Made by a program: the position numbers and the translations under genes. Source: Bacillus sp. es.036 (lineage in GTDB: Bacteria > Bacillota > Bacilli > Bacillales > Guptibacillaceae). From it: DNA of 64,000 nt. Below the pieces are notes generated by a model that searched no databases, was not told the origin of the DNA, and saw nothing but the letters and a program-made list of their open reading frames with translations. Location: NCBI RefSeq assembly GCF_002563635.1, contig NZ_PDIZ01000003.1, positions 372,001-436,000 of the forward strand, read 5' to 3'. Positions 1 to 64,000 of this stretch are shown here, one piece after another (position 1 is the stretch's first letter; each line of letters begins with the position of its first letter).

Positions 1-515
1 AAGGGGAGATGGATCGAATCTTAACAAGACCTGTGCATAGTTTGTTTCAAATTATTTTAGAACGGATGGAGCTTGAATCATTGTTTGGGGTACTAACTGG
101 TATCGCTGTTATGATATATGCAGGAAATCGTCTTGATCTAAGCCTATCCTGGTATGATCCTATTGTTTTTCTTTTCATGGTTCTAGGCGGAGCTTTTGTC
201 TACGCAGGGATCTTTATTTTGCTGGCCAGTATCAGTTTTTGGTCAGATAGTAGAACAAGCATTATGCCAATGATGTATAATATCGGAAACTATGGTAGAT
301 ATCCAGTTGATATCTACAATAAAGTCATTCGCTTTGTGTTAACGTGGATCTTACCTTTTGCTTTTGTTGGTGTTTATCCATCTGCTTATTTCTTGGGTCG
401 TGAAGAATGGTACGGTTATGCTTTTCTTACCCCAGTGATGGGCGCTGTCTTTTTTGGATTTGCGATCTTTATGTGGAATATTGGCGTCACGAAATATAGG
501 GGCGCAGGTAACTAA
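1..515 (+). CDS. ABC-2 type transporter permease, 5' end cut by the window
   Basis: C-terminal part of an integral membrane protein with about four hydrophobic helices. The pattern (DRILTRPV near the visible start, long helices, PFAFVGVYPSAYFLGR loop near the end) is that of the ABC-2/DUF990 permease family, usually about 260 residues and encoded as a pair with a second permease and an ATPase. The reading frame is open to the left edge and the ATG at base 9 lies where the family already has preceding sequence, so I treat the gene as truncated by the window and not as starting there. Substrate unknown. It is followed at once by a palindromic terminator shared with the convergent sigma factor gene. 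Confidence 0.75.
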   Translation, partial: GEMDRILTRPVHSLFQIILERMELESLFGVLTGIAVMIYAGNRLDLSLSWYDPIVFLFMVLGGAFVYAGIFILLASISFWSDSRTSIMPMMYNIGNYGRYPVDIYNKVIRFVLTWILPFAFVGVYPSAYFLGREEWYGYAFLTPVMGAVFFGFAIFMWNIGVTKYRGAGN

Positions 516-547
516 AAAGTCCAGAGGGATATCCCTCTGGACTTTTT
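514..547. terminator. Bidirectional terminator
   Basis: Perfect 17-bp inverted repeat with an A-run on one side and a T-run on the other, placed between two convergent genes. Confidence 0.9.
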
Positions 548-555
548 GTTTATGA

Positions 556-1101
556 TTAAACAGGTTCTAATAATGATGAATCGATCTTTTCTTTTAATTT
601 TTTCATGCCAAGCCTAACGCGACTTTTCACTGTTCCAAGAGGAATTTTCTTTTTGGAAGCTACTTCTGCTTGACTATATCCTTCTAAATAGATGAGCTTA
701 AGAATTTCCTTTTGTTCCGTATTCAAAGAATTTAAGGCTCCGTTAATCATATCTTTGTTTCCAAAGTCATCTTGAATATAAAGTTCTTTATTGACCAAAT
801 GGTGATCTTCAACAACTGTTTCTTTAAAATTGCGCTGTTCTTTCTTAATCCGGTCAATAGCTCGGTTTCGTGTGATCTGGTTTACCCATGAGGAAAGCTT
901 TCCTTTATCAGGCTCAAATTGGCTTCTCTTATTCCAAACTTCTAGATAAACATCCTGAACGATTTCTTCGGCAATTTGCTGGTCATTGACTATGCGACGG
1001 GCGATGCGTAAAAGCGTCTGATGGTTTTCAATACAAAAGACTTTAAAATGATCCTCGTTTTCACTATCCCAGTAAGCAATCGCATAATTGCCTTTACTCA
1101 T
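556..1101 (-). CDS. ECF-type RNA polymerase sigma factor
   Basis: 181 residues starting MSKGNYAIAYWD. Region 2 lies at about residues 25-95 (IARRIVNDQQIAEEIVQDVY, then a WVNQITRNRAIDRIKKE stretch) and region 4 at about 125-175, including the helix-turn-helix GYSQAEVASKKKIPLGTVKSR. The start is set by GGAGGAGG about 10 bases upstream; the frame stays open further upstream, but that N-terminus is not sigma-like and has no ribosome binding site. No anti-sigma gene sits beside it. It is transcribed divergently from the DUF4397 cell-wall protein gene, which makes that gene and the following sortase candidate targets (inference). Confidence 0.9.
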   Translation of the reverse strand: MSKGNYAIAYWDSENEDHFKVFCIENHQTLLRIARRIVNDQQIAEEIVQDVYLEVWNKRSQFEPDKGKLSSWVNQITRNRAIDRIKKEQRNFKETVVEDHHLVNKELYIQDDFGNKDMINGALNSLNTEQKEILKLIYLEGYSQAEVASKKKIPLGTVKSRVRLGMKKLKEKIDSSLLEPV

Positions 1102-1270
1102 TAGTTTGTTCCTCCTCCGAGCTTTGCTAGTAGCTCTATTCCCTTGAATTCGAAATAAAAACAATAAAAGTGTAAAAAAAGTGATCCAAATGCAAAGATT
1201 TTGTCGTATTAACAAGTGAACAAAGGTTATACAAAAGTATAACAAAAATTAAATAAGGGGAGTGGATGGA

Positions 1271-2077
1271 ATGCTTAGGAAGTTTATGGCAGCTGCGGTT
1301 GCAATGGTTATGATGTTCGGAATTATCGGAGGAACAGCGTTTGCGGATAATCACGAAGCGATGGTACGTGTGATTCATGCTTCTCCAGATGCACCTGCAG
1401 TTGATGTGTATGTGGATGGTGAAGCAGTAGTAGAAGGTGCTGAATATAAGCAGGCAACAGATTACATGGCACTACCAGCCGGAGACCATGAAATTGAAGT
1501 ATTCCCAGCCGGAGAGAATGGAGAAGGCGATCCAGTAATCAGTCAGTCCGTGACAATTGAAGAAGGAATGAAGTATTCTGCTGCAGCTGTCGGTAAACTT
1601 GATAGCATTTCGCTTTGGGCACTGAATGATGATATGGAAGCTTCTGAAGGTAAAGCTAAAGTAAGAGTGGTACATGCTTCTCCAGATGCACCTAATGTAG
1701 ATGTAGCAGTTAAAGATGGGGATGTACTTTTCTCCGATGTTGCATTTAAATCGACGTCTGATTATGCAGAAGTTGATCCAATGACAGTAGACCTTGAAGT
1801 TCGACCAGCAGGATCTGAAGATGTTGTTCTTGAAATCCCTGGTGTTGAGTTGAAAGAGGGATATGTTTACTCGGTATATGCTATTGGTCTTGTAGAAGGT
1901 GATCCAACTCTTGAAGCTTGGCCAATGGTTGATGCGACAAACATGCCTTCAGAAATGCCGCAAACTGGTATGGGTGGTACAGCGGATCAGTCGAACACAG
2001 TTGCATGGGCACTTCTAGGTGGAGCGATTTTAGCTGCAGGAACTGGAATCTATCTTCGTAAGAAGCAAACAGCTTAA
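1271..2077 (+). CDS. DUF4397 cell-wall-anchored surface protein
   Basis: 268 residues. A signal peptide (about 1-25, ending TAFA) is followed by two copies of a beta-rich DUF4397 unit, each opening with a V-R-V-[IV]-H-A-S-P-D-A-P motif (about residues 32 and 133). The C-terminus is a sorting signal: MPQTG at 229-233, a hydrophobic stretch and a RKK tail. It should be secreted and covalently attached to peptidoglycan by a sortase, and the next gene is one. ATG 1271 is chosen because AAGGGGAG sits 8 bases upstream; the in-frame GTG at 1262 overlaps that site. Function of DUF4397 is unknown; the sorting motif departs from LPxTG in the first residue. Confidence 0.9.
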   Translation: MLRKFMAAAVAMVMMFGIIGGTAFADNHEAMVRVIHASPDAPAVDVYVDGEAVVEGAEYKQATDYMALPAGDHEIEVFPAGENGEGDPVISQSVTIEEGMKYSAAAVGKLDSISLWALNDDMEASEGKAKVRVVHASPDAPNVDVAVKDGDVLFSDVAFKSTSDYAEVDPMTVDLEVRPAGSEDVVLEIPGVELKEGYVYSVYAIGLVEGDPTLEAWPMVDATNMPSEMPQTGMGGTADQSNTVAWALLGGAILAAGTGIYLRKKQTA

Positions 2078-2101
2078 ATCAAGGTAGAAGGAGGAGCAGT
2101 G

Positions 2102-2734
2102 ATGCCGTTTAAAAGGCTATTAATGATTATGATATTTTTAGGAGCGGTGGGCTGTTCTTCTTCTTCTGATCAAATAGCTGGAAAGAAAGAAGTTTCTTCT
2201 AATGAAGAAGTTCAACTGATCTCTGCTCCAGAGATAACGGCATCTTCTAGCTCTGAGAGTGAAGAATCTGAAGAGCGTATTATAGAAGGGATCGTTCCTG
2301 ATCAATTATCCATCCCGGCAATAAATGTAGATGCTAACGTGGAACATGTAGGCCAATTACCGGATGGGCAAATGGATGTGCCAAGAGACGATCGTAACGT
2401 GGGATGGTATGAGCCTGGAGCGAAACCTGGTGAAAGAGGAAATGCCGTTCTTGCAGGTCACGTTGATAACAAAACTGGTCCATCGGTGTTCTTTCACCTT
2501 GGAGATTTAGAAGCTGGAGATCTCGTTACAGTTACGGATGAACATGGATTGGCGTATGATTTTGAGGTGCATGCTGTTGAGTCTTATCCTAGAAATAATG
2601 CGCCACTCGAGAAAGTATTTGGAACAAGTTCTAAATCAAGCCTCAATTTAATTACTTGTACAGGGACATTTGATCGAGATGCAGGAACCCACGAGGAGCG
2701 GATGGTTGTCTACACGACACTTGTTTCAGAATAG
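2102..2734 (+). CDS. Sortase (class D/F-like) with lipoprotein-like leader
   Basis: 210 residues. The C-terminal sortase domain (about 65-210) has the expected transpeptidase triad: His120 in LAGHVDN, Cys186 in LITCTG and Arg200 in EERMVVY. The N-terminus is a short hydrophobic leader ending A-V-G-C followed by Ser residues, which resembles a lipobox, then a Ser/Glu-rich linker. So it may be held to the membrane by a lipid and not by the usual transmembrane helix. It follows the MPQTG-tailed protein by 24 bases, behind AAGGAGGAG, and is probably co-transcribed with its substrate. Class assignment is by general appearance only. Confidence 0.88.
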   Translation: MPFKRLLMIMIFLGAVGCSSSSDQIAGKKEVSSNEEVQLISAPEITASSSSESEESEERIIEGIVPDQLSIPAINVDANVEHVGQLPDGQMDVPRDDRNVGWYEPGAKPGERGNAVLAGHVDNKTGPSVFFHLGDLEAGDLVTVTDEHGLAYDFEVHAVESYPRNNAPLEKVFGTSSKSSLNLITCTGTFDRDAGTHEERMVVYTTLVSE

Positions 2735-2752
2735 TTCGTCCTAAATTCAACG

Positions 2753-2781
2753 AACACCTCATAAACCTATTATGAGGTGTT
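2753..2781 (+). promoter_or_regulatory. Hairpin covering the ribosome binding site of the channel gene
   Basis: Perfect 12-bp inverted repeat (AACACCTCATAA / TTATGAGGTGTT) with a 5-base loop. The right arm contains GAGGTG, the best ribosome binding site for ATG 2787. It could terminate the sortase transcript weakly (only a short T stretch follows) or mask initiation of the channel gene. Confidence 0.5.
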
Positions 2782-2786
2782 TACTA

Positions 2787-3218
2787 ATGCTCTTATTGAT
2801 TACTTGTGCTATTATTCTTGCCCTTATTAGTGTGGGGAGAAGTATGGTCGCTCTCATGAAAAGAACGAGAGTACCTGGAAGTCTTCTCTCTGTGTATAAG
2901 ATGTTTCTGCTATTTCTTGTTTATTTAACGATGATTATCGCTTTTGGAAGTATGTATTTAAGTCTAATCATACTTGATATCCCTGTTCTTCAAGAAGGAC
3001 AAGTGGATCTAGCGGACATGACATTAACGCCGCTTACAAGAGTTCAATCTGTCCTTTATTTCAGTGCGGTCACGCTTCTATCTGTTGGCTATGGAGATCT
3101 TACACCAATTGGAATAGGAAGATGGATTGCGATTATTGAAGCATTAATTGGCTACTTAATGCCGGCTGCTTTTTTTGTCACTACAATTGTCGATTATCGA
3201 GAAAGCTCGAAGTTGTAA
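2787..3218 (+). CDS. Potassium channel family protein
   Basis: 143 residues, hydrophobic, with three or four membrane segments. The pore loop and selectivity filter are clear: TLLSVGYGDLTP, filter at about 99-104, followed by a final helix. This is the two-pore-helix ion channel (Ion_trans_2) family; no RCK or other regulatory domain is attached. An in-frame ATG at 2772 exists but lies inside a hairpin without an upstream ribosome binding site, so I use ATG 2787, with GAGGTG 7 bases ahead. Confidence 0.88.
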   Translation: MLLLITCAIILALISVGRSMVALMKRTRVPGSLLSVYKMFLLFLVYLTMIIAFGSMYLSLIILDIPVLQEGQVDLADMTLTPLTRVQSVLYFSAVTLLSVGYGDLTPIGIGRWIAIIEALIGYLMPAAFFVTTIVDYRESSKL

Positions 3219-3271
3219 GTTAACATGAATTTCGTTACGCTTAACTTAAGATGATTAAAGGAGGCGTAACA

Positions 3272-3742
3272 ATGAGTATTGAAGTTGGCGAAAAAGCTCC
3301 AGATTTTAAATTAGAAGCAAGCACGGGGGAGACTGTGTCTCTTTCCGACTACAAAGGAAAAAATGTTGTGCTTTATTTTTACCCTAAAGATATGACACCT
3401 GGATGTACGACGGAGGCATGTGATTTTCGGGATCACATTGAAGGATTTGAAGAACTAGATACAGTAATTTTGGGAGTCAGTCCTGATCCTGTCGAAAAAC
3501 ATAAGAAATTTATTGATAAATATGATCTTCCGTTTCTTCTACTTGCGGATGAGGATCATTCTGCTGCAGAGTCATATGATGTATGGCAGTTGAAGAAAAA
3601 CTTTGGTAAAGAATACATGGGCATTGTCCGCTCTACTTTTGTTATTGATAAAGAAGGAACACTTGTCAAAGAGTGGCGCAAGGTCCGTGTGAAAGATCAT
3701 GTAGAGTCCGCCTTAAGCTATATTAAAGAAAACTTATCTTAA
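3272..3742 (+). CDS. bcp: Thioredoxin-dependent peroxiredoxin, Bcp type
   Basis: 156 residues, the normal length. The peroxidatic Cys45 is in TPGCTTEAC and the resolving Cys50 five residues on, the typical atypical-2-Cys Bcp/PrxQ arrangement. It reduces hydrogen and organic peroxides in the cytoplasm. Start at ATG 3272 behind AAAGGAGG; the upstream in-frame ATG 3251 precedes that site. A hairpin terminator lies about 75-105 bases after the stop. Confidence 0.95.
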   Translation: MSIEVGEKAPDFKLEASTGETVSLSDYKGKNVVLYFYPKDMTPGCTTEACDFRDHIEGFEELDTVILGVSPDPVEKHKKFIDKYDLPFLLLADEDHSAAESYDVWQLKKNFGKEYMGIVRSTFVIDKEGTLVKEWRKVRVKDHVESALSYIKENLS

Positions 3743-3817
3743 ACGTTTGTCTACAGGGCACTTGGCTATACTCCTTAGATTTTTGTACATAGAGTATAGT
3801 AGATCATATCTTCTAGT

Positions 3818-3847
3818 TGAGGGCGCTTTTCGCGCTCTTTTTTTTGG
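3818..3847 (+). terminator. Terminator downstream of bcp
   Basis: GC-rich hairpin (GAGGGCGC, TTTT loop, GCGCTC) followed by eight T. Confidence 0.75.
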
Positions 3848-3933
3848 CCTTAGAAGAAAGAGCTTATCCTTCAATGCCAGCGCCAATTTCAGCTATAATA
3901 ATAGATAAAAAACTTATGAAAGTGGTGAAAAAA

Positions 3934-4884
3934 ATGAAGGTATTATCAACTGGTAAACTTAAAACAACAATTAAAGATCACTTAAAAGAAAACTATCCAG
4001 AGCTCACATTTCAGTTCTTTTCATCAATGGCAGAAGCCGAACCGTATCTTTCCGAAGCGGAAGTTCTTCTTACATATGGGGAAGACTTGAACGATACTCT
4101 TATTCAGAAAGCTACCCAACTTAAATGGATAATGGTACTTTCAGCAGGACTAGAACGTATGCCACTACAAGCGATTAAAGAGAAAAAGATTCTTCTTACA
4201 AATGCGAGAGGTATCCATTGTATACCTATGGCTGAATATACCCTTTCCGTCATGCTTCAAGTCGCTAGAGACACGAAAGTAGTTTTCGCAAATGAATCAT
4301 CGAAGATTTGGAAGAAGAAAACCCCGATACGTGAAATCACTGGTAGCACAATCGGAATTATTGGAACTGGTGCTATCGGCAGTGAGATTGCAAGGGTAGC
4401 TAAAGCCTTTCGAATAAAAACGCTTGGCGTCAATCGATCAGGTCATAGAGTAGAGCACTTTGATGAAATTTATAAAAATGATGACCTTTTAACAATGCTT
4501 CCAAAATGTGACTTCGTTATTAGTGTGCTACCTAGTACGAATGAAACAATGAATTATTTTAAGAAAGAGCAATTTTTAACAATGAAAGACTCAGGTGTAT
4601 TTATTAATATTGGTAGAGGAGATACTGTAAAGGAACAGGATCTTATGGATGCATTACATGAAAATCATCTAGCCCATGCCGTGCTGGATGTGTTTAAAAA
4701 CGAACCACTTGATCCGTCTCATCCTTTTTGGGAAATGGAGAATGTAACCGTTACGCCGCATCATTCTGCTATATCTGACAACTACCAACCTAGAGCAATT
4801 GAAATTTTTGAACATAACTTATTGCAATACCAAAATAGAATGAACGATTTTAAGAATGTCATTGATCCAGATAGGGGGTATTAA
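3934..4884 (+). CDS. D-2-hydroxyacid dehydrogenase, NAD-binding
   Basis: 316 residues. Substrate-binding halves surround a Rossmann domain with GTGAIG at about 144-149, followed by the family sequence VINIGRGD-like loop (FINIGRGDTV), an Asp-Val-Phe-x-x-Glu-Pro segment and the catalytic His in TPHHSA. It should reduce a 2-keto acid or oxidise a D-2-hydroxy acid; the exact substrate cannot be read from sequence. ATG 3934 is preceded by a GTGGTG-like site; the frame is open further upstream through the bcp terminator, which argues against the longer start. The next gene begins 2 bases after its stop. Confidence 0.88.
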   Translation: MKVLSTGKLKTTIKDHLKENYPELTFQFFSSMAEAEPYLSEAEVLLTYGEDLNDTLIQKATQLKWIMVLSAGLERMPLQAIKEKKILLTNARGIHCIPMAEYTLSVMLQVARDTKVVFANESSKIWKKKTPIREITGSTIGIIGTGAIGSEIARVAKAFRIKTLGVNRSGHRVEHFDEIYKNDDLLTMLPKCDFVISVLPSTNETMNYFKKEQFLTMKDSGVFINIGRGDTVKEQDLMDALHENHLAHAVLDVFKNEPLDPSHPFWEMENVTVTPHHSAISDNYQPRAIEIFEHNLLQYQNRMNDFKNVIDPDRGY

Positions 4885-4886
4885 AT

Positions 4887-5441
4887 TTGAAGATTTATAC
4901 GAAGACAGGCGATAAAGGGGAAACATCTCTCGTTTATGGACAGCGAGTATTAAAAAGCGATATTCGGGTTGAAGCTTATGGAACATGTGATGAGGCGAAT
5001 TCTCAAATTGGACTTGCCTTAAGTTATCTTGGTGCGACTCACTTTGAGGGAAAAGAAGAGTGGGAGTCTATTTTTCATAAAGTACAAACATGGCTTTTCC
5101 ATGTTGGCGCTGAGCTTGCAACCCCAAAAGGAAAAAAAGTAGGATGGACAATTGAAGAAGCGCATATTAATGAAATGGAAAAGCAAATCGACGCCTGGGA
5201 GCAGCAACTTGAACCTTTGCGTAACTTTATTTTGCCAGGTGGGCACTCAGCGGGAGCATGCTTAAATGTTGCGCGCACTATTGTTAGGCGTGCCGAGCGT
5301 CTGACGACTATGGTTGAAGAGACGAATCCACTTGTTCTTTCATTTTTGAATCGTCTGTCTGATTTCTTATTCGTTGCGGCACGTTTCATTAACTATCATA
5401 TGGGAGAAAATGAGTCAGTGCTTCATCAAGATCAGAAGTAA
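4887..5441 (+). CDS. yvqK: Cob(I)yrinic acid a,c-diamide adenosyltransferase, PduO type
   Basis: 184 residues starting MKIYTKTGDKGETSLVYG, the classic N-terminus of the PduO/EutT-like ATP:corrinoid adenosyltransferase with its ATP-binding glycine loop. Further signatures are the EAYGTCDEANSQIG segment and, near 125-140, an ARTIVRRAER helix carrying the conserved arginines. It transfers adenosyl from ATP to cob(I)alamin. The start is TTG, behind AGGGGG, only 2 bases from the preceding dehydrogenase gene, so the two are likely co-transcribed. Confidence 0.93.
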   Translation: MKIYTKTGDKGETSLVYGQRVLKSDIRVEAYGTCDEANSQIGLALSYLGATHFEGKEEWESIFHKVQTWLFHVGAELATPKGKKVGWTIEEAHINEMEKQIDAWEQQLEPLRNFILPGGHSAGACLNVARTIVRRAERLTTMVEETNPLVLSFLNRLSDFLFVAARFINYHMGENESVLHQDQK

Positions 5442-5465
5442 GAACCCTTCATAGACGTGCTGTTA

Positions 5466-5512
5466 TTGACAAAACCCTCTTTTACCATGTACACTAATTA
5501 TAAACATTACAA
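5466..5512 (+). promoter_or_regulatory. perR promoter with PerR box
   Basis: TTGACA at 5466-5471 and TACACT at 5490-5495 (18-base spacer). Overlapping the start region is TTATAAACATTACAA at 5498-5512, which matches the 15-bp PerR box of B. subtilis with two mismatches in 14 informative positions. This supports autoregulation by PerR, as known in B. subtilis. Confidence 0.75.
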
Positions 5513-5548
5513 AGTAAGAATGCTTGTTGAAAGCGAGGTGCATGACGA

Positions 5549-5983
5549 ATGGCTGAAGAGAAACTGCATGAAGCAATTGATGCAATGAAAAATTCAGGAG
5601 TGCGTATTACCCCGCAGCGTCATGCCATTCTGGAGCATTTAATCCAGTCCATGTCACATCCTACAGCAGATGAAATATATAAGTCTCTTGAAGGAAAATT
5701 TCCTAATATGAGTGTAGCAACTGTTTATAATAACCTGAGAGTATTTAAGGAAATTGGACTGGTGAAAGAATTAACGTACGGAGATGCTTCCAGCCGGTTT
5801 GATTGTGTCACAACAGATCATTATCATATTATTTGTGATGATTGTGGTAAGATTGTAGACTTTCATTATCCGGGATTGGACGAAGTAGAAACGCTTGCGG
5901 AACAGGTAACGGGCTTCCGAGTCGGCGATCACAGAATGGAGATTTACGGAAAGTGTCCAGATTGCCAAAAAAGCAAACATTAA
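5549..5983 (+). CDS. perR: Peroxide-responsive repressor PerR
   Basis: 144 residues, Fur family. N-terminal winged helix (about 1-80) and C-terminal dimerisation/metal domain. All five iron/manganese ligands known for B. subtilis PerR are at the same positions (His37, Asp85, His91, His93, Asp104), and the structural zinc site is complete (Cys96, Cys99, Cys136, Cys139). Asp104 distinguishes it from Fur, so the peroxide-sensing assignment is strong. Oxidation of His37/His91 derepresses target genes. Gene order perR-ygzB-ygxA-rrn is shared with B. subtilis. Confidence 0.97.
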
Positions 5984-5984
5984 T

Positions 5985-6022
5985 AAAAAAGAGCTTCCGC
6001 TTATGTAGCGGAGGCTCTTTTT
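5985..6022. terminator. Bidirectional terminator between perR and ygzB
   Basis: Long hairpin AAAAAAGAGC-TTCCGC / GCGGAGGCTCTTTTTT between convergent genes. Confidence 0.9.
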
Positions 6023-6388
6023 TCACTGCGTTCTTTTTTGTGCTCTCTTTACATTATATTTCTCATCAAACTCTTTACCATCCAAGTCAGGGTCCATAGT
6101 TAAAGGCTGCTTGCAATGCATACAGGCATCTACACGTCCGAGAACTTTCGTTGGTTTTTCACAATTTGGACAGACTACCTGTATCGCTCTTGTTGAGAGC
6201 ATACCGATCCAAAAATAAACAACAGCACTTGCGATTGTTGCAAGAAATCCAATGAGCATGAAGATGGTCATAAGCAAGACGGAAGTCTTGAAGAATATTC
6301 CTATATACATAATCGCAATTCCAATAAAAACGAGACTCAGCGCGAACGTACGAATTTTATTAATCTTATTAGTATACTTTAATTGCAT
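6023..6388 (-). CDS. ygzB: YgzB family zinc-ribbon membrane protein
   Basis: 121 residues; B. subtilis YgzB is of similar size and sits at the same place beside perR. Two transmembrane helices (about 15-35 and 42-65) are followed by a cytoplasmic zinc ribbon with two CxxC pairs (VCPNCEK and CMHCKQ). Start ATG 6388 has AGGAGGG ahead of it; the upstream extension of the frame is unlikely coding. Function unknown. Confidence 0.93.
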
Positions 6389-6656
6389 TGCGTGTCCCTC
6401 CTGCACCCAATTATAGCATAAGCAAAAGGTGTAAGCACTTTCCTTATCAGGCAAACTGATTAAAGTTATTTCTTCGTAGCGTAATGTTTCTATAGAAGAA
6501 ACTAGTAGTTTTCTTATTGAAACTTCAAATTCAGGGATTGCTTAATTTTCGACAGGATTTATAATATGGACTGTTGAATACTTAAGATAATACTGAAAAG
6601 AGAAAAATGATTTTTGTAATGAAACAAAAGTATAAGTAGTTCTGGAGGATCGAATA

Positions 6657-7526
6657 ATGGAAAATCTTTTAAGGCCGATTTATCAAGAGAGAGCGAGTCA
6701 CCCAGGAACGCTCGGTGTACTAGTGATTGAAAAAACAAAGCCTTTTCATCCGCTTACTGATAATTTTGATGTAGTATTACTAATCATTGTTCAAGATAAT
6801 GAGAAACCATGGTTCGTTAAACATTATGATTTTGAAGGTAAGAAAGCAGCTATGCACGTAGTGTCGGAAGAGCAAGTTAATGAATGGTTGATTTCGGGTA
6901 GTCATCGACGTCTTGTAGCTTGGCTTGTTAATGGGAAAATTATTTTCGATCGTAACGAGTACATAGCTGGGGTGAAAGAGAGAATCAGAGACTTTCCTTA
7001 TGAAGAGCGCACTCGTAAAATCGGCGTGGAATTTGCAAGGTTAATTCGTCGCTATACAGAAGGAAAAGAATTGTTTGCATCGAGGCAATATATGGACGCC
7101 TATAATTTTATTCTTCATGCTTTGCATCACCTTGCTCGTTTATCAGTTATTGAGCATGGATTCCATCCAGAGATTACGGTATGGAATCAGGTGAAACATA
7201 TTGAACCTGAAATTTTCAAGCTTTATACTGAGCTCTTATCGGGGGAAGATCCGCTTGATAAGCGCCTGGAATTACTGCTGCTTGCTAATGATTTTTCATT
7301 ATCATCAAAATCAAAAAACGCGACTGTTCATATTAGGAAGGTTATGAATGAGCGTAGTAATGCCTGGACTTATCAGGAACTAATGGAAGAAGAGCAGCTT
7401 AAAGAATATGGAATAGATCTTGGTGCCCTGCTAGAATATATGATTGAAAAAGGTTTGGTTGAAGTGCATAGAAGCGAGACAAAAGGATCTGGTATATTTA
7501 TTAGAGAATACAGCGCAATCGAATAA
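6657..7526 (+). CDS. ygxA: Nucleotidyltransferase-like protein YgxA
   Basis: 289 residues, start ATG behind CTGGAGGA. The N-terminal half resembles a nucleotidyltransferase-like fold but I do not see a complete G-S-x-n-D-x-D motif, as is usual for YgxA. The C-terminal third contains helical and winged-helix-like segments. Location directly upstream of an rRNA operon is conserved with B. subtilis ygxA-rrnD. Function unknown. Confidence 0.88.
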   Translation: MENLLRPIYQERASHPGTLGVLVIEKTKPFHPLTDNFDVVLLIIVQDNEKPWFVKHYDFEGKKAAMHVVSEEQVNEWLISGSHRRLVAWLVNGKIIFDRNEYIAGVKERIRDFPYEERTRKIGVEFARLIRRYTEGKELFASRQYMDAYNFILHALHHLARLSVIEHGFHPEITVWNQVKHIEPEIFKLYTELLSGEDPLDKRLELLLLANDFSLSSKSKNATVHIRKVMNERSNAWTYQELMEEEQLKEYGIDLGALLEYMIEKGLVEVHRSETKGSGIFIREYSAIE

Positions 7527-7534
7527 ATGTAATA

Positions 7535-7583
7535 CGCGGAGAAAAAATATCAAGAAAAGGGTTGACCCTATTTTTTCTCCGTG
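7535..7583. repeat. 15-bp inverted repeat around the first rrn promoter
   Basis: Arms at 7535-7549 (CGCGGAGAAAAAATA) and 7569-7583 are reverse complements with one mismatch. The -35 of rrn P1 lies in the loop and the right arm fills the -35/-10 spacer. It may also end the ygxA transcript, although the T-run is inside the stem. Confidence 0.7.
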
Positions 7584-7590
7584 GTATATT
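7562..7590 (+). promoter_or_regulatory. rrn promoter P1
   Basis: TTGACC at 7562-7567, 17-base spacer, TATATT at 7585-7590. Confidence 0.8.
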
Positions 7591-7645
7591 ATTACTTGTC
7601 GCCGCGAAAGATTAACACGGCAACAAAAAAACTTCAAAAAAGTTG

Positions 7646-7674
7646 TTGACGCCAACCGAGTTAATGTGTTACAT
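7646..7674 (+). promoter_or_regulatory. rrn promoter P2
   Basis: TTGACG at 7646-7651, 17-base spacer, TTACAT at 7669-7674. Tandem rrn promoters are normal in Bacillaceae. Confidence 0.75.
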
Positions 7675-7712
7675 TAATAAAGTCGCTGAAAACGACATTG
7701 AAAGAAACAAAT

Positions 7713-7738
7713 TGCTCTTTGAAAACTGAACGAAACGC
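7713..7738 (+). promoter_or_regulatory. rrn leader boxA and 16S processing-stalk arm
   Basis: TGCTCTTTGAAAA at 7713-7725 is the boxA antitermination element. Bases 7722-7738 pair, with one mismatch, with 9395-9411 behind the 16S gene, forming the stem used to excise precursor 16S rRNA. Confidence 0.8.
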
Positions 7739-7796
7739 CATGTAAGTAGTTGTTTCTACGGAAACAAAAATTGTTTTAAAAGCTAGATTAAGCTTT

Positions 7797-12583
<4,787 letters not shown>

Positions 12584-12640
12584 ACAAAAGTGATGTGAGC
12601 ATGTCTCACTAAACTTGATATTATTGGAATACGTTGTGCG

Positions 12641-12661
12641 TGCTATCTAGTTTTCAAGGAA
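12641..12661 (+). repeat. 23S processing-stalk arm (3' side)
   Basis: Perfect 21-base reverse complement of 9546-9566; the two arms bracket the 23S gene and fold into the precursor stem cut during rRNA maturation. Confidence 0.85.
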
Positions 12662-12739
12662 TAAAATTTTTCTTGAAAAATATGATGAAATATAGTATGA
12701 TATATTTTGTCGCTGGCAAATCACAAAATGTGAAAATTA

Positions 12740-12857
<118 letters not shown>

Positions 12858-12866
12858 TGATATTAT

Positions 12867-12941
12867 TCCACAGTAGCTCAGTGGTAGAGCTATCGGCTGT
12901 TAACCGATCGGTCGTAGGTTCGAATCCTACCTGTGGAGCCA
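12867..12941 (+). tRNA. tRNA-Asn(GTT)
   Basis: Acceptor TCCACAG/CTGTGGA, anticodon loop CTGTTAA, encoded CCA. First of sixteen tRNAs behind the rRNA genes. Confidence 0.97.
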
Positions 12942-12942
12942 T

Positions 12943-13034
12943 GGAGAGCTGTCCGAGTGGCCGAAGGAGCACGATTGGAAATCGTGTAGACGGTCAACGC
13001 CGTCTCGAGGGTTCGAATCCCTCGCTCTCCGCCA
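12943..13034 (+). tRNA. tRNA-Ser(GGA)
   Basis: Class II tRNA with a long variable arm; anticodon loop TTGGAAA; encoded CCA. Confidence 0.97.
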
Positions 13035-13058
13035 CTAGCCTACATAAATAGCAACAAA

Positions 13059-13133
13059 GGCCCGTTGGTCAAGCGGTTAAGACACCGCCCTTTCACGGCG
13101 GTAACACGGGTTCGAATCCCGTACGGGTCACCA
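13059..13133 (+). tRNA. tRNA-Glu(TTC)
   Basis: Anticodon loop CTTTCAC between CCGCC/GGCGG; encoded CCA. Confidence 0.97.
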
Positions 13134-13155
13134 ATATATATCATTTCTACTTTGT

Positions 13156-13231
13156 GGAGGATTAGCTCAGCTGGGAGAGCATCTGCCTTACAAGCAGAGG
13201 GTCGGCGGTTCGAGCCCGTCATCCTCCACCA
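13156..13231 (+). tRNA. tRNA-Val(TAC)
   Basis: Anticodon loop CTTACAA between TCTGC/GCAGA; acceptor GGAGGAT/ATCCTCC; encoded CCA. Confidence 0.97.
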
Positions 13232-13239
13232 TTCTCTAA

Positions 13240-13315
13240 GGTCCCGTGGTGTAGCGGTTAACATGCCTGCCTGTCACGCAGGAGATCGCGAGTTCGATTC
13301 TCGTCGGGACCGCCA
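13240..13315 (+). tRNA. tRNA-Asp(GTC)
   Basis: Anticodon loop CTGTCAC between CCTGC/GCAGG; encoded CCA. Confidence 0.97.
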
Positions 13316-13328
13316 TTTATATTTTAAT

Positions 13329-13347
13329 ATTATCGCGGGGTGGAGCA
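13329..13347 (+). pseudogene. Broken 5' copy of tRNA-fMet
   Basis: The 19 bases ATTATCGCGGGGTGGAGCA are identical to 13469-13487, which cover the promoter-side flank and first 14 bases of the intact tRNA-fMet gene 140 bases downstream. After base 13347 the copy stops and unrelated sequence follows. Confidence 0.75.
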
Positions 13348-13473
13348 ACAAGCGATACTTCCTTGAAACAGCATCGAGTTGTTTCGACGGATACGCTTCG
13401 GAGCATAACCTTGTAGAGAAAGAAACAGTGCACAGCGTAATGAGCAGGTGCAGCATCATTTCATTCACATTAT

Positions 13474-13553
<80 letters not shown>

Positions 13554-13634
13554 AATTTTTTCTACGTCGGGTATTCATCGTTCCTAAAATTAGAATGTAG
13601 TCCTATTAAGGGCAACAATTAAATTTTTAAAAAT

Positions 13635-13710
13635 GGCTCTGTAGCTCAGTCGGTAGAGCAGTGGACTGAAAATCCACGTGTCGGCGGTTCGATTCCGTCC
13701 GGAGCCACCA
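13635..13710 (+). tRNA. tRNA-Phe(GAA)
   Basis: Anticodon loop CTGAAAA between GTGGA/TCCAC; encoded CCA. Confidence 0.97.
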
Positions 13711-13714
13711 TGTT

Positions 13715-13790
<76 letters not shown>

Positions 13791-13860
13791 TTTTCTCGAA
13801 ATGAGATCAATTCCCATTGCACTTTCATAAGATATGTATTACAATGGTAATTGTCAATTT

Positions 13861-13945
13861 GGAGGGGTAGCGAAGTGGCTAAACGCGGCGGACTGTAAAT
13901 CCGCTCCCTCAGGGTTCGGCGGTTCGAATCCGTCCCCCTCCACCA
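13861..13945 (+). tRNA. tRNA-Tyr(GTA)
   Basis: Class II tRNA, anticodon loop CTGTAAA between GCGGA/TCCGC; encoded CCA. Confidence 0.97.
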
Positions 13946-13952
13946 TTTTTAT

Positions 13953-14026
13953 AGGGGTATAGTTTAAAGGTAGAACAGAGGTCTCCAAAACCTCCGGTGT
14001 GGGTTCGAGTCCTACTACCCCTGCCA
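13953..14026 (+). tRNA. tRNA-Trp(CCA)
   Basis: Anticodon loop CTCCAAA between GAGGT/ACCTC; acceptor AGGGGTA/TACCCCT; encoded CCA end. Confidence 0.96.
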
Positions 14027-14041
14027 ATTTAATTCTTTTAT

Positions 14042-14118
14042 GGCGGTTGTGGCGAAGTGGTTAACGCACCGGATTGTGATTCCGGCATTCGTGGGTTCAA
14101 TTCCCATCAGCCGCCCCA
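14042..14118 (+). tRNA. tRNA-His(GTG)
   Basis: Anticodon loop TTGTGAT between CCGGA/TCCGG, extra 5' G typical of tRNA-His, encoded CCA. Confidence 0.96.
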
Positions 14119-14122
14119 TTTT

Positions 14123-14197
14123 TGGGCTATAGCCAAGCGGTAAGGCAACGGATTTTGATTCCGTCATGCGCTGGTTCGAATCCAGCTAGCCCAGCCA
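14123..14197 (+). tRNA. tRNA-Gln(TTG)
   Basis: Anticodon loop TTTTGAT between ACGGA/TCCGT; acceptor TGGGCTA/TAGCCCA; encoded CCA. Confidence 0.97.
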
Positions 14198-14204
14198 TTT
14201 TGTT

Positions 14205-14279
14205 GCGGAAGTAGTTCAGTGGTAGAACATCACCTTGCCAAGGTGGGGGTCGCGGGTTCGAATCCCGTCTTCCGCTCCA
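14205..14279 (+). tRNA. tRNA-Gly(GCC)
   Basis: Anticodon loop TTGCCAA between TCACC/GGTGG; encoded CCA. Confidence 0.96.
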
Positions 14280-14288
14280 TTTTACAAA

Positions 14289-14363
14289 GGCGGCATAGCC
14301 AAGTGGTAAGGCACGGGTCTGCAAAACCCTTACGCCCCGGTTCAAATCCGGGTGCCGCCTCCA
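14289..14363 (+). tRNA. tRNA-Cys(GCA)
   Basis: Anticodon loop CTGCAAA; acceptor GGCGGCA/TGCCGCC; encoded CCA. Confidence 0.96.
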
Positions 14364-14390
14364 ATCTTAATATTTTTTCTTTAAAGTCCT

Positions 14391-14480
14391 GCCGGAGTGG
14401 CGGAATTGGCAGACGCACAGGACTTAAAATCCTGCGGAGGGTGTACCTCCGTGCCGGTTCGAGCCCGGCCTCCGGCACCA
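14391..14480 (+). tRNA. tRNA-Leu(TAA)
   Basis: Class II tRNA with long variable arm; anticodon loop CTTAAAA; encoded CCA. Confidence 0.97.
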
Positions 14481-14513
14481 CTTATTTTTTGCCTAAATTA
14501 AACATGGTACTTT

Positions 14514-14598
14514 GCCGGTGTGGCGGAATTGGCAGACGCGCACGACTCAAAATCGTGTTCCGAGAGGAGTGTCGGTTCGAACCCGACCACCGGTACCA
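14514..14598 (+). tRNA. tRNA-Leu(CAA), attachment site of the mobile element
   Basis: Class II tRNA, anticodon loop CTCAAAA between CACGA/TCGTG, encoded CCA. Its 3' part from base 14540 on is duplicated at 28661-28721, so the mobile element inserted here and left an intact tRNA gene on the integrase side. Confidence 0.96.
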
Positions 14599-14600
14599 TT
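14540..14600 (+). repeat. Attachment repeat, left (attL)
   Basis: 61 bases identical to 28661-28721, spanning the anticodon arm to the CCA end of tRNA-Leu plus two bases. Confidence 0.95.
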
Positions 14601-14620
14601 TATTTCGTTAATACATAATC

Positions 14621-14660
14621 AATTAACCGTGAATATACCGTAATATCAACGTTTCTCACA
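14621..14660 (+). repeat. Left copy of a 40-bp subterminal imperfect repeat
   Basis: Starts AATTAACCGTGAATATACCG and strongly resembles 28595-28634 in the same orientation (GAATATAC[CG]GTAATATCA core). The copies sit about 20 and 26 bases inside the two attachment repeats, where integrase arm sites would be expected. Confidence 0.6.
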
Positions 14661-14680
14661 TTGTGGGAAACGTTTTTTTT
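14648..14680 (+). terminator. Terminator just inside the element, ending the tRNA operon
   Basis: AACGTTTC / GAAACGTT hairpin followed by eight T, about 50 bases after tRNA-Leu. It is brought in by the element and replaces the chromosomal terminator now at 28735. Confidence 0.85.
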
Positions 14681-14768
14681 GTGTTTAAAGAACGTTGATT
14701 CAAGAGTTATCTTTTCGTCTCTAATCGTGTGAACTAATCGTGCGAATAGCTTCGAATGGAGGTGACAT

Positions 14769-15758
14769 ATGGTAAGACGTAAAAACAATCTTAATGAACG
14801 TGAATTGTCCATAGTCCGAAAAAGTGAGAAGTCGTATGCAGAAACGTTCAAGGAAGCATTGCAACTCTTTCTTGATGATTGCGATTTACGTAATTTAAGA
14901 CCGTTCACTATCCGTTACTATCAAAATGAAATTCAAGCGTTTCTTAATCAGTTAGAAGAACAAGGAATAGATACGAATGAGTTAAAGCCCTATAACGTTA
15001 CGGAAGAACATATCCAAGAGAATGTTATTAGGTATATGCGTATTTACAAAGGCACTAAGATTGTCTCAATAAATACTCGTTTACGCGGTTTACGTTCGTT
15101 CTTCAACTTCCTTTACAAAAAGAAACACATACCTAAAAATCCTATGGAGAATATTACTTTATTAAAAGATAGGAAGCATGTAATCCCTACTTTCTCAAAG
15201 GAACAACTTAACACGTTATTTAATCAACCCGACTTAACTACATTTACGGGAGTTCGCGACTATACAATAATGATGGTTTTCCTTGAAACGGGTATACGTG
15301 TAAATGAACTTGTAGGGCTATCCATAGCAGATATTCAATGGGAAGATAGTTTGTTAAGGATTCGGAACGCAAAGACTTATAGGGAACGGTTAGTACCAAT
15401 ACAAAGCGAAATGAAGAAGCAACTGAAGAAGTATATCTCCATACGAGGACTTGTTGAATGTGATGACTTATTTGTAACCATTGATGGAACACCTTTATTA
15501 AGAAGGTCTGTACAACAGCGAATCGACGTATATGGGGTGAAAGCCAAAATAAAAGACGTTCGTTGTAGTCCTCATACGTTCCGCCATACATTTGCAAAGT
15601 TAAGTGTTCAACAAGGTGCTAACATATTTGAATTACAAACTATTTTAGGACATACAAGCATGGAAATAGTAAAGACCTATGTAAACCTATTCGGAAATGA
15701 TGTAAGAGAACGTCATAAGGATTTTTCACCGATAAAGGTGTTAAAGAAACGAAGATAA
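14769..15758 (+). CDS. int: Tyrosine recombinase (integrase) of the element
   Basis: 329 residues. N-terminal SAM-like core-binding domain (about 20-125) and C-terminal catalytic domain with the expected residues: Arg177 (ETGIRVNEL), Lys202, His269 and Arg272 (SPHTFRHTF), His295 (LGHTS) and nucleophile Tyr304 (TYVNLF). It resembles XerC/D-like integrases without an AP2-type arm-binding domain. GGAGGTG precedes ATG 14769. Lying 170 bases from the 61-bp repeat it very probably catalyses insertion into and excision from tRNA-Leu(CAA). Confidence 0.96.
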   Translation: MVRRKNNLNERELSIVRKSEKSYAETFKEALQLFLDDCDLRNLRPFTIRYYQNEIQAFLNQLEEQGIDTNELKPYNVTEEHIQENVIRYMRIYKGTKIVSINTRLRGLRSFFNFLYKKKHIPKNPMENITLLKDRKHVIPTFSKEQLNTLFNQPDLTTFTGVRDYTIMMVFLETGIRVNELVGLSIADIQWEDSLLRIRNAKTYRERLVPIQSEMKKQLKKYISIRGLVECDDLFVTIDGTPLLRRSVQQRIDVYGVKAKIKDVRCSPHTFRHTFAKLSVQQGANIFELQTILGHTSMEIVKTYVNLFGNDVRERHKDFSPIKVLKKRR

Positions 15759-15771
15759 GGCTGGTGTGTTA

Positions 15772-16011
15772 ATGGAGACGAGATTTAAAACTTTAGGGGT
15801 AAACGAAGAAGATATTTCTGTAAGCGTCTATTGTAACTATCTTAATTTAAGGGAAGCTAAAAGGGCTTTTCAAGAAAAGAAAGATGATTCAGTTGTAATT
15901 GAAATTATCAAAGATAAAGAAGAAAGGATAGGTGCAATATGTATTGGGATTGAAGAAGCTGAACGTATTGCATTAGCACTATTGAACATTCGTAGTTCTA
16001 TAAAATATTAG
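15772..16011 (+). CDS. Small hypothetical protein behind integrase
   Basis: 79 residues from ATG 15772 (a GTG at 15766 is also possible), 13 bases after the integrase stop. Mixed alpha/beta composition, no membrane segment, no motif I recognise. Position suggests co-transcription with int; an excisionase role is conceivable, but I see no helix-turn-helix to support it. Confidence 0.65.
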   Translation: METRFKTLGVNEEDISVSVYCNYLNLREAKRAFQEKKDDSVVIEIIKDKEERIGAICIGIEEAERIALALLNIRSSIKY

Positions 16012-16019
16012 ACATTAAT

Positions 16020-16617
16020 AAGAAAAAGCCACGCGTTGCACCGCGTGACCCAAACTTAGCTACAACTAAATACGGAAAACCGTTTTAGCTACTTACATAT
16101 GTTATCGAAAAAGATTAGTATATGCAAGGCTTATTAAGTATTGCCTTTTTTAGCAGCTGTAAAGTTTTCCCGTCGTGGATTGCCAACTAATACGACGTTA
16201 ATCTAACCTAGATAGGTTTGCCCTTGCCGATGCAATAACTTGGGATAGGACACATAAAAACGTTCCCTATTACGTTTAGTGTCCGAAGGGTGAAAGCTAC
16301 CTCTAAGTGCTGAACGAAGGAAGGGTAGACTGTCTAAGGACGGTGTAGGACAAGCCACAACTAACATAGAATCTTTTTCTAGTCCCAATATAAAAGGGTG
16401 TCGATTTAGCTAACTGAAAAGCCAAAGCGTAAGGTTAGGGGCTATGTGAACCTGCTAGGGCTACTTGCTGCAGTAGGCTTGTTAAAGAGAAATCTTTTCG
16501 TTTAATAGGGATATACTACGGACACCTCAGTAATTCCTGACGGATGTTTACTAAATATAAAGCGACTATTTCATATAGCATATTAATTTTCTTGCTATAA
16601 AGGTAGTCGTTTTTATG
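16020..16617 (+). ncRNA. Candidate large structured RNA (about 550-600 nt)
   Basis: A long stretch without a convincing gene but full of short perfect stems. Examples are CACGCG/CGCGTG (16030-16047), ACGG-AAAA-CCGT (16072-16083), CATAT/ATATG (16096-16124), CGTCGT/ACGACG (16171-16197), AACCT/AGGTT (16205-16218), a two-part stem GGACAC..AAACGT/ACGTTT..GTGTCC (16248-16284), and a long-range pair GGTGTC (16397) with GACACC (16521). It ends in a terminator-like hairpin with T-run. Length, richness of stems and a place in a phage-like element near tRNAs recall ornate RNAs such as ROOL or GOLLD, but I could not match a consensus, so the class is open. Confidence 0.5.
16561..16617 (+). terminator. 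Terminator closing the structured RNA
   Basis: AGCGACTA ... TAGTCGTTTTTA outer stem with an inner TATAGCA / TGCTATA stem. Orientation indicates rightward transcription of the preceding region. Confidence 0.65.
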
Positions 16618-16869
16618 CCTTCCGTTTTCCTCGACTAACCTTCAAGATGTTGCCAAAAAATCCAAAAGCAAGACTAAAGATGAATAAGTTGATAACTAAT
16701 TATAATTTTTATATTAGGCTACCTACATAAATAATCATTTGTATATATCCAAACACAATCGTAATGAATTTATGTATATATAAAAGAAAATATTGGATAT
16801 TGATGATATAATGATTAAGTAGCTTACCTATATCAGTATTATCAATATTAAAATTAAGGATGATGTAAT

Positions 16870-17256
16870 ATGGCGAAGTACGGTTATGGTGGAAAAGAAG
16901 AATTACTATATTTGAAAGCTTATAATCTAGCAAAAGAAGGCTATTCTACATTACTTTTTAGTTTTGAATCTGCACCAATTAAGCTTCTCCCCGTATTAGC
17001 GTCACATGTATTAGAAGTAGATATTGAAGAAGTGAAGAATCCATCAGAAGAAATCAAGAATAGAATGAAACAAGAACTAACAAAAGTACCGTTAACATAT
17101 GTGGATGAAACTAGCCTTTCTTTAGAAGAAATCGAAAAATTGATAATAAAAAATAAAAAGGAAAAAAATGTTACTCATGTGGTTTTTGACCGCGTTGATG
17201 AAAAGAATAAAATAGACCAGCTTGCAAATAAATTAGGGGTAAAAGCTTATTATTAA
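16870..17256 (+). CDS. Small DnaB/RecA-fold-like protein with degenerate P-loop
   Basis: 128 residues. The order of segments follows the catalytic half of replicative DnaB helicase: a glycine-rich KYGYGGKEE where Walker A would be, LLFSFESAP (about 28-36) where DnaB has a FSLEMS-like motif, LTYVDETSLSLEEI where DnaB has a VDDT..LT-EEI segment, and THVVFDRVDE at the Walker B place. The lysine is present but the GKT/S is not, and the N-terminal domain and C-terminal arginine finger are missing. It may be a regulator or decoy of host or phage helicase; this is inference from fold resemblance. AAGGATG precedes the ATG. Confidence 0.55.
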   Translation: MAKYGYGGKEELLYLKAYNLAKEGYSTLLFSFESAPIKLLPVLASHVLEVDIEEVKNPSEEIKNRMKQELTKVPLTYVDETSLSLEEIEKLIIKNKKEKNVTHVVFDRVDEKNKIDQLANKLGVKAYY

Positions 17257-17363
17257 TATTATATCACCAGGGAAAAAACACCTATAATTGGGTGTTCTTT
17301 ATCTTTGAGGAGATATATTTTATTGGTCATAGTTTTCATATAATTTGTTGGAGGCTTAAAATT

Positions 17364-18167
17364 ATGAGAAACTCTACCGCCATTAAATTGGAAGGGTGTA
17401 AGGAAAACTTAAGAAGAACTTACGAAGAATATAGTCGTCTTCAGGGTAATATGCAAAATTATAATAAACACTTGTCCGATGAAGAATTTCAAGAAGCTAG
17501 AATAGTAATATTTAGGCTTTGTGAAGAAATGGAGAAAGAAATTCCAAATGGTATAAAAGATAATAGGAGTGTAGAAGAATTTCTTCAAAATATACTTTTT
17601 GATAATTCTCCTTACGGTGAAGATATGTCCTATATCTCTAGCTTATATAATCCATTTATTGATTATATTGAGATGAAGAACATAGATGTGAAAATTCTAC
17701 ATATCGATTGTGAAGTACCACTTGAATTAAGTTATAATCATATTTTAGAGGACATTGCTAAATGCGAAAACAGAATTGAGTCAGGTGATTATTCAGGGGC
17801 GATAACTTCTGCAAAGTCTCTAATTGAAGGGGTATGTAAAGAAATTATATTAAATATTGAAGGCGAAGATATATCTGGTCACCCTAACTTACCCGAATTA
17901 TTTAATAAAGTACGCACACATCTGAATTTAGACCCTAGTAATGAAGAGTTACAAAAGTCTCTTAAACAAGTATTAAGTGGTTTAATTCAAGTTGTCCATG
18001 GATTAAATGAGGTTAGAAATAAAAGTGGTGATAGCCACCCTCGGAAAATCAAACCAAGTCTACACCATGCATTGCTAGTTGCTAATTCAGCAAAAACTGT
18101 AGTGAATTTCCTTTTTCATACTTATGAGTACCAAAGAAACTTAGGTAAGATAAAAATTTTAAATTAA
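17364..18167 (+). CDS. Abi_C (abortive infection C-terminal) domain protein
   Basis: 267 residues from ATG 17364 behind TTGGAGG; the longer upstream frame is not credible. The C-terminal half (about 130-255) has the Abi_C pattern: a helix with GAITSAKSLIEGVCKEI, then LNLDPSNEELQKSLKQVLSG, then the signature E-V-R-N-K-S-G-D-S-H at about 216-225, and a final KPSLHHALLVANSAKTVVNF helix. Abi_C proteins occur in phage-exclusion loci, and the RN..GD.H signature recalls HEPN-like RNase sites. The N-terminal 120 residues are not recognised. Confidence 0.75.
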   Translation: MRNSTAIKLEGCKENLRRTYEEYSRLQGNMQNYNKHLSDEEFQEARIVIFRLCEEMEKEIPNGIKDNRSVEEFLQNILFDNSPYGEDMSYISSLYNPFIDYIEMKNIDVKILHIDCEVPLELSYNHILEDIAKCENRIESGDYSGAITSAKSLIEGVCKEIILNIEGEDISGHPNLPELFNKVRTHLNLDPSNEELQKSLKQVLSGLIQVVHGLNEVRNKSGDSHPRKIKPSLHHALLVANSAKTVVNFLFHTYEYQRNLGKIKILN

Positions 18168-18488
18168 CTTACTAGAGGGGAAATAAATTTCCTCTCGGAA
18201 GTCAGTATTATAAAAAGTCTTACTACTTTCTGAACACCTATGATAATTATGTAAGACATTTGTCGACGTTCGGATAACAGTGGATATGACATTAATAAAA
18301 CCCGCAAAACGAACCCAGGACGTAACAATTCCTCTAGTCATCCTTTGTTACATATCAACTATAACCCTTGATACATATATGATTGCGGGCAATTTGTGAG
18401 GTTTCCTTTTTATAATTTAGGGACAAATTCGGTTCTGATTCTAATAGCATAATACAAATAAATATACACAAGAAAAGACGGTAGGTTA
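18168..18488. other. Gene-free stretch between convergent genes
   Basis: Contains a hairpin AGAGGGGAAAT / ATTTCCTCTC near 18173-18200, suited to ending the Abi_C transcript, and near 18473-18505 a hairpin plus T-run that would end the serine recombinase transcript on the other strand. I see no gene in the rest. Confidence 0.6.
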
Positions 18489-19055
18489 TTAGCCAGCCGT
18501 CTCTTTGTTCTTGGCATATATTGTAGCCCTTGGAACACCAGTCATTTTCACAATCTCATTAACGCTTAAACCGTTGTCCTTCCTTTCACGAAATAGCATC
18601 AAAGCCTTCTTAACGTCCTTATCTGGCTTCCCTTTGCGTCCCATGTGCGTACCCTTCGCCTTTGCCCTTTCTCTACCTTCCGCCGTTCTCTCATTAATAA
18701 TATCCCTCTCGAATTCAGCGATAGCCCCTAACATTGTAAACATTAACTTCCCCGCCGAATTGCTAAAGTCTATATTCTCCTTAATGAATACAAGCCCTAT
18801 ACCACGTTCTTGTAAGTCTCTTACTATCTTATGTAGGTCAAACGTTGAACGGGCTAGACGGTCTATCTTATACACTACAAGCGTATCTCCTTCACGAAGA
18901 TAGTCTAATGCCTTATTCAATTCCGCACGGTCAGCAGAACCACCACTAAACTTCTCCTTGAATATCTTATCTACGCCGTATGTATTCAGCTTATCTATTT
19001 GTATATCTAAACTTTGTTCCTTTGTACTAACTCTTGCATATCCAATAACCGCCAT
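18489..19055 (-). CDS. Serine recombinase, resolvase/invertase family
   Basis: 188 residues. Resolvase catalytic domain with nucleophile Ser10 in YARVSTKEQSLDIQ, YKIDRLARS near 65-73 and the long E helix; C-terminal helix-turn-helix (about 145-185, GLSVNEIVKMTGVPRATIY). Size is that of small Tn3/Gin-type resolvases, not of large phage integrases. AAAGGAAG precedes the ATG. In this element it could resolve multimers or invert a segment; six TAGAC/GTCTA motifs in the 150 bases upstream are candidate binding sites. Confidence 0.95.
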   Translation of the reverse strand: MAVIGYARVSTKEQSLDIQIDKLNTYGVDKIFKEKFSGGSADRAELNKALDYLREGDTLVVYKIDRLARSTFDLHKIVRDLQERGIGLVFIKENIDFSNSAGKLMFTMLGAIAEFERDIINERTAEGRERAKAKGTHMGRKGKPDKDVKKALMLFRERKDNGLSVNEIVKMTGVPRATIYAKNKETAG

Positions 19056-19798
19056 TGTCTAACGCTTCCTTTCATATGTCTATAAGTCACTGTAACTTCT
19101 GTACATTTAATATTAGACTAACTTTTAGACGATGTAAAGAACCAATATAGACGGTTATTCTTGTTTATCTTCATGTGTACAAAAGTAGTAAGTTTTAGAC
19201 AATTCAATCACATAGATAAGTTTAATAATATTATTCAAAAATTAGGCGAAGGGGGTACGGAATGGGGGAAGTGGGTCTATATATGCCCCTCCCTCCTATG
19301 TCGCATATACGTATACCGTTTTTAAGTCGCGGGCGTTACCTCTACGTTTATCCAACGTTGCCTTAACTTATATTCACCTCACTTTACTAAAGCGATAGGG
19401 GGGGATTTTACCTTCCTCAAATATCGAATATTGCCACTAAAATTTTTCTAGTAAAAAATAACCTTTGAGTGTTACTCCGTAAGGGGTTTAAATGTGAACA
19501 ATTATTGAACGTTGATAGGTAGCACTTGTGTGCAATCGTTTGCTTGTTGTTAGTACATAGAAACTTTTTTAGATGAAAATATCTCAAATTGGGCTTGCAT
19601 TACCCAACAAGTATATAAGCCCATGTCACAAATCGGGCTAAACATTTCCTATTACAAGTAGAAGAACGTTGTTGAGGACGTTCAGCAATATAGACGAGAT
19701 TAGCAGAGTTGAGAATGGGCGGTGCAGTTCAATGCGGTATACTACGCCGTCCTTAGTTGAGTTGAAATTACATCAACGAAAAGGAGAATTATCTAGTT
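19056..19798. other. Long intergenic region between divergent genes
   Basis: About 740 bases without a credible gene. The first 150 bases carry six TAGAC/GTCTA copies (19057, 19078, 19114, 19126, 19148, 19196). Around 19590-19640 two AAATyGGGCT units and a GGGCTT/AAGCCC inverted repeat lie close together. A DnaA-box-like TTATCCAAC occurs near 19350. It probably combines promoters, recombinase sites and the control region of the following replication-type gene. Confidence 0.5.
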
Positions 19799-20185
19799 AT
19801 GGAACAACAGAAGAAAGCAAGAGTAGGAGAACAAACTCAAGGCGGTGTATTCGTAAAAATGTATTTACCACTTTTCAAATGCGGAATTGCAGAGGATTTA
19901 GGAATGGAAGGCGTAGGGCTATTAGTCACAATCGCTTCTTACATGGACAAGCACGGGAAATGCTATCCAACACAAAGACAATTAGCTAAGAGATTAGGAA
20001 CAACTCCTAACCGAGTTAATAGACAAGTTGCTAAGTTGTTAGATTATCGCTTTAACGGTAAGCCGATTATTATACGGGAATTCAATGAGAACGACCGAGG
20101 AAAAGCGAATTCAGTTTACTATATTCAACCTATTTCACAATTAACAATGTTTGAAGGAAAAAGGGAAGTTATCGAACACGAATAA
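19799..20185 (+). CDS. Helix-turn-helix protein, replication-initiator-like
   Basis: 128 residues from ATG 19799 behind AAAAGGAG. The central segment GVGLLVTIASYMDKHGKCYPTQRQLAKRLGTTPNRVNRQVAKLLDY (read as positions about 39-85) is the winged-helix pattern of RepA_N/DnaD-like and primosomal proteins: a short helix, a YP/PS-Q-x-x-LA recognition unit and a wing with VYYIQP. It lacks any helicase or primase part. Tandem repeats begin about 45 bases after its stop, so it is the best candidate for an origin-binding protein of the element (inference). Confidence 0.7.
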   Translation: MEQQKKARVGEQTQGGVFVKMYLPLFKCGIAEDLGMEGVGLLVTIASYMDKHGKCYPTQRQLAKRLGTTPNRVNRQVAKLLDYRFNGKPIIIREFNENDRGKANSVYYIQPISQLTMFEGKREVIEHE

Positions 20186-20200
20186 GCAAAGCACTATATT

Positions 20201-20319
20201 TGTGACGCGTCACATTAATTGTGATAAAGGTTGTGTTCATTTTGAGTTTTAGTTGTATTCATTTTGTGCTTTGGTTGTGTACGGAATGACGACATAACTA
20301 GAACCAATAACTAGAACCA
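20201..20319. repeat. Palindrome and tandem repeats, candidate replication origin
   Basis: GTGACGCGTCAC at 20201-20212 is a perfect 12-bp palindrome. Then three units with 22-base period start at 20230, 20252 and 20274 (first two GTTGT[GA]TTCATTTTG plus 7 bases, third partial), followed by an exact 13-bp tandem duplication ATAACTAGAACCA at 20294-20306 and 20307-20319. The set looks like iterons next to a rep-type gene. Confidence 0.65.
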
Positions 20320-20480
20320 TATAACAAGATAAACATGAGGAAGAAAACCACTTCCTCTATTATACAAAAAGAGATAAGTAATCTATTAAGATATTTACAA
20401 TATTAAAGAATAAAGACCAAGATTTCCGCCAAATGGGGGCGGGGCTACATTTTGTAAACAGAAACGGAGAAGATTGTATT

Positions 20481-21194
20481 ATGACTATTAATTTCGGAAA
20501 AATGAAAAGAGGACGTTCAACAAATAAAAGCGGTATGTACTTCCTAAATAATAATTACGAGGTATTGTATATCGACTGTATGGGTGAATGTAAGCAACGT
20601 AAAGAAGTAGGCGAATACTTTGTGAATTCGGGGACTAAACGAATCAAATTAGAAAGCATTGGAGAAGTAGGGAACGTAATTCATGTTCCTAAATACCGAA
20701 CTAAATGTAAGGTATGTGAAGGTAGTTATTTCAGCAATTGGCAACGAAAAAGCACTAAACGGGCAGAGTATCAAAAGAATTGGAATGATGATAACGCCGA
20801 CCACCTAATAGCAGTACGGCATAATGCCCGTGCAAAGAAGTTAGACCTACTAGCGACCTTAACGGCTGATATTGTTAAAGAAATAAGAGAAGAACAACAA
20901 GGACGTTGTATCTTGTCGGGACTAGAAGAAGAATTAGAATTTGAACACGCCGTACCCGTAGCTAACGGCGGAGGAAGTACCTTTGAAAATTGCTACTTCA
21001 TCAATCCTTATCTTAACGCAACTAAAGGCAATAAAAACATATTTGAATGGGCCAAGGAACAATACAACTTTATACAAAGACGCTTCTATAACATTCTAGT
21101 TCCAATGATGGCGGAACGAAACGGAATGACACCGAAGGAATACGAAGCCTTTGTATATAACCAATACAACAAAGACGAAAAGGGGATTAGTTAA
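20481..21194 (+). CDS. HNH-type endonuclease-like protein
   Basis: 237 residues from ATG 20481 (GGAGAAG ahead; an in-frame ATG at 20433 lacks a ribosome binding site). The C-terminal half has the HNH order: GRCILSG (about 141-147), E-F-E-H-A-V-P with His156, a GGG.ST..N turn with Asn170, and N-x-x-K-G-N at about 179-184. An N-terminal Cys pair (CKVC, about 76-79) may bind a structural metal. HNH proteins beside packaging genes take part in cos cleavage in some phages and satellites; here the next genes include a terminase-small-like protein. Confidence 0.75.
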   Translation: MTINFGKMKRGRSTNKSGMYFLNNNYEVLYIDCMGECKQRKEVGEYFVNSGTKRIKLESIGEVGNVIHVPKYRTKCKVCEGSYFSNWQRKSTKRAEYQKNWNDDNADHLIAVRHNARAKKLDLLATLTADIVKEIREEQQGRCILSGLEEELEFEHAVPVANGGGSTFENCYFINPYLNATKGNKNIFEWAKEQYNFIQRRFYNILVPMMAERNGMTPKEYEAFVYNQYNKDEKGIS

Positions 21195-21195
21195 T

Positions 21196-21564
21196 ATGGA
21201 AGCATTAGATAAATTAGATACACTTTTTGAGGAAATCGCGGGCAAGCATGAGACAAAGAAGAACCCGAAGGTTAGAAAGGAACGCATAGCAAACGACGAG
21301 AAATTAAATCAAAAGATTCTAGTAGACTTGAAGAAAGGAGAACTGAAATGGAAAGAGGTTGCAGAACTTCATGAGGTAGAAATGAACTATGTGCGTTCGG
21401 TTTATGCTTATTATCGTAGTGAAATAGATACGTATAGGGAAGGCAGGACTTACAAAGGAAGCCGAGTTAGTGACAATATAATTTCACCAATACGGAAATT
21501 CAATGTTAATGACCTATCAGAACATGAAGCCGAAAGCATGGGCTTACTTTACTTGAAACGATAA
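21196..21564 (+). CDS. Hypothetical helical protein
   Basis: 122 residues starting MEALDKLDTLFEEIAG, ATG 21196 just after the HNH stop with AAAGGGG ahead. Lys/Glu-rich first half; the centre (ILVDLKKGELKWKEVAELHEVEMNYVRSVYAYY) resembles a helix-turn-helix, so DNA binding is plausible. Not recognised as a named family. Confidence 0.75.
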   Translation: MEALDKLDTLFEEIAGKHETKKNPKVRKERIANDEKLNQKILVDLKKGELKWKEVAELHEVEMNYVRSVYAYYRSEIDTYREGRTYKGSRVSDNIISPIRKFNVNDLSEHEAESMGLLYLKR

Positions 21565-21901
21565 AGGAACTTTACCTATCCGAACAAAATAATATTTATT
21601 GAGAATCCTTAGGGGTTCTTCTTTTTTGTCTAAAATGTGAATGGACTTTAGAAAAATTAAAGAAATTTGTCAAAATACCCGTAAAAGCCCCCCCTTTAAA
21701 TGTCGTATAAATAGGATGAAATATAGTCCGCCTTAATTGGGGTGGTTATATTACTTTCTTTTCCTGATTAAGTGTTTCGTATGGCATTATGAATCTCCTT
21801 TCGTAAGGGAACGGCGGATATTAATTTGTTCCGCCTTTTTCTTATACGAAGAAAGGTTACAAAAAAGGGATAAATACAAAATTATTTAGGAGGGTTAGAA
21901 A
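21565..21901 (+). other. Intergenic region with two terminator-like hairpins
   Basis: GAGAATCC-TTAG-GGGTTCTTC plus T-run (about 21600-21627) ends the HNH operon. A second hairpin, GGCGGA / TCCGCC plus T-run (about 21814-21842), stands just ahead of the next operon and could be a terminator or attenuator. Between them are a C7 run and AT-rich sequence; a packaging site could lie here but I see no proof. Confidence 0.55.
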
Positions 21902-22165
21902 TTGGAACAAAACGAATTCAAATTATCGGGGGCTACGGTTCGAGTAGCGAGGTTACTAAAGGGGGTAAGTGCTACCGAGTTCGCAAAGAATGTAGGACTT
22001 TCACTTAACCACTTTACGCAACTAGAAAGAGAAGTAGCAGGAATTACATTTAGAAATCATTTTCGTATATTACGAGAACTTCGGAAGCTGGGATACACCG
22101 ACCAACAACTAGCTGCGATTCTGATTCTAACGGAAAATATAGAAGGAGTGGAGGTTAAAAGATAA
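21902..22165 (+). CDS. Small helix-turn-helix protein
   Basis: 87 residues, TTG start behind a very strong TTAGGAGGG. Sequence VARLLKGVSATEFAKNVGLSLNHFTQLERE has the spacing of a Cro/C1-type helix-turn-helix. It is the first gene of a coupled series: its stop codon overlaps the next ATG (TAATG). Probably a regulator. Confidence 0.75.
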   Translation: MEQNEFKLSGATVRVARLLKGVSATEFAKNVGLSLNHFTQLEREVAGITFRNHFRILRELRKLGYTDQQLAAILILTENIEGVEVKR

Positions 22166-22587
22166 TGAAGAAAGACGCAAGGCTAGACACGAGACAAATT
22201 AGAATCCTAGAAGATTACTTCGGACGTTCGGTTGCAGGAGAAACTAAAGAAAAGATAGCCGAATCACACGGCATTAGCCGTAAGACCTTGTACATGTGGG
22301 AATCAACAGACCACGGCAAGCAATTACACGCAGACTTTCAAAAGGAAATGTCTACAAATGACTTACCTAAGTTTTATCAGAAGCTATCAGAGAAAATGCA
22401 GTCGGGTTCATATAAGCACATGGAACTATACGCAAAGATTCACGGCTTACTAGCACCCGAAAAGAAAGAGGTTACAAGCCACAATGTTAACGAGGAAACA
22501 AGTGGTGCACATAAGCCAACTTCTAAAGAATATCTAGCAGAACTAGAAGCCCTATTAGAAGAACCTACAATAAAGCGAGTAAAATAG
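22165..22587 (+). CDS. phBC6A51-type helix-turn-helix protein (terminase-small-like)
   Basis: 140 residues. N-terminal helix-turn-helix DTRQIRILEDYFGRSVAGETKEKIAESHGISRKTLYMW (first ~50 residues) is the pattern of the phBC6A51 phage homeodomain-like family, whose members in prophages often precede the large terminase gene. The middle has a conserved-looking KFYQKLSEKMQSGSYKHMELYAKIHGLL segment. There is no large terminase here, a situation known from satellites that redirect helper-phage packaging with their own small subunit. That role is inference. Overlaps the previous gene by one base. Confidence 0.7.
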   Translation: MKKDARLDTRQIRILEDYFGRSVAGETKEKIAESHGISRKTLYMWESTDHGKQLHADFQKEMSTNDLPKFYQKLSEKMQSGSYKHMELYAKIHGLLAPEKKEVTSHNVNEETSGAHKPTSKEYLAELEALLEEPTIKRVK

Positions 22588-22614
22588 TTTTTCAAAAAGA
22601 AGAGAGAAATTATT

Positions 22615-22785
22615 ATGGCGTATGCTGATTTAGCAGGCTTTGCGGATTACAATTTAAACACGCCAACACTAAATAAAACTATTAGCGGAGAATATGTCCG
22701 AACACAATTAGAACGCATTGTACGTTCATATGAAGTGAGTGTTAAACACTTGTCTGAAACGTACCGAATTGTTAGAAGTCATTGA
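22615..22785 (+). CDS. Small hypothetical protein (56 residues)
   Basis: Starts MAYADLAGFADYNLNTPTLN behind AAGAGAGAAA. No motif recognised. Its 3' end overlaps the following frame by 47 bases, so either two separate genes overlap or one gene is split by a frameshift. Confidence 0.5.
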   Translation: MAYADLAGFADYNLNTPTLNKTISGEYVRTQLERIVRSYEVSVKHLSETYRIVRSH

Positions 22786-23023
22786 GAGAAAAGAGACTTC
22801 GAAGCGTGGGAACTATCTCCGTTTACTTAACAAGCATAATAAGACAAAAGAAGAACATCTTCAATTACATGCAAGTATCAGAGACATTGAGGAAATGTAC
22901 AACGCACTTACACCAATTGAACGAAAGATACGGGACCCGCAACGCCGTTTAATTGCGGTTTATCCTAACGAATTAATAGAAGTTGTTTATTCAGAACTAG
23001 AAAAAATCAAAGGGAGAGATTAA
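22739..23023 (+). CDS. Small hypothetical helical protein
   Basis: Up to 94 residues from GTG 22739, which directly follows a stop codon in the same frame and has no clear ribosome binding site; a later TTG at 22769 is possible. Charged and helical (TPIERKIRDPQRRL, ELIEVVYSELEKIKGRD). Ends 2 bases before the next ATG. No family recognised. Confidence 0.55.
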   Translation: MLNTCLKRTELLEVIERKETSKRGNYLRLLNKHNKTKEEHLQLHASIRDIEEMYNALTPIERKIRDPQRRLIAVYPNELIEVVYSELEKIKGRD

Positions 23024-23025
23024 TC

Positions 23026-23652
23026 ATGACACTATTCAAATCAGCGACAGAAAAGGTAATCAAAGTAAGGGAACGTATCCAAGCAAAACGCGAGGAACTA
23101 CAAAAGAAGCAAGCACAACTAAACGACGAAATTAAGGCACTAGTCGACCAAAAGGAAAACGAGTTTCAACAAGCTATCTTAGAAGACGATACAAGCTATT
23201 CAGATACTAAGATTCGTAAGGCTATTGGTAAGGCTAACGAGGAACTACAAGACGTTAGGCAACAACTGGCAAGCCTAGACGACTTAGAAGCGAAGCAACT
23301 AGAAGGACTAAAGGGCGAGATTGACACGGAATTCAGAAAGGTACGCAACGAGGAAACAGAACGCCTTAACAAACATGAACGCGAGATTCAGAAAATGAAG
23401 ATGGAATACTTTAAGAAATTCGTAGAATACACGGAAGAAGTTAAGAAGTCAGAAGCGAGACTTCGCGAGGTTAACAACGTTAAGGAACAAGTAGGACTGA
23501 AAACAACGCCTATCGACATGAAAATGATGTACATTGTCAATCAATACACGGGTACGGAATTCCACCCGATGGTAGTAACGGGCGAAATGAGAGACGTTTA
23601 TAACGGTAGAATTCCTTATTCAAATGAAGTTATTGAAAAGTATTCTAAGTAA
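23026..23652 (+). CDS. Coiled-coil protein
   Basis: 208 residues, ATG 23026 behind GGGAGAG. Residues about 8-155 are almost continuous heptads rich in Lys, Glu, Gln and Arg; the last 50 residues (TTPIDMKMMYIVNQYTGTEF and on) look globular. No enzymatic motif. In phage-like elements such proteins can be scaffolds, structural or DNA-organising proteins; none of these can be chosen from sequence. Confidence 0.75.
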   Translation: MTLFKSATEKVIKVRERIQAKREELQKKQAQLNDEIKALVDQKENEFQQAILEDDTSYSDTKIRKAIGKANEELQDVRQQLASLDDLEAKQLEGLKGEIDTEFRKVRNEETERLNKHEREIQKMKMEYFKKFVEYTEEVKKSEARLREVNNVKEQVGLKTTPIDMKMMYIVNQYTGTEFHPMVVTGEMRDVYNGRIPYSNEVIEKYSK

Positions 23653-23700
23653 TTTTGTTCACTCCTTAATTACTTTTTTAGATTGAAAAAGACACCACAC

Positions 23701-23728
23701 GGCGGGCAACGAAAACCCCGCCTTTTAT
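23701..23728 (+). terminator. Terminator
   Basis: GGCGGG ... CCCGCC hairpin followed by TTTTATTTT. Confidence 0.75.
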
Positions 23729-23766
23729 TTTGAAAAATATTATTTAAAACGAGGGAGAAATGAGAA

Positions 23767-23922
23767 ATGGAAAAATACATGGAAGCACTAAACAGAGGTA
23801 AACGAGTACGCAGTCTTCAAAGTGAAACACTAGCATTATTTGTACTTCACATTCAAAATATCGACGACGAAGCGACGTTACAAGCTATTAAGAAATCACT
23901 TCAAACGGGAGGGAAAGTATAA
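23767..23922 (+). CDS. Microprotein (51 residues)
   Basis: MEKYMEALNRGKRVRSLQSE and on, with strong CGAGGGAG ahead. Its stop overlaps the next start (TAATG). Basic, helical, unknown function. Confidence 0.6.
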   Translation: MEKYMEALNRGKRVRSLQSETLALFVLHIQNIDDEATLQAIKKSLQTGGKV

Positions 23923-24146
23923 TGTCACCTATTGAAAAGTTAATGCAGGGCTATTCTATGACCGAAGAAAAGAACCAGGAGAACGATGAAGAAACCGCGG
24001 TACTCAACAAGGACAATGTAGAGGAACGAGAGTTAACAAGTATCGAGAAACTCATCAATGGATATGGTAAGGACGGGCTACAAAAGGAAGAAGCAAAGAT
24101 TGCCCCTAACGAGATTAAGAAAGAAGACAAGGAGGAAGAAAAATAA
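23922..24146 (+). CDS. Microprotein, acidic with an internal repeat (74 residues)
   Basis: Contains two similar units, SPIEKLMQGYS at the start and TSIEKLINGYGKDG in the middle, joined by Glu/Lys-rich linkers. Such a duplicated short motif suggests two binding sites for one partner. Stop overlaps the next ATG by one base. Confidence 0.6.
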   Translation: MSPIEKLMQGYSMTEEKNQENDEETAVLNKDNVEERELTSIEKLINGYGKDGLQKEEAKIAPNEIKKEDKEEEK

Positions 24147-24256
24147 TGGCAAAGAAGAAGACAAGAAAGCTAAAGAAACAAACGTACAAACCTGCAACGC
24201 CTAAACAAATGCAGGACGCACACAATTTAAGAAATAAGAGGGCGGCGAAGTATTAG
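24146..24256 (+). CDS. Very basic microprotein (36 residues)
   Basis: MAKKKTRKLKKQTYKPATPK and on; more than a third Lys/Arg. GGAGGAAG precedes the ATG within the upstream gene. Composition suggests nucleic-acid binding. Too short for standard gene callers. Confidence 0.55.
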   Translation: MAKKKTRKLKKQTYKPATPKQMQDAHNLRNKRAAKY

Positions 24257-24469
24257 CCGTTCTTTCTTACATAATCGTTCATAAAGTTTTTTAAAGTTTA
24301 ATATAATCACTGTTTATTACTATTGTTAAAGCTATGGTACAATCTCTACCTCAATTTCCAATATTATGGTAGATTAATATTCTAATATCCTGTATTATGT
24401 AATATGTGTAATGTAAAAACATTTTTTACATTTATAACAAAATGCATAATTCTTCAAGGGGGAGAAAGT

Positions 24470-25021
24470 ATGAAGAAGTTTTTCAAGATGGGGTGCTTAG
24501 GACTTATAGGTCTTATCGTTCTAATTATTATTATTGCAGTAGCAACAAGTGGCGGTGATGATACTACTTCTGGTACTAAAGTAAGCGAAAGCGACGGCGG
24601 TTCTAAGGAAGAAGCTAAGTCCGAAGAAACAGTAGCCGACAAGACATTCAAAGTCGGTGACACTATCGACCTTAATGGTTTAGAAATTACTATCGCTTCT
24701 GCTAAGTACATTGAAGCTAGTGAGTATGCACCTTCCGAACAAGGTAAGATTCTTCAAATGGAAGTAAACGTAACTAACAACAAAGACGATAAGATTTTCT
24801 TTGACTCAAGTGAATTCAACATGTATGACATGGACGGAAATACTTTAGAACAATACTTTGGCGGTGACGATTTAGACATTAGTGGAGATGTAAACGCAGG
24901 TAAGAAACTTAGTGGTACACTTACTTACGACGTGCCTGAAGCCGACGCTTACGAACTAATTTACGAACCAACTTTCTCATGGACTGACGAACAAGTAACT
25001 TGGGAAATTGCACCACAATAA
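24470..25021 (+). CDS. DUF4352-like secreted or membrane-anchored protein
   Basis: 183 residues from ATG 24470 behind AAGGGGGAG. A hydrophobic N-terminal helix (about 7-30), a Ser/Gly/Glu linker to about 60, then a beta-rich domain with the DUF4352 pattern (TFKVGDTIDLNGLEITI, LQMEVNVTNNKDDKIFF, SGTLTYDVPEADAYELIY). The domain occurs in lipoproteins and phage-encoded surface proteins. A role at the cell surface, possibly in exclusion of competing phages, is speculation. Confidence 0.8.
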   Translation: MKKFFKMGCLGLIGLIVLIIIIAVATSGGDDTTSGTKVSESDGGSKEEAKSEETVADKTFKVGDTIDLNGLEITIASAKYIEASEYAPSEQGKILQMEVNVTNNKDDKIFFDSSEFNMYDMDGNTLEQYFGGDDLDISGDVNAGKKLSGTLTYDVPEADAYELIYEPTFSWTDEQVTWEIAPQ

Positions 25022-25022
25022 T

Positions 25023-25048
25023 GGGAAGCCATCGGGCTTCTCTTTTTT
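25023..25048 (+). terminator. Terminator
   Basis: GAAGCC-ATC-GGGCTTC hairpin followed by a T-run. Confidence 0.8.
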
Positions 25049-25174
25049 AATATAAGTGAATGTTTTAGTTGCTGCTATTTACTACTCAGAAAAAGACTTT
25101 TATGTGAAGTGGAATTGACACTGCTTATGTAGATACATGTGGTAAAATAATGTAAAAAAACAAGGGGGAATTTT

Positions 25175-26059
25175 ATGGACGAGAATAAGGAGAAGAAAGA
25201 GAATGTGAATGATTTCCCTAATAAACGAGACTTTTGGTATACATTTAGTATTCTAGTTCTAGTTATAACGGGACTTACTGCTTTCTATTTCGGTGGAGAA
25301 GGAAGTAATATGGTATCGCACGTTGGGTTTGCAGGAACAATAGTTTCAATACTACTTGCCGTTATAGCGATAATTTATTCGTTTTATCAAAGTAGCACCT
25401 ATGAAAATGCAACTCACAAACTAGATACATCTGCACAAAAGATTGAGAATGCTACTAATCAGCTTTCAAACGTGAGTGAAATAGAAAAAATGATGGATGA
25501 TTTTAAAGTTGATGTAACGACAATAAAGAAAAGTATAGACGATATGCAAGGGATGTTAGGGAAAGTAGATAATGGCTTTTCATCTTTAAATAGAAATATT
25601 GAGGAGTTATATAATGATGGACAAACTGAATCTTATAAAAATGAAAATAATCTAGCAGTAACCTTTGATGAAAATTATTTTAGAGTATTTCTTAAAAAAA
25701 CATCTAAATTAACGTTTTATGTCTTTCTTTTGATTGCAAAATCTAGGGGTGTTTCTGAAGAAATTGATATGGAGAGATGGCTTACTTATTTTTGGGAAGG
25801 AATACTTGAAAATACACCACATGATGATATTATTCACCATTCATTAACTAGAGAAATGGGACAATTAATGGCTTTTAGTCAGGTTGGATTCTTTGATTTA
25901 GAAATTACTTATGAAGATGCGACCATTAAAGTATCTAATATAGTTAATAGTTTGATTGAAGCAATATTAGAGGAAGAAAAAGAAATTCTCAAAGGGGATG
26001 GCAAAGACAAACTAAAAAAAATCATAAAGAATCTAGATAAAGACATTAATAAAGAATAA
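25175..26059 (+). CDS. Membrane-anchored coiled-coil protein, possible defence effector
   Basis: 294 residues, start behind CAAGGGGG. Two transmembrane helices (about 22-42 and 50-70), a coiled-coil of about 75-145 (IENATNQLSNVSEIEKMMDD and on), and an alpha-helical cytoplasmic C-terminus. No catalytic motif found. The arrangement of two membrane helices plus cytoplasmic sensor-like region is common in abortive-infection effectors, and the next two genes are HEPN-like and nuclease-like. Own function unknown. Confidence 0.7.
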   Translation: MDENKEKKENVNDFPNKRDFWYTFSILVLVITGLTAFYFGGEGSNMVSHVGFAGTIVSILLAVIAIIYSFYQSSTYENATHKLDTSAQKIENATNQLSNVSEIEKMMDDFKVDVTTIKKSIDDMQGMLGKVDNGFSSLNRNIEELYNDGQTESYKNENNLAVTFDENYFRVFLKKTSKLTFYVFLLIAKSRGVSEEIDMERWLTYFWEGILENTPHDDIIHHSLTREMGQLMAFSQVGFFDLEITYEDATIKVSNIVNSLIEAILEEEKEILKGDGKDKLKKIIKNLDKDINKE

Positions 26060-26122
26060 AAAAACATCTCTTTAGCTACATCGATGAAATAGAACAAGAA
26101 TATTTCCATTTGGGAGGGAAGT

Positions 26123-26896
26123 ATGAACGTTAAAGCCCTTTATGAACAATATAGCGTTAAGAATTGGTTAGAATATCACACGTTTGAACCACACTACTTA
26201 AAATACTTACCCAATGAAACTCTAGCAGGAACTAAGATACATGATGTTTATACCCAATTTAGTAATGCTAGAAGTTCTTTAGACTTTTGTGATTTCAATA
26301 AACTGAAGAATGTATTTATGAACTCTAACGATTTAGGTATAAAATACATGCAATCAAAATTCTTCTTTGATTCATTAGCACACTATAATTATTGCATAGA
26401 TTTATCTTGGCAAGTTTTGTATTTCTATTACGGAAGTAAAGATTACGGTATGTTGAATGAAAAGAAGTACATTAATACTGCAAAAAATTGCAAACTTGTT
26501 GAGGTAAAGAAGCTTTTAGGTAAAGAAAATACTTATTACAAACTAGCCAATTCCTTTTTCAATGGTAGTAAAACAAAAGAAATTAGAGATAAATATAATC
26601 ATCTTAAGCACAGAGGAACCTTTCATATTGATGGTTTAGGAATAGGTGATAGTAATTTTTTTCCCATGGTGTTGAGTGATGGTAGTAAACCCCCTATGTT
26701 AGCTAGAGAGACTATCAATATAGAAGAATGGAGAGTGAAGTTGATAGCATTTGATATTTCATTTGTAGAGTATTTCAATCAACTTATTAAAGTAATGCCG
26801 GATGATTATACAGATGGAGTTAGTAAGTTAGAAGCCTTAAGTAATTATAGAGATAGATTAGAAACATGGATATCCAGTGAGAATAATAAAAGCTAA
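26123..26896 (+). CDS. HEPN-like protein
   Basis: 257 residues behind TTTGGGAGGG. All-alpha. At 155-164 IRDKYNHLKHR gives an R-x4-H and a KHR element of the kind seen in Cthe_2314-type HEPN domains; HEPN proteins are frequently RNases in toxin and phage-defence systems. It follows the membrane coiled-coil gene by 63 bases. Identification rests on this motif and helical pattern only. Confidence 0.55.
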   Translation: MNVKALYEQYSVKNWLEYHTFEPHYLKYLPNETLAGTKIHDVYTQFSNARSSLDFCDFNKLKNVFMNSNDLGIKYMQSKFFFDSLAHYNYCIDLSWQVLYFYYGSKDYGMLNEKKYINTAKNCKLVEVKKLLGKENTYYKLANSFFNGSKTKEIRDKYNHLKHRGTFHIDGLGIGDSNFFPMVLSDGSKPPMLARETINIEEWRVKLIAFDISFVEYFNQLIKVMPDDYTDGVSKLEALSNYRDRLETWISSENNKS

Positions 26897-27086
26897 TGAC
26901 ATTCCATTTAGTTAACGAAGAAATAGGACATATAATAGAAGAATCTTCTTTAATACGTGCTAGAAATTCAATTAAAACAAGTTCGAAGATGATGAAGATA
27001 GCCCCGTTTTGGCGTTAACTGACGTCTTAGTTATTGTTGAAGCAAACGTACAATACTTTGTGGTTAAGGAATACGAAAGGGCATGA
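26896..27086 (+). pseudogene. Possible frameshifted small gene
   Basis: A 40-codon frame starts at ATG 26896, overlapping the stop of the HEPN-like gene, and stops at 27018. From 26976 another frame reads FEDDEDSPVLALTDVLVIVE and on to TGA 27086. Joined at the A-rich stretch near 26974-26980 they would give one protein of about 64 residues. Could be a broken gene or chance. Confidence 0.35.
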
Positions 27087-27177
27087 TTAAAATGGTCGTT
27101 ATTTAAACGGATAGTGTCTTTTGTATAAATAATACTGGGCAATTCAGTTTAGGCGTATTTTTAGAGAGGGATATCTG

Positions 27178-28362
27178 ATGGTAAAATCGTTGGAAAAATG
27201 GTGTATAGATAACAATCGTATGGATATTTTAGAAGAATACGGCGGTATTTTAGGAGAATATAAGAAGTTTACTAAGGCTTCAAAGATGGCCTATAATAGT
27301 TCAGAATATGTAAAATGGAATTGTTTAAAATGTGGGTCATATAAAGCGTTAAAAGTAAAAGAACGCATTTTACAAGATAAAATAGAGTGCCTAAAGTGTA
27401 AGAATCAAAAAGCATTAAGTAAACGATTTGAAAAATTACAGTCAGAAATTGCAGATATTAGTTATTTAGCAAGGGTAATACATTCGTCTATTCCCGAACA
27501 GTATTTATACTATTATTTAAAAAAAGCCTTTAATAATATTGAAAGTCAAAAACAATTTAACTGGTTAAGGGGGATGTCTATTGATATTTATATCCCTGAA
27601 TATAGATTAGGAATTGAATATGATGGGGAAAGATACCACTCAAACAATAATAATGACAAATTAAAGTATGAAATCTGCCAAAATAACCAAGTGAGATTAC
27701 TTAGAATAGTAGAAGTCTCAAAACAACAACAAACAAAAACCAAGTATCCTGCGGATTGGTATTATTTATATAGTCCAAATTATAACTATACTAATATATC
27801 TGAAGTGATTTTTGCACTATTAAATTACATAGATAAGAATAAAGAATCCATATTTCTAGAAAATCCAATAAATTTAAGAAATGATTTTGTTCATATTGAG
27901 AAGCAGATAAAAAAAGAATTCGACAAGCGAACATTATTTTATAAATGGTCAGAACTAGTTAAGTATTGGGACTTTAAAAGAAACGGCGACATACTACCTA
28001 ACCATGTATTTAAATCCGACAAAAAAACATATTATTTGAAATGTCCTAAATGTAATTCAGAGTATAGTTTTAATCCTTCTAAAAGAAGAAAGGCTATACC
28101 TCCATGTACTTGTGAAAAAAGTCAATATATAAAGCGTGCAAAAGAGATAGTTTCTATATATGAGAATTTAGGTTTAATAAAATTTGAAGATACTCTTTTA
28201 GATAGACAGATAGAGGATGAAATTTTAAGAACTGCAGACGGCTTATATCAATGTTATAAATATTTTGGAACTATTGACGTATATCATATGGAATCAAGTA
28301 GGTTTAGTAAACCATTTATAGCTTGTTATCTTAATAATTATACTAATAAGAAGATATATTAA
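27178..28362 (+). CDS. Zinc-ribbon protein with PD-(D/E)XK-like nuclease domain
   Basis: 394 residues. N-terminal zinc ribbon with Cys49/Cys52 and Cys71/Cys74. A central domain of the very-short-patch/restriction-like fold: Glu107 (PEQYLYYYL), Asp136 (SIDIYIP), Glu147 (LGIEYDGERYH) and His154, followed by K..I.. and LLRIVE. This matches nucleases with an E..(D)..ExxDG..H layout. A second Cys set lies near 285-320 (CPKCNSEY, CTCEK). Such proteins occur in mobile elements and defence islands. Start at ATG 27178 with GAGAGGG ahead. AT-rich codon use like the rest of the element. Confidence 0.72.
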   Translation: MVKSLEKWCIDNNRMDILEEYGGILGEYKKFTKASKMAYNSSEYVKWNCLKCGSYKALKVKERILQDKIECLKCKNQKALSKRFEKLQSEIADISYLARVIHSSIPEQYLYYYLKKAFNNIESQKQFNWLRGMSIDIYIPEYRLGIEYDGERYHSNNNNDKLKYEICQNNQVRLLRIVEVSKQQQTKTKYPADWYYLYSPNYNYTNISEVIFALLNYIDKNKESIFLENPINLRNDFVHIEKQIKKEFDKRTLFYKWSELVKYWDFKRNGDILPNHVFKSDKKTYYLKCPKCNSEYSFNPSKRRKAIPPCTCEKSQYIKRAKEIVSIYENLGLIKFEDTLLDRQIEDEILRTADGLYQCYKYFGTIDVYHMESSRFSKPFIACYLNNYTNKKIY

Positions 28363-28660
28363 TTAATACATTTTCATGTAAGCGAATCTATAAAACGGAA
28401 GGCGGAAGAAGCCGAAGTTCATAGTATTTCATACGGAAACAAAAATCCTTCTTTCTATTTTTGAAGTAATCGCAACTAGTAAACGTCTAAATTAGGCATT
28501 CTTTTTCATTTGAATTTGATTGCAAAAATAATAAAATACCACTATAATGAACAATGTACATTAGTCGTACGAATAGTGATGTAAAGAAAACCACAATTAA
28601 CGTTCGAATATACGGTAATATCACGGTTTCTCAACCTTTATAGAATTAACGAAACTCAAA
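28363..28660. other. Right end of the element, gene-free
   Basis: About 300 bases without a gene. Contains the right copy of the subterminal repeat at 28595-28634 (CGAATATACGGTAATATCA core), 26 bases from the attachment repeat. Confidence 0.6.
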
Positions 28661-28721
28661 GCACGACTCAAAATCGTGTTCCGAGAGGAGTGTCGGTTCG
28701 AACCCGACCACCGGTACCATT
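28661..28721 (+). repeat. Attachment repeat, right (attR), 3' fragment of tRNA-Leu
   Basis: 61 bases identical to 14540-14600. It holds the anticodon arm to CCA end of tRNA-Leu(CAA) but lacks the 5' acceptor strand and D arm, so it cannot make a tRNA. Confidence 0.95.
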
Positions 28722-28734
28722 ACATACGTAATTA

Positions 28735-28767
28735 CAAGACTTCAACGTTCTCGTTGAGGTCTTTTTT
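28735..28767 (+). terminator. Original tRNA-operon terminator, now separated
   Basis: AAGACTTCAACG / CGTTGAGGTC hairpin with T6, 14 bases behind the tRNA fragment. Before insertion it would have ended the tRNA operon. Confidence 0.8.
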
Positions 28768-28869
28768 ATATATCTTAACCTTTATCGTCTTATTTGAGTG
28801 AAACCAGATTTAACTAACTAGAAAACGGCATACTAAGCGATAGAATTAAATATACCTAGGAGGCTGTTT

Positions 28870-29505
28870 ATGGATTTCGATCTACTATGGAAAGCTGTGT
28901 TAATTGTGATCGGGGGAACGTTGCTCTTACGTGTGGCAGGTCGTAAATCGATCTCCCAAATGACGCTTGCCCAAGTAGTCATCATGATTGGGATTGGCTC
29001 ATTACTTATTCAACCCATTGTAGGTAAAAACGTGTTTACGACACTTTTAGTAGGCCTGGCACTTGTTTTAACTCTCGTTATTGTTGAATATAGTCAGCTG
29101 AAATTTGATTTGCTAGAACGGTTTATTACTGGGCGCTCAAAAATTCTAATTAAAAATGGCGTTCTACAAGAAAATAATTTAAAAAAATTACGCTTTACAG
29201 TTGATCAGCTTGAAATGAAACTAAGACAATTACAAATTCACTCTATCTCGGATGTAGCTGATGCCACGTTAGAGCCAAATGGCCAGCTTGGATTTCAGCT
29301 TAAAGAATCGAAGCAACCTGCGACGAAGGAGGAGGTCGCCAAGATCTACGAAGAGTTAAAGAGCCTTAATCAAGTTATCCATGGTTTATCAAACAGTCCT
29401 GTACTAAAGACACCTCCGGCAAATTCTGTTGATAAAAAATCCACTTTATTTGATGAGGTGGGGTCAAATGTTCATAATCCACCAGTACCTAATAAACTTC
29501 AATGA
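28870..29505 (+). CDS. DUF421 (YetF-type) membrane protein
   Basis: 211 residues behind TAGGAGG. Three N-terminal membrane helices followed by a cytoplasmic domain with LERFITGRSKILIKNGVLQE and LEMKLRQLQIHSISDVADATLEPNGQLGF, the DUF421 hallmark. Function in the family is poorly known; several members are spore-associated. First chromosomal gene after the mobile element. Confidence 0.92.
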   Translation: MDFDLLWKAVLIVIGGTLLLRVAGRKSISQMTLAQVVIMIGIGSLLIQPIVGKNVFTTLLVGLALVLTLVIVEYSQLKFDLLERFITGRSKILIKNGVLQENNLKKLRFTVDQLEMKLRQLQIHSISDVADATLEPNGQLGFQLKESKQPATKEEVAKIYEELKSLNQVIHGLSNSPVLKTPPANSVDKKSTLFDEVGSNVHNPPVPNKLQ

Positions 29506-29606
29506 TTCATAGTGAAGACCTTGTTGAGCAAATTCCTGCTCATTTGAAAATAGAGGTGATAAAATATAAGTACGTAAAAATAATGATAAACTGAAAGAGT
29601 GATTTG

Positions 29607-30308
29607 ATGAGAATTGAAGTATGGTCTGACTTTGTATGTCCATTTTGCTATATAGGAAAAAGACGTCTTGAGAGTGCGCTTCAGACTTTCCCACAGCGTG
29701 ATCAAGTAGAAGTCGTTTTTAAAAGCTTTGAACTTGATCTGAATGCAAAAGAATTTAATGGAGAAAGCATGGCTGAGCTTTTAGCAGCGAAATATAATGT
29801 GAGTCTAGAACAAGCTCAAGGTATGTGTGAGAATATGAGACAACAAGCTGTAGGAGAAAACCTTACGTATGATTTCGATCAAATGATTCCAACGAATTCA
29901 TTTGATGCCCATCGTCTAGTTCACTATGCAACAGAGCATGGTAAAAGTAATGAGATGTCAGAACGTCTTTTTTATGCCTTCTTTACTGAATCCAAAAATA
30001 TCGGTGATCATGAAACACTTGCGTCACTTGGTGAGGAGCTTGGGTTAGACGCTAAGGATATAAAACGTATGCTAGGAACTGAAGAGTTTACGAAAGAAGT
30101 TCGCAGTGATGAAGCAATGGGAAGTCAGCTAGGCATCCAGGGCGTGCCGTTCTTCGTATTTGACGGTAAATATGCCGTGTCAGGTGCTCAGCCTGTCGAA
30201 ATGTTCGAACAGGCCGTTCAGAAGGCCTGGGGAGAAGGTAATCAGCTTGAGGTCGTTGGTGGTAATGCAGAAGCGTGTTCTGCTGACTCTTGCGATCTTC
30301 CTAAATAA
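29607..30308 (+). CDS. DsbA-family oxidoreductase, FrnE-like
   Basis: 233 residues. Thioredoxin fold with the redox motif CPFC at about 11-14 (SDFVCPFCYIGK), helical insertion and cis-proline loop GVPFFVFDGKYAVSGAQ near 180. The FrnE/2-hydroxychromene isomerase-like group is cytoplasmic; there is no signal peptide here. ATG 29607 is preferred over TTG 29604. A C-terminal CSADSC pair is present. Confidence 0.92.
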   Translation: MRIEVWSDFVCPFCYIGKRRLESALQTFPQRDQVEVVFKSFELDLNAKEFNGESMAELLAAKYNVSLEQAQGMCENMRQQAVGENLTYDFDQMIPTNSFDAHRLVHYATEHGKSNEMSERLFYAFFTESKNIGDHETLASLGEELGLDAKDIKRMLGTEEFTKEVRSDEAMGSQLGIQGVPFFVFDGKYAVSGAQPVEMFEQAVQKAWGEGNQLEVVGGNAEACSADSCDLPK

Positions 30309-30312
30309 AAGC

Positions 30313-30354
30313 GTAAGAAAGCTCTCTTATTGAAAAGAGAGCTTTTTCTTATGC
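30313..30354. terminator. Bidirectional terminator
   Basis: AAGAAAGCTCTCTT / AAGAGAGCTTTTTCTT hairpin between convergent genes. Confidence 0.88.
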
Positions 30355-30570
30355 GTCTGTATTTTCTTGTTTAATCGTTTTGTAAGCTGAATCAAGGTTA
30401 CGAATACGACGAACAATTTCAGAGTTTTTGTTAAGGTTGTCATAGATCATAGATGAAACGACAGAACGATAGTAGCTATTCATTGCCTCTAATTTTGAGA
30501 ATACATCTCTGTTTTTTTGTATGTATTGTCGAAAATTTTCTTCGAAAAATGGTGTAGAGAATGGTTCCAT
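30349..30570 (-). CDS. Small hypothetical protein
   Basis: 73 residues starting MEPFSTPFFEENFRQYIQKN with AAAGGAGAA ahead. Hydrophilic, helical. No family recognised. Confidence 0.75.
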   Translation of the reverse strand: MEPFSTPFFEENFRQYIQKNRDVFSKLEAMNSYYRSVVSSMIYDNLNKNSEIVRRIRNLDSAYKTIKQENTDA

Positions 30571-30703
30571 ATTCGTTCTCCTTTCTATTGGTAGTTCCGA
30601 TTATAGATGGAGATTTAGTAGGCGTCAAACCTGATACTGTGCGTAAAGGTGTCCTAAAAATAAAATGAAAGAATTGTTTTGTTAAGAAATTATGAAAAAT
30701 GTG

Positions 30704-30827
30704 TTGTTTCTTACATACGTTCTATGGTATTCTATCTACATCAGCGAGGATTGTAGAAATTCCTCGAATTTTCACCATTGACCCAACGCAGTGTTTCGTT
30801 AATATTAACGAAGCGTTGCGTTTTTTT
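30704..30827 (+). ncRNA. Candidate small RNA with own promoter and terminator
   Basis: TTGTTT (30704-30709) and TATTCT (30728-30733), 18-base spacer. About 88 bases of possible transcript follow: hairpin CGAGGA/TCCTCG (30745-30766), then a strong terminator (CAACGC ... TTCGTTAA/TTAACGAA ... GCGTTG, T7) at 30784-30827. No open frame of note. The T-run is on the + strand, so it does not belong to the neighbouring minus-strand gene. Confidence 0.45.
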
Positions 30828-30844
30828 ATGTCTAAAATATTCCT

Positions 30845-31513
30845 TTAAATGGAAATTTCGTTTTCAACATGACCACCATGAATCTGATGAAACATTTCAG
30901 CAGAAGCGTTTACTAGTTTTTTACATTCTGATAAGGGTAGTGACGGTTGGAGATAAAAGAGCTGAATCGCGTTTGTTGAATTTTCCGTTACGGCCGTTCT
31001 TTTAGAATCGACAATCGGACTTCCGAACGCACCTTTTTGGTCGAACGAATGGATTTTGTTATTAAAAGAGACCTCACGACCATTTAAACCTTCATAGAAG
31101 GTATCATTATCTCCAATATCGATCGTAATATCTCCTTCGATTTGATCAAGATCATAGATTCCAATTGGAATTTTGTATTGAAGCGATAGTAAGTTGTTGA
31201 TGTCGGCAGCAGAGTGAACGAGAGGTATCGCACTTCCTTTTTTTAATCGTCGTAAGAGAGATTCAGAAGAGGGACGATATCGAGCAGGATCCGTGCCGAA
31301 TTTTTTGAAAATGGATCGCCATTCTGAGACGGCGGAAAACGAATTGAGATCGATCTGTTCAAGGTCCATCATCATTGTTTCTTGATAAAATTGAAAGCGA
31401 CCGCGTACCATTTGCGGTGACTTTTCAACCACGATATTATGATAAATAGCATAACCAATTTTAAAATCAGGATAAAGCTCTTTAATAGATGGAGCGAGAG
31501 TAATATTGGTCAT
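30845..31513 (-). CDS. B3/B4 (tRNA-binding/editing-like) domain protein
   Basis: 222 residues. The B3/B4 fold of the phenylalanyl-tRNA synthetase beta chain is suggested by YRPSSESLLRRLKKGSAIPLVHSAADINNLLSLQYKIPIG (about residues 80-120), the family signature, and by the later GxDxF-like segment. Free-standing B3/B4 proteins may act in trans editing of mischarged tRNA. Start ATG 31513 with GGAGG 8 bases ahead. Divergent from the next gene. Confidence 0.88.
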   Translation of the reverse strand: MTNITLAPSIKELYPDFKIGYAIYHNIVVEKSPQMVRGRFQFYQETMMMDLEQIDLNSFSAVSEWRSIFKKFGTDPARYRPSSESLLRRLKKGSAIPLVHSAADINNLLSLQYKIPIGIYDLDQIEGDITIDIGDNDTFYEGLNGREVSFNNKIHSFDQKGAFGSPIVDSKRTAVTENSTNAIQLFYLQPSLPLSECKKLVNASAEMFHQIHGGHVENEISI

Positions 31514-31595
31514 CACACTTTCCTCCTAGTTCATATTTTTCGTTCATTTTACCATATACCAAATTTTGAAGCTTAAAAGGAGGTTTGCCTCATAT

Positions 31596-33290
31596 ATGAA
31601 GGAACTAAAAAAACAGCTAGAACGCATTGATGGAAAAGGGTATAAGGCATACAAGGACATTAAAGGACGCTATAACTTTAATGATTTTACCCTTGCGATT
31701 GATTATGTTCAGGGAGACCCGTTTGCAAGCCCTTCTCGGATAAGAATCATCGTTCCTCGTACGAAAACAATTATAGAACGTGAATGGTTTGAATCGTCTG
31801 TGAGGAGAGTCCGAACGGAAGATTGGATTGCGCGAGAAGTAGGAGGGGCCATTAAAAAGACGGAGAAGCATGCAAAAGGCACCGGGAAAAGTGGATTGCT
31901 CTTTATCGATCAACCTAGTCAAAAGGTCATTGAGCGAGCCGCAGTGAACCTCACAGAGGAAGTTATTACAATTTGTCTATCAATTGGATTACCTGCTCAA
32001 GGTAGGAAAGTTCTTGGGAGACAGGCGCTTGACTTGCTTTTGCATCGTATTCCAGACGTTATGAAAAAATCTGTCTTTGCACTAAATAAAGATCTCATTG
32101 TTAAGGCGCTTTTTCTAGCAGATCAACAGGAGGCGATTCGTGACTACCTCACTGAAAACGGATATGTTAGCTTTGTAGCAAATGGAGCTATTTTGCCACG
32201 TGAGAGTGGGGTTAGCGATCGTCCTATGCAGCAAAAGGCTGTTCAATTTGAATCGCCTGAAAGTATGGAAGTATCTCTTAAGATTCCACATCGGTCAGAA
32301 TCTTTAGCAGGGATGGCTGTAAAAGAAGGGATTACTTTAATTGTTGGTGGTGGTTACCATGGAAAAAGTACGCTCTTGCATGCTATGGAGCATGGCGTCT
32401 ATGATCATATTTCAGGAGATGGAAGAGAGTATGTGCTCACAAATCACCACGCAATGAAGATTCGTTCTGAAGATGGACGTCAGGTAACTGGAGTTGATAT
32501 ATCGCCATTTATCAACAATCTTCCATATGGCAAGGATACACGGTCTTTCACATCTGAAAATGCTAGTGGAAGTACGTCACAAGCTGCGAATATTATAGAA
32601 GCACTAGAAGCTGGTGCAGATACGCTTCTAATTGACGAAGATACGAGTGCGACAAACTTTATGATTCGAGATTATCGGATGCAGCAGTTAGTTGCAAAGG
32701 AAAAAGAACCCATTACCCCATTTATTGATCGTGTAAAGCAATTGAGTACAGAACGACACATATCAACCGTACTTGTTATGGGTGGATCTGGGGATTACTT
32801 TGAGGTAGCTGATCAGGTCATTCTAATGGAAAATTATCGTCCATACGATGTAACCAAAAAAGCTAAAGAAATTGCGCAAGAATCGGCCCGCCAAAAAGAA
32901 GGTGGAGAAACGTTTGGTGATGCAAGAAAGAGAGTACCTGAACGGAGTAGTTTGAACAGTCAAAAGGGAAAGAAATCGAAAGTGACTGCTCGAGGACTGC
33001 ACCAAATTCAATATGGTCATACGGAAGTTTCCTTTCTTCAAGTAGAGCAACTTGTTGATTCCAGCCAAACAAGATTTGCTGCTGATGTTCTTCATTTCCT
33101 AGAAAGAAATCATATGTTAGGAAATAAGTCGATTCCTGAGCTATTGGACTTCATTGAAGAAAGAATAAATAGTGAGGGGCTAGGTTCCTTTTCGTTATTT
33201 CAAGATCAGCATCCAGGAGACATTGCTCGAATTAGAAGAACGGAAATGGCGGCGATATTAAATCGGATTCGAACGTTAAAAATAAAATAA
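31596..33290 (+). CDS. Predicted ABC-class ATPase (P-loop protein)
   Basis: 564 residues from ATG 31596; AAAAGGAGG lies somewhat far upstream (13 bases). Central Walker A GGGYHGKST (about residue 260) and Walker B DTLLIDED (about 350), with an N-terminal domain of about 240 residues (FASPSRIRIIVPR) characteristic of the ABC_ATPase (PF09818) family. No membrane segments. Biochemical role of this family is unknown. Confidence 0.9.
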   Translation: MKELKKQLERIDGKGYKAYKDIKGRYNFNDFTLAIDYVQGDPFASPSRIRIIVPRTKTIIEREWFESSVRRVRTEDWIAREVGGAIKKTEKHAKGTGKSGLLFIDQPSQKVIERAAVNLTEEVITICLSIGLPAQGRKVLGRQALDLLLHRIPDVMKKSVFALNKDLIVKALFLADQQEAIRDYLTENGYVSFVANGAILPRESGVSDRPMQQKAVQFESPESMEVSLKIPHRSESLAGMAVKEGITLIVGGGYHGKSTLLHAMEHGVYDHISGDGREYVLTNHHAMKIRSEDGRQVTGVDISPFINNLPYGKDTRSFTSENASGSTSQAANIIEALEAGADTLLIDEDTSATNFMIRDYRMQQLVAKEKEPITPFIDRVKQLSTERHISTVLVMGGSGDYFEVADQVILMENYRPYDVTKKAKEIAQESARQKEGGETFGDARKRVPERSSLNSQKGKKSKVTARGLHQIQYGHTEVSFLQVEQLVDSSQTRFAADVLHFLERNHMLGNKSIPELLDFIEERINSEGLGSFSLFQDQHPGDIARIRRTEMAAILNRIRTLKIK

Positions 33291-33321
33291 ACTCACGCCA
33301 ATAAAGAAAGGAGGGTAATGA

Positions 33322-34428
33322 ATGACAAACGCACAATTAAAAGCTGATATTGTGGCATACAGTAAAACAATTGGGATTGATAAAATAGGCTTCGCTGCTG
33401 CAGATCCGTTTAAAACACTGAAACAACGATTGCAGCGTCAGCAAGAGCTTGGGTATCAGTCGGGGTTCGAGGAATCTAATATCGAGAAGAGAACAAAGCC
33501 TGAGCTTTTGTTGAGCGGTGCAACGACGATTGTTTCGATTGCCATTGCTTATCCTTCGCGAATGAAGGATAGCCCAAGAAGTAAGAAAGGCGAACGAAGA
33601 GGACTATTTTGTCGCGCTTCATGGGGTGTTGATTATCATCATGTGCTTAGAGAGAAACTCTCCCTCCTAGATGCATATATTAAATCGAAGGTTCCTGAAG
33701 CTAGAACGAGTTCAATGGTCGATACGGGCGAATTATCCGATCGAGCTGTAGCTGAAAGAGCCGGCATTGGTTTTAGCGGTAAAAACACAATGACCATAAC
33801 AGAAGAATTTGGATCATGGGTCTACCTTGGTGAAATGATTACTGATCTAAATTTGGAACCTGACGAGCCTGTTGAGGAGGGATGTGGAGACTGTAATATT
33901 TGTGTAGATGCCTGTCCAACGGGTGCCTTGATTGAAGGTGGTCAGCTTAACGCGAATAAATGCATTGCTTTTCTTACGCAAACAAAGGGTTTTTTACCTG
34001 ACGAATACAGGTCTAAATTAGGCAATCGTTTGTATGGGTGTGATACGTGTCAGCTTGTTTGTCCTAAAAACAAAGGAAAAGATTTTCATCACCATCCTGA
34101 ACTCGAACCTGATCCAGAAATGGTAAAACCAAAATTGATCCCACTCTTAACCATGACGAATCGTGAATTTAAAGAGCAATTTGGTAAAGCAGCGGGCTCA
34201 TGGAGAGGGAAGAAGCCAATCCAGAGAAATGCGATTCTTGCTCTTGCTCATTATAAAGATGAAACAGCAGTTGATACCCTTGTGGAAGTGATGGAAAACG
34301 ACCCTCGTCCGGTGATCCGCGGAACCTCAGCGTGGGCTCTTGGAAAAATCGGTGGTAAGAAGGCCCTTCATGCCCTTATGAAGGAGCAAATGAGAGAAAA
34401 AGATACGGATGTGGCAGATGATCGCTAA
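33322..34428 (+). CDS. queG: Epoxyqueuosine reductase QueG
   Basis: 368 residues. Cobalamin-dependent enzyme that reduces epoxyqueuosine to queuosine in tRNA. Visible are the N-terminal DUF1730 part (CRASWGVDYHHVLREKL), the iron-sulphur clusters CGDCNICVDACPTGAL and CDTCQLVCPKN, and a C-terminal HEAT-like repeat (RNAILALAHYKDETAVDTLV). GGAGGG ahead of the ATG. The adenosyltransferase at 4.9 kb may help supply corrinoid (inference). Confidence 0.95.
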   Translation: MTNAQLKADIVAYSKTIGIDKIGFAAADPFKTLKQRLQRQQELGYQSGFEESNIEKRTKPELLLSGATTIVSIAIAYPSRMKDSPRSKKGERRGLFCRASWGVDYHHVLREKLSLLDAYIKSKVPEARTSSMVDTGELSDRAVAERAGIGFSGKNTMTITEEFGSWVYLGEMITDLNLEPDEPVEEGCGDCNICVDACPTGALIEGGQLNANKCIAFLTQTKGFLPDEYRSKLGNRLYGCDTCQLVCPKNKGKDFHHHPELEPDPEMVKPKLIPLLTMTNREFKEQFGKAAGSWRGKKPIQRNAILALAHYKDETAVDTLVEVMENDPRPVIRGTSAWALGKIGGKKALHALMKEQMREKDTDVADDR

Positions 34429-34525
34429 GGGCCTGTCAATGCTTCAAAATAAGGCTTAATGCTGATGGTCAAACGATTAGATGCGTTGTAAGATAGTGAA
34501 AAATGTACAATAAAGAAGGGATAGA

Positions 34526-35062
34526 ATGGAGAAACAAGTGATTTATTATGGGGAGTTTCAATCACCGATTGGTACATTAACGTTGTTTGCTAGTTCGAAA
34601 GGAGTTAGTAGGCTCGATTTTGGTTGCCAGGAGGATGTGCTGCCTGCTGCTGAAACATGGTACAAGAAACATCATGTAAATGCGGACCTTGTTTTCAATT
34701 CTGATATGATTGAACCAATTGTCATGCAATTGGAGGAATACTTCAGTGGAAAAAGAAAGGTTTTTGATCTTCAGCTTGATCCAATAGGAACGATTTTTCA
34801 ACAGAAAGTATGGAAAAACCTCTCGGAAATTCCATATGGGGAAACGCGTTCCTACAGAGATGTTGCCGTCGGTATTTCCGCCCCAAAAGCTGTTCGAGCA
34901 ATTGGTTCAGCTAATAATCGAAACCCGATTCCCATTATTGTACCTTGTCATAGAGTAATTGGAAGCAATGGTGCTCTCGTTGGATACGGTGGTGGCGTCA
35001 CGAAGAAAGAATATTTATTATCACTTGAACAACACCATGCCATGCATGCAATGTTGCCATAA
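34526..35062 (+). CDS. ogt: Methylated-DNA--protein-cysteine methyltransferase
   Basis: 178 residues. Suicide repair of O6-alkylguanine; acceptor Cys141 in the invariant PCHRV, preceded by RAIGSANNRNP and followed by GYGGG. N-terminal ribonuclease-like domain present, so Ogt type. Start ATG behind AAGAAGGGA. Confidence 0.95.
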   Translation: MEKQVIYYGEFQSPIGTLTLFASSKGVSRLDFGCQEDVLPAAETWYKKHHVNADLVFNSDMIEPIVMQLEEYFSGKRKVFDLQLDPIGTIFQQKVWKNLSEIPYGETRSYRDVAVGISAPKAVRAIGSANNRNPIPIIVPCHRVIGSNGALVGYGGGVTKKEYLLSLEQHHAMHAMLP

Positions 35063-35071
35063 CAAGATTTG

Positions 35072-35114
35072 AAGCCTGTTTGCTACGATTTATCCGTGGC
35101 AAACAGGCTTTTTT
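35072..35114 (+). terminator. Terminator after ogt
   Basis: AAGCCTGTTTGC / GGCAAACAGGCTT stem with T6. Confidence 0.9.
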
Positions 35115-35266
35115 GAATTTTTCGTCTTAGGCATAATGCTACAAAAAGCGTGTGCTTTCTTGTAAAATAGCAAATGCGGTTAAATGACAGATGAAAAATT
35201 TAAATAAAAAGTAATGAATGCAACAAGCAAATGATTGTATTCAGAGTCTTCTTAAGAGGAGTGGAA

Positions 35267-35896
35267 ATGATGAACAGCTTTTTGTCGAAAAGCCTTATTT
35301 ACGTAGCAGGCCTATTTACCCTTGCCTTTGGAGTAGTATTGTTAATCAATGCTGATGTTGGAATTGCTCCCTGGGATGCTCTTTATGTAGCTCTTTCTGA
35401 TCAAATCGGATTTACAGTAGGATCATGGGTGTTTATTGTTGGAGGTATTTTGATTTTCATTAACAGTCTCATTATGATGAGAAAGCCTAATCTGGCTGGT
35501 TTTATCCCGATTATTTTACTAGGACTGTTTGTAGACTTATTGAATTTAAAAATATTAACTTTTATCGACGTAAATGGAATCGTTCCCAGATGGATGTTGT
35601 TTCTTGTTGGATTAGTCATTATGGGACTTGGGATAGCTGTGTATTTATTTGCTTCATTGGCATCTATTCCAAATGATGAATTAATGCTTGCCCTTACTGA
35701 ACGAACCGGATGGAGTATCGGTGTTACAAAGACGATAACGGAAGCTATTGCATTTGTTTTAGCTTTTCTTCTTGGTGGTCCCATTGGTGCAGGTACGTTT
35801 GTTGAAGTCCTCCTACTCGGTTTCCTTGTCGGTTGGTTTGATAAACTCCTAAAAAAAATAAATCATTCTTCACCTAAAGCAGCTGTTCATTCTTGA
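35267..35896 (+). CDS. YczE/YitT-like integral membrane protein
   Basis: 209 residues with five or six membrane helices. Motifs GVVLLINADVGIAPWDAL and SIPNDELMLALTERTGWSIGVTKTITE (two related halves) are typical of the YczE/YyaS family. ATG 35267 is followed by a second ATG; AGAGGAG precedes. Transport or regulatory role unproven. Confidence 0.9.
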   Translation: MMNSFLSKSLIYVAGLFTLAFGVVLLINADVGIAPWDALYVALSDQIGFTVGSWVFIVGGILIFINSLIMMRKPNLAGFIPIILLGLFVDLLNLKILTFIDVNGIVPRWMLFLVGLVIMGLGIAVYLFASLASIPNDELMLALTERTGWSIGVTKTITEAIAFVLAFLLGGPIGAGTFVEVLLLGFLVGWFDKLLKKINHSSPKAAVHS

Positions 35897-35951
35897 TTCC
35901 ATGTCATGTGTGAGTTTCCCTTATCATAAATTGCGATGAGGGGGGACGCAT

Positions 35952-36839
35952 ATGGGGTGGGGAGAAGAGTTGAAATCTTTTTGGAAAGATCAAGCAACTA
36001 GTTTAATAAATGGTACGGAATTAGCTAGGTTAGGAATTCGTCCTACAACAGAAGAAGAAGCAGCGGCCCGGTACCTGCAACAATGTGAGGATAGAGGAGC
36101 CGCTGTTATTCGAATAAAAAACAAAGGAATCCTTCTTAGCAAGAAAGGTTTTTCAAATGATCAAATGTATGATTACCTTCTCCATCAACAGTTCTTGATC
36201 AAGCAAGGAAAGAAACTTTATCAAGAAGAACGAATGGAAAAGAGATTCGCGAAGATGAGTGAAGGTGATCTTGTTTTAGATTGTTCTGTGGAAGTTGAAG
36301 GAGAGCCTCCTCAAACAATAGAGAGTGAAGGAGACGATCGCGTTCGTATGAAAGGGTCATACTATGATCGATTATCTGCTCTTAAGTATGCTGAACGCTG
36401 GTGGGACGATTATAACCCGGCATATCAATCATTTGATGTTGATTGTACGAACTATATTTCACAATGTCTTCATGCGGGAAAGGCTCTAATGCGTGGTTAT
36501 CCTGATCGCACAAAAGGATGGTGGATGAAAGGGAGTAATTGGAGTTATTCTTGGACAGTGGCCCATGCTCTTCGCTGGCATTTAAGTGGCTCGAAGACTG
36601 GTCTACGCGCACGTGAAGTAGCAAATCCTGATGATTTGATTCCTGGAGATATTATTTGCTATGACTTCGATGGAGATGGTCATTGGCAACATACTACTTT
36701 CGTTGTTGATAATGATGAGAAGGGGTATCCTCTCGTAAATGCTCATACGACAAATAGCAGAATGCGCTATTGGGCTTATGAAGATTCTACGGCGTGGACA
36801 CCTGAAATCAAGTATAAGTTTTTTCATATTGAAGATTAG
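35952..36839 (+). CDS. Amidase-domain (Amidase_6) protein
   Basis: 295 residues. The C-terminal 160 residues carry the Amidase_6 pattern: YDRLSALKYAERWWDDYNP, Cys in DCTNYISQCL (catalytic), and His in DGHWQHTTFVV, a cysteine peptidase-like fold. The N-terminus has no signal peptide, unusual for a wall hydrolase, and may mean action inside the cell, for example in the developing spore. Strong GAGGGGGG ahead of ATG. Confidence 0.9.
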   Translation: MGWGEELKSFWKDQATSLINGTELARLGIRPTTEEEAAARYLQQCEDRGAAVIRIKNKGILLSKKGFSNDQMYDYLLHQQFLIKQGKKLYQEERMEKRFAKMSEGDLVLDCSVEVEGEPPQTIESEGDDRVRMKGSYYDRLSALKYAERWWDDYNPAYQSFDVDCTNYISQCLHAGKALMRGYPDRTKGWWMKGSNWSYSWTVAHALRWHLSGSKTGLRAREVANPDDLIPGDIICYDFDGDGHWQHTTFVVDNDEKGYPLVNAHTTNSRMRYWAYEDSTAWTPEIKYKFFHIED

Positions 36840-36867
36840 TGAATTCCATCTCCATTTAAAAACATGC

Positions 36868-36894
36868 TATAATAGAAATGTTTTGAAGTGGAGG
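36868..36894 (+). promoter_or_regulatory. trmL promoter -10 and ribosome binding site
   Basis: Perfect TATAAT at 36868-36873 and GGAGG at 36890-36894. The ribosome binding site is 9 bases from ATG 36904 and only 3 from ATG 36898, which sets the start. Confidence 0.55.
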
Positions 36895-36903
36895 TGAATG
36901 AAG

Positions 36904-37377
36904 ATGTCTTTAAATATCGTCCTTTTTCAGCCAGAAATACCGGCGAATACGGGGAATATCGCACGAACATGTGCAGCTACTCATACAAGTTTACATTTAA
37001 TTCGTCCATTGGGCTTTTCAACTGATGATAAGATGTTGAAACGTGCTGGATTGGATTACTGGCAATATGCTGATGTTCATTATTATGATTCTCTAGATGA
37101 GTTTTTTGAAAAAAATCAGGATGGGAAATATTACTATATAACGAAATATGGTACAAATACACATACTGATTTTGATTACTCTGATCAAGATGAGAATACG
37201 TATTTTGTTTTTGGAAGAGAAACAAACGGCTTGCCAGATGAATTGATTGAGAATAATAAAGAACGTTGTCTTCGTCTACCGATGACTGATCACGTTCGCG
37301 CTCTTAACCTATCTAATACAGCTGCAATTATGGTTTATGAAGCGTTGAGACAGCAAAATTACCCTGGAATGAAATAA
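36904..37377 (+). CDS. trmL: tRNA (cytidine(34)-2'-O)-methyltransferase
   Basis: 157 residues, SPOUT family. Characteristic NIVLFQPEIPANTGNIARTC at the start, VFGRETNGLP in the middle and LNLSNTAAIMVYEALRQ at the end, forming the AdoMet-binding knot. Methylates the wobble base of tRNA-Leu species. Followed by a terminator. Confidence 0.95.
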   Translation: MSLNIVLFQPEIPANTGNIARTCAATHTSLHLIRPLGFSTDDKMLKRAGLDYWQYADVHYYDSLDEFFEKNQDGKYYYITKYGTNTHTDFDYSDQDENTYFVFGRETNGLPDELIENNKERCLRLPMTDHVRALNLSNTAAIMVYEALRQQNYPGMK

Positions 37378-37422
37378 AAAAGAACGACTTTTCAGCAAAG
37401 AGCTGTAAGTCGTTCTTTTTTT
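37378..37422 (+). terminator. Terminator after trmL
   Basis: AAAGAACGACTT / AAGTCGTTCTTTTTTT hairpin. Confidence 0.9.
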
Positions 37423-37429
37423 GATAGAC

Positions 37430-37860
37430 GATCGAAGCGTTATTCAGATAAAGAGTTCCACTATCTCCGTTTCTAAACGCTCGTCTGTGCTTTTCGTTAG
37501 ATCCAGCTGCAGTGGGCAGACACTCGGTCACTTCACCTTTTCATCCGAACACAAAGACCGTGTTCAAATGAAAAGGCTCCAGTGCCTGCCGTGTCTAACC
37601 GCCCACTTCCGCTTTTCGTTAGATCCAGCTGCAGCGCCCAGCCTCTCGATCGCTTCACCCCATAAAATGAACACAAAGACCGTGTTCATATTGAAGGGTT
37701 CCAGCGCTTGTCGGACCTAACCGGCCACTTCCGCTTTTCTTGTCCAGCTGCAGTGGGCAAATCCTCCGGCTGTTTCGCCCTTTCGATTGAGACAAAAAGC
37801 GTCTCATTCGAAAGGGCTCCAACATCCTGCGGATTTAACCGCCCACTTCCGCTTTTCGTT
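37430..37860. repeat. Cluster of three related intergenic palindromic repeats
   Basis: Three successive units of about 130-155 bases share the frame TCCAGCTGCAG ... ACTTCCGCTTTTC and each contains an inner hairpin, for example CCTTTTCAT..GAACAC / GTGTTC..ATGAAAAGG. The first unit (37462-37616) is repeated with one mismatch at 57929-58083. Frames open across it on the + strand are by-products of the repeats. This type of long-hairpin repeat is common between genes in Bacillaceae. Confidence 0.85.
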
Positions 37861-37965
37861 TTACCTACTACCTTTTTTGGTTTTGCTTGGTCGGTCGTTG
37901 TAGCCAGCTGTGAAGATTGCTGCTAGGAATGCCAGGATTACTACTAAAATACCCAGGAAACTCAT
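37861..37965 (-). CDS. Small single-helix membrane protein (34 residues)
   Basis: MSFLGILVVILAFLAAIFTA followed by a basic tail with Lys and Arg. GAGGAGG lies 8 bases ahead of the ATG, as strong as any site in the window. Too short for usual calling. It resembles the many tiny membrane proteins of sporulating bacilli; function unknown. Confidence 0.65.
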   Translation of the reverse strand: MSFLGILVVILAFLAAIFTAGYNDRPSKTKKGSR

Positions 37966-38139
37966 GGTCTCATCCTCCTCAGGTAAAATTGTGTCCAAAT
38001 CTACCTCTCATTATAAACCATGTGAGGTGAGGTGTGAATGTTTTGAGGGGAATTCTTGGAGATGTGGGTGGTTTGAATTGGAAAAAAATACGGTTATTCG
38101 ATAGGATAGAGATAGAAAGATAAAGGAGGCTTTTTAATT

Positions 38140-38445
38140 ATGTATGTTGTCATGAATGAATTAAAGGTGCCAGATGAAGCGAAGGACATGATGAAACAAC
38201 GTTTTGGTAAGAGCGCAGAGAGTATGAAGAATGTAGAAGGTTGTTTAGAATTTATGTTTCTGGAACAATCTGCTGAGAATGGAAAGTTAATTGTGTTTAC
38301 GAAGTGGGAAAATGAAGAGGCTTATCAGAACTGGGTACATTCCGATTCCTTCAAGAATGCTCATAAAGAAAAACGTGAATCGAAAGAGAAATCACCCGCA
38401 ACTGGTAATGAACTTAGTGAGTTTACTGTTGTCTATCATACGTAA
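38140..38445 (+). CDS. Heme-degrading monooxygenase, IsdG-like (ABM family)
   Basis: 101 residues, ferredoxin-like ABM fold. The IsdG catalytic triad Asn-Trp-His is present at equivalent spacing: Asn6 (VVMNEL), Trp65 (YQNWV) and His75 (FKNAHKEK). It should open the heme ring to release iron. AAAGGAGG ahead; no obvious Fur box seen upstream. Ends at a strong terminator. Confidence 0.88.
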   Translation: MYVVMNELKVPDEAKDMMKQRFGKSAESMKNVEGCLEFMFLEQSAENGKLIVFTKWENEEAYQNWVHSDSFKNAHKEKRESKEKSPATGNELSEFTVVYHT

Positions 38446-38450
38446 GAGTG

Positions 38451-38475
38451 AGAGCCGGCCGAGCCGGCTCTTTTT
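38451..38475 (+). terminator. Terminator
   Basis: AGAGCCGGC / GCCGGCTCT with T5. Confidence 0.9.
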
Positions 38476-38560
38476 GTTTATTTTATAAAGTTCTTGTGAT
38501 CCCTCTTTTACGTGAACTTATTTAGCCCTTATCCGTGTCTTTACGTTCAAAAAGAAAGCC

Positions 38561-38589
38561 GAATGTTATAGGACATCCCCGCATAACAT
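38561..38589 (+). promoter_or_regulatory. Possible sigma-E promoter of prkA
   Basis: GAATGTT (38561-38567) and CATAACAT (38582-38589) separated by 14 bases resemble mother-cell sigma-E elements. prkA of B. subtilis is sigma-E dependent. Confidence 0.4.
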
Positions 38590-38628
38590 GTATTAAATCC
38601 GATGAATCAAACTTGGAGGGGGCTCGTA

Positions 38629-40524
38629 ATGGATATCTTACGTAAAATCCAGCAGCATCGAGAAGATGAAAGGCGGCTGAAGTGGGAAGGAACCTTCAGC
38701 GAGTATTTAGACATTATCCGGGAACGACCTGAAGTAGCGCAGTCAGCTCATTCACGTGTTTATAATATGATAAAAGATGCCGGGATCGATGAAGTTGACG
38801 GGAAGCGTAGTTATTCTTTTTTCTCAGAAGAACTGTACGGTCTCGAGGAAGCTATCGAACGTCTTGTAGAAGAATATTTTCATCCAGCTGCCAAAAGGTT
38901 AGATGTTCGGAAACGAATTCTCTTATTGATGGGGCCAGTTAGTGGTGGTAAATCGACGCTAGTTACTGTATTGAAAAGAGGTTTAGAAAAATATTCACAT
39001 GAAGATTCAGGTGCCGTATATGCAATTAAAGGGTGTCCAATGCATGAAGATCCACTTCATTTGATTCCACATCATTTAAGAGATGAGTTCCATGAGGAAT
39101 ATGGAATACGAATTGAAGGAAGCCTCTCTCCGCTTAACGTTATGCGTCTTGAGGAGGAGTATGGTGGCCGTATTGAAGATGTCGTGATTGAACGTATTTT
39201 CTTTAACGAAGATAAGCGGACAGGTATTGGTACATTTAGTCCATCAGATCCAAAGTCGCAAGATATAGCAGACTTAACAGGGAGTATTGACTTTTCAACA
39301 ATTGCTGAGTTTGGATCGGAGTCTGACCCAAGAGCATATCGATTTGATGGCGAGTTAAATAAAGCAAATCGCGGTATGATGGAGTTCCAGGAAATGTTGA
39401 AATGTGATGAGAAGTTTCTATGGCATTTGCTGTCACTCACACAAGAAGGGAATTTCAAGGCCGGGCGCTTTGCTTTAATTTCGGCGGATGAATTAGTTGT
39501 GGCCCATACGAATGAAGCGGAGTACCGTTCATTTATATCGAACAAAAAGAATGAAGCTCTTCACTCTCGTATTATTGTTATGCCGGTTCCATATAACTTG
39601 AAAGTTAGTCAGGAAGAACGTATTTATGAGAAAATGATTCGTGAAAGCGATGTGGCAGATGTTCATATTGCCCCGCATGCTCTTAGAGTGGCTGCCATTT
39701 TCTCCATCTTGACGAGGTTAAAAGATACGAATCGTCAGGGAGTAGATCTTGTTAAGAAGATGCGACTCTATGATGGAGAAATCGTGGAAGGGTTTAATCA
39801 GGTAGATGTGGATGAGCTTCATAAAGAGCATTCAGATGAAGGGATGAGCGGAATTGATCCACGGTATGTCATTAACCGGATTTCTTCCACCATTATAAGA
39901 AAAGAAGTACCGTCCATTAATGCACTAGATGTATTACGTTCATTGAAGGATGGACTAGATCAACATGCTTCTATTTCGAAAGAAGACAAAGAGCGCTATA
40001 TGAATTTCATCTCGATCGCACGTAAAGAATATGATGAAATTGCGAAGAAGGAAGTACAGAAAGCTTTTGTATACTCCTATGAAGAAAGTGCGAAAACGTT
40101 AATGGATAACTATCTTGATAACGTAGAAGCATACTGTAATAAAAATAAATTGCGTGATCCACTGACTGGTGAAGAAATGAGTCCAGATGACAAACTCATG
40201 CGTTCGATTGAGGAGCAAATCGGAATTTCTGAAAATGCGAAGAAAGCATTCCGTGAAGAGATCTTGATTCGAATCTCTGCTTACGCAAGGAAAGGTAAGA
40301 AATTTGATTACAATTCTCATGAGCGTTTAAGAGAAGCGATTCAGAAGAAATTGTTTGCAGACTTAAAAGATGTCGTAAAAATTACAACTTCATCTAAAAC
40401 ACCAAATGAGAACCAACTCAAAAAAATCAATGAGGTTATTGCTTGTCTTATTGATGAACATGGCTACAATTCGATTTCAGCCAACGAACTGCTCCGTTAT
40501 GTTGGAAGTCTCCTAAACCGATAA
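38629..40524 (+). CDS. prkA: PrkA serine protein kinase / AAA+ protein
   Basis: 631 residues, same length as B. subtilis PrkA. The AAA+ part contains Walker A GPVSGGKST at 102-110; the C-terminal third is the kinase-like PrkA domain. Expressed in the mother cell during sporulation in B. subtilis and linked to sigma-K activation; PrkA, YhbH and SpoVR orthologues are functionally linked across bacteria, and all three lie in this window. Start ATG 38629 follows TTGGAGGGGG. Confidence 0.96.
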   Translation: MDILRKIQQHREDERRLKWEGTFSEYLDIIRERPEVAQSAHSRVYNMIKDAGIDEVDGKRSYSFFSEELYGLEEAIERLVEEYFHPAAKRLDVRKRILLLMGPVSGGKSTLVTVLKRGLEKYSHEDSGAVYAIKGCPMHEDPLHLIPHHLRDEFHEEYGIRIEGSLSPLNVMRLEEEYGGRIEDVVIERIFFNEDKRTGIGTFSPSDPKSQDIADLTGSIDFSTIAEFGSESDPRAYRFDGELNKANRGMMEFQEMLKCDEKFLWHLLSLTQEGNFKAGRFALISADELVVAHTNEAEYRSFISNKKNEALHSRIIVMPVPYNLKVSQEERIYEKMIRESDVADVHIAPHALRVAAIFSILTRLKDTNRQGVDLVKKMRLYDGEIVEGFNQVDVDELHKEHSDEGMSGIDPRYVINRISSTIIRKEVPSINALDVLRSLKDGLDQHASISKEDKERYMNFISIARKEYDEIAKKEVQKAFVYSYEESAKTLMDNYLDNVEAYCNKNKLRDPLTGEEMSPDDKLMRSIEEQIGISENAKKAFREEILIRISAYARKGKKFDYNSHERLREAIQKKLFADLKDVVKITTSSKTPNENQLKKINEVIACLIDEHGYNSISANELLRYVGSLLNR

Positions 40525-40529
40525 TTTTC

Positions 40530-40562
40530 AAAAAGCATACCTCAAAAGGGGGTATGCTTTTT
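40530..40562 (+). terminator. Terminator after prkA
   Basis: AAAAAGCATACC / GGTATGCTTTTT hairpin. Confidence 0.9.
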
Positions 40563-40681
40563 GGAATGTATGAATGTGCCAAAACATTCTTTATGTAATC
40601 GCTTACCAAGGCGGGTGCGCTTGTGCCAGCTAATTAGGAGTGATAGATTAGACGTAAAGACGTATTGAAAAGAGGTTTGAG

Positions 40682-41239
40682 ATGGAGAAGGAACGCAATC
40701 CGCTTTGGGAGTGGATAAAGGCTTTTTCAATAGCTGTCGTCCTGGCGATTGTTATTCGTGAATTTCTCATCACGAATTATGTGGTACACGGCGAATCGAT
40801 GATGCCAACGATTCAAGACGGGAATCGTTTAATAATTAATAAAATTGGCTACGAAGTATCTGAGCCTGATCGGTTTGATCTTGTCGTATTTCATGCGAAC
40901 GAACAAGAAGATTATATTAAGAGAGTGATTGGTCTCCCGGGGGATACAATCGAATACAAAAATGATCATCTGTATGTAAACGGCGAGAAGATGAGTGAAC
41001 CTTATCTTGAACGGTACAAGGATGAGATATTTAACGGTAATTTAACGGAAAACTTCAATCTTGAAGATAAAACAGGCAAAATGAAGGTTCCAGAGAACTC
41101 TTTATTTTTAATGGGTGATAATCGGAGACATAGTTATGATAGTCGGCATATTGGTTTTGTACCAATGGATCAAGTAGTTGGAGAAGTAAACCTTCGTTAT
41201 TGGCCACTTGAAAAATTCGACTTCACGTTCGAAAAATGA
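40682..41239 (+). CDS. sipS: Type I signal peptidase
   Basis: 185 residues. One N-terminal membrane anchor (about 12-30), catalytic Ser39 in VVHGESMMPT and Lys80 in YIKRVIGLPGD, plus the GDNRRHSYDSRHIGFV box. Cleaves signal peptides outside the membrane. Gram-positive P-type. The paralogue (SipS, T, U, V) cannot be fixed from sequence alone. Confidence 0.93.
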   Translation: MEKERNPLWEWIKAFSIAVVLAIVIREFLITNYVVHGESMMPTIQDGNRLIINKIGYEVSEPDRFDLVVFHANEQEDYIKRVIGLPGDTIEYKNDHLYVNGEKMSEPYLERYKDEIFNGNLTENFNLEDKTGKMKVPENSLFLMGDNRRHSYDSRHIGFVPMDQVVGEVNLRYWPLEKFDFTFEK

Positions 41240-41298
41240 AGTGCAAATAGGTTAATAATGATGAGATCTGGGTACGTAGATTAATGAGGTGATGCATG

Positions 41299-41466
41299 AT
41301 GGCAGACCGAAAAGATAAACCGGACAATAGCTCAATGGCAATGGATGAAAAGGAAATGCAGGCGCTTGGTAAAGAGATGGAAGAACTAGAGACAAATGAT
41401 GAACTTAAGAAAAAGGGTCGTCGTCCAGACCCAGTTCAACATGAAGAGAAAGCCGATGAAAAATAA
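41299..41466 (+). CDS. Small acidic hypothetical protein (55 residues)
   Basis: MADRKDKPDNSSMAMDEKEM and on, very hydrophilic; AATGAGGTG ahead of the ATG and a terminator directly behind the stop. Probably a real small gene of unknown role. Confidence 0.6.
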   Translation: MADRKDKPDNSSMAMDEKEMQALGKEMEELETNDELKKKGRRPDPVQHEEKADEK

Positions 41467-41490
41467 CTCCCAACCGGGGGTTATTTTTTT
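41465..41490 (+). terminator. Terminator
   Basis: AACTCCC / GGGGGTT hairpin with T7. Confidence 0.8.
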
Positions 41491-41605
41491 GGGGAATAAT
41501 CGTAGGAATAGCAAAAGAGGGAAGGAAGGGTCAATATTTTGTCCAAATCCAATAAGAAGTTTGATAAAACGTTAATTTGTCAGAATTAATTGTCAATTAT
41601 CGCTT

Positions 41606-41632
41606 GTATTTGCATAGGATAAAGTATACTAT
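41606..41632 (+). promoter_or_regulatory. Possible sigma-E promoter of yhbH
   Basis: GTATTT (41606) and TATACTAT (41625-41632) with about 13 bases between. The leader then carries a GATCATCGATC-type inverted repeat near 41690. Weak evidence except for the known sigma-E control of yhbH. Confidence 0.35.
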
Positions 41633-41752
41633 TCAACGCAGCCAGGGATGTCCATATAAGGATGCTGCTTTTGAACAATCATCATGAGCGATCATCGATC
41701 ATTGAATAAATTTCCGATAGAAATTTTATTTTTTTAAGGAGGGGAATAAGGC

Positions 41753-42922
41753 ATGAAAGACAAGAATTCCAACAATTTCGTCGTCTCTCAGGAGAATTGG
41801 TCCCTCCACCGAAAAGGCTATCAGGATCAACAACGCCATGCCGAAAAAGTTCAGGATGCTATCCAAAACAATCTCCCGGATCTCATCAGTGAAGAGAACA
41901 TTATTCTTTCCAACGGTCGAGATGTCATTAAAATACCAATTCGATCACTTGATGAATATAAAATTCGTTACAACTATGATAAATCAAAGCACGTTGGGCA
42001 GGGCGAAGGCGATAGCCAGGTGGGAGACGTAGTAGCACGTGATGGCTCCGGCGAAAAGCAACCAGGAGCAGGTAAGGGTGAGGGAGCCGGTGATCAACCT
42101 GGAGAAGATTACTACGAAGCAGAAGTGTCGCTTGTAGAACTTCAGGATATCCTATTTAAAGAACTTGAATTGCCGAATTTACGTGAAAAAGAAACAGCAG
42201 ATGTTGTCCAGAAAAAAGTAGAATTTAACGATATTCGAAAAACTGGTCTAATGGGTAATATTGATAAAAAACGTACCATATTAACTGCGTATAAGCGAAA
42301 TGCCATTAGCGGTAAACCAGCAATTACACCGATCTATCAAGATGACCTTCGTTTTAAAACATGGAATGAAGAAATTAAGCGTGAGTCAAAAGCGGTTGTT
42401 TTGGCGATGATGGATACAAGTGGCTCGATGGGAAAATGGGAAAAGTATATGGCTAGAAGCTTTTTCTTCTGGATGTCTCGTTTTCTTAGGTCAAAATACG
42501 AAACAGTGGAGATCGAGTTTATCGCTCATCATACAGAAGCAAAAGTCGTCACAGAAGACGATTTTTTTTCAAAAGGAGAAAGCGGTGGAACGATTTGTTC
42601 ATCCGCTTATCGAAAAGCACTTGAATTAATTGATGAAAAGTATTCTCCATCTCGTTATAACATCTATCCATTCCACTTCTCAGATGGCGATAATTTAACG
42701 TCTGATAACACAAGATGCGTTAAACTGGTGAATCAAATCATGAAGGTATCCAATATGTTCGGATATGGAGAAGTAAATGCTTATAACAGACACTCTACAC
42801 TAATGAGCGCTTATAAGAATATCCATGACCCGAAATTTAGGCATTATATTTTAAAAGAGAAAAAAGATGTTTACCATGCCATGAAAAGTTTCTTTCGAAA
42901 AGAAGAAGAAGTTCGTTCATAA
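41753..42922 (+). CDS. yhbH: Sporulation protein YhbH (DUF444)
   Basis: 389 residues. N-terminal Gly-rich, charged region (about 90-130) and a C-terminal von Willebrand A-like domain with the metal-site motif [12 protein letters not shown] and [16 protein letters not shown]. Belongs to the YhbH/YeaH family that accompanies PrkA and SpoVR. Start behind AAGGAGGGG. Confidence 0.95.
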
Positions 42923-42950
42923 AACTTCCCTGAAATGGGGAGTTTTTTCT
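42921..42950 (+). terminator. Terminator after yhbH
   Basis: AAAACTTCCC / GGGGAGTTTTTT hairpin. Confidence 0.85.
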
Positions 42951-43046
42951 TTTGGTATGCAAAGTAACGGATTACCAGCAACATTATGCTTTTAGTTAAG
43001 AAAGGAAAGAGCATACTAATGGGAAGAAAAAATAGGAGGGACGATG

Positions 43047-43916
43047 ATGAAGTTTTTAATCGCTCTTTTTTTCTCCCATCTTATCCTATTACAAATGCCG
43101 TATCTCGTGACTGCAGAAACAAATTTGGTTGAGGTTCACTTTCTGGATGTTGGACAGGCTGATAGTATTTTCATTACATTTGGAGAAGAAACAATGTTAG
43201 TGGACGCAGGCGATAATGGTGATGGGGGAATGGTAACCAATTATTTAAAAGAGCTAGGAGTTAAGCAATTGGATTATCTCGTAGCTACTCACCCTCACCA
43301 CGATCATATCGGTGGCATGGATGAGGTGATAAAAGGTTTTGAAGTGGAACGGGTGCTGATGCCAGATGTATCTTATCCAACTACTCATTATAAATCTTTA
43401 CTCAAGGAATTGAAGAAAAAAGACATTCCTGTTACGACGGCGCACGAAGGCGTGAAGATAAAACTTGGGCGTCGTGTTAGTGTACAGGTGATTTCACCTT
43501 CTGAAAATGCTGAGTACGAGGATTTTAACGACTATAGTGCAGTTCTGCGTCTTAAACATGGGGATAATCGTTTTTTATTTATGGGGGATGCCGGTGTAGA
43601 AGTGGAAAAGCAAATGCTCGATGGATTGAAAAAGAAGCATCTAGTATCTGAAGTGTTGAAAGTGGGCCATCACGGAGCAAACTCTGCGACTACAGAAGCG
43701 TTTATAAAAGCTGTGAGTCCTGAAACTGCTGTGATTTCAGTCGGAAAAGATAACCGGTATCATTTTCCTGATAGTGATGTGCTTCAAAGGTTGCGTGGGA
43801 ATGATATTTCCATTCTTAGAACGGATCAAATCGGAACAATTATTGCAACAAGTGACGGAAAGAATATTAGCTTCCATACCGAAAATAATCTTATCTCACA
43901 TAAAAAGGAAAAATAA
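43047..43916 (+). CDS. Secreted ComEC/Rec2-like metallo-beta-lactamase-fold hydrolase
   Basis: 289 residues (ATG 43044 one codon earlier is equally readable). Signal peptide of about 24 residues, then FLDVGQADSIFI, the metal site THPHHDHIGG (about 81-90), GDAG near 190 and GHHGANSAT near 220, as in the extracellular hydrolase part of ComEC. Lacks the membrane channel part, so it is a free-standing secreted hydrolase, possibly a nuclease or phosphodiesterase. Confidence 0.9.
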   Translation: MKFLIALFFSHLILLQMPYLVTAETNLVEVHFLDVGQADSIFITFGEETMLVDAGDNGDGGMVTNYLKELGVKQLDYLVATHPHHDHIGGMDEVIKGFEVERVLMPDVSYPTTHYKSLLKELKKKDIPVTTAHEGVKIKLGRRVSVQVISPSENAEYEDFNDYSAVLRLKHGDNRFLFMGDAGVEVEKQMLDGLKKKHLVSEVLKVGHHGANSATTEAFIKAVSPETAVISVGKDNRYHFPDSDVLQRLRGNDISILRTDQIGTIIATSDGKNISFHTENNLISHKKEK

Positions 43917-44000
43917 TATATTTGAATTGAGCCTACACTATAACGGTGGAAGGCAATGCCTTTCCAAACTCAATGATCATACAACCTGGGAGGAATGCTT

Positions 44001-44432
44001 GTGCAAAACAATCTGCAAAATCTCATGTCTAAGAACATTGTGTCTGTAACGCCAGAGCAGTCCATTCAAGAAGCAGCCGCGTTAATGAACCAACACAACA
44101 TTGGCTCATTACCAGTAATGAAGAACGGTCAGCTTTATGGAATGGTCACGGATCGTGATATTACAACTCGTGCCACTGCGACTGGAGGAAATGCTAACTG
44201 TCAGGTGAGTCAATGTATGTCTGATAACATTGTTTCAGCCACTTCTAACATGAGTGCAGAAGAAGCTGCGGCTTTGATGGCTCAGAATCAAATCCGTCGC
44301 TTGCCTGTTGTAGAAAACAATCAGGTTGTTGGAATGGTGTCACTTGGAGATTTTGCAACCAAAACACCTGATCAGCAAGAAGCGGGTACAGCGCTATCAA
44401 GCATTTCTCAGAATGGTGCTCCAAAGGCGTAA
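44001..44432 (+). CDS. Two-CBS-domain protein
   Basis: 143 residues if GTG 44001 is the start: GGGAGGA lies 7 bases ahead of it but touches ATG 43995. Two CBS repeats, each with a V-x-x-x-x-S/A-hydrophobic-x-E-A-A pattern (about 10-60 and 75-125) and a G-M-V-[TS] core. Stand-alone CBS pairs bind adenine nucleotides and act as sensors. Confidence 0.9.
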   Translation: MQNNLQNLMSKNIVSVTPEQSIQEAAALMNQHNIGSLPVMKNGQLYGMVTDRDITTRATATGGNANCQVSQCMSDNIVSATSNMSAEEAAALMAQNQIRRLPVVENNQVVGMVSLGDFATKTPDQQEAGTALSSISQNGAPKA

Positions 44433-44437
44433 AGCCA

Positions 44438-44470
44438 GGGAGACTGACGACGTCAGTCTCCTCTCTTTTT
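44438..44470 (+). terminator. Terminator
   Basis: GGAGACTGAC / GTCAGTCTCC hairpin with T-run. Confidence 0.9.
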
Positions 44471-44547
44471 ACATATGATAAAATTAAGGTACAAACAGCC
44501 ATAAAAAGGGTACATAGTAAAATAGATCTAAAGTGGAGGGAAAGCAG

Positions 44548-46083
44548 ATGTCAGAATTAGACGTATCGAAATTCGAAAAAAAGATTGAGATCAGGCAAAT
44601 TCATCACGAGGATATCGAAGAAATCCTAGCGTTACAAAAAAAGTGTTTTCCTGGAATGGATCCCTGGAAAAGAGAACACCTGGAAAGTCACCTTGATATC
44701 TTTCCGGAAGGTCAGTTTTGTGTAGAGCTTGAGGGAGAAATTATTGGTTCCTGTTCAAGTCTGATGGTTAACTTTGATGAGTACGATGATCAGCATACAT
44801 GGGACGATATTACAGATGAAGGTTATATTACAAACCATAATCCAGATGGCTATAACCTATATGGAATTGAAGTAATGGTTCATCCTGAATATAGAAGAAT
44901 GAAGATCGGCAAGCGCTTATACGATGCACGTAAAGATCTTGCACGTGAATTAAATGTTAAGAGTATCATAATCGGTGGACGAATTCCGAATTATCATAAA
45001 CATGCAGATGAAATGAAGGCATCTGAATATGTGGAGGAAGTGAAATTCCAAAATATTTATGATCCGGTGTTAACGTTCCAGTTAATGAATGGTTTTAACG
45101 TGATGAGAATCAATCCAAACTACTTACCAGACGATAAAGCGTCAAAGCAGTTCGCTACGTTAATGGAATGGAATAACGTTGAATATAAGGCAGTGACAAG
45201 AAGACACTTTAGGTCCTCTTTCCCTGTAAGGATTTGTGCCATTCAATATGCCATGAAGAAGATATCTTCCTTTGAGGAATTTGCAAACCAGGTAGAATAT
45301 TATGTAGATGTGGCAGCTGATTTTGGCTCTGATTTTGCAGTCTTCCCAGAGATCTTTACAACACAACTTATGTCGTTTATGGATGAGAAAATTCCAAGTA
45401 AAGCCGTGCGTAAATTAACAGAGTATACAGAGCCTTACATTGAACTTTTCACTGAATTAGCAGTTAAGTACAATGTGAACATTATTGGTGGCTCTCACTT
45501 TGTATTAGAGGATGAAAAAATCTACAATATAGCCTATTTGTTTAGAAGAGACGGAACGATTGAAAAACAGTACAAAATCCATGTTACACCGAATGAGCGT
45601 CGCTGGTGGGGCATCCACGGTTCTGATGGGATCGAAGTTTTCGATACAGACTGTGGCAAAATCGCAATTCAAATTTGTTATGATATTGAATTTCCAGAGC
45701 TCGGTCGGATTGCAACGGATAAAGGGGCAAATATACTGTTTACACCTTTTTGTACCGATGATCGTCAAGGATATTTACGCGTCCGATACTGCGCGCAGGC
45801 TAGAGCGGTTGAAAATCAAATTTATACAGTGATTGCTGGTACAATTGGCAACCTTTCTCAAGTAGAGAATATGGATGTTCAGTATGCGCAATCCGGCATT
45901 TTTACGCCATCTGACTTTGCATTTTCAAGAGACGGCATTGCGGGAGAGTGTCACCCGAATATTGAAACTGTCGTTGTAGGGGATGTCGATCTTGAAATTC
46001 TAAGAAGGCAGCGTCAGTCTGGAACGGTTCGTCAATTACGAGATCGTCGAAAAGACTTATATGAAATTCATTATAAAAAGTAA
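44548..46083 (+). CDS. Fused GNAT acetyltransferase and carbon-nitrogen hydrolase
   Basis: 511 residues. N-terminal GNAT domain (about 10-210; VMVHPEYRRMKIGKRLYDA is the acetyl-CoA loop) and C-terminal nitrilase-like domain (about 225-505) with Glu in FPEIF, Lys in YKIHVTP and Cys in QICYDIEFPE forming the Glu-Lys-Cys triad. Reactions unknown. ATG 44548 has TGGAGGG 8 bases ahead; GTG 44533 would overlap it. Confidence 0.92.
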   Translation: MSELDVSKFEKKIEIRQIHHEDIEEILALQKKCFPGMDPWKREHLESHLDIFPEGQFCVELEGEIIGSCSSLMVNFDEYDDQHTWDDITDEGYITNHNPDGYNLYGIEVMVHPEYRRMKIGKRLYDARKDLARELNVKSIIIGGRIPNYHKHADEMKASEYVEEVKFQNIYDPVLTFQLMNGFNVMRINPNYLPDDKASKQFATLMEWNNVEYKAVTRRHFRSSFPVRICAIQYAMKKISSFEEFANQVEYYVDVAADFGSDFAVFPEIFTTQLMSFMDEKIPSKAVRKLTEYTEPYIELFTELAVKYNVNIIGGSHFVLEDEKIYNIAYLFRRDGTIEKQYKIHVTPNERRWWGIHGSDGIEVFDTDCGKIAIQICYDIEFPELGRIATDKGANILFTPFCTDDRQGYLRVRYCAQARAVENQIYTVIAGTIGNLSQVENMDVQYAQSGIFTPSDFAFSRDGIAGECHPNIETVVVGDVDLEILRRQRQSGTVRQLRDRRKDLYEIHYKK

Positions 46084-46105
46084 GCCTCAACGGCTTGCTT
46101 TTTTT
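46082..46105 (+). terminator. Terminator
   Basis: AAGCC-TCAAC-GGCTT hairpin with T7. Confidence 0.8.
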
Positions 46106-46277
46106 GTCGGTTTTTAGGAAATGGTGTCTTTTTCCTAAATAGCATTGGCTGATCAAACAATTCGTATTATGATTAAGTAAGAATAGGAGAAAATCTGACC
46201 AAAAGGAAGGACTTCAGTCGGTTTTCTAGAAATGATACAAACGTGATAAAGAAGCTATACATAACGGGAGGAAAAAA

Positions 46278-48014
46278 ATGGACTGGAAAAACGCGTACAA
46301 GAGATGGACATCAGCAACTTCACTTGATGAGGAATTAAAAAAGGATCTAGAAGCTCTTAGTGGACAGGGTAAAGCACTTGAAGATGCTTTTTACAAAAAC
46401 CTTGAGTTTGGAACAGGTGGGATGCGCGGAGAAATCGGTCCTGGTACTAATCGTATGAACCTATATACGATACGTAAGGCGTCTGAAGGCCTAGCGCAAT
46501 ACATAGATGCAAACGGGGAGGAATATCAAAAACGAGGAGTAGCCATTGCATACGATTCACGTCACAAGTCACCTGAGTTCGCCATGGAAGCCGCTAAGAC
46601 GTTAGCGACACATGGGATTCAAACATATGTCTTTGAAGAGCTACGCCCTACACCAGAGCTTTCTTTTGCTGTTCGAATGTTAAATGCCTGTGCTGGAATC
46701 GTTATCACAGCCAGTCATAATCCGCCAGAGTATAATGGGTACAAAGTATATGGCGAAGATGGAGGACAACTTCCTCCTAAAGCTGCTTCAGAAGTGATTT
46801 CATATGTAGACGGCATAGAGAATGAGTTAGAGGTGACCGTTTCTTCTGAACAAGAATTAAAAGACAAAGGACTCATTCAAATGATTGGCGCAGAGATTGA
46901 TCGTCAATACGTTGAGCAATTAAAAACGCTTCGCGTGAACCAATCACTACTTTCTGAAATGGGTGAGCAGTTAAAGATCGTCTTCACTCCTTTACATGGA
47001 ACAGCTAATATCCCTGTTAGAGAAGGATTAAAAGCTTATGGTTTTAACAATGTGACGGTGGTAAAGGAACAGGAGATGCCAGATCCTAACTTCTCTACTG
47101 TTTCTTCTCCAAATCCGGAAGAGCATGCAGCATTTGAACTTGCAATTCAATACGGCGAGCAGCAAGATGCTGACATTCTTTTAGCTACTGACCCTGATGC
47201 TGATCGCGTTGGTGTAGCTGTAAAGAACAAAGAAGGTAAATATGTTGTTCTTACTGGGAATCAAACTGGTGCTCTTCTGTTGAATTATATTATTACTCAG
47301 AAAAAAGAAAATGGTGAACTTCCACAAAATGGCGCAGTCCTAAAGACAATTGTTACTTCTGAAATCGGTCGTAAGATTGCAGAAGACAATGGCCTGACTT
47401 CATATGATACGTTAACTGGATTTAAATTCATTGGCGAGAAAATAAAAGAGTTTGAAACGACTGGGGAGCATACTTTCTTATTCGGATATGAAGAGAGCTA
47501 TGGTTACCTTGTTGGAGACTTTGTTCGAGACAAAGATGCTGTTCAAGCGTGTCTTGTCGCCGCAGAAGTTGCTGCATTTTACAAATCCAAAGGGATGACA
47601 CTTTATGAAGGACTTCTCGAGGTATTCGAACAATATGGCTATTATCAAGAAGGGCTGGAATCACTAACACTTAAAGGGAAAGAAGGCGCTGAAAAAATCG
47701 TATCTTTACTTGCGAAGTTTCGTGAAGAGCCACCTACTGAAGCAGCTGGATTAACTGTTCAAAGCGTAGAAGACTACGAGATAAGTAAACGAACTTATTT
47801 AGGTCAAGATAAGAGTGAACAAATTGATTTGCCTACTTCAAATGTATTAAAGTATAAACTTGAAGATGGATCATGGTTCTGTCTGCGACCTTCAGGAACC
47901 GAGCCAAAGGTGAAGTTTTATTTTGGAGTGAATGGCGATAATCTAGAACACAGTCAGGATAAATTGGCTGATCTTAGAAAATCTGTGATGAGTAAGGTGA
48001 ATGACCGGTTATAA
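46278..48014 (+). CDS. pgcA: Alpha-phosphoglucomutase / phosphomannomutase
   Basis: 578 residues, close to B. subtilis PgcA. Catalytic phosphoserine Ser146 in TASHNPP, metal loop DPDADRVG near 310, sugar loop GYEESYGY near 405 and phosphate-binding RPSGTEPK near 540. Interconverts glucose 1- and 6-phosphate, feeding UDP-glucose for wall teichoic acid and glycolipid synthesis. GGGAGG ahead. Confidence 0.96.
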
Positions 48015-48029
48015 TAGGATAGTGATGAA

Positions 48030-48063
48030 AGAAAACCAGGACAATGTTCGTCCTGGTTTTCTT
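48030..48063 (+). terminator. Terminator after pgcA
   Basis: GAAAACCAGGAC / GTCCTGGTTTTC hairpin. Confidence 0.88.
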
Positions 48064-48082
48064 ATTTAACTAAAAACATGAA

Positions 48083-48110
48083 AAAAAAACCGGTTAGCTA
48101 ACCGGTTTTT
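48083..48110. terminator. Terminator of the minus-strand small gene
   Basis: AAAACCGGTTAG / CTAACCGGTTTT palindrome flanked by A- and T-runs. Confidence 0.85.
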
Positions 48111-48113
48111 CTA

Positions 48114-48302
48114 CTATTGGTGAAGTTGTTGTTTATTCAATTGATGTTCGTAATCAGCTTTATTCTTACGAATGAGATGAAATACTTTGTCTTTCGTTTC
48201 GCTATCTAGTTTTTCGAGAATTTTACCTGCTTTGTATTCGTTCGAGGTAACAATTTTTCGATAAATTTTAGATAACCGTTTATCATCTTCGGATAAATCC
48301 AA
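48114..48302 (-). CDS. Small hypothetical protein (62 residues)
   Basis: TTG start with AAGGAGG 10 bases ahead. Sequence MDLSEDDKRLSKIYRKIVTS is hydrophilic and helical, ends in a Gln/His-rich tail. No family recognised. Confidence 0.7.
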   Translation of the reverse strand: MDLSEDDKRLSKIYRKIVTSNEYKAGKILEKLDSETKDKVFHLIRKNKADYEHQLNKQQLHQ

Positions 48303-48459
48303 AAGGCACTGCCTCCTTATAATGATCTAAACCTTTTTCCTATCCTTAAATTACGATTTATTTTACAATATATGAAGAGAAGTAGCAAGAAATTAATATA
48401 ATTATGACAGAATATTCTTATATATAATAAATTAAATGGACATGAAAGGGAGTCATACC

Positions 48460-48720
48460 ATGGAATATACAAATGAAATGAAAAATCGTTTAAAAAGAGT
48501 GGAAGGTCAAATTCGCGGTGTTCTCCGGATGATCGAAGAAGAAAAAGATTGTAAAGACGTTATTACTCAGCTTTCTGCGAGTCGGACGGCAATTGACCGC
48601 ACAATTGGATTAATTGTTGGTTCTAATCTTGAAGAATGCATTCGAGAACAACTTGATAAGGGTGAGTCCACAGAAGACGTCGTAAAAGAAGCCGTACAAC
48701 TATTAGTGAAAAGTCGCTAG
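48460..48720 (+). CDS. CsoR/CstR-family metal- or persulfide-sensing repressor
   Basis: 86 residues, all-helical DUF156 fold starting with KNRLKRVEGQIRGVLRMIE. The two cysteines are at Cys31 and Cys60, matching CstR numbering, while the copper-binding His of CsoR is replaced (TAIDRT context). That points to a sulphur-sensing CstR-like or uncharacterised YrkD-like member more than to a copper sensor. GAAAGGGAG ahead of ATG 48460. No rhodanese or copper ATPase gene is adjacent. Confidence 0.88.
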   Translation: MEYTNEMKNRLKRVEGQIRGVLRMIEEEKDCKDVITQLSASRTAIDRTIGLIVGSNLEECIREQLDKGESTEDVVKEAVQLLVKSR

Positions 48721-48922
48721 TTTAATTTTCCCTCAAATATTTTATAGTGTCGGATACAATTCATCTTGTGGTCAATCGAAACGAATGAGAGTGTATATAA
48801 CTTGCAAGCTGGAGAAATAGTGAATAATAGATCTTCTCATTTCTGTTATTTGCTTTTAGTTCTATTTGCATGAATGGATAGAGATGATTGCTTTTACGTT
48901 TATTTGAAAAAAGGAGGAGCAA

Positions 48923-49492
48923 ATGAAACGTCTAAGAATAGGAATCGTTGTTGTTCTTGGTTTTTTGGCGTATAGTCTCTATTCTTCTCATCAAGAGAAA
49001 GAAGTGAGCGATCCAGCTCAAATGCAAGCTGCTGAAGTAACGTCTAATGCTCATGAAATAGGAATTGAAGAAGGAAATCGTGCACCTGATTTTACATTAT
49101 ATTCGCTTGAAGGGAAAGAAGTGAGCCTTTCAGATTCCAAAGGAAAGGTTACCTTTATTAATTTCTGGACCACCTGGTGTCCACCATGTAAAGAAGAAAT
49201 GCCTGATATGCAGGAGTTTTATGAGGAAGATGGGAAAGAGTTTGATGCGGAAATCTTTGCGGTTAATCTTACAACGAATGAGTCATCCTCACAGGTTGTA
49301 AAAGATTTTGCAAGGAAAAATAATCTTACTTTTCCTATTTTATTGGACACAGAGGGAGAATTAATGGAAACATTCGCGACCATTACAATTCCTACTACTT
49401 ATGTTATTGACAAAAATGGTATAATCATGAAGAAAGTGATTGGTCCTATGAGTAAAGAAATGATGAACGATTTGACATTCTCTGCTCGATAA
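48923..49492 (+). CDS. Thiol-disulfide oxidoreductase, ResA/TlpA-like
   Basis: 189 residues. Membrane anchor at 5-20, then a thioredoxin fold with active site WCPPC (Cys86, Cys89) and cis-Pro in TIPTTYVID. The anchored thioredoxins of this type reduce disulfides outside the membrane, in cytochrome c maturation or spore formation. AAAGGAGGAG ahead. Confidence 0.93.
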   Translation: MKRLRIGIVVVLGFLAYSLYSSHQEKEVSDPAQMQAAEVTSNAHEIGIEEGNRAPDFTLYSLEGKEVSLSDSKGKVTFINFWTTWCPPCKEEMPDMQEFYEEDGKEFDAEIFAVNLTTNESSSQVVKDFARKNNLTFPILLDTEGELMETFATITIPTTYVIDKNGIIMKKVIGPMSKEMMNDLTFSAR

Positions 49493-49604
49493 AGTGATCA
49501 CTAGTTGGTTATCTATGTCTTGTTGTTCGTTCCTTTGTTCTTTTTAGAAGACAATTTTAGGAAACACCGAGGATAAACAGTTGACACATAAGGGGGAGTG
49601 AACT

Positions 49605-49793
49605 GTGACAAATCTAGGATTTGGTGTAATGCTATTTGTTATACTCGGGTATGTCCAATACAGTTGGATTTATGAAACAGTAGATGGAATTGGGTACGAA
49701 TTCAAATCAAAATGGTCTTACATATCGATGTCAGTGTTTCTGGGTGTGTTAGTTGGCTACTTCATTACAACTGGTCTTTATCAAGCTTATTAA
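49605..49793 (+). CDS. Small membrane protein (62 residues)
   Basis: GTG start behind AGGGGGAG. Two membrane helices (about 5-22 and 40-58). Not assigned to a family. Confidence 0.7.
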   Translation: MTNLGFGVMLFVILGYVQYSWIYETVDGIGYEFKSKWSYISMSVFLGVLVGYFITTGLYQAY

Positions 49794-49836
49794 AAAGAGT
49801 TATTAATTTTATTAAGTTTGAAAGAATATGTTTCCG

Positions 49837-49978
49837 TTGACGTTTTGTAAAATAGCACTTATGCTGTACATTGTATACTAAAACCAGCCCAAAGATGGCT
49901 GGACGGCGATTTTTCTGAGAGACCGATCTCTCATTTTCATCGCCCTCTGTTGATTAAATCGACAGGGGGCGATTTTTT
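49837..49978 (+). promoter_or_regulatory. Attenuator-like leader of the EamA transporter gene
   Basis: Promoter TTGACG with TATGCT 17 bases on. Leader: hairpin CCAGCC/GGCTGG (49884-49902), then GGCGAT (49905-49910) able to pair with ATCGCC (49939-49944), enclosing GAGAGA/TCTCTC. But ATCGCCCTCTGT (49939-49950) also pairs with ACAGGGGGCGAT (49962-49973), which is followed by T6 and is a good terminator. The two folds exclude each other, the layout of a riboswitch or attenuator. The transporter ATG follows 73 bases later. No known riboswitch consensus recognised. Confidence 0.55.
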
Positions 49979-50051
49979 ATTGTTTACACACAGTAATAAG
50001 CTCTTTCTGAAGTTGATATTAAGAAAAGTGGAATGAATGGGGGATTCATAA

Positions 50052-50951
50052 ATGTGGAAGTATGTATTGCTTGTTTTAGCTGCTGGATGCAGTCTGGGAT
50101 CACTATCAACAATTACAAAAATAGGGATTACAAGAGGATTTTCTGTTGGAGAACTTTTAGCAGGACAGTTTGTCATTGGGTGGTTGATCTTACTTGTTCT
50201 ACTTCTAATCTTTAAACAAAAGCCAAGTTTTAAAGGAGCTAAATTTTTGTTGATTGGCGGGGCTATGATCGGATGTGTTTCCATATTTTATACGCTTGCT
50301 GTCTCGAAGCTTCCAGCTTCCATTGCTGTTCTGCTTTTGTTCCAATTTACATGGATTGGTATTGTCATTGATTCCTTGTATCAAAAAAAATGGCCAGATT
50401 TAAAAACGTTTTTTTCCGTTAGCATTCTTCTTATCGGGACGATTCTAGCGAGTGGAATTATTGGAAGTGAGAAGTTAGCTTATGATCCAACCGGAATCAT
50501 ATTAGGGCTTTTATCAGCAATTTGTTTTGCCATGTACATTTTTATTATGGGCAAAACTTCAGCAGAAGTTCCTGCAATACAGAAAAGCTTTTTCATGGTG
50601 ACCGTCGCAGGAGTTCTTGTGTTAACGACATTTTCTCCAGAATCTCTTCTACATGGTGGGCTATCGTTAGAATGGACGCTGTTTGGTTTCTTCTTAGCGA
50701 TCCTTGGGAATATATTTCCTGTTCTTTTTATGGCAATAGGTGTACCGAAAGTTGGTTCGAGTGTTGGAACAATCCTTAGTTCTTCAGAGCTCCCCGCAGC
50801 AGTGTTTCTCTCGGCTATCATTCTCCATGAAGCCGTTCATATGATTCAATGGTTTGGCGTCTTTCTCGTTCTTGCTGGCATTGTCATTTCCCAATGGGAT
50901 GTTTGCGGTGAAAGTAAATCCAAAAAAAGTAGTATAATTTTAGATAACTGA
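50052..50951 (+). CDS. EamA/DMT-family transporter
   Basis: 299 residues with ten predicted membrane helices in two homologous EamA halves (YVLLVLAAGCSLGSLSTITK at the start; second repeat from about 150). Drug/metabolite exporters of this superfamily move amino acids, nucleotides or toxic metabolites; substrate unknown. The leader with alternative hairpins suggests expression is tuned by a ligand or by translation. Confidence 0.92.
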   Translation: MWKYVLLVLAAGCSLGSLSTITKIGITRGFSVGELLAGQFVIGWLILLVLLLIFKQKPSFKGAKFLLIGGAMIGCVSIFYTLAVSKLPASIAVLLLFQFTWIGIVIDSLYQKKWPDLKTFFSVSILLIGTILASGIIGSEKLAYDPTGIILGLLSAICFAMYIFIMGKTSAEVPAIQKSFFMVTVAGVLVLTTFSPESLLHGGLSLEWTLFGFFLAILGNIFPVLFMAIGVPKVGSSVGTILSSSELPAAVFLSAIILHEAVHMIQWFGVFLVLAGIVISQWDVCGESKSKKSSIILDN

Positions 50952-51018
50952 CAAATAGAAGAAAATGAAAACGAATGTATATCTTTATAACCTATTTTTG
51001 TAAAGGGGAAATTGCGTA

Positions 51019-52098
51019 ATGGATTTGTTACGTATTGATGACACCTGGATTCAGCTTGGAATTGCCATTGGAATCTTCCTTCTTTTTCTATTAATGAGGA
51101 AAATTTTCGCGAAGTATATTTATAATCTCGTTCTTAAATTAAGCAGAAAATCTTCTAATGAATTTTTCACACATCTTTTTTTAGCATTTGAAAGACCGCT
51201 ACGAATGCTATTTGTGATTATAGGATTAAATATTTCTGTTCGATATGTTTCTTTTCTTGATCATCATAATGAACTCTTCAAAGACATTATGAGTTCATCG
51301 TTAATTTTCTTAGCGGCTTGGGGACTGTATAACTTATCCTCAGCTTCTTCATTGTTTTTCCAAACGATGAACACGAAATATAATTTAAAAATTGATCAAC
51401 TTCTAATTCCATTTCTATCAAAAACGCTCCGTCTCTTAATTGTTGCCATGACGTTCAGCGTCATTGCTGGAGAATTTGGTTATGATGTGAATGGGTTTAT
51501 TACAGGGCTTGGACTAGGAGGATTAGCCTTTGCTCTTGCAGCAAAAGAAACGATTGAGAACTTCTTTGGTGGCATTGTGATTATTACAGAAAAGCCATTC
51601 TCAATTGGGGAATGGATTAAAACGCCTAGTGTTGAAGGGGTCGTTGAAGACATTACGTTTAGAAGTACGAAAATCCGTACGTTTGCTCAAGCGCTTGTTA
51701 CCGTTCCAAATGCGAGACTAGCTAATGAAAATATTACAAACTGGTCAAAAATGGGGAAACGTCAGATTACGTTCCATGTTGGTGTCACGTACAATACGCC
51801 TTCAGAAAGACTTGAAACGTGTATTACTCGTATTGAGAAGATGCTTCGAGATCATGATGAAATTCACCCTGAAACGATCTTTGTTTCTTTTGATGAGTTT
51901 AATCATAGTAGCCTTGATGTTTTTCTTTATTTCTTTACAAATACGACAACGTGGGGCGATTTTTTAAATGTGAAGCAAGACGTGAACTTTAAAATTATGA
52001 AAATCATGGAGGAAGAGCAAGTTTCCTTTGCGTTCCCTACGCAAACACTCCATGTTGAAAGTGCACGATCTCATGAAGAAGAGAAAATGTATAGCTAA
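51019..52098 (+). CDS. MscS-family mechanosensitive channel
   Basis: 359 residues. Four or five membrane helices, the pore-lining helix with small residues GLGLGGLAFALAAKETIENFFGG near 165-190, and the cytoplasmic beta domain (VVEDITFRSTKIRTFAQALVTVPNA). Releases solutes on hypo-osmotic shock. AAAGGGG ahead. Similar to YhdY/YkuT-type channels of Bacillus. Confidence 0.93.
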   Translation: MDLLRIDDTWIQLGIAIGIFLLFLLMRKIFAKYIYNLVLKLSRKSSNEFFTHLFLAFERPLRMLFVIIGLNISVRYVSFLDHHNELFKDIMSSSLIFLAAWGLYNLSSASSLFFQTMNTKYNLKIDQLLIPFLSKTLRLLIVAMTFSVIAGEFGYDVNGFITGLGLGGLAFALAAKETIENFFGGIVIITEKPFSIGEWIKTPSVEGVVEDITFRSTKIRTFAQALVTVPNARLANENITNWSKMGKRQITFHVGVTYNTPSERLETCITRIEKMLRDHDEIHPETIFVSFDEFNHSSLDVFLYFFTNTTTWGDFLNVKQDVNFKIMKIMEEEQVSFAFPTQTLHVESARSHEEEKMYS

Positions 52099-52104
52099 AG
52101 AAGA

Positions 52105-52135
52105 AGGCAGGTCTCCATTTGAGACCTGCCTTTTT
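52105..52135. terminator. Bidirectional terminator
   Basis: AGGCAGGTCTC / GAGACCTGCCT hairpin with T-run between convergent genes. Confidence 0.9.
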
Positions 52136-52136
52136 G

Positions 52137-53102
52137 CTATGCGCTTCTCTTTGATAAAACGTTTTGTTCTTTAGTAGCCGGCTTCCTTTTACTCCAGATG
52201 GTAGCAAGAATAGGACCGGATATATTATGCCATACACTGAAGATGGCACTCGGTACGGCCGCGATTGGATTAAAATGAGCTGCTGCGAGTGCTGCTCCAA
52301 GACCCGAATTCTGCATCCCAACTTCAATAGAGATAGCTCGTTGATCCCGTTCATTAAGTCGAAATAATTTTGCGAGAAAATAGCCAATGATTAGGCCGAG
52401 CAAGTTATGAAGAATAACAATGGAGAAGATCAACAGTCCTGTCTCTGCGATGCGGTCCTTGCTTGCGCCTACGACTGCAGCCACAATGGCGACGATAGAA
52501 ATGACCGAAACAAGGGGTAACGCTTTTACACTTTCAGCAACTTTTTCTTTGAAAATAAGCTTTACGATAACGCCAAGAGTGATTGGTATGACGACCATTT
52601 GGAATATCGATAAGAATAGATCTCCAGCTGAGACCGGTAGCCACTGACTCGCAAATAATAAAACGAGTGCAGGCGTTAATAAAGGAGCAAGTAGTGTTGA
52701 GACAGCTGTAATGGCTACGGATAAAGCTGTATTTCCTTTAGAGAGATAAGTGATCACATTGGAAGCTGTTCCGCCAGGACAGCAGCCGACTAGGATGACA
52801 CCTACAGCAACTTCAGCGGGTAACTGAAATAGAACCGCTAGAGCGTATGCGAGTAATGGCATAATGATGAACTGTGCTGCCACCCCAATGGCAACACTTT
52901 TTGGCTGCTTCACCACTTCTTTAAAATCATTGGTAGAGAGGGTCATCCCCATCCCAAACATGATAACGCCTAGTAGTATGGTTATGTAAGAAGTAATCCA
53001 CGTAAATCCTTCAGGATAAATAAAACCTAACACTGCAAAAAGAAGTACCCAAACTGCAAATGTATTTCCCGCAAAGCGACTTGCCTTTTCAAGAGCTTTC
53101 AT
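52137..53102 (-). CDS. Bile acid:sodium symporter (BASS) family transporter
   Basis: 321 residues, about nine membrane helices. Family marks: [24 protein letters not shown] and [35 protein letters not shown]. Bacterial members carry keto acids such as pantoate or 2-keto acids with sodium. B. subtilis YocS is similar. Start ATG 53102. Confidence 0.92.
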
Positions 53103-53235
53103 TCAACCACATCCTTAGAAATTTTAACCTTGATTATACGCTTATTCAAACAATTTTCAATACTATCTGAAAACTTATTCAACTATTTTTCCATAACGAT
53201 TTTCTTCCCCCTAATCATGAACCTACTTGTCCGGT

Positions 53236-53243
53236 CATACATA
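53236..53243 (+). promoter_or_regulatory. Possible sigma-E -10 element of spoVR
   Basis: CATACATA, one mismatch from CATACANT, about 30 bases ahead of the ATG; the -35 is poor. Confidence 0.3.
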
Positions 53244-53273
53244 TTAGTAAGCAATATATTAGGAGGGAATGAC

Positions 53274-54677
53274 ATGTCTACAGAGAAAGAAATCTTTTAT
53301 GCCATAGAAGAGATTACGGAGATCGCAAAAGGGTTCGGACTCGATTATTACCCAATGCGTTATGAGATATGTCCAGCAGATATTATTTACACATTCGGAG
53401 CATATGGAATGCCAACGCGGTTCTCTCATTGGAGTTTTGGAAAACAGTTTCATAAAATGAAGCTGCAATATGATCTAGGACTAAGTAAAATCTATGAGCT
53501 TGTTATTAATTCAGATCCTTGCTATGCCTTTTTATTAGATACAAATAGCCTCATTCAAAATAAGCTTATTATTGCTCATGTATTGGCGCACTGTGACTTT
53601 TTTAAGAATAATGTTCGTTTCTCAAATACACGAAGAGACATGGTGGAAAGTATGACGGCCACTGCTGAGCGTGTTGCTTATTATGAACATCATTATGGGA
53701 AAGACGAAGTAGAAAACTTCCTTGATGCCGTCCTCTCCATACAAGAACATATAGATCCTTCTATCATGCGCCCTAGACTAACTTATAATTATCAAGACGA
53801 TACACCAATTCCAGTGAAACATGATTCACCATACAATGATTTATGGTCAATCGATAAGGATGATTCTGCGGACGAGCCAACTCCAAAGAAAAAGAAGAAA
53901 TTCCCTCCACAACCAGAAAAAGATCTTCTTCTTTTCATTCAGGAATACAGCACGGAGCTAGAAGACTGGCAACGAGATATTTTGACCATGATGCGAGAAG
54001 AAATGCTTTATTTCTGGCCACAGCTTGAAACAAAGATCATGAATGAAGGATGGGCAAGTTATTGGCACCAGCGTATTCTGCGCGAAATGGATTTAACGAC
54101 GGATGAAGCAATTGAATTTGCTTCTTTAAATGCTAATGTTGTGCAGCCTTCACGCACACGTATTAATCCTTACTACCTGGGGCTTAAAATTTTCGAGCAT
54201 ATTGAGGAAGTCTACGATAACCCAACGGAAGAGATGAGGCAGCGGGGATTCGAGCCTGGGAAAGGGCGAGAAAAGATGTTTGAGGTCCGTGAAGTAGAAG
54301 CTGATATTTCATTCATTCGAAATTATTTAACGAAAGACCTCGTCCACAAAGAAGATTTATATTTATTTCAGAAAAAAGGGCGCGATTATAAAATTGTAGA
54401 TAAAGAATGGGAGCATATTCGCGATCAACTTGTGACAATGAGAGTAAATGGCGGCTTTCCTTATTTAACTGTCAATGACGGAAACTATATGAAAGCTGGC
54501 GAAATGTATCTTCACCATTCTTTTGAAGACACAGAACTTGATCTTCAATATCTAGAGCGCGTTATTCCTTATATTTATCAGCTTTGGGGGCGTCCGGTTC
54601 ATATGGAAACAAAAGTGGAAGATAAAGAAGTTCTTTTTTCATATGACGGAAAGAAATTACATCGAAGGTATTTGTAG
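53274..54677 (+). CDS. spoVR: Stage V sporulation protein R
   Basis: 467 residues. SpoVR marks: [19 protein letters not shown] near the start, [25 protein letters not shown] and [16 protein letters not shown]. Required for normal spore cortex formation in B. subtilis, made in the mother cell. Start ATG 53274 behind TTAGGAGGG; the long upstream extension of the frame is not coding. Third member, with prkA and yhbH, of a functionally linked set. Confidence 0.96.
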
Positions 54678-54680
54678 GCC

Positions 54681-55253
54681 TTGGACATCCTGAGTCATTT
54701 AAATGATCATTTCTGGACTTATCTTCTCTTTATTACGGTCGCTGGCGCATTAGGAGGAGTTGGGAATATTCTTATCTCAGGTGAATTCCAGCGTTTTCGT
54801 AAAGTAATCAATTACGAAAATCAAACAGTTTACTACAGTCTAGGGTCTATAAAAGAGCCGTTTGTAGGAGCTATTGGCGGTATTTTAACAACGCTTTTGT
54901 TTATCGAAACAGCTTCAGCTCAGTATTTGTTATACTTAGCACTGCTCACAGGATTTGGGAGCAGTGCTTTTCTAAAGCGATACGTGGATCAAAAAACAGA
55001 TCAAATTATTGATCAAAATAACAGTGCGATTCAAAATGAAAATATTCAAATGTATGCTGTGAAAAATGAAGCAGACGGGTCAAAGGTAAAAGGAATTATG
55101 AGTCCATCACCTGTTTACTTAACGGAAGAAGAAATAGAACGTCTCACAAAACTTCAAGCAAAAGTGGGTGAAGCGGTAGGTCCGAAAGAAGCAAAACTGT
55201 ATCAGTGTGAAATTAATTCGCTTCTAAGTCAAGGCAAACAGCGATCGTTTTAG
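54681..55253 (+). CDS. DUF4257-like membrane protein
   Basis: 190 residues from TTG 54681, 3 bases after the spoVR stop, so probably co-transcribed; no ATG is available near the start. Two or three membrane helices (about 10-30, 60-80, 82-98), then a hydrophilic helical tail. Function unknown; linkage to spoVR hints at a spore role. Confidence 0.75.
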   Translation: MDILSHLNDHFWTYLLFITVAGALGGVGNILISGEFQRFRKVINYENQTVYYSLGSIKEPFVGAIGGILTTLLFIETASAQYLLYLALLTGFGSSAFLKRYVDQKTDQIIDQNNSAIQNENIQMYAVKNEADGSKVKGIMSPSPVYLTEEEIERLTKLQAKVGEAVGPKEAKLYQCEINSLLSQGKQRSF

Positions 55254-55323
55254 GTGTCTCTTGTCGAAGTATGAGATCTATCGTATGATATATGTGATTA
55301 TGCACATATGAAGGGGATCTCAT

Positions 55324-56037
55324 ATGAAAAAAGTGATAAAACGAATCAGCCTTATTGTTTTATTGTTAGTAGTGGTCCTGGCGATCGCTTTCTTTTTCTG
55401 GGCGCGCTCTGCATATGAACCAACGAAAGAAGCGCTAGCTTATATGGAAAAATCAAATGAAAATGAATTAACTTTTGGATCAACAGACGCAGATAAAGGG
55501 ATTATCTTTTATCAAGGCGGCAAAGTAGAAGAAGAAGCCTATGCGTACCTAGCGCACCAGCTTGCTGAGAAAGGTTATTTTGTTGTCATCCCGAGACTAA
55601 CGTTAAACCTCGCTATTCTGGATGGCGACGAAGCTACGAGTATTATCGATCGGTATAGCACGATCGATAATTGGTACATTGGTGGTCATTCACTAGGTGG
55701 TGCTGTGGCTTCCTCATTTGCAGTCGAACATCCCGATCGCATACAGGGGTTGTTTTTTCTCGCTGCTTATCCGATTGAAGACATGTCTAACTTAGAGATG
55801 CCAACTTTAACAATATACGGGGAGGATGATGGAGTAGCTGCCTTATCTGACCAAAAGGCAAAAGAGAGCTTGCTATCTTCTCAAGCTGTCATCCATATAA
55901 TTGAAGGCGGAAATCATGCGAATTATGGTATGTACGGTGAGCAAAAAGGAGATAATCCTGGATCACTTACATCGGAACAACAAATCGATGAAACTGTGCA
56001 AACCATTTTAACTTGGATAGAAAAGGAACAAAAATAA
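55324..56037 (+). CDS. Alpha/beta hydrolase, membrane-anchored
   Basis: 237 residues. N-terminal membrane helix (about 9-29), nucleophile elbow GGHSLGGAVA (Ser about 119), Asp in YGEDDGVA and His in GGNHANYG: a complete catalytic triad outside the membrane. Substrate unknown. AAGGGGAT ahead of ATG. Confidence 0.9.
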   Translation: MKKVIKRISLIVLLLVVVLAIAFFFWARSAYEPTKEALAYMEKSNENELTFGSTDADKGIIFYQGGKVEEEAYAYLAHQLAEKGYFVVIPRLTLNLAILDGDEATSIIDRYSTIDNWYIGGHSLGGAVASSFAVEHPDRIQGLFFLAAYPIEDMSNLEMPTLTIYGEDDGVAALSDQKAKESLLSSQAVIHIIEGGNHANYGMYGEQKGDNPGSLTSEQQIDETVQTILTWIEKEQK

Positions 56038-56066
56038 GAAGCTGTCACTGACAGCTTCTTATTTTT
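56034..56066 (+). terminator. Terminator
   Basis: AAGAAGCTGTCA / TGACAGCTTCTT hairpin with T-run. Confidence 0.9.
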
Positions 56067-56148
56067 GTGAGGTTTTTTAGTTCGGATAAAAGGAATAAGG
56101 AATAGAAGGTAAGAAGATTCTCAATAATGGAGGATATAGGAAAGAGAT

Positions 56149-56260
56149 TGACAGAAAACGTATATGGGTTAAGATAGGGAATGTAATTATCTAACCCTTC
56201 ATATGAGTTCAACTCCTAACTTTAAATTATGGAACAAATGGTTAGGAGCTCTCTGAAAAG
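56149..56260 (+). promoter_or_regulatory. Promoter and leader hairpin of the K+ transporter gene
   Basis: TTGACA near 56149 and TAAGAT 16 bases on. The leader has a CTCCTAAC / GTTAGGAG stem at about 56213-56250. It is too short and lacks the pattern of the c-di-AMP ydaO riboswitch that precedes some ktr genes. Confidence 0.45.
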
Positions 56261-56281
56261 TTTGTATTATATGAAAAGGCT

Positions 56282-57643
56282 GTGGATGCTTTGTTAAGAT
56301 CTCGATTTCGACGAATCCGATTAACGTCTGTTCAGTTAATCGTTTTGTTTTATTTAATAGCGGTAACGGTTTCCACTTTCTTAATTGGTTTACCGATTGC
56401 CCATAAACCTGGTGTGCAGCTTTCCTTTATTGATGCGCTATTTACAGCCGTTAGTGCGGTAAGTGTAACGGGTCTTTCTGTTGTATCTATTGCGGATACG
56501 TTCAGCGTGCCAGGAATCTTTATCATTGCGGCAGTCCTACAAATCGGCGGAATTGGTATTATGACGCTCGGTACATTTGTTTGGCTTGTCATGGGCAAGA
56601 AGATTGGGTTGAAAGAAAGACAGTTGATTATGACAGATCAAAATCAATCAACCCTCGCAGGCCTAGTGCAATTGATGAAACAAATTCTTGGCTTGATTTT
56701 CATTATAGAAGTGGTTGGAGCTCTTGTTCTCGGTACGTATTACCTTCGCTTCTTTGAAACCTGGCAGGAAGCCTATTTACAGGGGTTCTTTGCCTCTGTT
56801 AGTGCAACGACAAATGGTGGCTTTGATATAACAGGTAGCTCGCTTCAGCCGTTCGCTCAAGACTATTTCGTGCAATTTATTCATATCTTATTGATTGTGA
56901 CTGGAGCAATAGGGTTTCCAGTTTTAATTGAAGTGAAAAACTTTTTGTTTTCTAGACAAAATAGTTATCGCTACAAATTTTCTTTATTTACAAAACTAAC
57001 TACAATGACGTTCTTTGTGTTAGTTGTATCAGGTGCTATTCTGATTTGGGCTTTTGAAGCGACGACCTTCTTTGCGGATAAAAGCTGGCATGAATCGTTT
57101 TTCTATGCCATGTTTCAGTCGGTAACTACTCGTAGTGGGGGACTCTCAACGATGGATGTGAATCAGTTTCAGGAGCCTACACAGCTACTATTATCTGCAT
57201 TAATGTTTATTGGTGCTTCCCCAAGCAGTGTTGGAGGAGGAGTTCGAACAACAACCTTTGCAATTGTACTACTTGCTATTTTCTTCTTCGCAAAAGGCGG
57301 GACATCGATCAAAGTTTTTGGACGAGAATTGCATCATGAGGACATTCACAAAGCATTTGTCGTCTTCACCGTAGCCATTATCGTATGGAGCTGTGGAATT
57401 ATTATGCTCTCATTCTCAGAACCATTTCCGATTGTGGCGATTATTTTCGAAGTCTCATCAGCATTTGGTACTACTGGTTTATCAATGGGTGTAACACCAG
57501 GATTAAGTACGTTTGGTAAAATTGTAATCATGTGTTTGATGTTTATCGGAAGAATTGGGATTCTTTCGTTTCTCTTCCTTATTCGAGGAACGGTTCTTCG
57601 TGAAAGATACCACTATCCAACTGAACGAGTTATTATTGGATAA
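56282..57643 (+). CDS. Ktr/Trk-type potassium uptake membrane subunit
   Basis: 453 residues with eight membrane helices in four M1-P-M2 units. Filter-like loops include SAVSVTGLSVV, SATTNGGFDIT, SVTTRSGGLST and SAFGTTGLSMG, each with the central Gly. Works with a cytosolic KtrA/C-type RCK subunit, not encoded beside it, so it is like the solitary KtrD of B. subtilis. GTG start; the ribosome binding site AAAAGG is weak. Confidence 0.92.
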   Translation: MDALLRSRFRRIRLTSVQLIVLFYLIAVTVSTFLIGLPIAHKPGVQLSFIDALFTAVSAVSVTGLSVVSIADTFSVPGIFIIAAVLQIGGIGIMTLGTFVWLVMGKKIGLKERQLIMTDQNQSTLAGLVQLMKQILGLIFIIEVVGALVLGTYYLRFFETWQEAYLQGFFASVSATTNGGFDITGSSLQPFAQDYFVQFIHILLIVTGAIGFPVLIEVKNFLFSRQNSYRYKFSLFTKLTTMTFFVLVVSGAILIWAFEATTFFADKSWHESFFYAMFQSVTTRSGGLSTMDVNQFQEPTQLLLSALMFIGASPSSVGGGVRTTTFAIVLLAIFFFAKGGTSIKVFGRELHHEDIHKAFVVFTVAIIVWSCGIIMLSFSEPFPIVAIIFEVSSAFGTTGLSMGVTPGLSTFGKIVIMCLMFIGRIGILSFLFLIRGTVLRERYHYPTERVIIG

Positions 57644-57674
57644 AAGCAGGTGGCCTAGTGCCACTTGCTTTTTT
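57644..57674 (+). terminator. Terminator
   Basis: AAGCAGGTGGC / GCCACTTGCTT hairpin with T6. Confidence 0.9.
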
Positions 57675-57799
57675 GTGTACAGTCTTTTTGGTTTTGTCCT
57701 CGTTCACTGTTTTGATGAAATAATTTGATTTTAGCGGAGATATTGTTCATTGCCGCGGAGAGAATAAAAGTATCGAGGAAATTATAGAAAAGTGGAATT

Positions 57800-58083
57800 A
57801 GGCTCTAGCGCTTTTCGAGGCTAAACGGGCGCTTCGGCTTTTCTTGGTCTAGCTGCGACTCGCAGAAACTGCGATATTTCACTCTTTCACCAGAACACAA
57901 AAGGCGTGTTCTAGTTCAAGGGTTCCAATATCTCCGTTTCTAAACGCTCGTCTGTGCTTTTCGTTAGATCCAGCTGCAGTGGGCAGACACTCGGTCACTT
58001 CACCTTTTCATCCGAACACAAAGACCGTGTTCAAATGAAAAGGCTCCAGTGCCTGCCGTGTCTAATCGCCCACTTCCGCTTTT
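57800..58083. repeat. Two intergenic palindromic repeat units
   Basis: Bases 57929-58083 equal 37462-37616 except for one T/C change. The preceding 57805-57928 is a more divergent unit with its own inner hairpin (CTTTCACCAGAACAC / GTGTTCTAGTTCAAGGG). Between 57675 and 57800 I see nothing else. Confidence 0.85.
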
Positions 58084-58109
58084 ATGGACTTATTTACCAA
58101 AAAATATTG

Positions 58110-58138
58110 GTATATAAAAATCGGGATTTCACAAACTA
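58110..58138 (+). promoter_or_regulatory. Sigma-G-like promoter of the spore protein gene
   Basis: GTATA (58110-58114), 17 bases, CAAACTA (58132-58138): near the forespore sigma-G pattern, fitting the gene that follows. Confidence 0.5.
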
Positions 58139-58161
58139 GTTGTACAAAGGAGGTGATTGAC

Positions 58162-58377
58162 ATGGCTCAACAACAAAGCAGACAAGGAAGCTCTAACAAC
58201 CTTGTAGTACCTGGTGTGGCTCAGGCTATCGACCAGATGAAGTATGAAATCGCTACTGAATTCGGAGTGCAACTTGGTCCAGATTCAACTTCTCGCGCTA
58301 ACGGATCTGTTGGTGGAGAAATCACAAAGCGTTTGGTTCAAATGGCTGAACAACAGCTTGGCGGTTACCAAAAATAA
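58162..58377 (+). CDS. Alpha/beta-type small acid-soluble spore protein
   Basis: 71 residues. Family marks [20 protein letters not shown] with the GPR protease site around Glu29-Ile30-Ala31 and the second box [15 protein letters not shown]. Coats DNA in the dormant spore and protects against UV and heat. AAAGGAGGTG ahead of the ATG. Confidence 0.97.
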
Positions 58378-58452
58378 TTTTATACCATGGCTGTAAGGGG
58401 TGGATTCGTCCATCCCTTCTTACGTGATTTATCCATAGAAGGAGGAGGCTTT

Positions 58453-58701
58453 ATGTCTTTTGAATGTCCGCTCTGTAATAGCTTTGCTGCTATTGAGCTT
58501 GTTTGTCAGGTATGTGAAGATAAGTTAACGGATAAGGGAAGAGAAGCGGAGTATTATGATGAATATAGTGCATATGAGCCTATTGAATCAATGAAAAAAG
58601 CGGACGGATATAAAAGCAAAGCGCATGAATGCCCCCATCTTCTATCTTGTCCAACGTGCGGATGGAATGACGTCTATTTAATCGAAGAATGGATTACATA
58701 G
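58453..58701 (+). CDS. Small zinc-ribbon-like protein
   Basis: 82 residues from ATG 58453 behind AAGGAGGAGG. Two pairs at the N-terminus (CPLC, CQVC) and a C-terminal H-x-x-x-L-x-C-x-x-C set (CPHLLSCPTCGW) suggest bound zinc. Central part acidic with many Tyr. No family recognised. Confidence 0.75.
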   Translation: MSFECPLCNSFAAIELVCQVCEDKLTDKGREAEYYDEYSAYEPIESMKKADGYKSKAHECPHLLSCPTCGWNDVYLIEEWIT

Positions 58702-58731
58702 CAAAGAGCTGCCGGTTAGGGCAGCTCTTTA
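58702..58731. terminator. Bidirectional terminator
   Basis: AAAGAGCTGCC / GGCAGCTCTTT hairpin between convergent genes. Confidence 0.9.
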
Positions 58732-58736
58732 TCTTA

Positions 58737-59396
58737 TTAAGAGGATGGAATATACAATTTCTTCTCAAGAAAACTTTGGATGAGATTAAGAATCGTCGTA
58801 AAGAACCAGTAAATGAAAGCTGCCGTTAATAAGATTGGTAAGACTTTAAAGTTTGATGCAGCAATCTGATCTGCATTATAGGTTAATTCTGAAATCGTCA
58901 GTACGGAAGCAAGAGAAGAGGCTTTTACGATATCAATTAAAGAATTCCACACGGGTGGAATCGCTCTTCTCCAAGCTTGAGGTAAAATGACTTCTTTGTA
59001 GATTAACGATTTTTTCATCCCGAGTGACATCGCAGCTTCCCACTGTCCTTTTGAGAGGGAGAGGATGGCTGCTCGGAATGATTCAGAGATATAGGCTCCA
59101 AAGTGTAAGATAAGGCCAGTGTATGCGGCTTGCCAGGCTGTTAATTGGATATCAACAGAGACAAGACCATAATACAAAATAAATAATTGGATTAGTAGTG
59201 GAGTGCCTCTAAAGAACGAGACATATAATTTTGCTAACCCAGTCGCTATTTTACTTTTAGAAAGACGCAACAATGCAATCATTAATCCAACGAATAAAGC
59301 ACCAAAGATGGAAAAGAAACTAAGAAGAAGTGTATTCTTCGCCCCTTCAAGGAGAAAGGGCAAAGAATTAATTAACACATCAGTTGTCTCACTCAC
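58737..59396 (-). CDS. Amino-acid ABC transporter permease
   Basis: 219 residues, five membrane helices, HisM/YckA type with the ATPase-docking EAA loop (EAAMSLGMKKSLIYKEVILPQA). Overlaps the binding-protein gene by 8 bases. No ATPase gene follows; the transcript ends at the terminator, so the ATPase must come from elsewhere. Confidence 0.93.
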   Translation of the reverse strand: MSETTDVLINSLPFLLEGAKNTLLLSFFSIFGALFVGLMIALLRLSKSKIATGLAKLYVSFFRGTPLLIQLFILYYGLVSVDIQLTAWQAAYTGLILHFGAYISESFRAAILSLSKGQWEAAMSLGMKKSLIYKEVILPQAWRRAIPPVWNSLIDIVKASSLASVLTISELTYNADQIAASNFKVLPILLTAAFIYWFFTTILNLIQSFLEKKLYIPSS

Positions 59397-60180
59397 TTAC
59401 GTTCTCTCCATCAAAATATTCTTTTGAAAGGTCTGCGAGTGTTCCGTCTTCTTTCATTTCCTTCAATGCATCATTGATCTTGTTAACCAAATCTTCATTT
59501 CCTTTTGGAAGTGCAAATGCCATTTCCGTTTTGTTGAATGTTTCTCCAACGCCTTTTACTTTATAATCCTGCTCAGGCAGTTCCGTTAAAATAAAGAGAC
59601 GGTCATTCATCGCTGCTTCAATGTTACGTTCGTTACTAAGATCTGTAAGAACCTGGTTTGCGCCTTTGTAAATTTTTGTTTCAGCTCCTGCTTCTTCAGC
59701 AGCTTGTGCGTAGTTACTTCCCTGTGTGGTTCCAACTGTTTTTCCTTCAAGGTCCTCGATGCCTTTAATATCTTCATTATTCTCGTTGACGATCACTTGT
59801 CCACCAGAATAAGTATAAGGCTCAGTAAAGTCGAACTGTTCCTTCCGTTCGTCGGTAATGGTCACCTGGTTCGCTACCATGTCGATACGCTCAGTTTCAA
59901 GAGAAGAGAGAAGACCTTTCCATTCAATTGCTTTGAATTCTGCTTTCATTCCAATACGATCGGCTACTTCTCGGGCAACCTCTACATCGTAACCAGTGAT
60001 TTCATTATTGTCATCACGATAGCTAAATGGTGGGTAAGTTGCTTCCGTTCCAATTAACAGTGTTTCTTTTTCATTGGAACTTCCTTCTTCGCTATTCTCT
60101 GTATTATCATTGCTACCGCAGGCAGCAAGTACAGTAAGTGTTAAGGCAAGTACCAACCCTAGCATCCATTTTTTGTTCAA
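59389..60180 (-). CDS. Amino-acid ABC transporter substrate-binding lipoprotein
   Basis: 263 residues. Signal peptide ending in lipobox LAACGSN (Cys about 21), acidic linker, then the SBP_bac_3 domain (TEATYPPFSY, GYDVEVAREVADRIG, FDFTEPYTYSGGQVIV, VGTTQGSNYA). Polar amino-acid family; cystine or similar is possible. First gene of the pair. AAAGGAGG ahead. Confidence 0.94.
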   Translation of the reverse strand: MNKKWMLGLVLALTLTVLAACGSNDNTENSEEGSSNEKETLLIGTEATYPPFSYRDDNNEITGYDVEVAREVADRIGMKAEFKAIEWKGLLSSLETERIDMVANQVTITDERKEQFDFTEPYTYSGGQVIVNENNEDIKGIEDLEGKTVGTTQGSNYAQAAEEAGAETKIYKGANQVLTDLSNERNIEAAMNDRLFILTELPEQDYKVKGVGETFNKTEMAFALPKGNEDLVNKINDALKEMKEDGTLADLSKEYFDGENVSE

Positions 60181-60309
60181 AATAAAGTCCTCCTTTTAAT
60201 TCCTACAAAATTGATGTGAATTATAAATTTATTGTAGTTAGCATTTGACTTAAAGTCAATCAAGAAACATTATTGACGTTAATTTACCGCTTCATGCAAA
60301 AAGACAAAT

Positions 60310-60345
60310 AAAAAAGCTTCCTCGCTTTAAGAGGAAGCTTTTTTA
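60310..60345. terminator. Terminator
   Basis: AAAAAAGCTTCCTC / GAGGAAGCTTTTTT hairpin behind the sugar ABC ATPase gene. Confidence 0.9.
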
Positions 60346-60354
60346 GCCATTTTA

Positions 60355-61452
60355 TTAACGAATGCGAAGTTCTGATTCAGTATCAAAGAAATGACATTTA
60401 TTCATATCAAACGCAAGGCTGATATTCTGACCGTTTTGAATATCTGTACGAGAGTCAACGCGTGCTACGAAGTCTTGATCTGCAACTTTGGAATAAAGGT
60501 AAGTTTCTGCACCCATCAATTCAGCTACATCAATGACAGCACTTACTTTTGTATCCTGTGAAGACTCGATAAATACTGGCTCATCATGAATATCTTCAGG
60601 ACGAATACCAAGCATGACTTCTTTGTTCAAGTATCCTTGATCACGAAGTGTTTTCATTTTGCCTTCAGGAACTTTCACTTGAATATCACCTAGCTTGAAG
60701 TAGCCATCTTCTAATGTACCGCGGAAGAAGTTCATTGCAGGAGAGCCAATAAATCCGCCAACGAAGACGTTGTCAGGTGCATCGTATACATCTTTTGGTG
60801 TTCCTACTTGTTGGATAAGGCCATCTTTCATAATAACGATACGCGTTGCCATCGTCATTGCTTCAGTTTGGTCATGAGTTACATAAATTGTCGTTGTTTG
60901 TAGACGCTGGTGAAGCTTAGAAATCTCAGCACGCATTTGCACACGAAGTTTTGCATCTAGGTTTGAAAGTGGCTCATCCATTAGGAACACTTGTGGATCA
61001 CGTACGATTGCACGACCTAGTGCAACACGCTGACGCTGACCACCTGAGAGTGCTTTAGGTTTACGATCGAGCAGGCTTTCAAGTCCAAGAATACGAGCAG
61101 CGTCCGTTACGCGACGTTCAATTTCTTTTTTGTCGAACTTACGCAGTTTCAAACCAAAAGCCATGTTATCGTATACGTTCATGTGAGGATAAAGGGCATA
61201 GTTTTGGAATACCATTGCGATATCACGATCTTTTGGTGCTACGTCATTTACGCGACGATCACCAATAACGAGGTCGCCATCTGAGATATCTTCAAGGCCG
61301 GCAATCATACGAAGCGTTGTTGATTTACCGCAACCAGAAGGTCCTACAAACACGATGAATTCCTTATCTTTAATATCAAGGTTAAAGTCTTTTACTGCCT
61401 CAAATTTGTTATCATATCTTTTGTAAATGTGATTGAGTGCGATCTCTGCCAT
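60355..61452 (-). CDS. msmX: Sugar ABC transporter ATP-binding protein, MsmX/UgpC type
   Basis: 365 residues. Walker A GPSGCGKST at 37-45, signature ALSGGQRQR near 134-142, Walker B FLMDEPLSNLD, and the C-terminal OB-like MalK extension (about 240-365). In Bacillus one such ATPase, MsmX, serves many carbohydrate importers that lack their own. Start ATG 61452 behind AGGAGG; the long upstream extension lies in another gene and is not coding. Confidence 0.94.
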   Translation of the reverse strand: MAEIALNHIYKRYDNKFEAVKDFNLDIKDKEFIVFVGPSGCGKSTTLRMIAGLEDISDGDLVIGDRRVNDVAPKDRDIAMVFQNYALYPHMNVYDNMAFGLKLRKFDKKEIERRVTDAARILGLESLLDRKPKALSGGQRQRVALGRAIVRDPQVFLMDEPLSNLDAKLRVQMRAEISKLHQRLQTTTIYVTHDQTEAMTMATRIVIMKDGLIQQVGTPKDVYDAPDNVFVGGFIGSPAMNFFRGTLEDGYFKLGDIQVKVPEGKMKTLRDQGYLNKEVMLGIRPEDIHDEPVFIESSQDTKVSAVIDVAELMGAETYLYSKVADQDFVARVDSRTDIQNGQNISLAFDMNKCHFFDTESELRIR

Positions 61453-61604
61453 GTTAATGCCTCCTATGAAATGAACTCCTTTTGCTAGTTCTAAGTCTAC
61501 TCTATGAAAACGCTGTCGTAAATTGTAAGCGTGCACAAACTTGTTCAGAGGTTTTGTGCATTTTGACCGAAAGACGTGAGAGGAAATGGGTAACGCACTA
61601 AAAA

Positions 61605-61626
61605 AACTGCGTCCATTAACGCAGTT
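61605..61626 (-). terminator. Terminator overlapping a stop codon
   Basis: AACTGCGT / ACGCAGTT stem on the minus strand, followed there by a T-run. Its loop contains the TAA of the regulator gene (61616-61618). Confidence 0.75.
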
Positions 61627-62506
61627 CCATGGCAAGAAGAGAAAGGTAAACCATTACAGCTCCTTGAAAGCTCTTAACATCGATTCCCGTTTTTTCAATA
61701 AACTTATCGACACGGTATTGGAGACTATTTCTATGTACGTAAAGCTGTTTTGCTGCAAGGGTAATGTTTAAGTTTGATTCTAAATAAATCCGGATACTTT
61801 TTAGTAGTTCAGAGTCATGTTGAATTGGTTCCATGAGTTTAATTAAGTAATCAATGGTTTCTTCACTCGCTTCATTGAAAAGAACAGCAGGGACAATGTC
61901 CACGTGTGTGAAAACCATTTGAGAAGGCATCAGCTCTCTTCCTGTAGCAAACCATTTTTTTTCGGCTTTATAAACACGCTTTAAGTGACTGCTATCCGAA
62001 TGACTTATTGTCTGACCAACAAACAAAGACATCCCAGTAAAAAAGTCAGCTGTTAGGGCTGCAGCTGTTTGTTCAAGTTCATGAACGATTTGTTCGTCTA
62101 TTTCGTTAGCTTGCACGAGGACGCCTTTCCTCTCATTTTCAAACAAGAGCACGGTTTCCTCAGAAAACAAGCCAGTCATAGCCTCGATAAAATCAGAAAG
62201 ATCGGATGGTGCTTCTTTTAAATAAAAATGGATATACCGGACAGGTGAATTTAGGTTAAGTTCCACGCTTGAAGCATCTTCAAAAAGGAGAGAAGCCCAT
62301 TTTGCTTGAACCTCATTCATCCGATCATCTAGTATGCGAATGGATGGGAATAGGGCATTTAGAAGATCCTTCTCGCGTCCCGTAAGACGAGTTTTGCGAA
62401 TCCCGAATTCTTCCCCATCAGTGGTTCGGTACCAATGGAACAGATCGGGCTGTTCGGAGGTGAGGACATAATCATTTCCATATAAATCGGCAAGTTTTGC
62501 ATTCAT
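61616..62506 (-). CDS. PucR/CdaR-type helix-turn-helix regulator
   Basis: 296 residues. The C-terminal 60 residues hold the PucR-type helix-turn-helix (SIRIYLESNLNITLAAKQLYVHRNSLQYRVDKF). The first 230 residues form a sensory part not matched to a family by eye. It lies upstream of msmX on the same strand, so it may control sugar transport (inference). Confidence 0.88.
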   Translation of the reverse strand: MNAKLADLYGNDYVLTSEQPDLFHWYRTTDGEEFGIRKTRLTGREKDLLNALFPSIRILDDRMNEVQAKWASLLFEDASSVELNLNSPVRYIHFYLKEAPSDLSDFIEAMTGLFSEETVLLFENERKGVLVQANEIDEQIVHELEQTAAALTADFFTGMSLFVGQTISHSDSSHLKRVYKAEKKWFATGRELMPSQMVFTHVDIVPAVLFNEASEETIDYLIKLMEPIQHDSELLKSIRIYLESNLNITLAAKQLYVHRNSLQYRVDKFIEKTGIDVKSFQGAVMVYLSLLAMELR

Positions 62507-62580
62507 AAGTGGTCCTCCTAGTGTACAGTTATCCTCTAGTATAACGCATCAGCTGCTTCAAATTAATAGAGAAGGAATCG

Positions 62581-62612
62581 AAAAGAACCTCTTCGTATGC
62601 AAGAGGTTCTTT
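62581..62612. terminator. Terminator
   Basis: AAAGAACCTCTT / AAGAGGTTCTTT hairpin. Confidence 0.85.
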
Positions 62613-62619
62613 GGTTACA

Positions 62620-62826
62620 TTATTTCTGTTTGTCTTTATCTTTTTTTTCTACGCTTGAATAGGGCGGCTCTTGTTCCATCACGGGGATGGCTTCTTCAAT
62701 TTGTGCTTGTCTGTAACTTTGATGAACGGCCCCGCCAGCCATTCCTTCATTTACCATACGGTCGATATCCATATCATACTTATCGCGGCCTTCGTACATT
62801 GAATCTTCTGTTTTTTTAGTTGGCAA
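62620..62826 (-). CDS. Small hydrophilic hypothetical protein
   Basis: 68 residues, TTG start with AAGGAGA about 9 bases ahead. Starts MPTKKTEDSMYEGRDKYDMD and ends in a Lys/Asp tail; centre has GMAGGAVHQSY. Possibly a spore protein given the neighbours, but no motif supports it. Confidence 0.7.
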   Translation of the reverse strand: MPTKKTEDSMYEGRDKYDMDIDRMVNEGMAGGAVHQSYRQAQIEEAIPVMEQEPPYSSVEKKDKDKQK

Positions 62827-62883
62827 CCTGATTCATCTCCTTATTTCATTGAATAAGGATAGTATGCGTTCCCTTGAGGAGGA

Positions 62884-63102
62884 TTATGAATCTTGTTCGT
62901 ATACATGGAAAAGCATAAGTTCATGAATTTGAGACTGAAGTTTGTTTTGTTCCGATTCGGGTGGAGCGGGCTGGAACCATTCGAATTCTCCAGTATGAAG
63001 GTATAGCGTACGGTAATACGTTCCTTGGTGAAAAAAAGATACTTCCCATTTAGGTTTTCTTACTTTTGATCCAACGGATTTATATTGAAAGTGCGAAATC
63101 AT
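62884..63102 (-). CDS. yheE: YheE family protein
   Basis: 72 residues from ATG 63102 behind GGGGGAA. The sequence MISHFQYKSVGSKVRKPKWE with FFHQGTYYRTLYLHTGEFEW matches the YheE family of Bacillus, found beside yheC/yheD. Function unknown. Confidence 0.85.
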   Translation of the reverse strand: MISHFQYKSVGSKVRKPKWEVSFFHQGTYYRTLYLHTGEFEWFQPAPPESEQNKLQSQIHELMLFHVYEQDS

Positions 63103-63146
63103 TGTATTCCCCCATGTCCACTTTTTTATCATCATAACATAGGAAG

Positions 63147-64000
63147 TTAATACGCTGAATACGTTCGAAAAGATGTGGTGAGGGAACGTATAAAAGCTTG
63201 ATGAATCAATGGTTCATCAAAACGCATTGGTTTTGCATTCGCTTCAAAAATCCATAGCTGTCCATCTTGATCTTTTCCGATGTCTAAAGAGCATTCGAGC
63301 ATCTGTTCTTTTTCTTCGAGAACTTCAGCTGTACGAATCGCAAGCGCAGTCAGTCGCGCTTCATCTTCCTGAGTGGCAACCTTATGAAACGGAAGAATAC
63401 GCCCACCTTTTGGAACGTGGGTTGTTAGTCCATTAGGTGGAGCTGCACGAACTCCAATGCCTGTGACCTGCCAGCTTTTGAACGGTTTTTGTAAAAGGAC
63501 ACGAAAATCATAAGCTTCTCCTTGATGTGTTGCCAGTTTAATTTTACGTTGCATGATGTAAGACTCTCCAATTTGAGCAGCAAGATGTTCTTCTAATAAG
63601 GAGAAAGTTGAAAATAAATAACTCCTTTCATGATCGATATAATGAAATCCAGTCTTTACTCTATTTAATTTAAAAATTCCTCTTCCTTTACTACCTGAAG
63701 TTGGTTTGAAGAATATGGAGTGATGTGTATTGAGAAATTTTTCTACATTTGATTCGGTAACAGATGCTGTCTCTGGAATAAAAGGTAATAATTCTTCGTT
63801 TGCTGATAAGTGAGCAAGTACATGATCTTTTTGGAAAAATGACCGATTAAAATATGGGATTCCTTTCTTCTTTAATAAGCTGAAAAAAGCGGTCACTTTA
63901 TCGGAGTGCTCTTCTTCGCGGTCAGGAATCCGATTGTAAACGATGTTAGGGTACGGGAAACGATAACCTGTCCATTTTTGAGAAAAGTGATCGTAAAGAT
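63147..64000 (-). CDS. YheC/YheD family spore-coat-associated ATP-grasp protein, cut by the window
   Basis: At least 284 residues; the frame continues through 64000 with YPNIVYNRIPDR, a family landmark, so the apparent GTG near 63896 is internal. ATP-grasp features: FFKPTSGSKGRGIF, RVLLQKPFKSWQVTGIGVRAA, CSLDIGKDQDGQLWIFEANAKP. Members are associated with the endospore coat in B. subtilis; the ligated substrate is unknown. Confidence 0.92.
   Translation of the reverse strand, partial: LYDHFSQKWTGYRFPYPNIVYNRIPDREEEHSDKVTAFFSLLKKKGIPYFNRSFFQKDHVLAHLSANEELLPFIPETASVTESNVEKFLNTHHSIFFKPTSGSKGRGIFKLNRVKTGFHYIDHERSYLFSTFSLLEEHLAAQIGESYIMQRKIKLATHQGEAYDFRVLLQKPFKSWQVTGIGVRAAPPNGLTTHVPKGGRILPFHKVATQEDEARLTALAIRTAEVLEEKEQMLECSLDIGKDQDGQLWIFEANAKPMRFDEPLIHQAFIRSLTTSFRTYSAY

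What the first reader, a model, noticed from the sequence alone, without database searches (positions are those of the whole stretch)
16020..16617. About 550-nt highly folded gene-free region ending in a terminator, possible ornate phage RNA
Seen: at least seven perfect local stems, one long-range GGTGTC/GACACC pair, and a closing terminator, with no convincing gene on either strand. Established: ROOL and GOLLD RNAs are of this length or longer, occur in phage-like elements of Firmicutes and lie near tRNA genes. Inference: this may be a divergent member or a new class of large structured RNA.
Basis: partly seen in the sequence, partly recalled or inferred. Interest (0 to 1): 0.78.

Follow-up and report, generated by a model that had tools for sequence, protein, structure and literature searches.

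The report
New large mobile-element structured RNA family
A roughly 550-base stretch with no gene turns out to encode a previously uncatalogued, knotted RNA that travels on prophages, plasmids and integrating DNA islands of Bacillus-like bacteria, usually right beside the integrase and often in front of anti-phage genes; its job is still unknown.

Summary
The region is a real, conserved, non-coding, structured RNA on the + strand (core about 16165-16630, preceded by a separate conserved leader, 16060-16152). No Rfam family matches it, at E up to 10 for the window region, or in six homologous loci at the curated cut-offs. An alignment of 32 divergent homologues supports 73 pairs in 14 helices, four of them pseudoknots: 88% of cells pair, against 32-42% when partners are slid; 62 of 73 pairs show changes on both sides. 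It lies in a 14.1-kb island between 61-bp repeats of tRNA-Leu(CAA), directly 3' of a tyrosine integrase. Homologues occur in about 6% of sampled genomes of the order, in prophages (15 IMG/VR contigs, usually near a contig end; past the lysis genes where read) and in small plasmids. RNAs over 80% alike sit beside integrases only 20-27% alike, so the RNA is reshuffled between integrases. Downstream cargo varies and is often defence-related. It is not ROOL, GOLLD or OLE by sequence. Most likely function, inferred and not shown: an accessory, trans-acting large RNA of the GOLLD/ROOL kind.

The parts
14514..14598 (+). tRNA-Leu(CAA), integration target
   Evidence: ARAGORN; same tRNA lies upstream of the RNA in seven other loci
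14540..14600 (+). left attachment repeat (61 bp exact)
   Evidence: direct repeat with 28661-28721
14769..15758 (+). tyrosine recombinase (integrase)
   Evidence: Pfam Phage_integrase E 1.4e-31
15766..16011 (+). small ORF, 81 aa; similar ORFs before the RNA in L035, L046, L047; optional
   Evidence: no Pfam match
16026..16051 (-). intrinsic terminator of the - strand, between integrase and RNA
   Evidence: hairpin recurs in island homologues (A5)
16060..16152 (+). conserved 5' leader module ending in GCCTTTTTT; occurs without the core in L045, L054 and L057
16165..16630 (+). core of the structured RNA, up to the conserved CCGTTTTCC
   Evidence: alignment A5, pair counts
16171..16197 (+). helix P1 (171-177 with 191-197)
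   Evidence: 95% of cells paired, 5 pairs changed on both sides
16215..16245 (+). helix P2 (220-226 with 239-245) and 2-bp pseudoknot PKa (215-216 with 227-228)
   Evidence: PKa 100% paired with double changes; P2 73%
16248..16284 (+). helices P3 (248-253 with 279-284) and P3b (259-262 with 273-276)
   Evidence: 88% and 100% paired, every pair changed on both sides
16265..16510 (+). pseudoknot PKb: CCCTATT 265-271 (loop of P3b) with AATAGGG 504-510
   Evidence: 98.6% paired, 5 of 7 pairs changed on both sides
16288..16311 (+). hairpin P4 (288-291 with 299-302) and pseudoknot PKc (295-297 with 309-311)
   Evidence: PKc 100% paired, AGC/GCT replaced by AAC/GTT in five homologues
16325..16483 (+). 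P5 (325-328 with 461-464, crossing P7), P6 (329-333 with 340-344), P7 (349-356 with 476-483), P8 (452-455 with 470-473)
   Evidence: P5 90%, P7 92%, P8 95% paired
   Evidence: A5 columns about 545-625
16484..16497 (+). hairpin P9
   Evidence: 78% paired, all 5 pairs changed on both sides
16563..16609 (+). 3' hairpin P10; followed by a T-run here but not in many homologues
   Evidence: 77% paired; A5
16870..17256 (+). cargo ORF with weak DnaB_C similarity
   Evidence: below Pfam cut-off
17292..18167 (+). AbiJ-like abortive-infection gene (cargo)
   Evidence: Pfam Abi_C 2e-20; PADLOC AbiJ 2.7e-18
18489..19055 (-). serine resolvase
   Evidence: Pfam Resolvase 1.1e-47
28661..28721 (+). right attachment repeat (61 bp exact)

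Best explanation
The region encodes a new family of large (about 450-620 nt) structured non-coding RNA that belongs to mobile elements, not to the host. It folds into a compact multi-helix core held by at least four pseudoknots and acts in trans as an RNA or ribonucleoprotein particle. It serves the element, most probably when the element is active or meets a competing phage, as one may suppose for GOLLD and ROOL. It rides at the edge of the element (just 3' of the integrase in islands, between lysis genes and the provirus end in Bacillus prophages) as an exchangeable accessory module at the head of the cargo zone. Shown: homology, non-coding nature, + strand, covarying pseudoknotted fold, mobile-element carriage, placement, reshuffling between integrases. 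Inferred: transcription, trans action, benefit to the element.
For: Covariation: 73 pairs, 88.3% of cells paired against 70.2% in shuffles and 32-42% when slid; 62 pairs with two-sided change; 0/500 shuffles reach any measure. Strand: G-U 142 against A-C 59 over the helices, e.g. P7 34 to 4; refolded, 272 to 38 on + and 79 to 69 on -. Spread: 23 of 397 genomes of the order, 15 IMG/VR contigs, plasmids. Placement: directly downstream of integrases of 8 lineages below 45% identity; past holin/endolysin genes in prophages, within 3.1 kb of a contig end in 14 of 15. Independence of the integrase: L086/L041 RNA 84% with integrases 20%; L034/L033 82% with 25%; L047/L051 80% with 27%. Occurrence on plasmids and in prophages not 3' of an integrase argues against a purely cis role. 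Cargo beside it is variable and often defence-related.
Against: No expression data. No conserved sigma-70 promoter and no conserved terminator. The constant position 3' of the integrase on the same strand in islands could mean a cis role. No match in 50,697 isolated-phage records with three queries, so it is not a common phage function. Oligomerisation, the hallmark of GOLLD/ROOL, was not testable. The shuffles ignore relatedness; the slid control does not.
Confidence: 0.5

Rival explanations
1. The RNA is itself an anti-phage or superinfection-exclusion determinant: a defence cargo made of RNA, acting alone or with a host protein, in the slot where other elements carry protein defence genes.
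For: It sits at the head of the cargo zone; neighbours include AbiJ, an ApaLI-type R-M pair, methyltransferases, AriA/OLD, ApeA-like PDC-S58 and DitA. In L045 and L054 the core is missing after the same leader and a protein gene follows instead. In prophages it lies in the accessory zone near the provirus end.
Against: No one protein partner follows the RNA in all loci; defence neighbours differ and may be hitch-hikers; such zones also carry non-defence genes.
Confidence: 0.22
2. It is a cis-acting regulator of the integrase or of excision: the structured 3' region of the integrase transcript, controlling its stability or translation, or shielding the att region.
For: Same strand and about 10-470 nt downstream of the integrase in islands of 8 integrase lineages; all 10 nearest relatives of the window integrase (itself included) carry it, none of the next 20 does; no own promoter recognised.
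Against: Absent next to most integrases; in Bacillus prophages and plasmids it is not 3' of an integrase; RNA similarity does not follow integrase similarity.
Confidence: 0.15
3. It is a DNA signal rather than an RNA: a replication or transfer origin, or a packaging site shared by prophages and satellites.
For: The same sequence is shared by prophages, islands and plasmids, as expected of a packaging or origin signal.
Against: Strand-asymmetric G-U tolerance and nested plus crossing helices over 450 nt point to a folded RNA; in the prophages read it lies past lysis genes, not beside terminase genes.
Confidence: 0.06
4. A divergent member of ROOL, GOLLD, OLE or another described family missed by the models.
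For: Same size range and mobile context as GOLLD and ROOL (PMC12286853).
Against: No Rfam match beyond chance at E up to 10 in the window nor at gathering thresholds in six divergent homologous loci; more than 30 homologues give a distinct, self-consistent fold.
Confidence: 0.03

Closest known systems
GOLLD and ROOL RNAs
   Different: No covariance-model match; here the tRNA proximity comes from the integration site; the RNA is coupled to tyrosine integrases and a defence-rich cargo zone; no match in isolated phages; oligomerisation unknown
OLE RNA
   Same: About 600 nt, structured, found in Bacillota with conserved nucleotides (PMC9723947)
   Different: No Rfam match; to my knowledge OLE is a chromosomal RNA, not integrase-coupled mobile cargo
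Bacillus phage phi29 packaging RNA (from own knowledge)
   Same: Structured phage RNA of Bacillus
   Different: Far smaller, tied to the packaging motor; no Rfam match here; this RNA is not next to packaging genes

Membership tests
ROOL | Match to the Rfam covariance model | tested here: not met
   cmscan of 15900-16750, E up to 10: only chance matches to other families
ROOL | Large pseudoknotted RNA in phages or prophages near tRNA islands | tested here: inconclusive
   Size, pseudoknots and prophage carriage met; tRNA proximity only in islands, due to att site
ROOL | Homo-oligomeric nanocage | not testable with these tools
   Needs cryo-EM or native gel
GOLLD | Match to the Rfam covariance model | tested here: not met
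GOLLD | Universally conserved 3' region, less conserved 5' region, many members above 800 nt | tested here: not met
   Homologues are about 500-640 nt as cut here; core conserved throughout, with a conserved 5' leader
OLE RNA | Match to the Rfam covariance model | tested here: not met
Large structured non-coding RNA (new family) | Compensatory changes across divergent homologues | tested here: met
   62 of 73 pairs, 422 cells, 0/500 shuffles; slid controls 27-33 pairs
Large structured non-coding RNA (new family) | No conserved reading frame | tested here: met
   Median longest ATG ORF 40 aa, in differing frames and strands
Large structured non-coding RNA (new family) | Transcribed as a stable RNA | not testable with these tools
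   No expression data available
tRNA-integrated mobile island | Integrase and flanking direct repeats in a tRNA gene | tested here: met
   61-bp repeats 14.1 kb apart in W; 57-bp repeats 7.8 kb apart in L043

The most novel reading that the evidence does not exclude
A new family of large RNA that works as a stand-alone anti-phage or inter-element conflict agent: an RNA-only (or host-protein-assisted) defence cargo swapped between integrases on prophages, plasmids and islands.
Probability: 0.18. Interest if true: 0.93.

Novelty: new variant of a known kind. Interest (0 to 1): 0.77.

Why it matters
Large ornate bacterial RNAs are rare and their functions are an open question. This family is absent from Rfam, recurs across many families of one order of Bacilli (one copy also in a Trichococcus assembly), has a well-supported secondary structure with four pseudoknots, and sits in small, tractable elements (down to 7.8 kb) and plasmids of culturable bacteria. 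That makes the question 'what do mobile elements use large RNAs for' directly testable by deletion, trans-complementation, phage challenge and cryo-EM. It also marks a family of integrase-coupled cargo zones rich in defence genes.

Tried and rejected
Rfam at curated and permissive thresholds: nothing. Coding alternative: rejected. RNA on the - strand: rejected by G-U/A-C asymmetry. ACGG 518-521 with CCGT 622-625 pairs in 98% of cells but hardly varies, so left open. A weak match in another class of the phylum (L139, E 2e-4) was not confirmed by the full profile and is set aside; of the 12 genome contigs pattern matches, L084, L087 and L093 have no profile support and L094 is a MAG contig identical to Bacillus, so these are not counted as hosts. 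Promoter search: no conserved site. Single constant protein partner: none found. Literature: no description of this RNA found in seven searches of the held library, which lacks most subscription papers.

Full report
What is in the window. The window is a piece of a Bacillales chromosome; one genome of the same genus (G007) holds the contig listed as Pseudalkalibacillus hwajinpoensis NZ_JAIVAE010000012 (same length and RNA position). An rRNA operon and a 16-tRNA array end in tRNA-Leu(CAA), 14514-14598. The 3' part of that tRNA, 14540-14600, is repeated exactly at 28661-28721, so the 14.1 kb between them is an integrated element. From the left it carries a tyrosine integrase (14769-15758), an 81-aa ORF, the region in question, an AbiJ-like gene, a resolvase and a row of small genes.

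The observation. The stretch holds no convincing gene. Its predicted folding energy is only modestly low: z -2.1 to -2.2 for the whole, -1.0 for the core, and a coding control window reaches -1.85. The GGTGTC/GACACC pair is not conserved and the terminator is doubtful.

Homologues. A DNA search of 397 genomes of the order found related non-coding DNA in 25. Profiles and a covariance model of a 101-position core raised this to 35 non-redundant sequences, in Pseudalkalibacillus, Halobacillus, Cytobacillus, Sutcliffiella, Bacillus and one Trichococcus assembly among the named hosts. Sampled prevalence with the model was 23 of 397 in the order, 6 of 398 in the class sample and 2 of 388 in the phylum sample (the window's own genome included in each; the second phylum hit not confirmed). 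There is no match in isolated phages for three queries, but there are 15 IMG/VR contigs, a 15-kb Sutcliffiella plasmid, and partial copies on plasmids of Planococcus (7.6 kb) and Pseudalkalibacillus (16 kb).

Structure. On alignment A5 (32 sequences) I drew helices suggested by RNAalifold, by a covariation scan of all column pairs and by reading the alignment. The counts: 73 pairs in 14 helices, 88.3% of 2256 cells paired, 62 pairs changed on both sides, 422 such cells; shuffles give 70.2%, 43 and 128; sliding the partners by 1-3 columns gives 32-42%, 27-33 and 72-102. Four helices cross others: PKa, PKb (the P3b loop CCCTATT with a distant AATAGGG, kept as CCTTGTT/AACAAGG and CTCTGTT/AACAGAG in relatives), PKc (AGC/GCT becoming AAC/GTT) and P5 (GTAG/CTAC, crossing P7). 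G-U pairs outnumber A-C mismatches 142 to 59 on the + strand, which places the RNA there. Because helices were partly chosen on the same alignment, the counts lean towards them; the slid control and the four crossing helices with independent two-sided changes make chance very unlikely.

Anatomy. The 5' leader (16060-16152) is a module of its own: in L045 and L054 it is present without the core and is followed at once by a gene (HTH_36 domain in L054; the L045 protein clusters with it), and L057 is cut off just after P1. An optional insert (about 16360-16450) is present in about a quarter of homologues. A - strand terminator separates the integrase from the RNA.

Context. In islands the RNA lies about 10-470 nt 3' of an integrase on the same strand. 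Of the 30 nearest relatives of the window integrase, the 10 at 65% identity or more (the window's own included) have it and the 20 at 62% or less do not. Yet the RNA also accompanies seven other integrase lineages, and RNA similarity does not follow integrase similarity: 84% RNA with 20% integrase (L086/L041), 82% with 25% (L034/L033), 80% with 27% (L047/L051). Insertion sites differ: tRNA-Leu(CAA) in eight loci, tRNA-Arg(CCT), a tRNA-Val (leader only), and sites without a tRNA found nearby. In Bacillus prophages it lies past holin and endolysin genes; 14 of 15 IMG/VR contigs have it within 3.1 kb of a contig end, though some of these ends may be assembly breaks. Downstream genes vary and often match defence families: AbiJ twice, an ApaLI-type endonuclease with its methyltransferase, other methyltransferases, AriA/OLD, ApeA-like PDC-S58 twice, DitA.

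Interpretation. The independence from any one integrase, the carriage by three kinds of element and the lack of a constant protein neighbour favour an RNA that acts in trans for the element. GOLLD and ROOL are the closest in kind: large, knotted, of unknown function, in prophages and phages (PMC12286853). They are not relatives by any test made here. A defence role and an integrase-linked cis role remain open, at about 0.22 and 0.15. Function is inference; existence of the RNA family is, in my view, about 95% certain.

Limits. No expression data; model E-values are rough; genome tallies are samples of one genome per species; the literature library lacks most subscription journals, so an earlier description outside Rfam cannot be excluded.

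Noticed in passing
L045:7894-8060, L054:8050-8241: The RNA's 5' leader occurs without the core, directly before related genes (L054 protein has an HTH_36 domain), as if the core had been lost or never inserted.
   Followed up: partly
window 15766-16011; L035, L046, L047: A small 81-85 aa ORF family of unknown function sits between integrase and RNA in elements with different integrases.
   Followed up: partly
L134 (about 2460-2700): Downstream of an integrase without the RNA, a motif TTTATTAAGTGATGCCATTTTTAGG resembling the leader's end precedes an HTH_36 gene.
   Followed up: no
G352:C1:961811 and 976255: Two related integrases (93% and 73% identical to the window's) 14 kb apart, suggesting tandem islands at one tRNA gene.
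   Followed up: no
L042:9363-9418: A Bacillus-plasmid RNA (RF01691) lies 1.2 kb downstream of the new RNA, on a contig with a MobL relaxase.
   Followed up: no
L094: A contig labelled Candidatus Paracaedibacteraceae MAG carries a copy identical to Bacillus velezensis, so probably contamination.
   Followed up: no
L039:7841-8155: A degraded 3' half of the RNA close behind tRNA-Leu(CAA) with the integrase gone: probably the scar of a lost island.
   Followed up: partly
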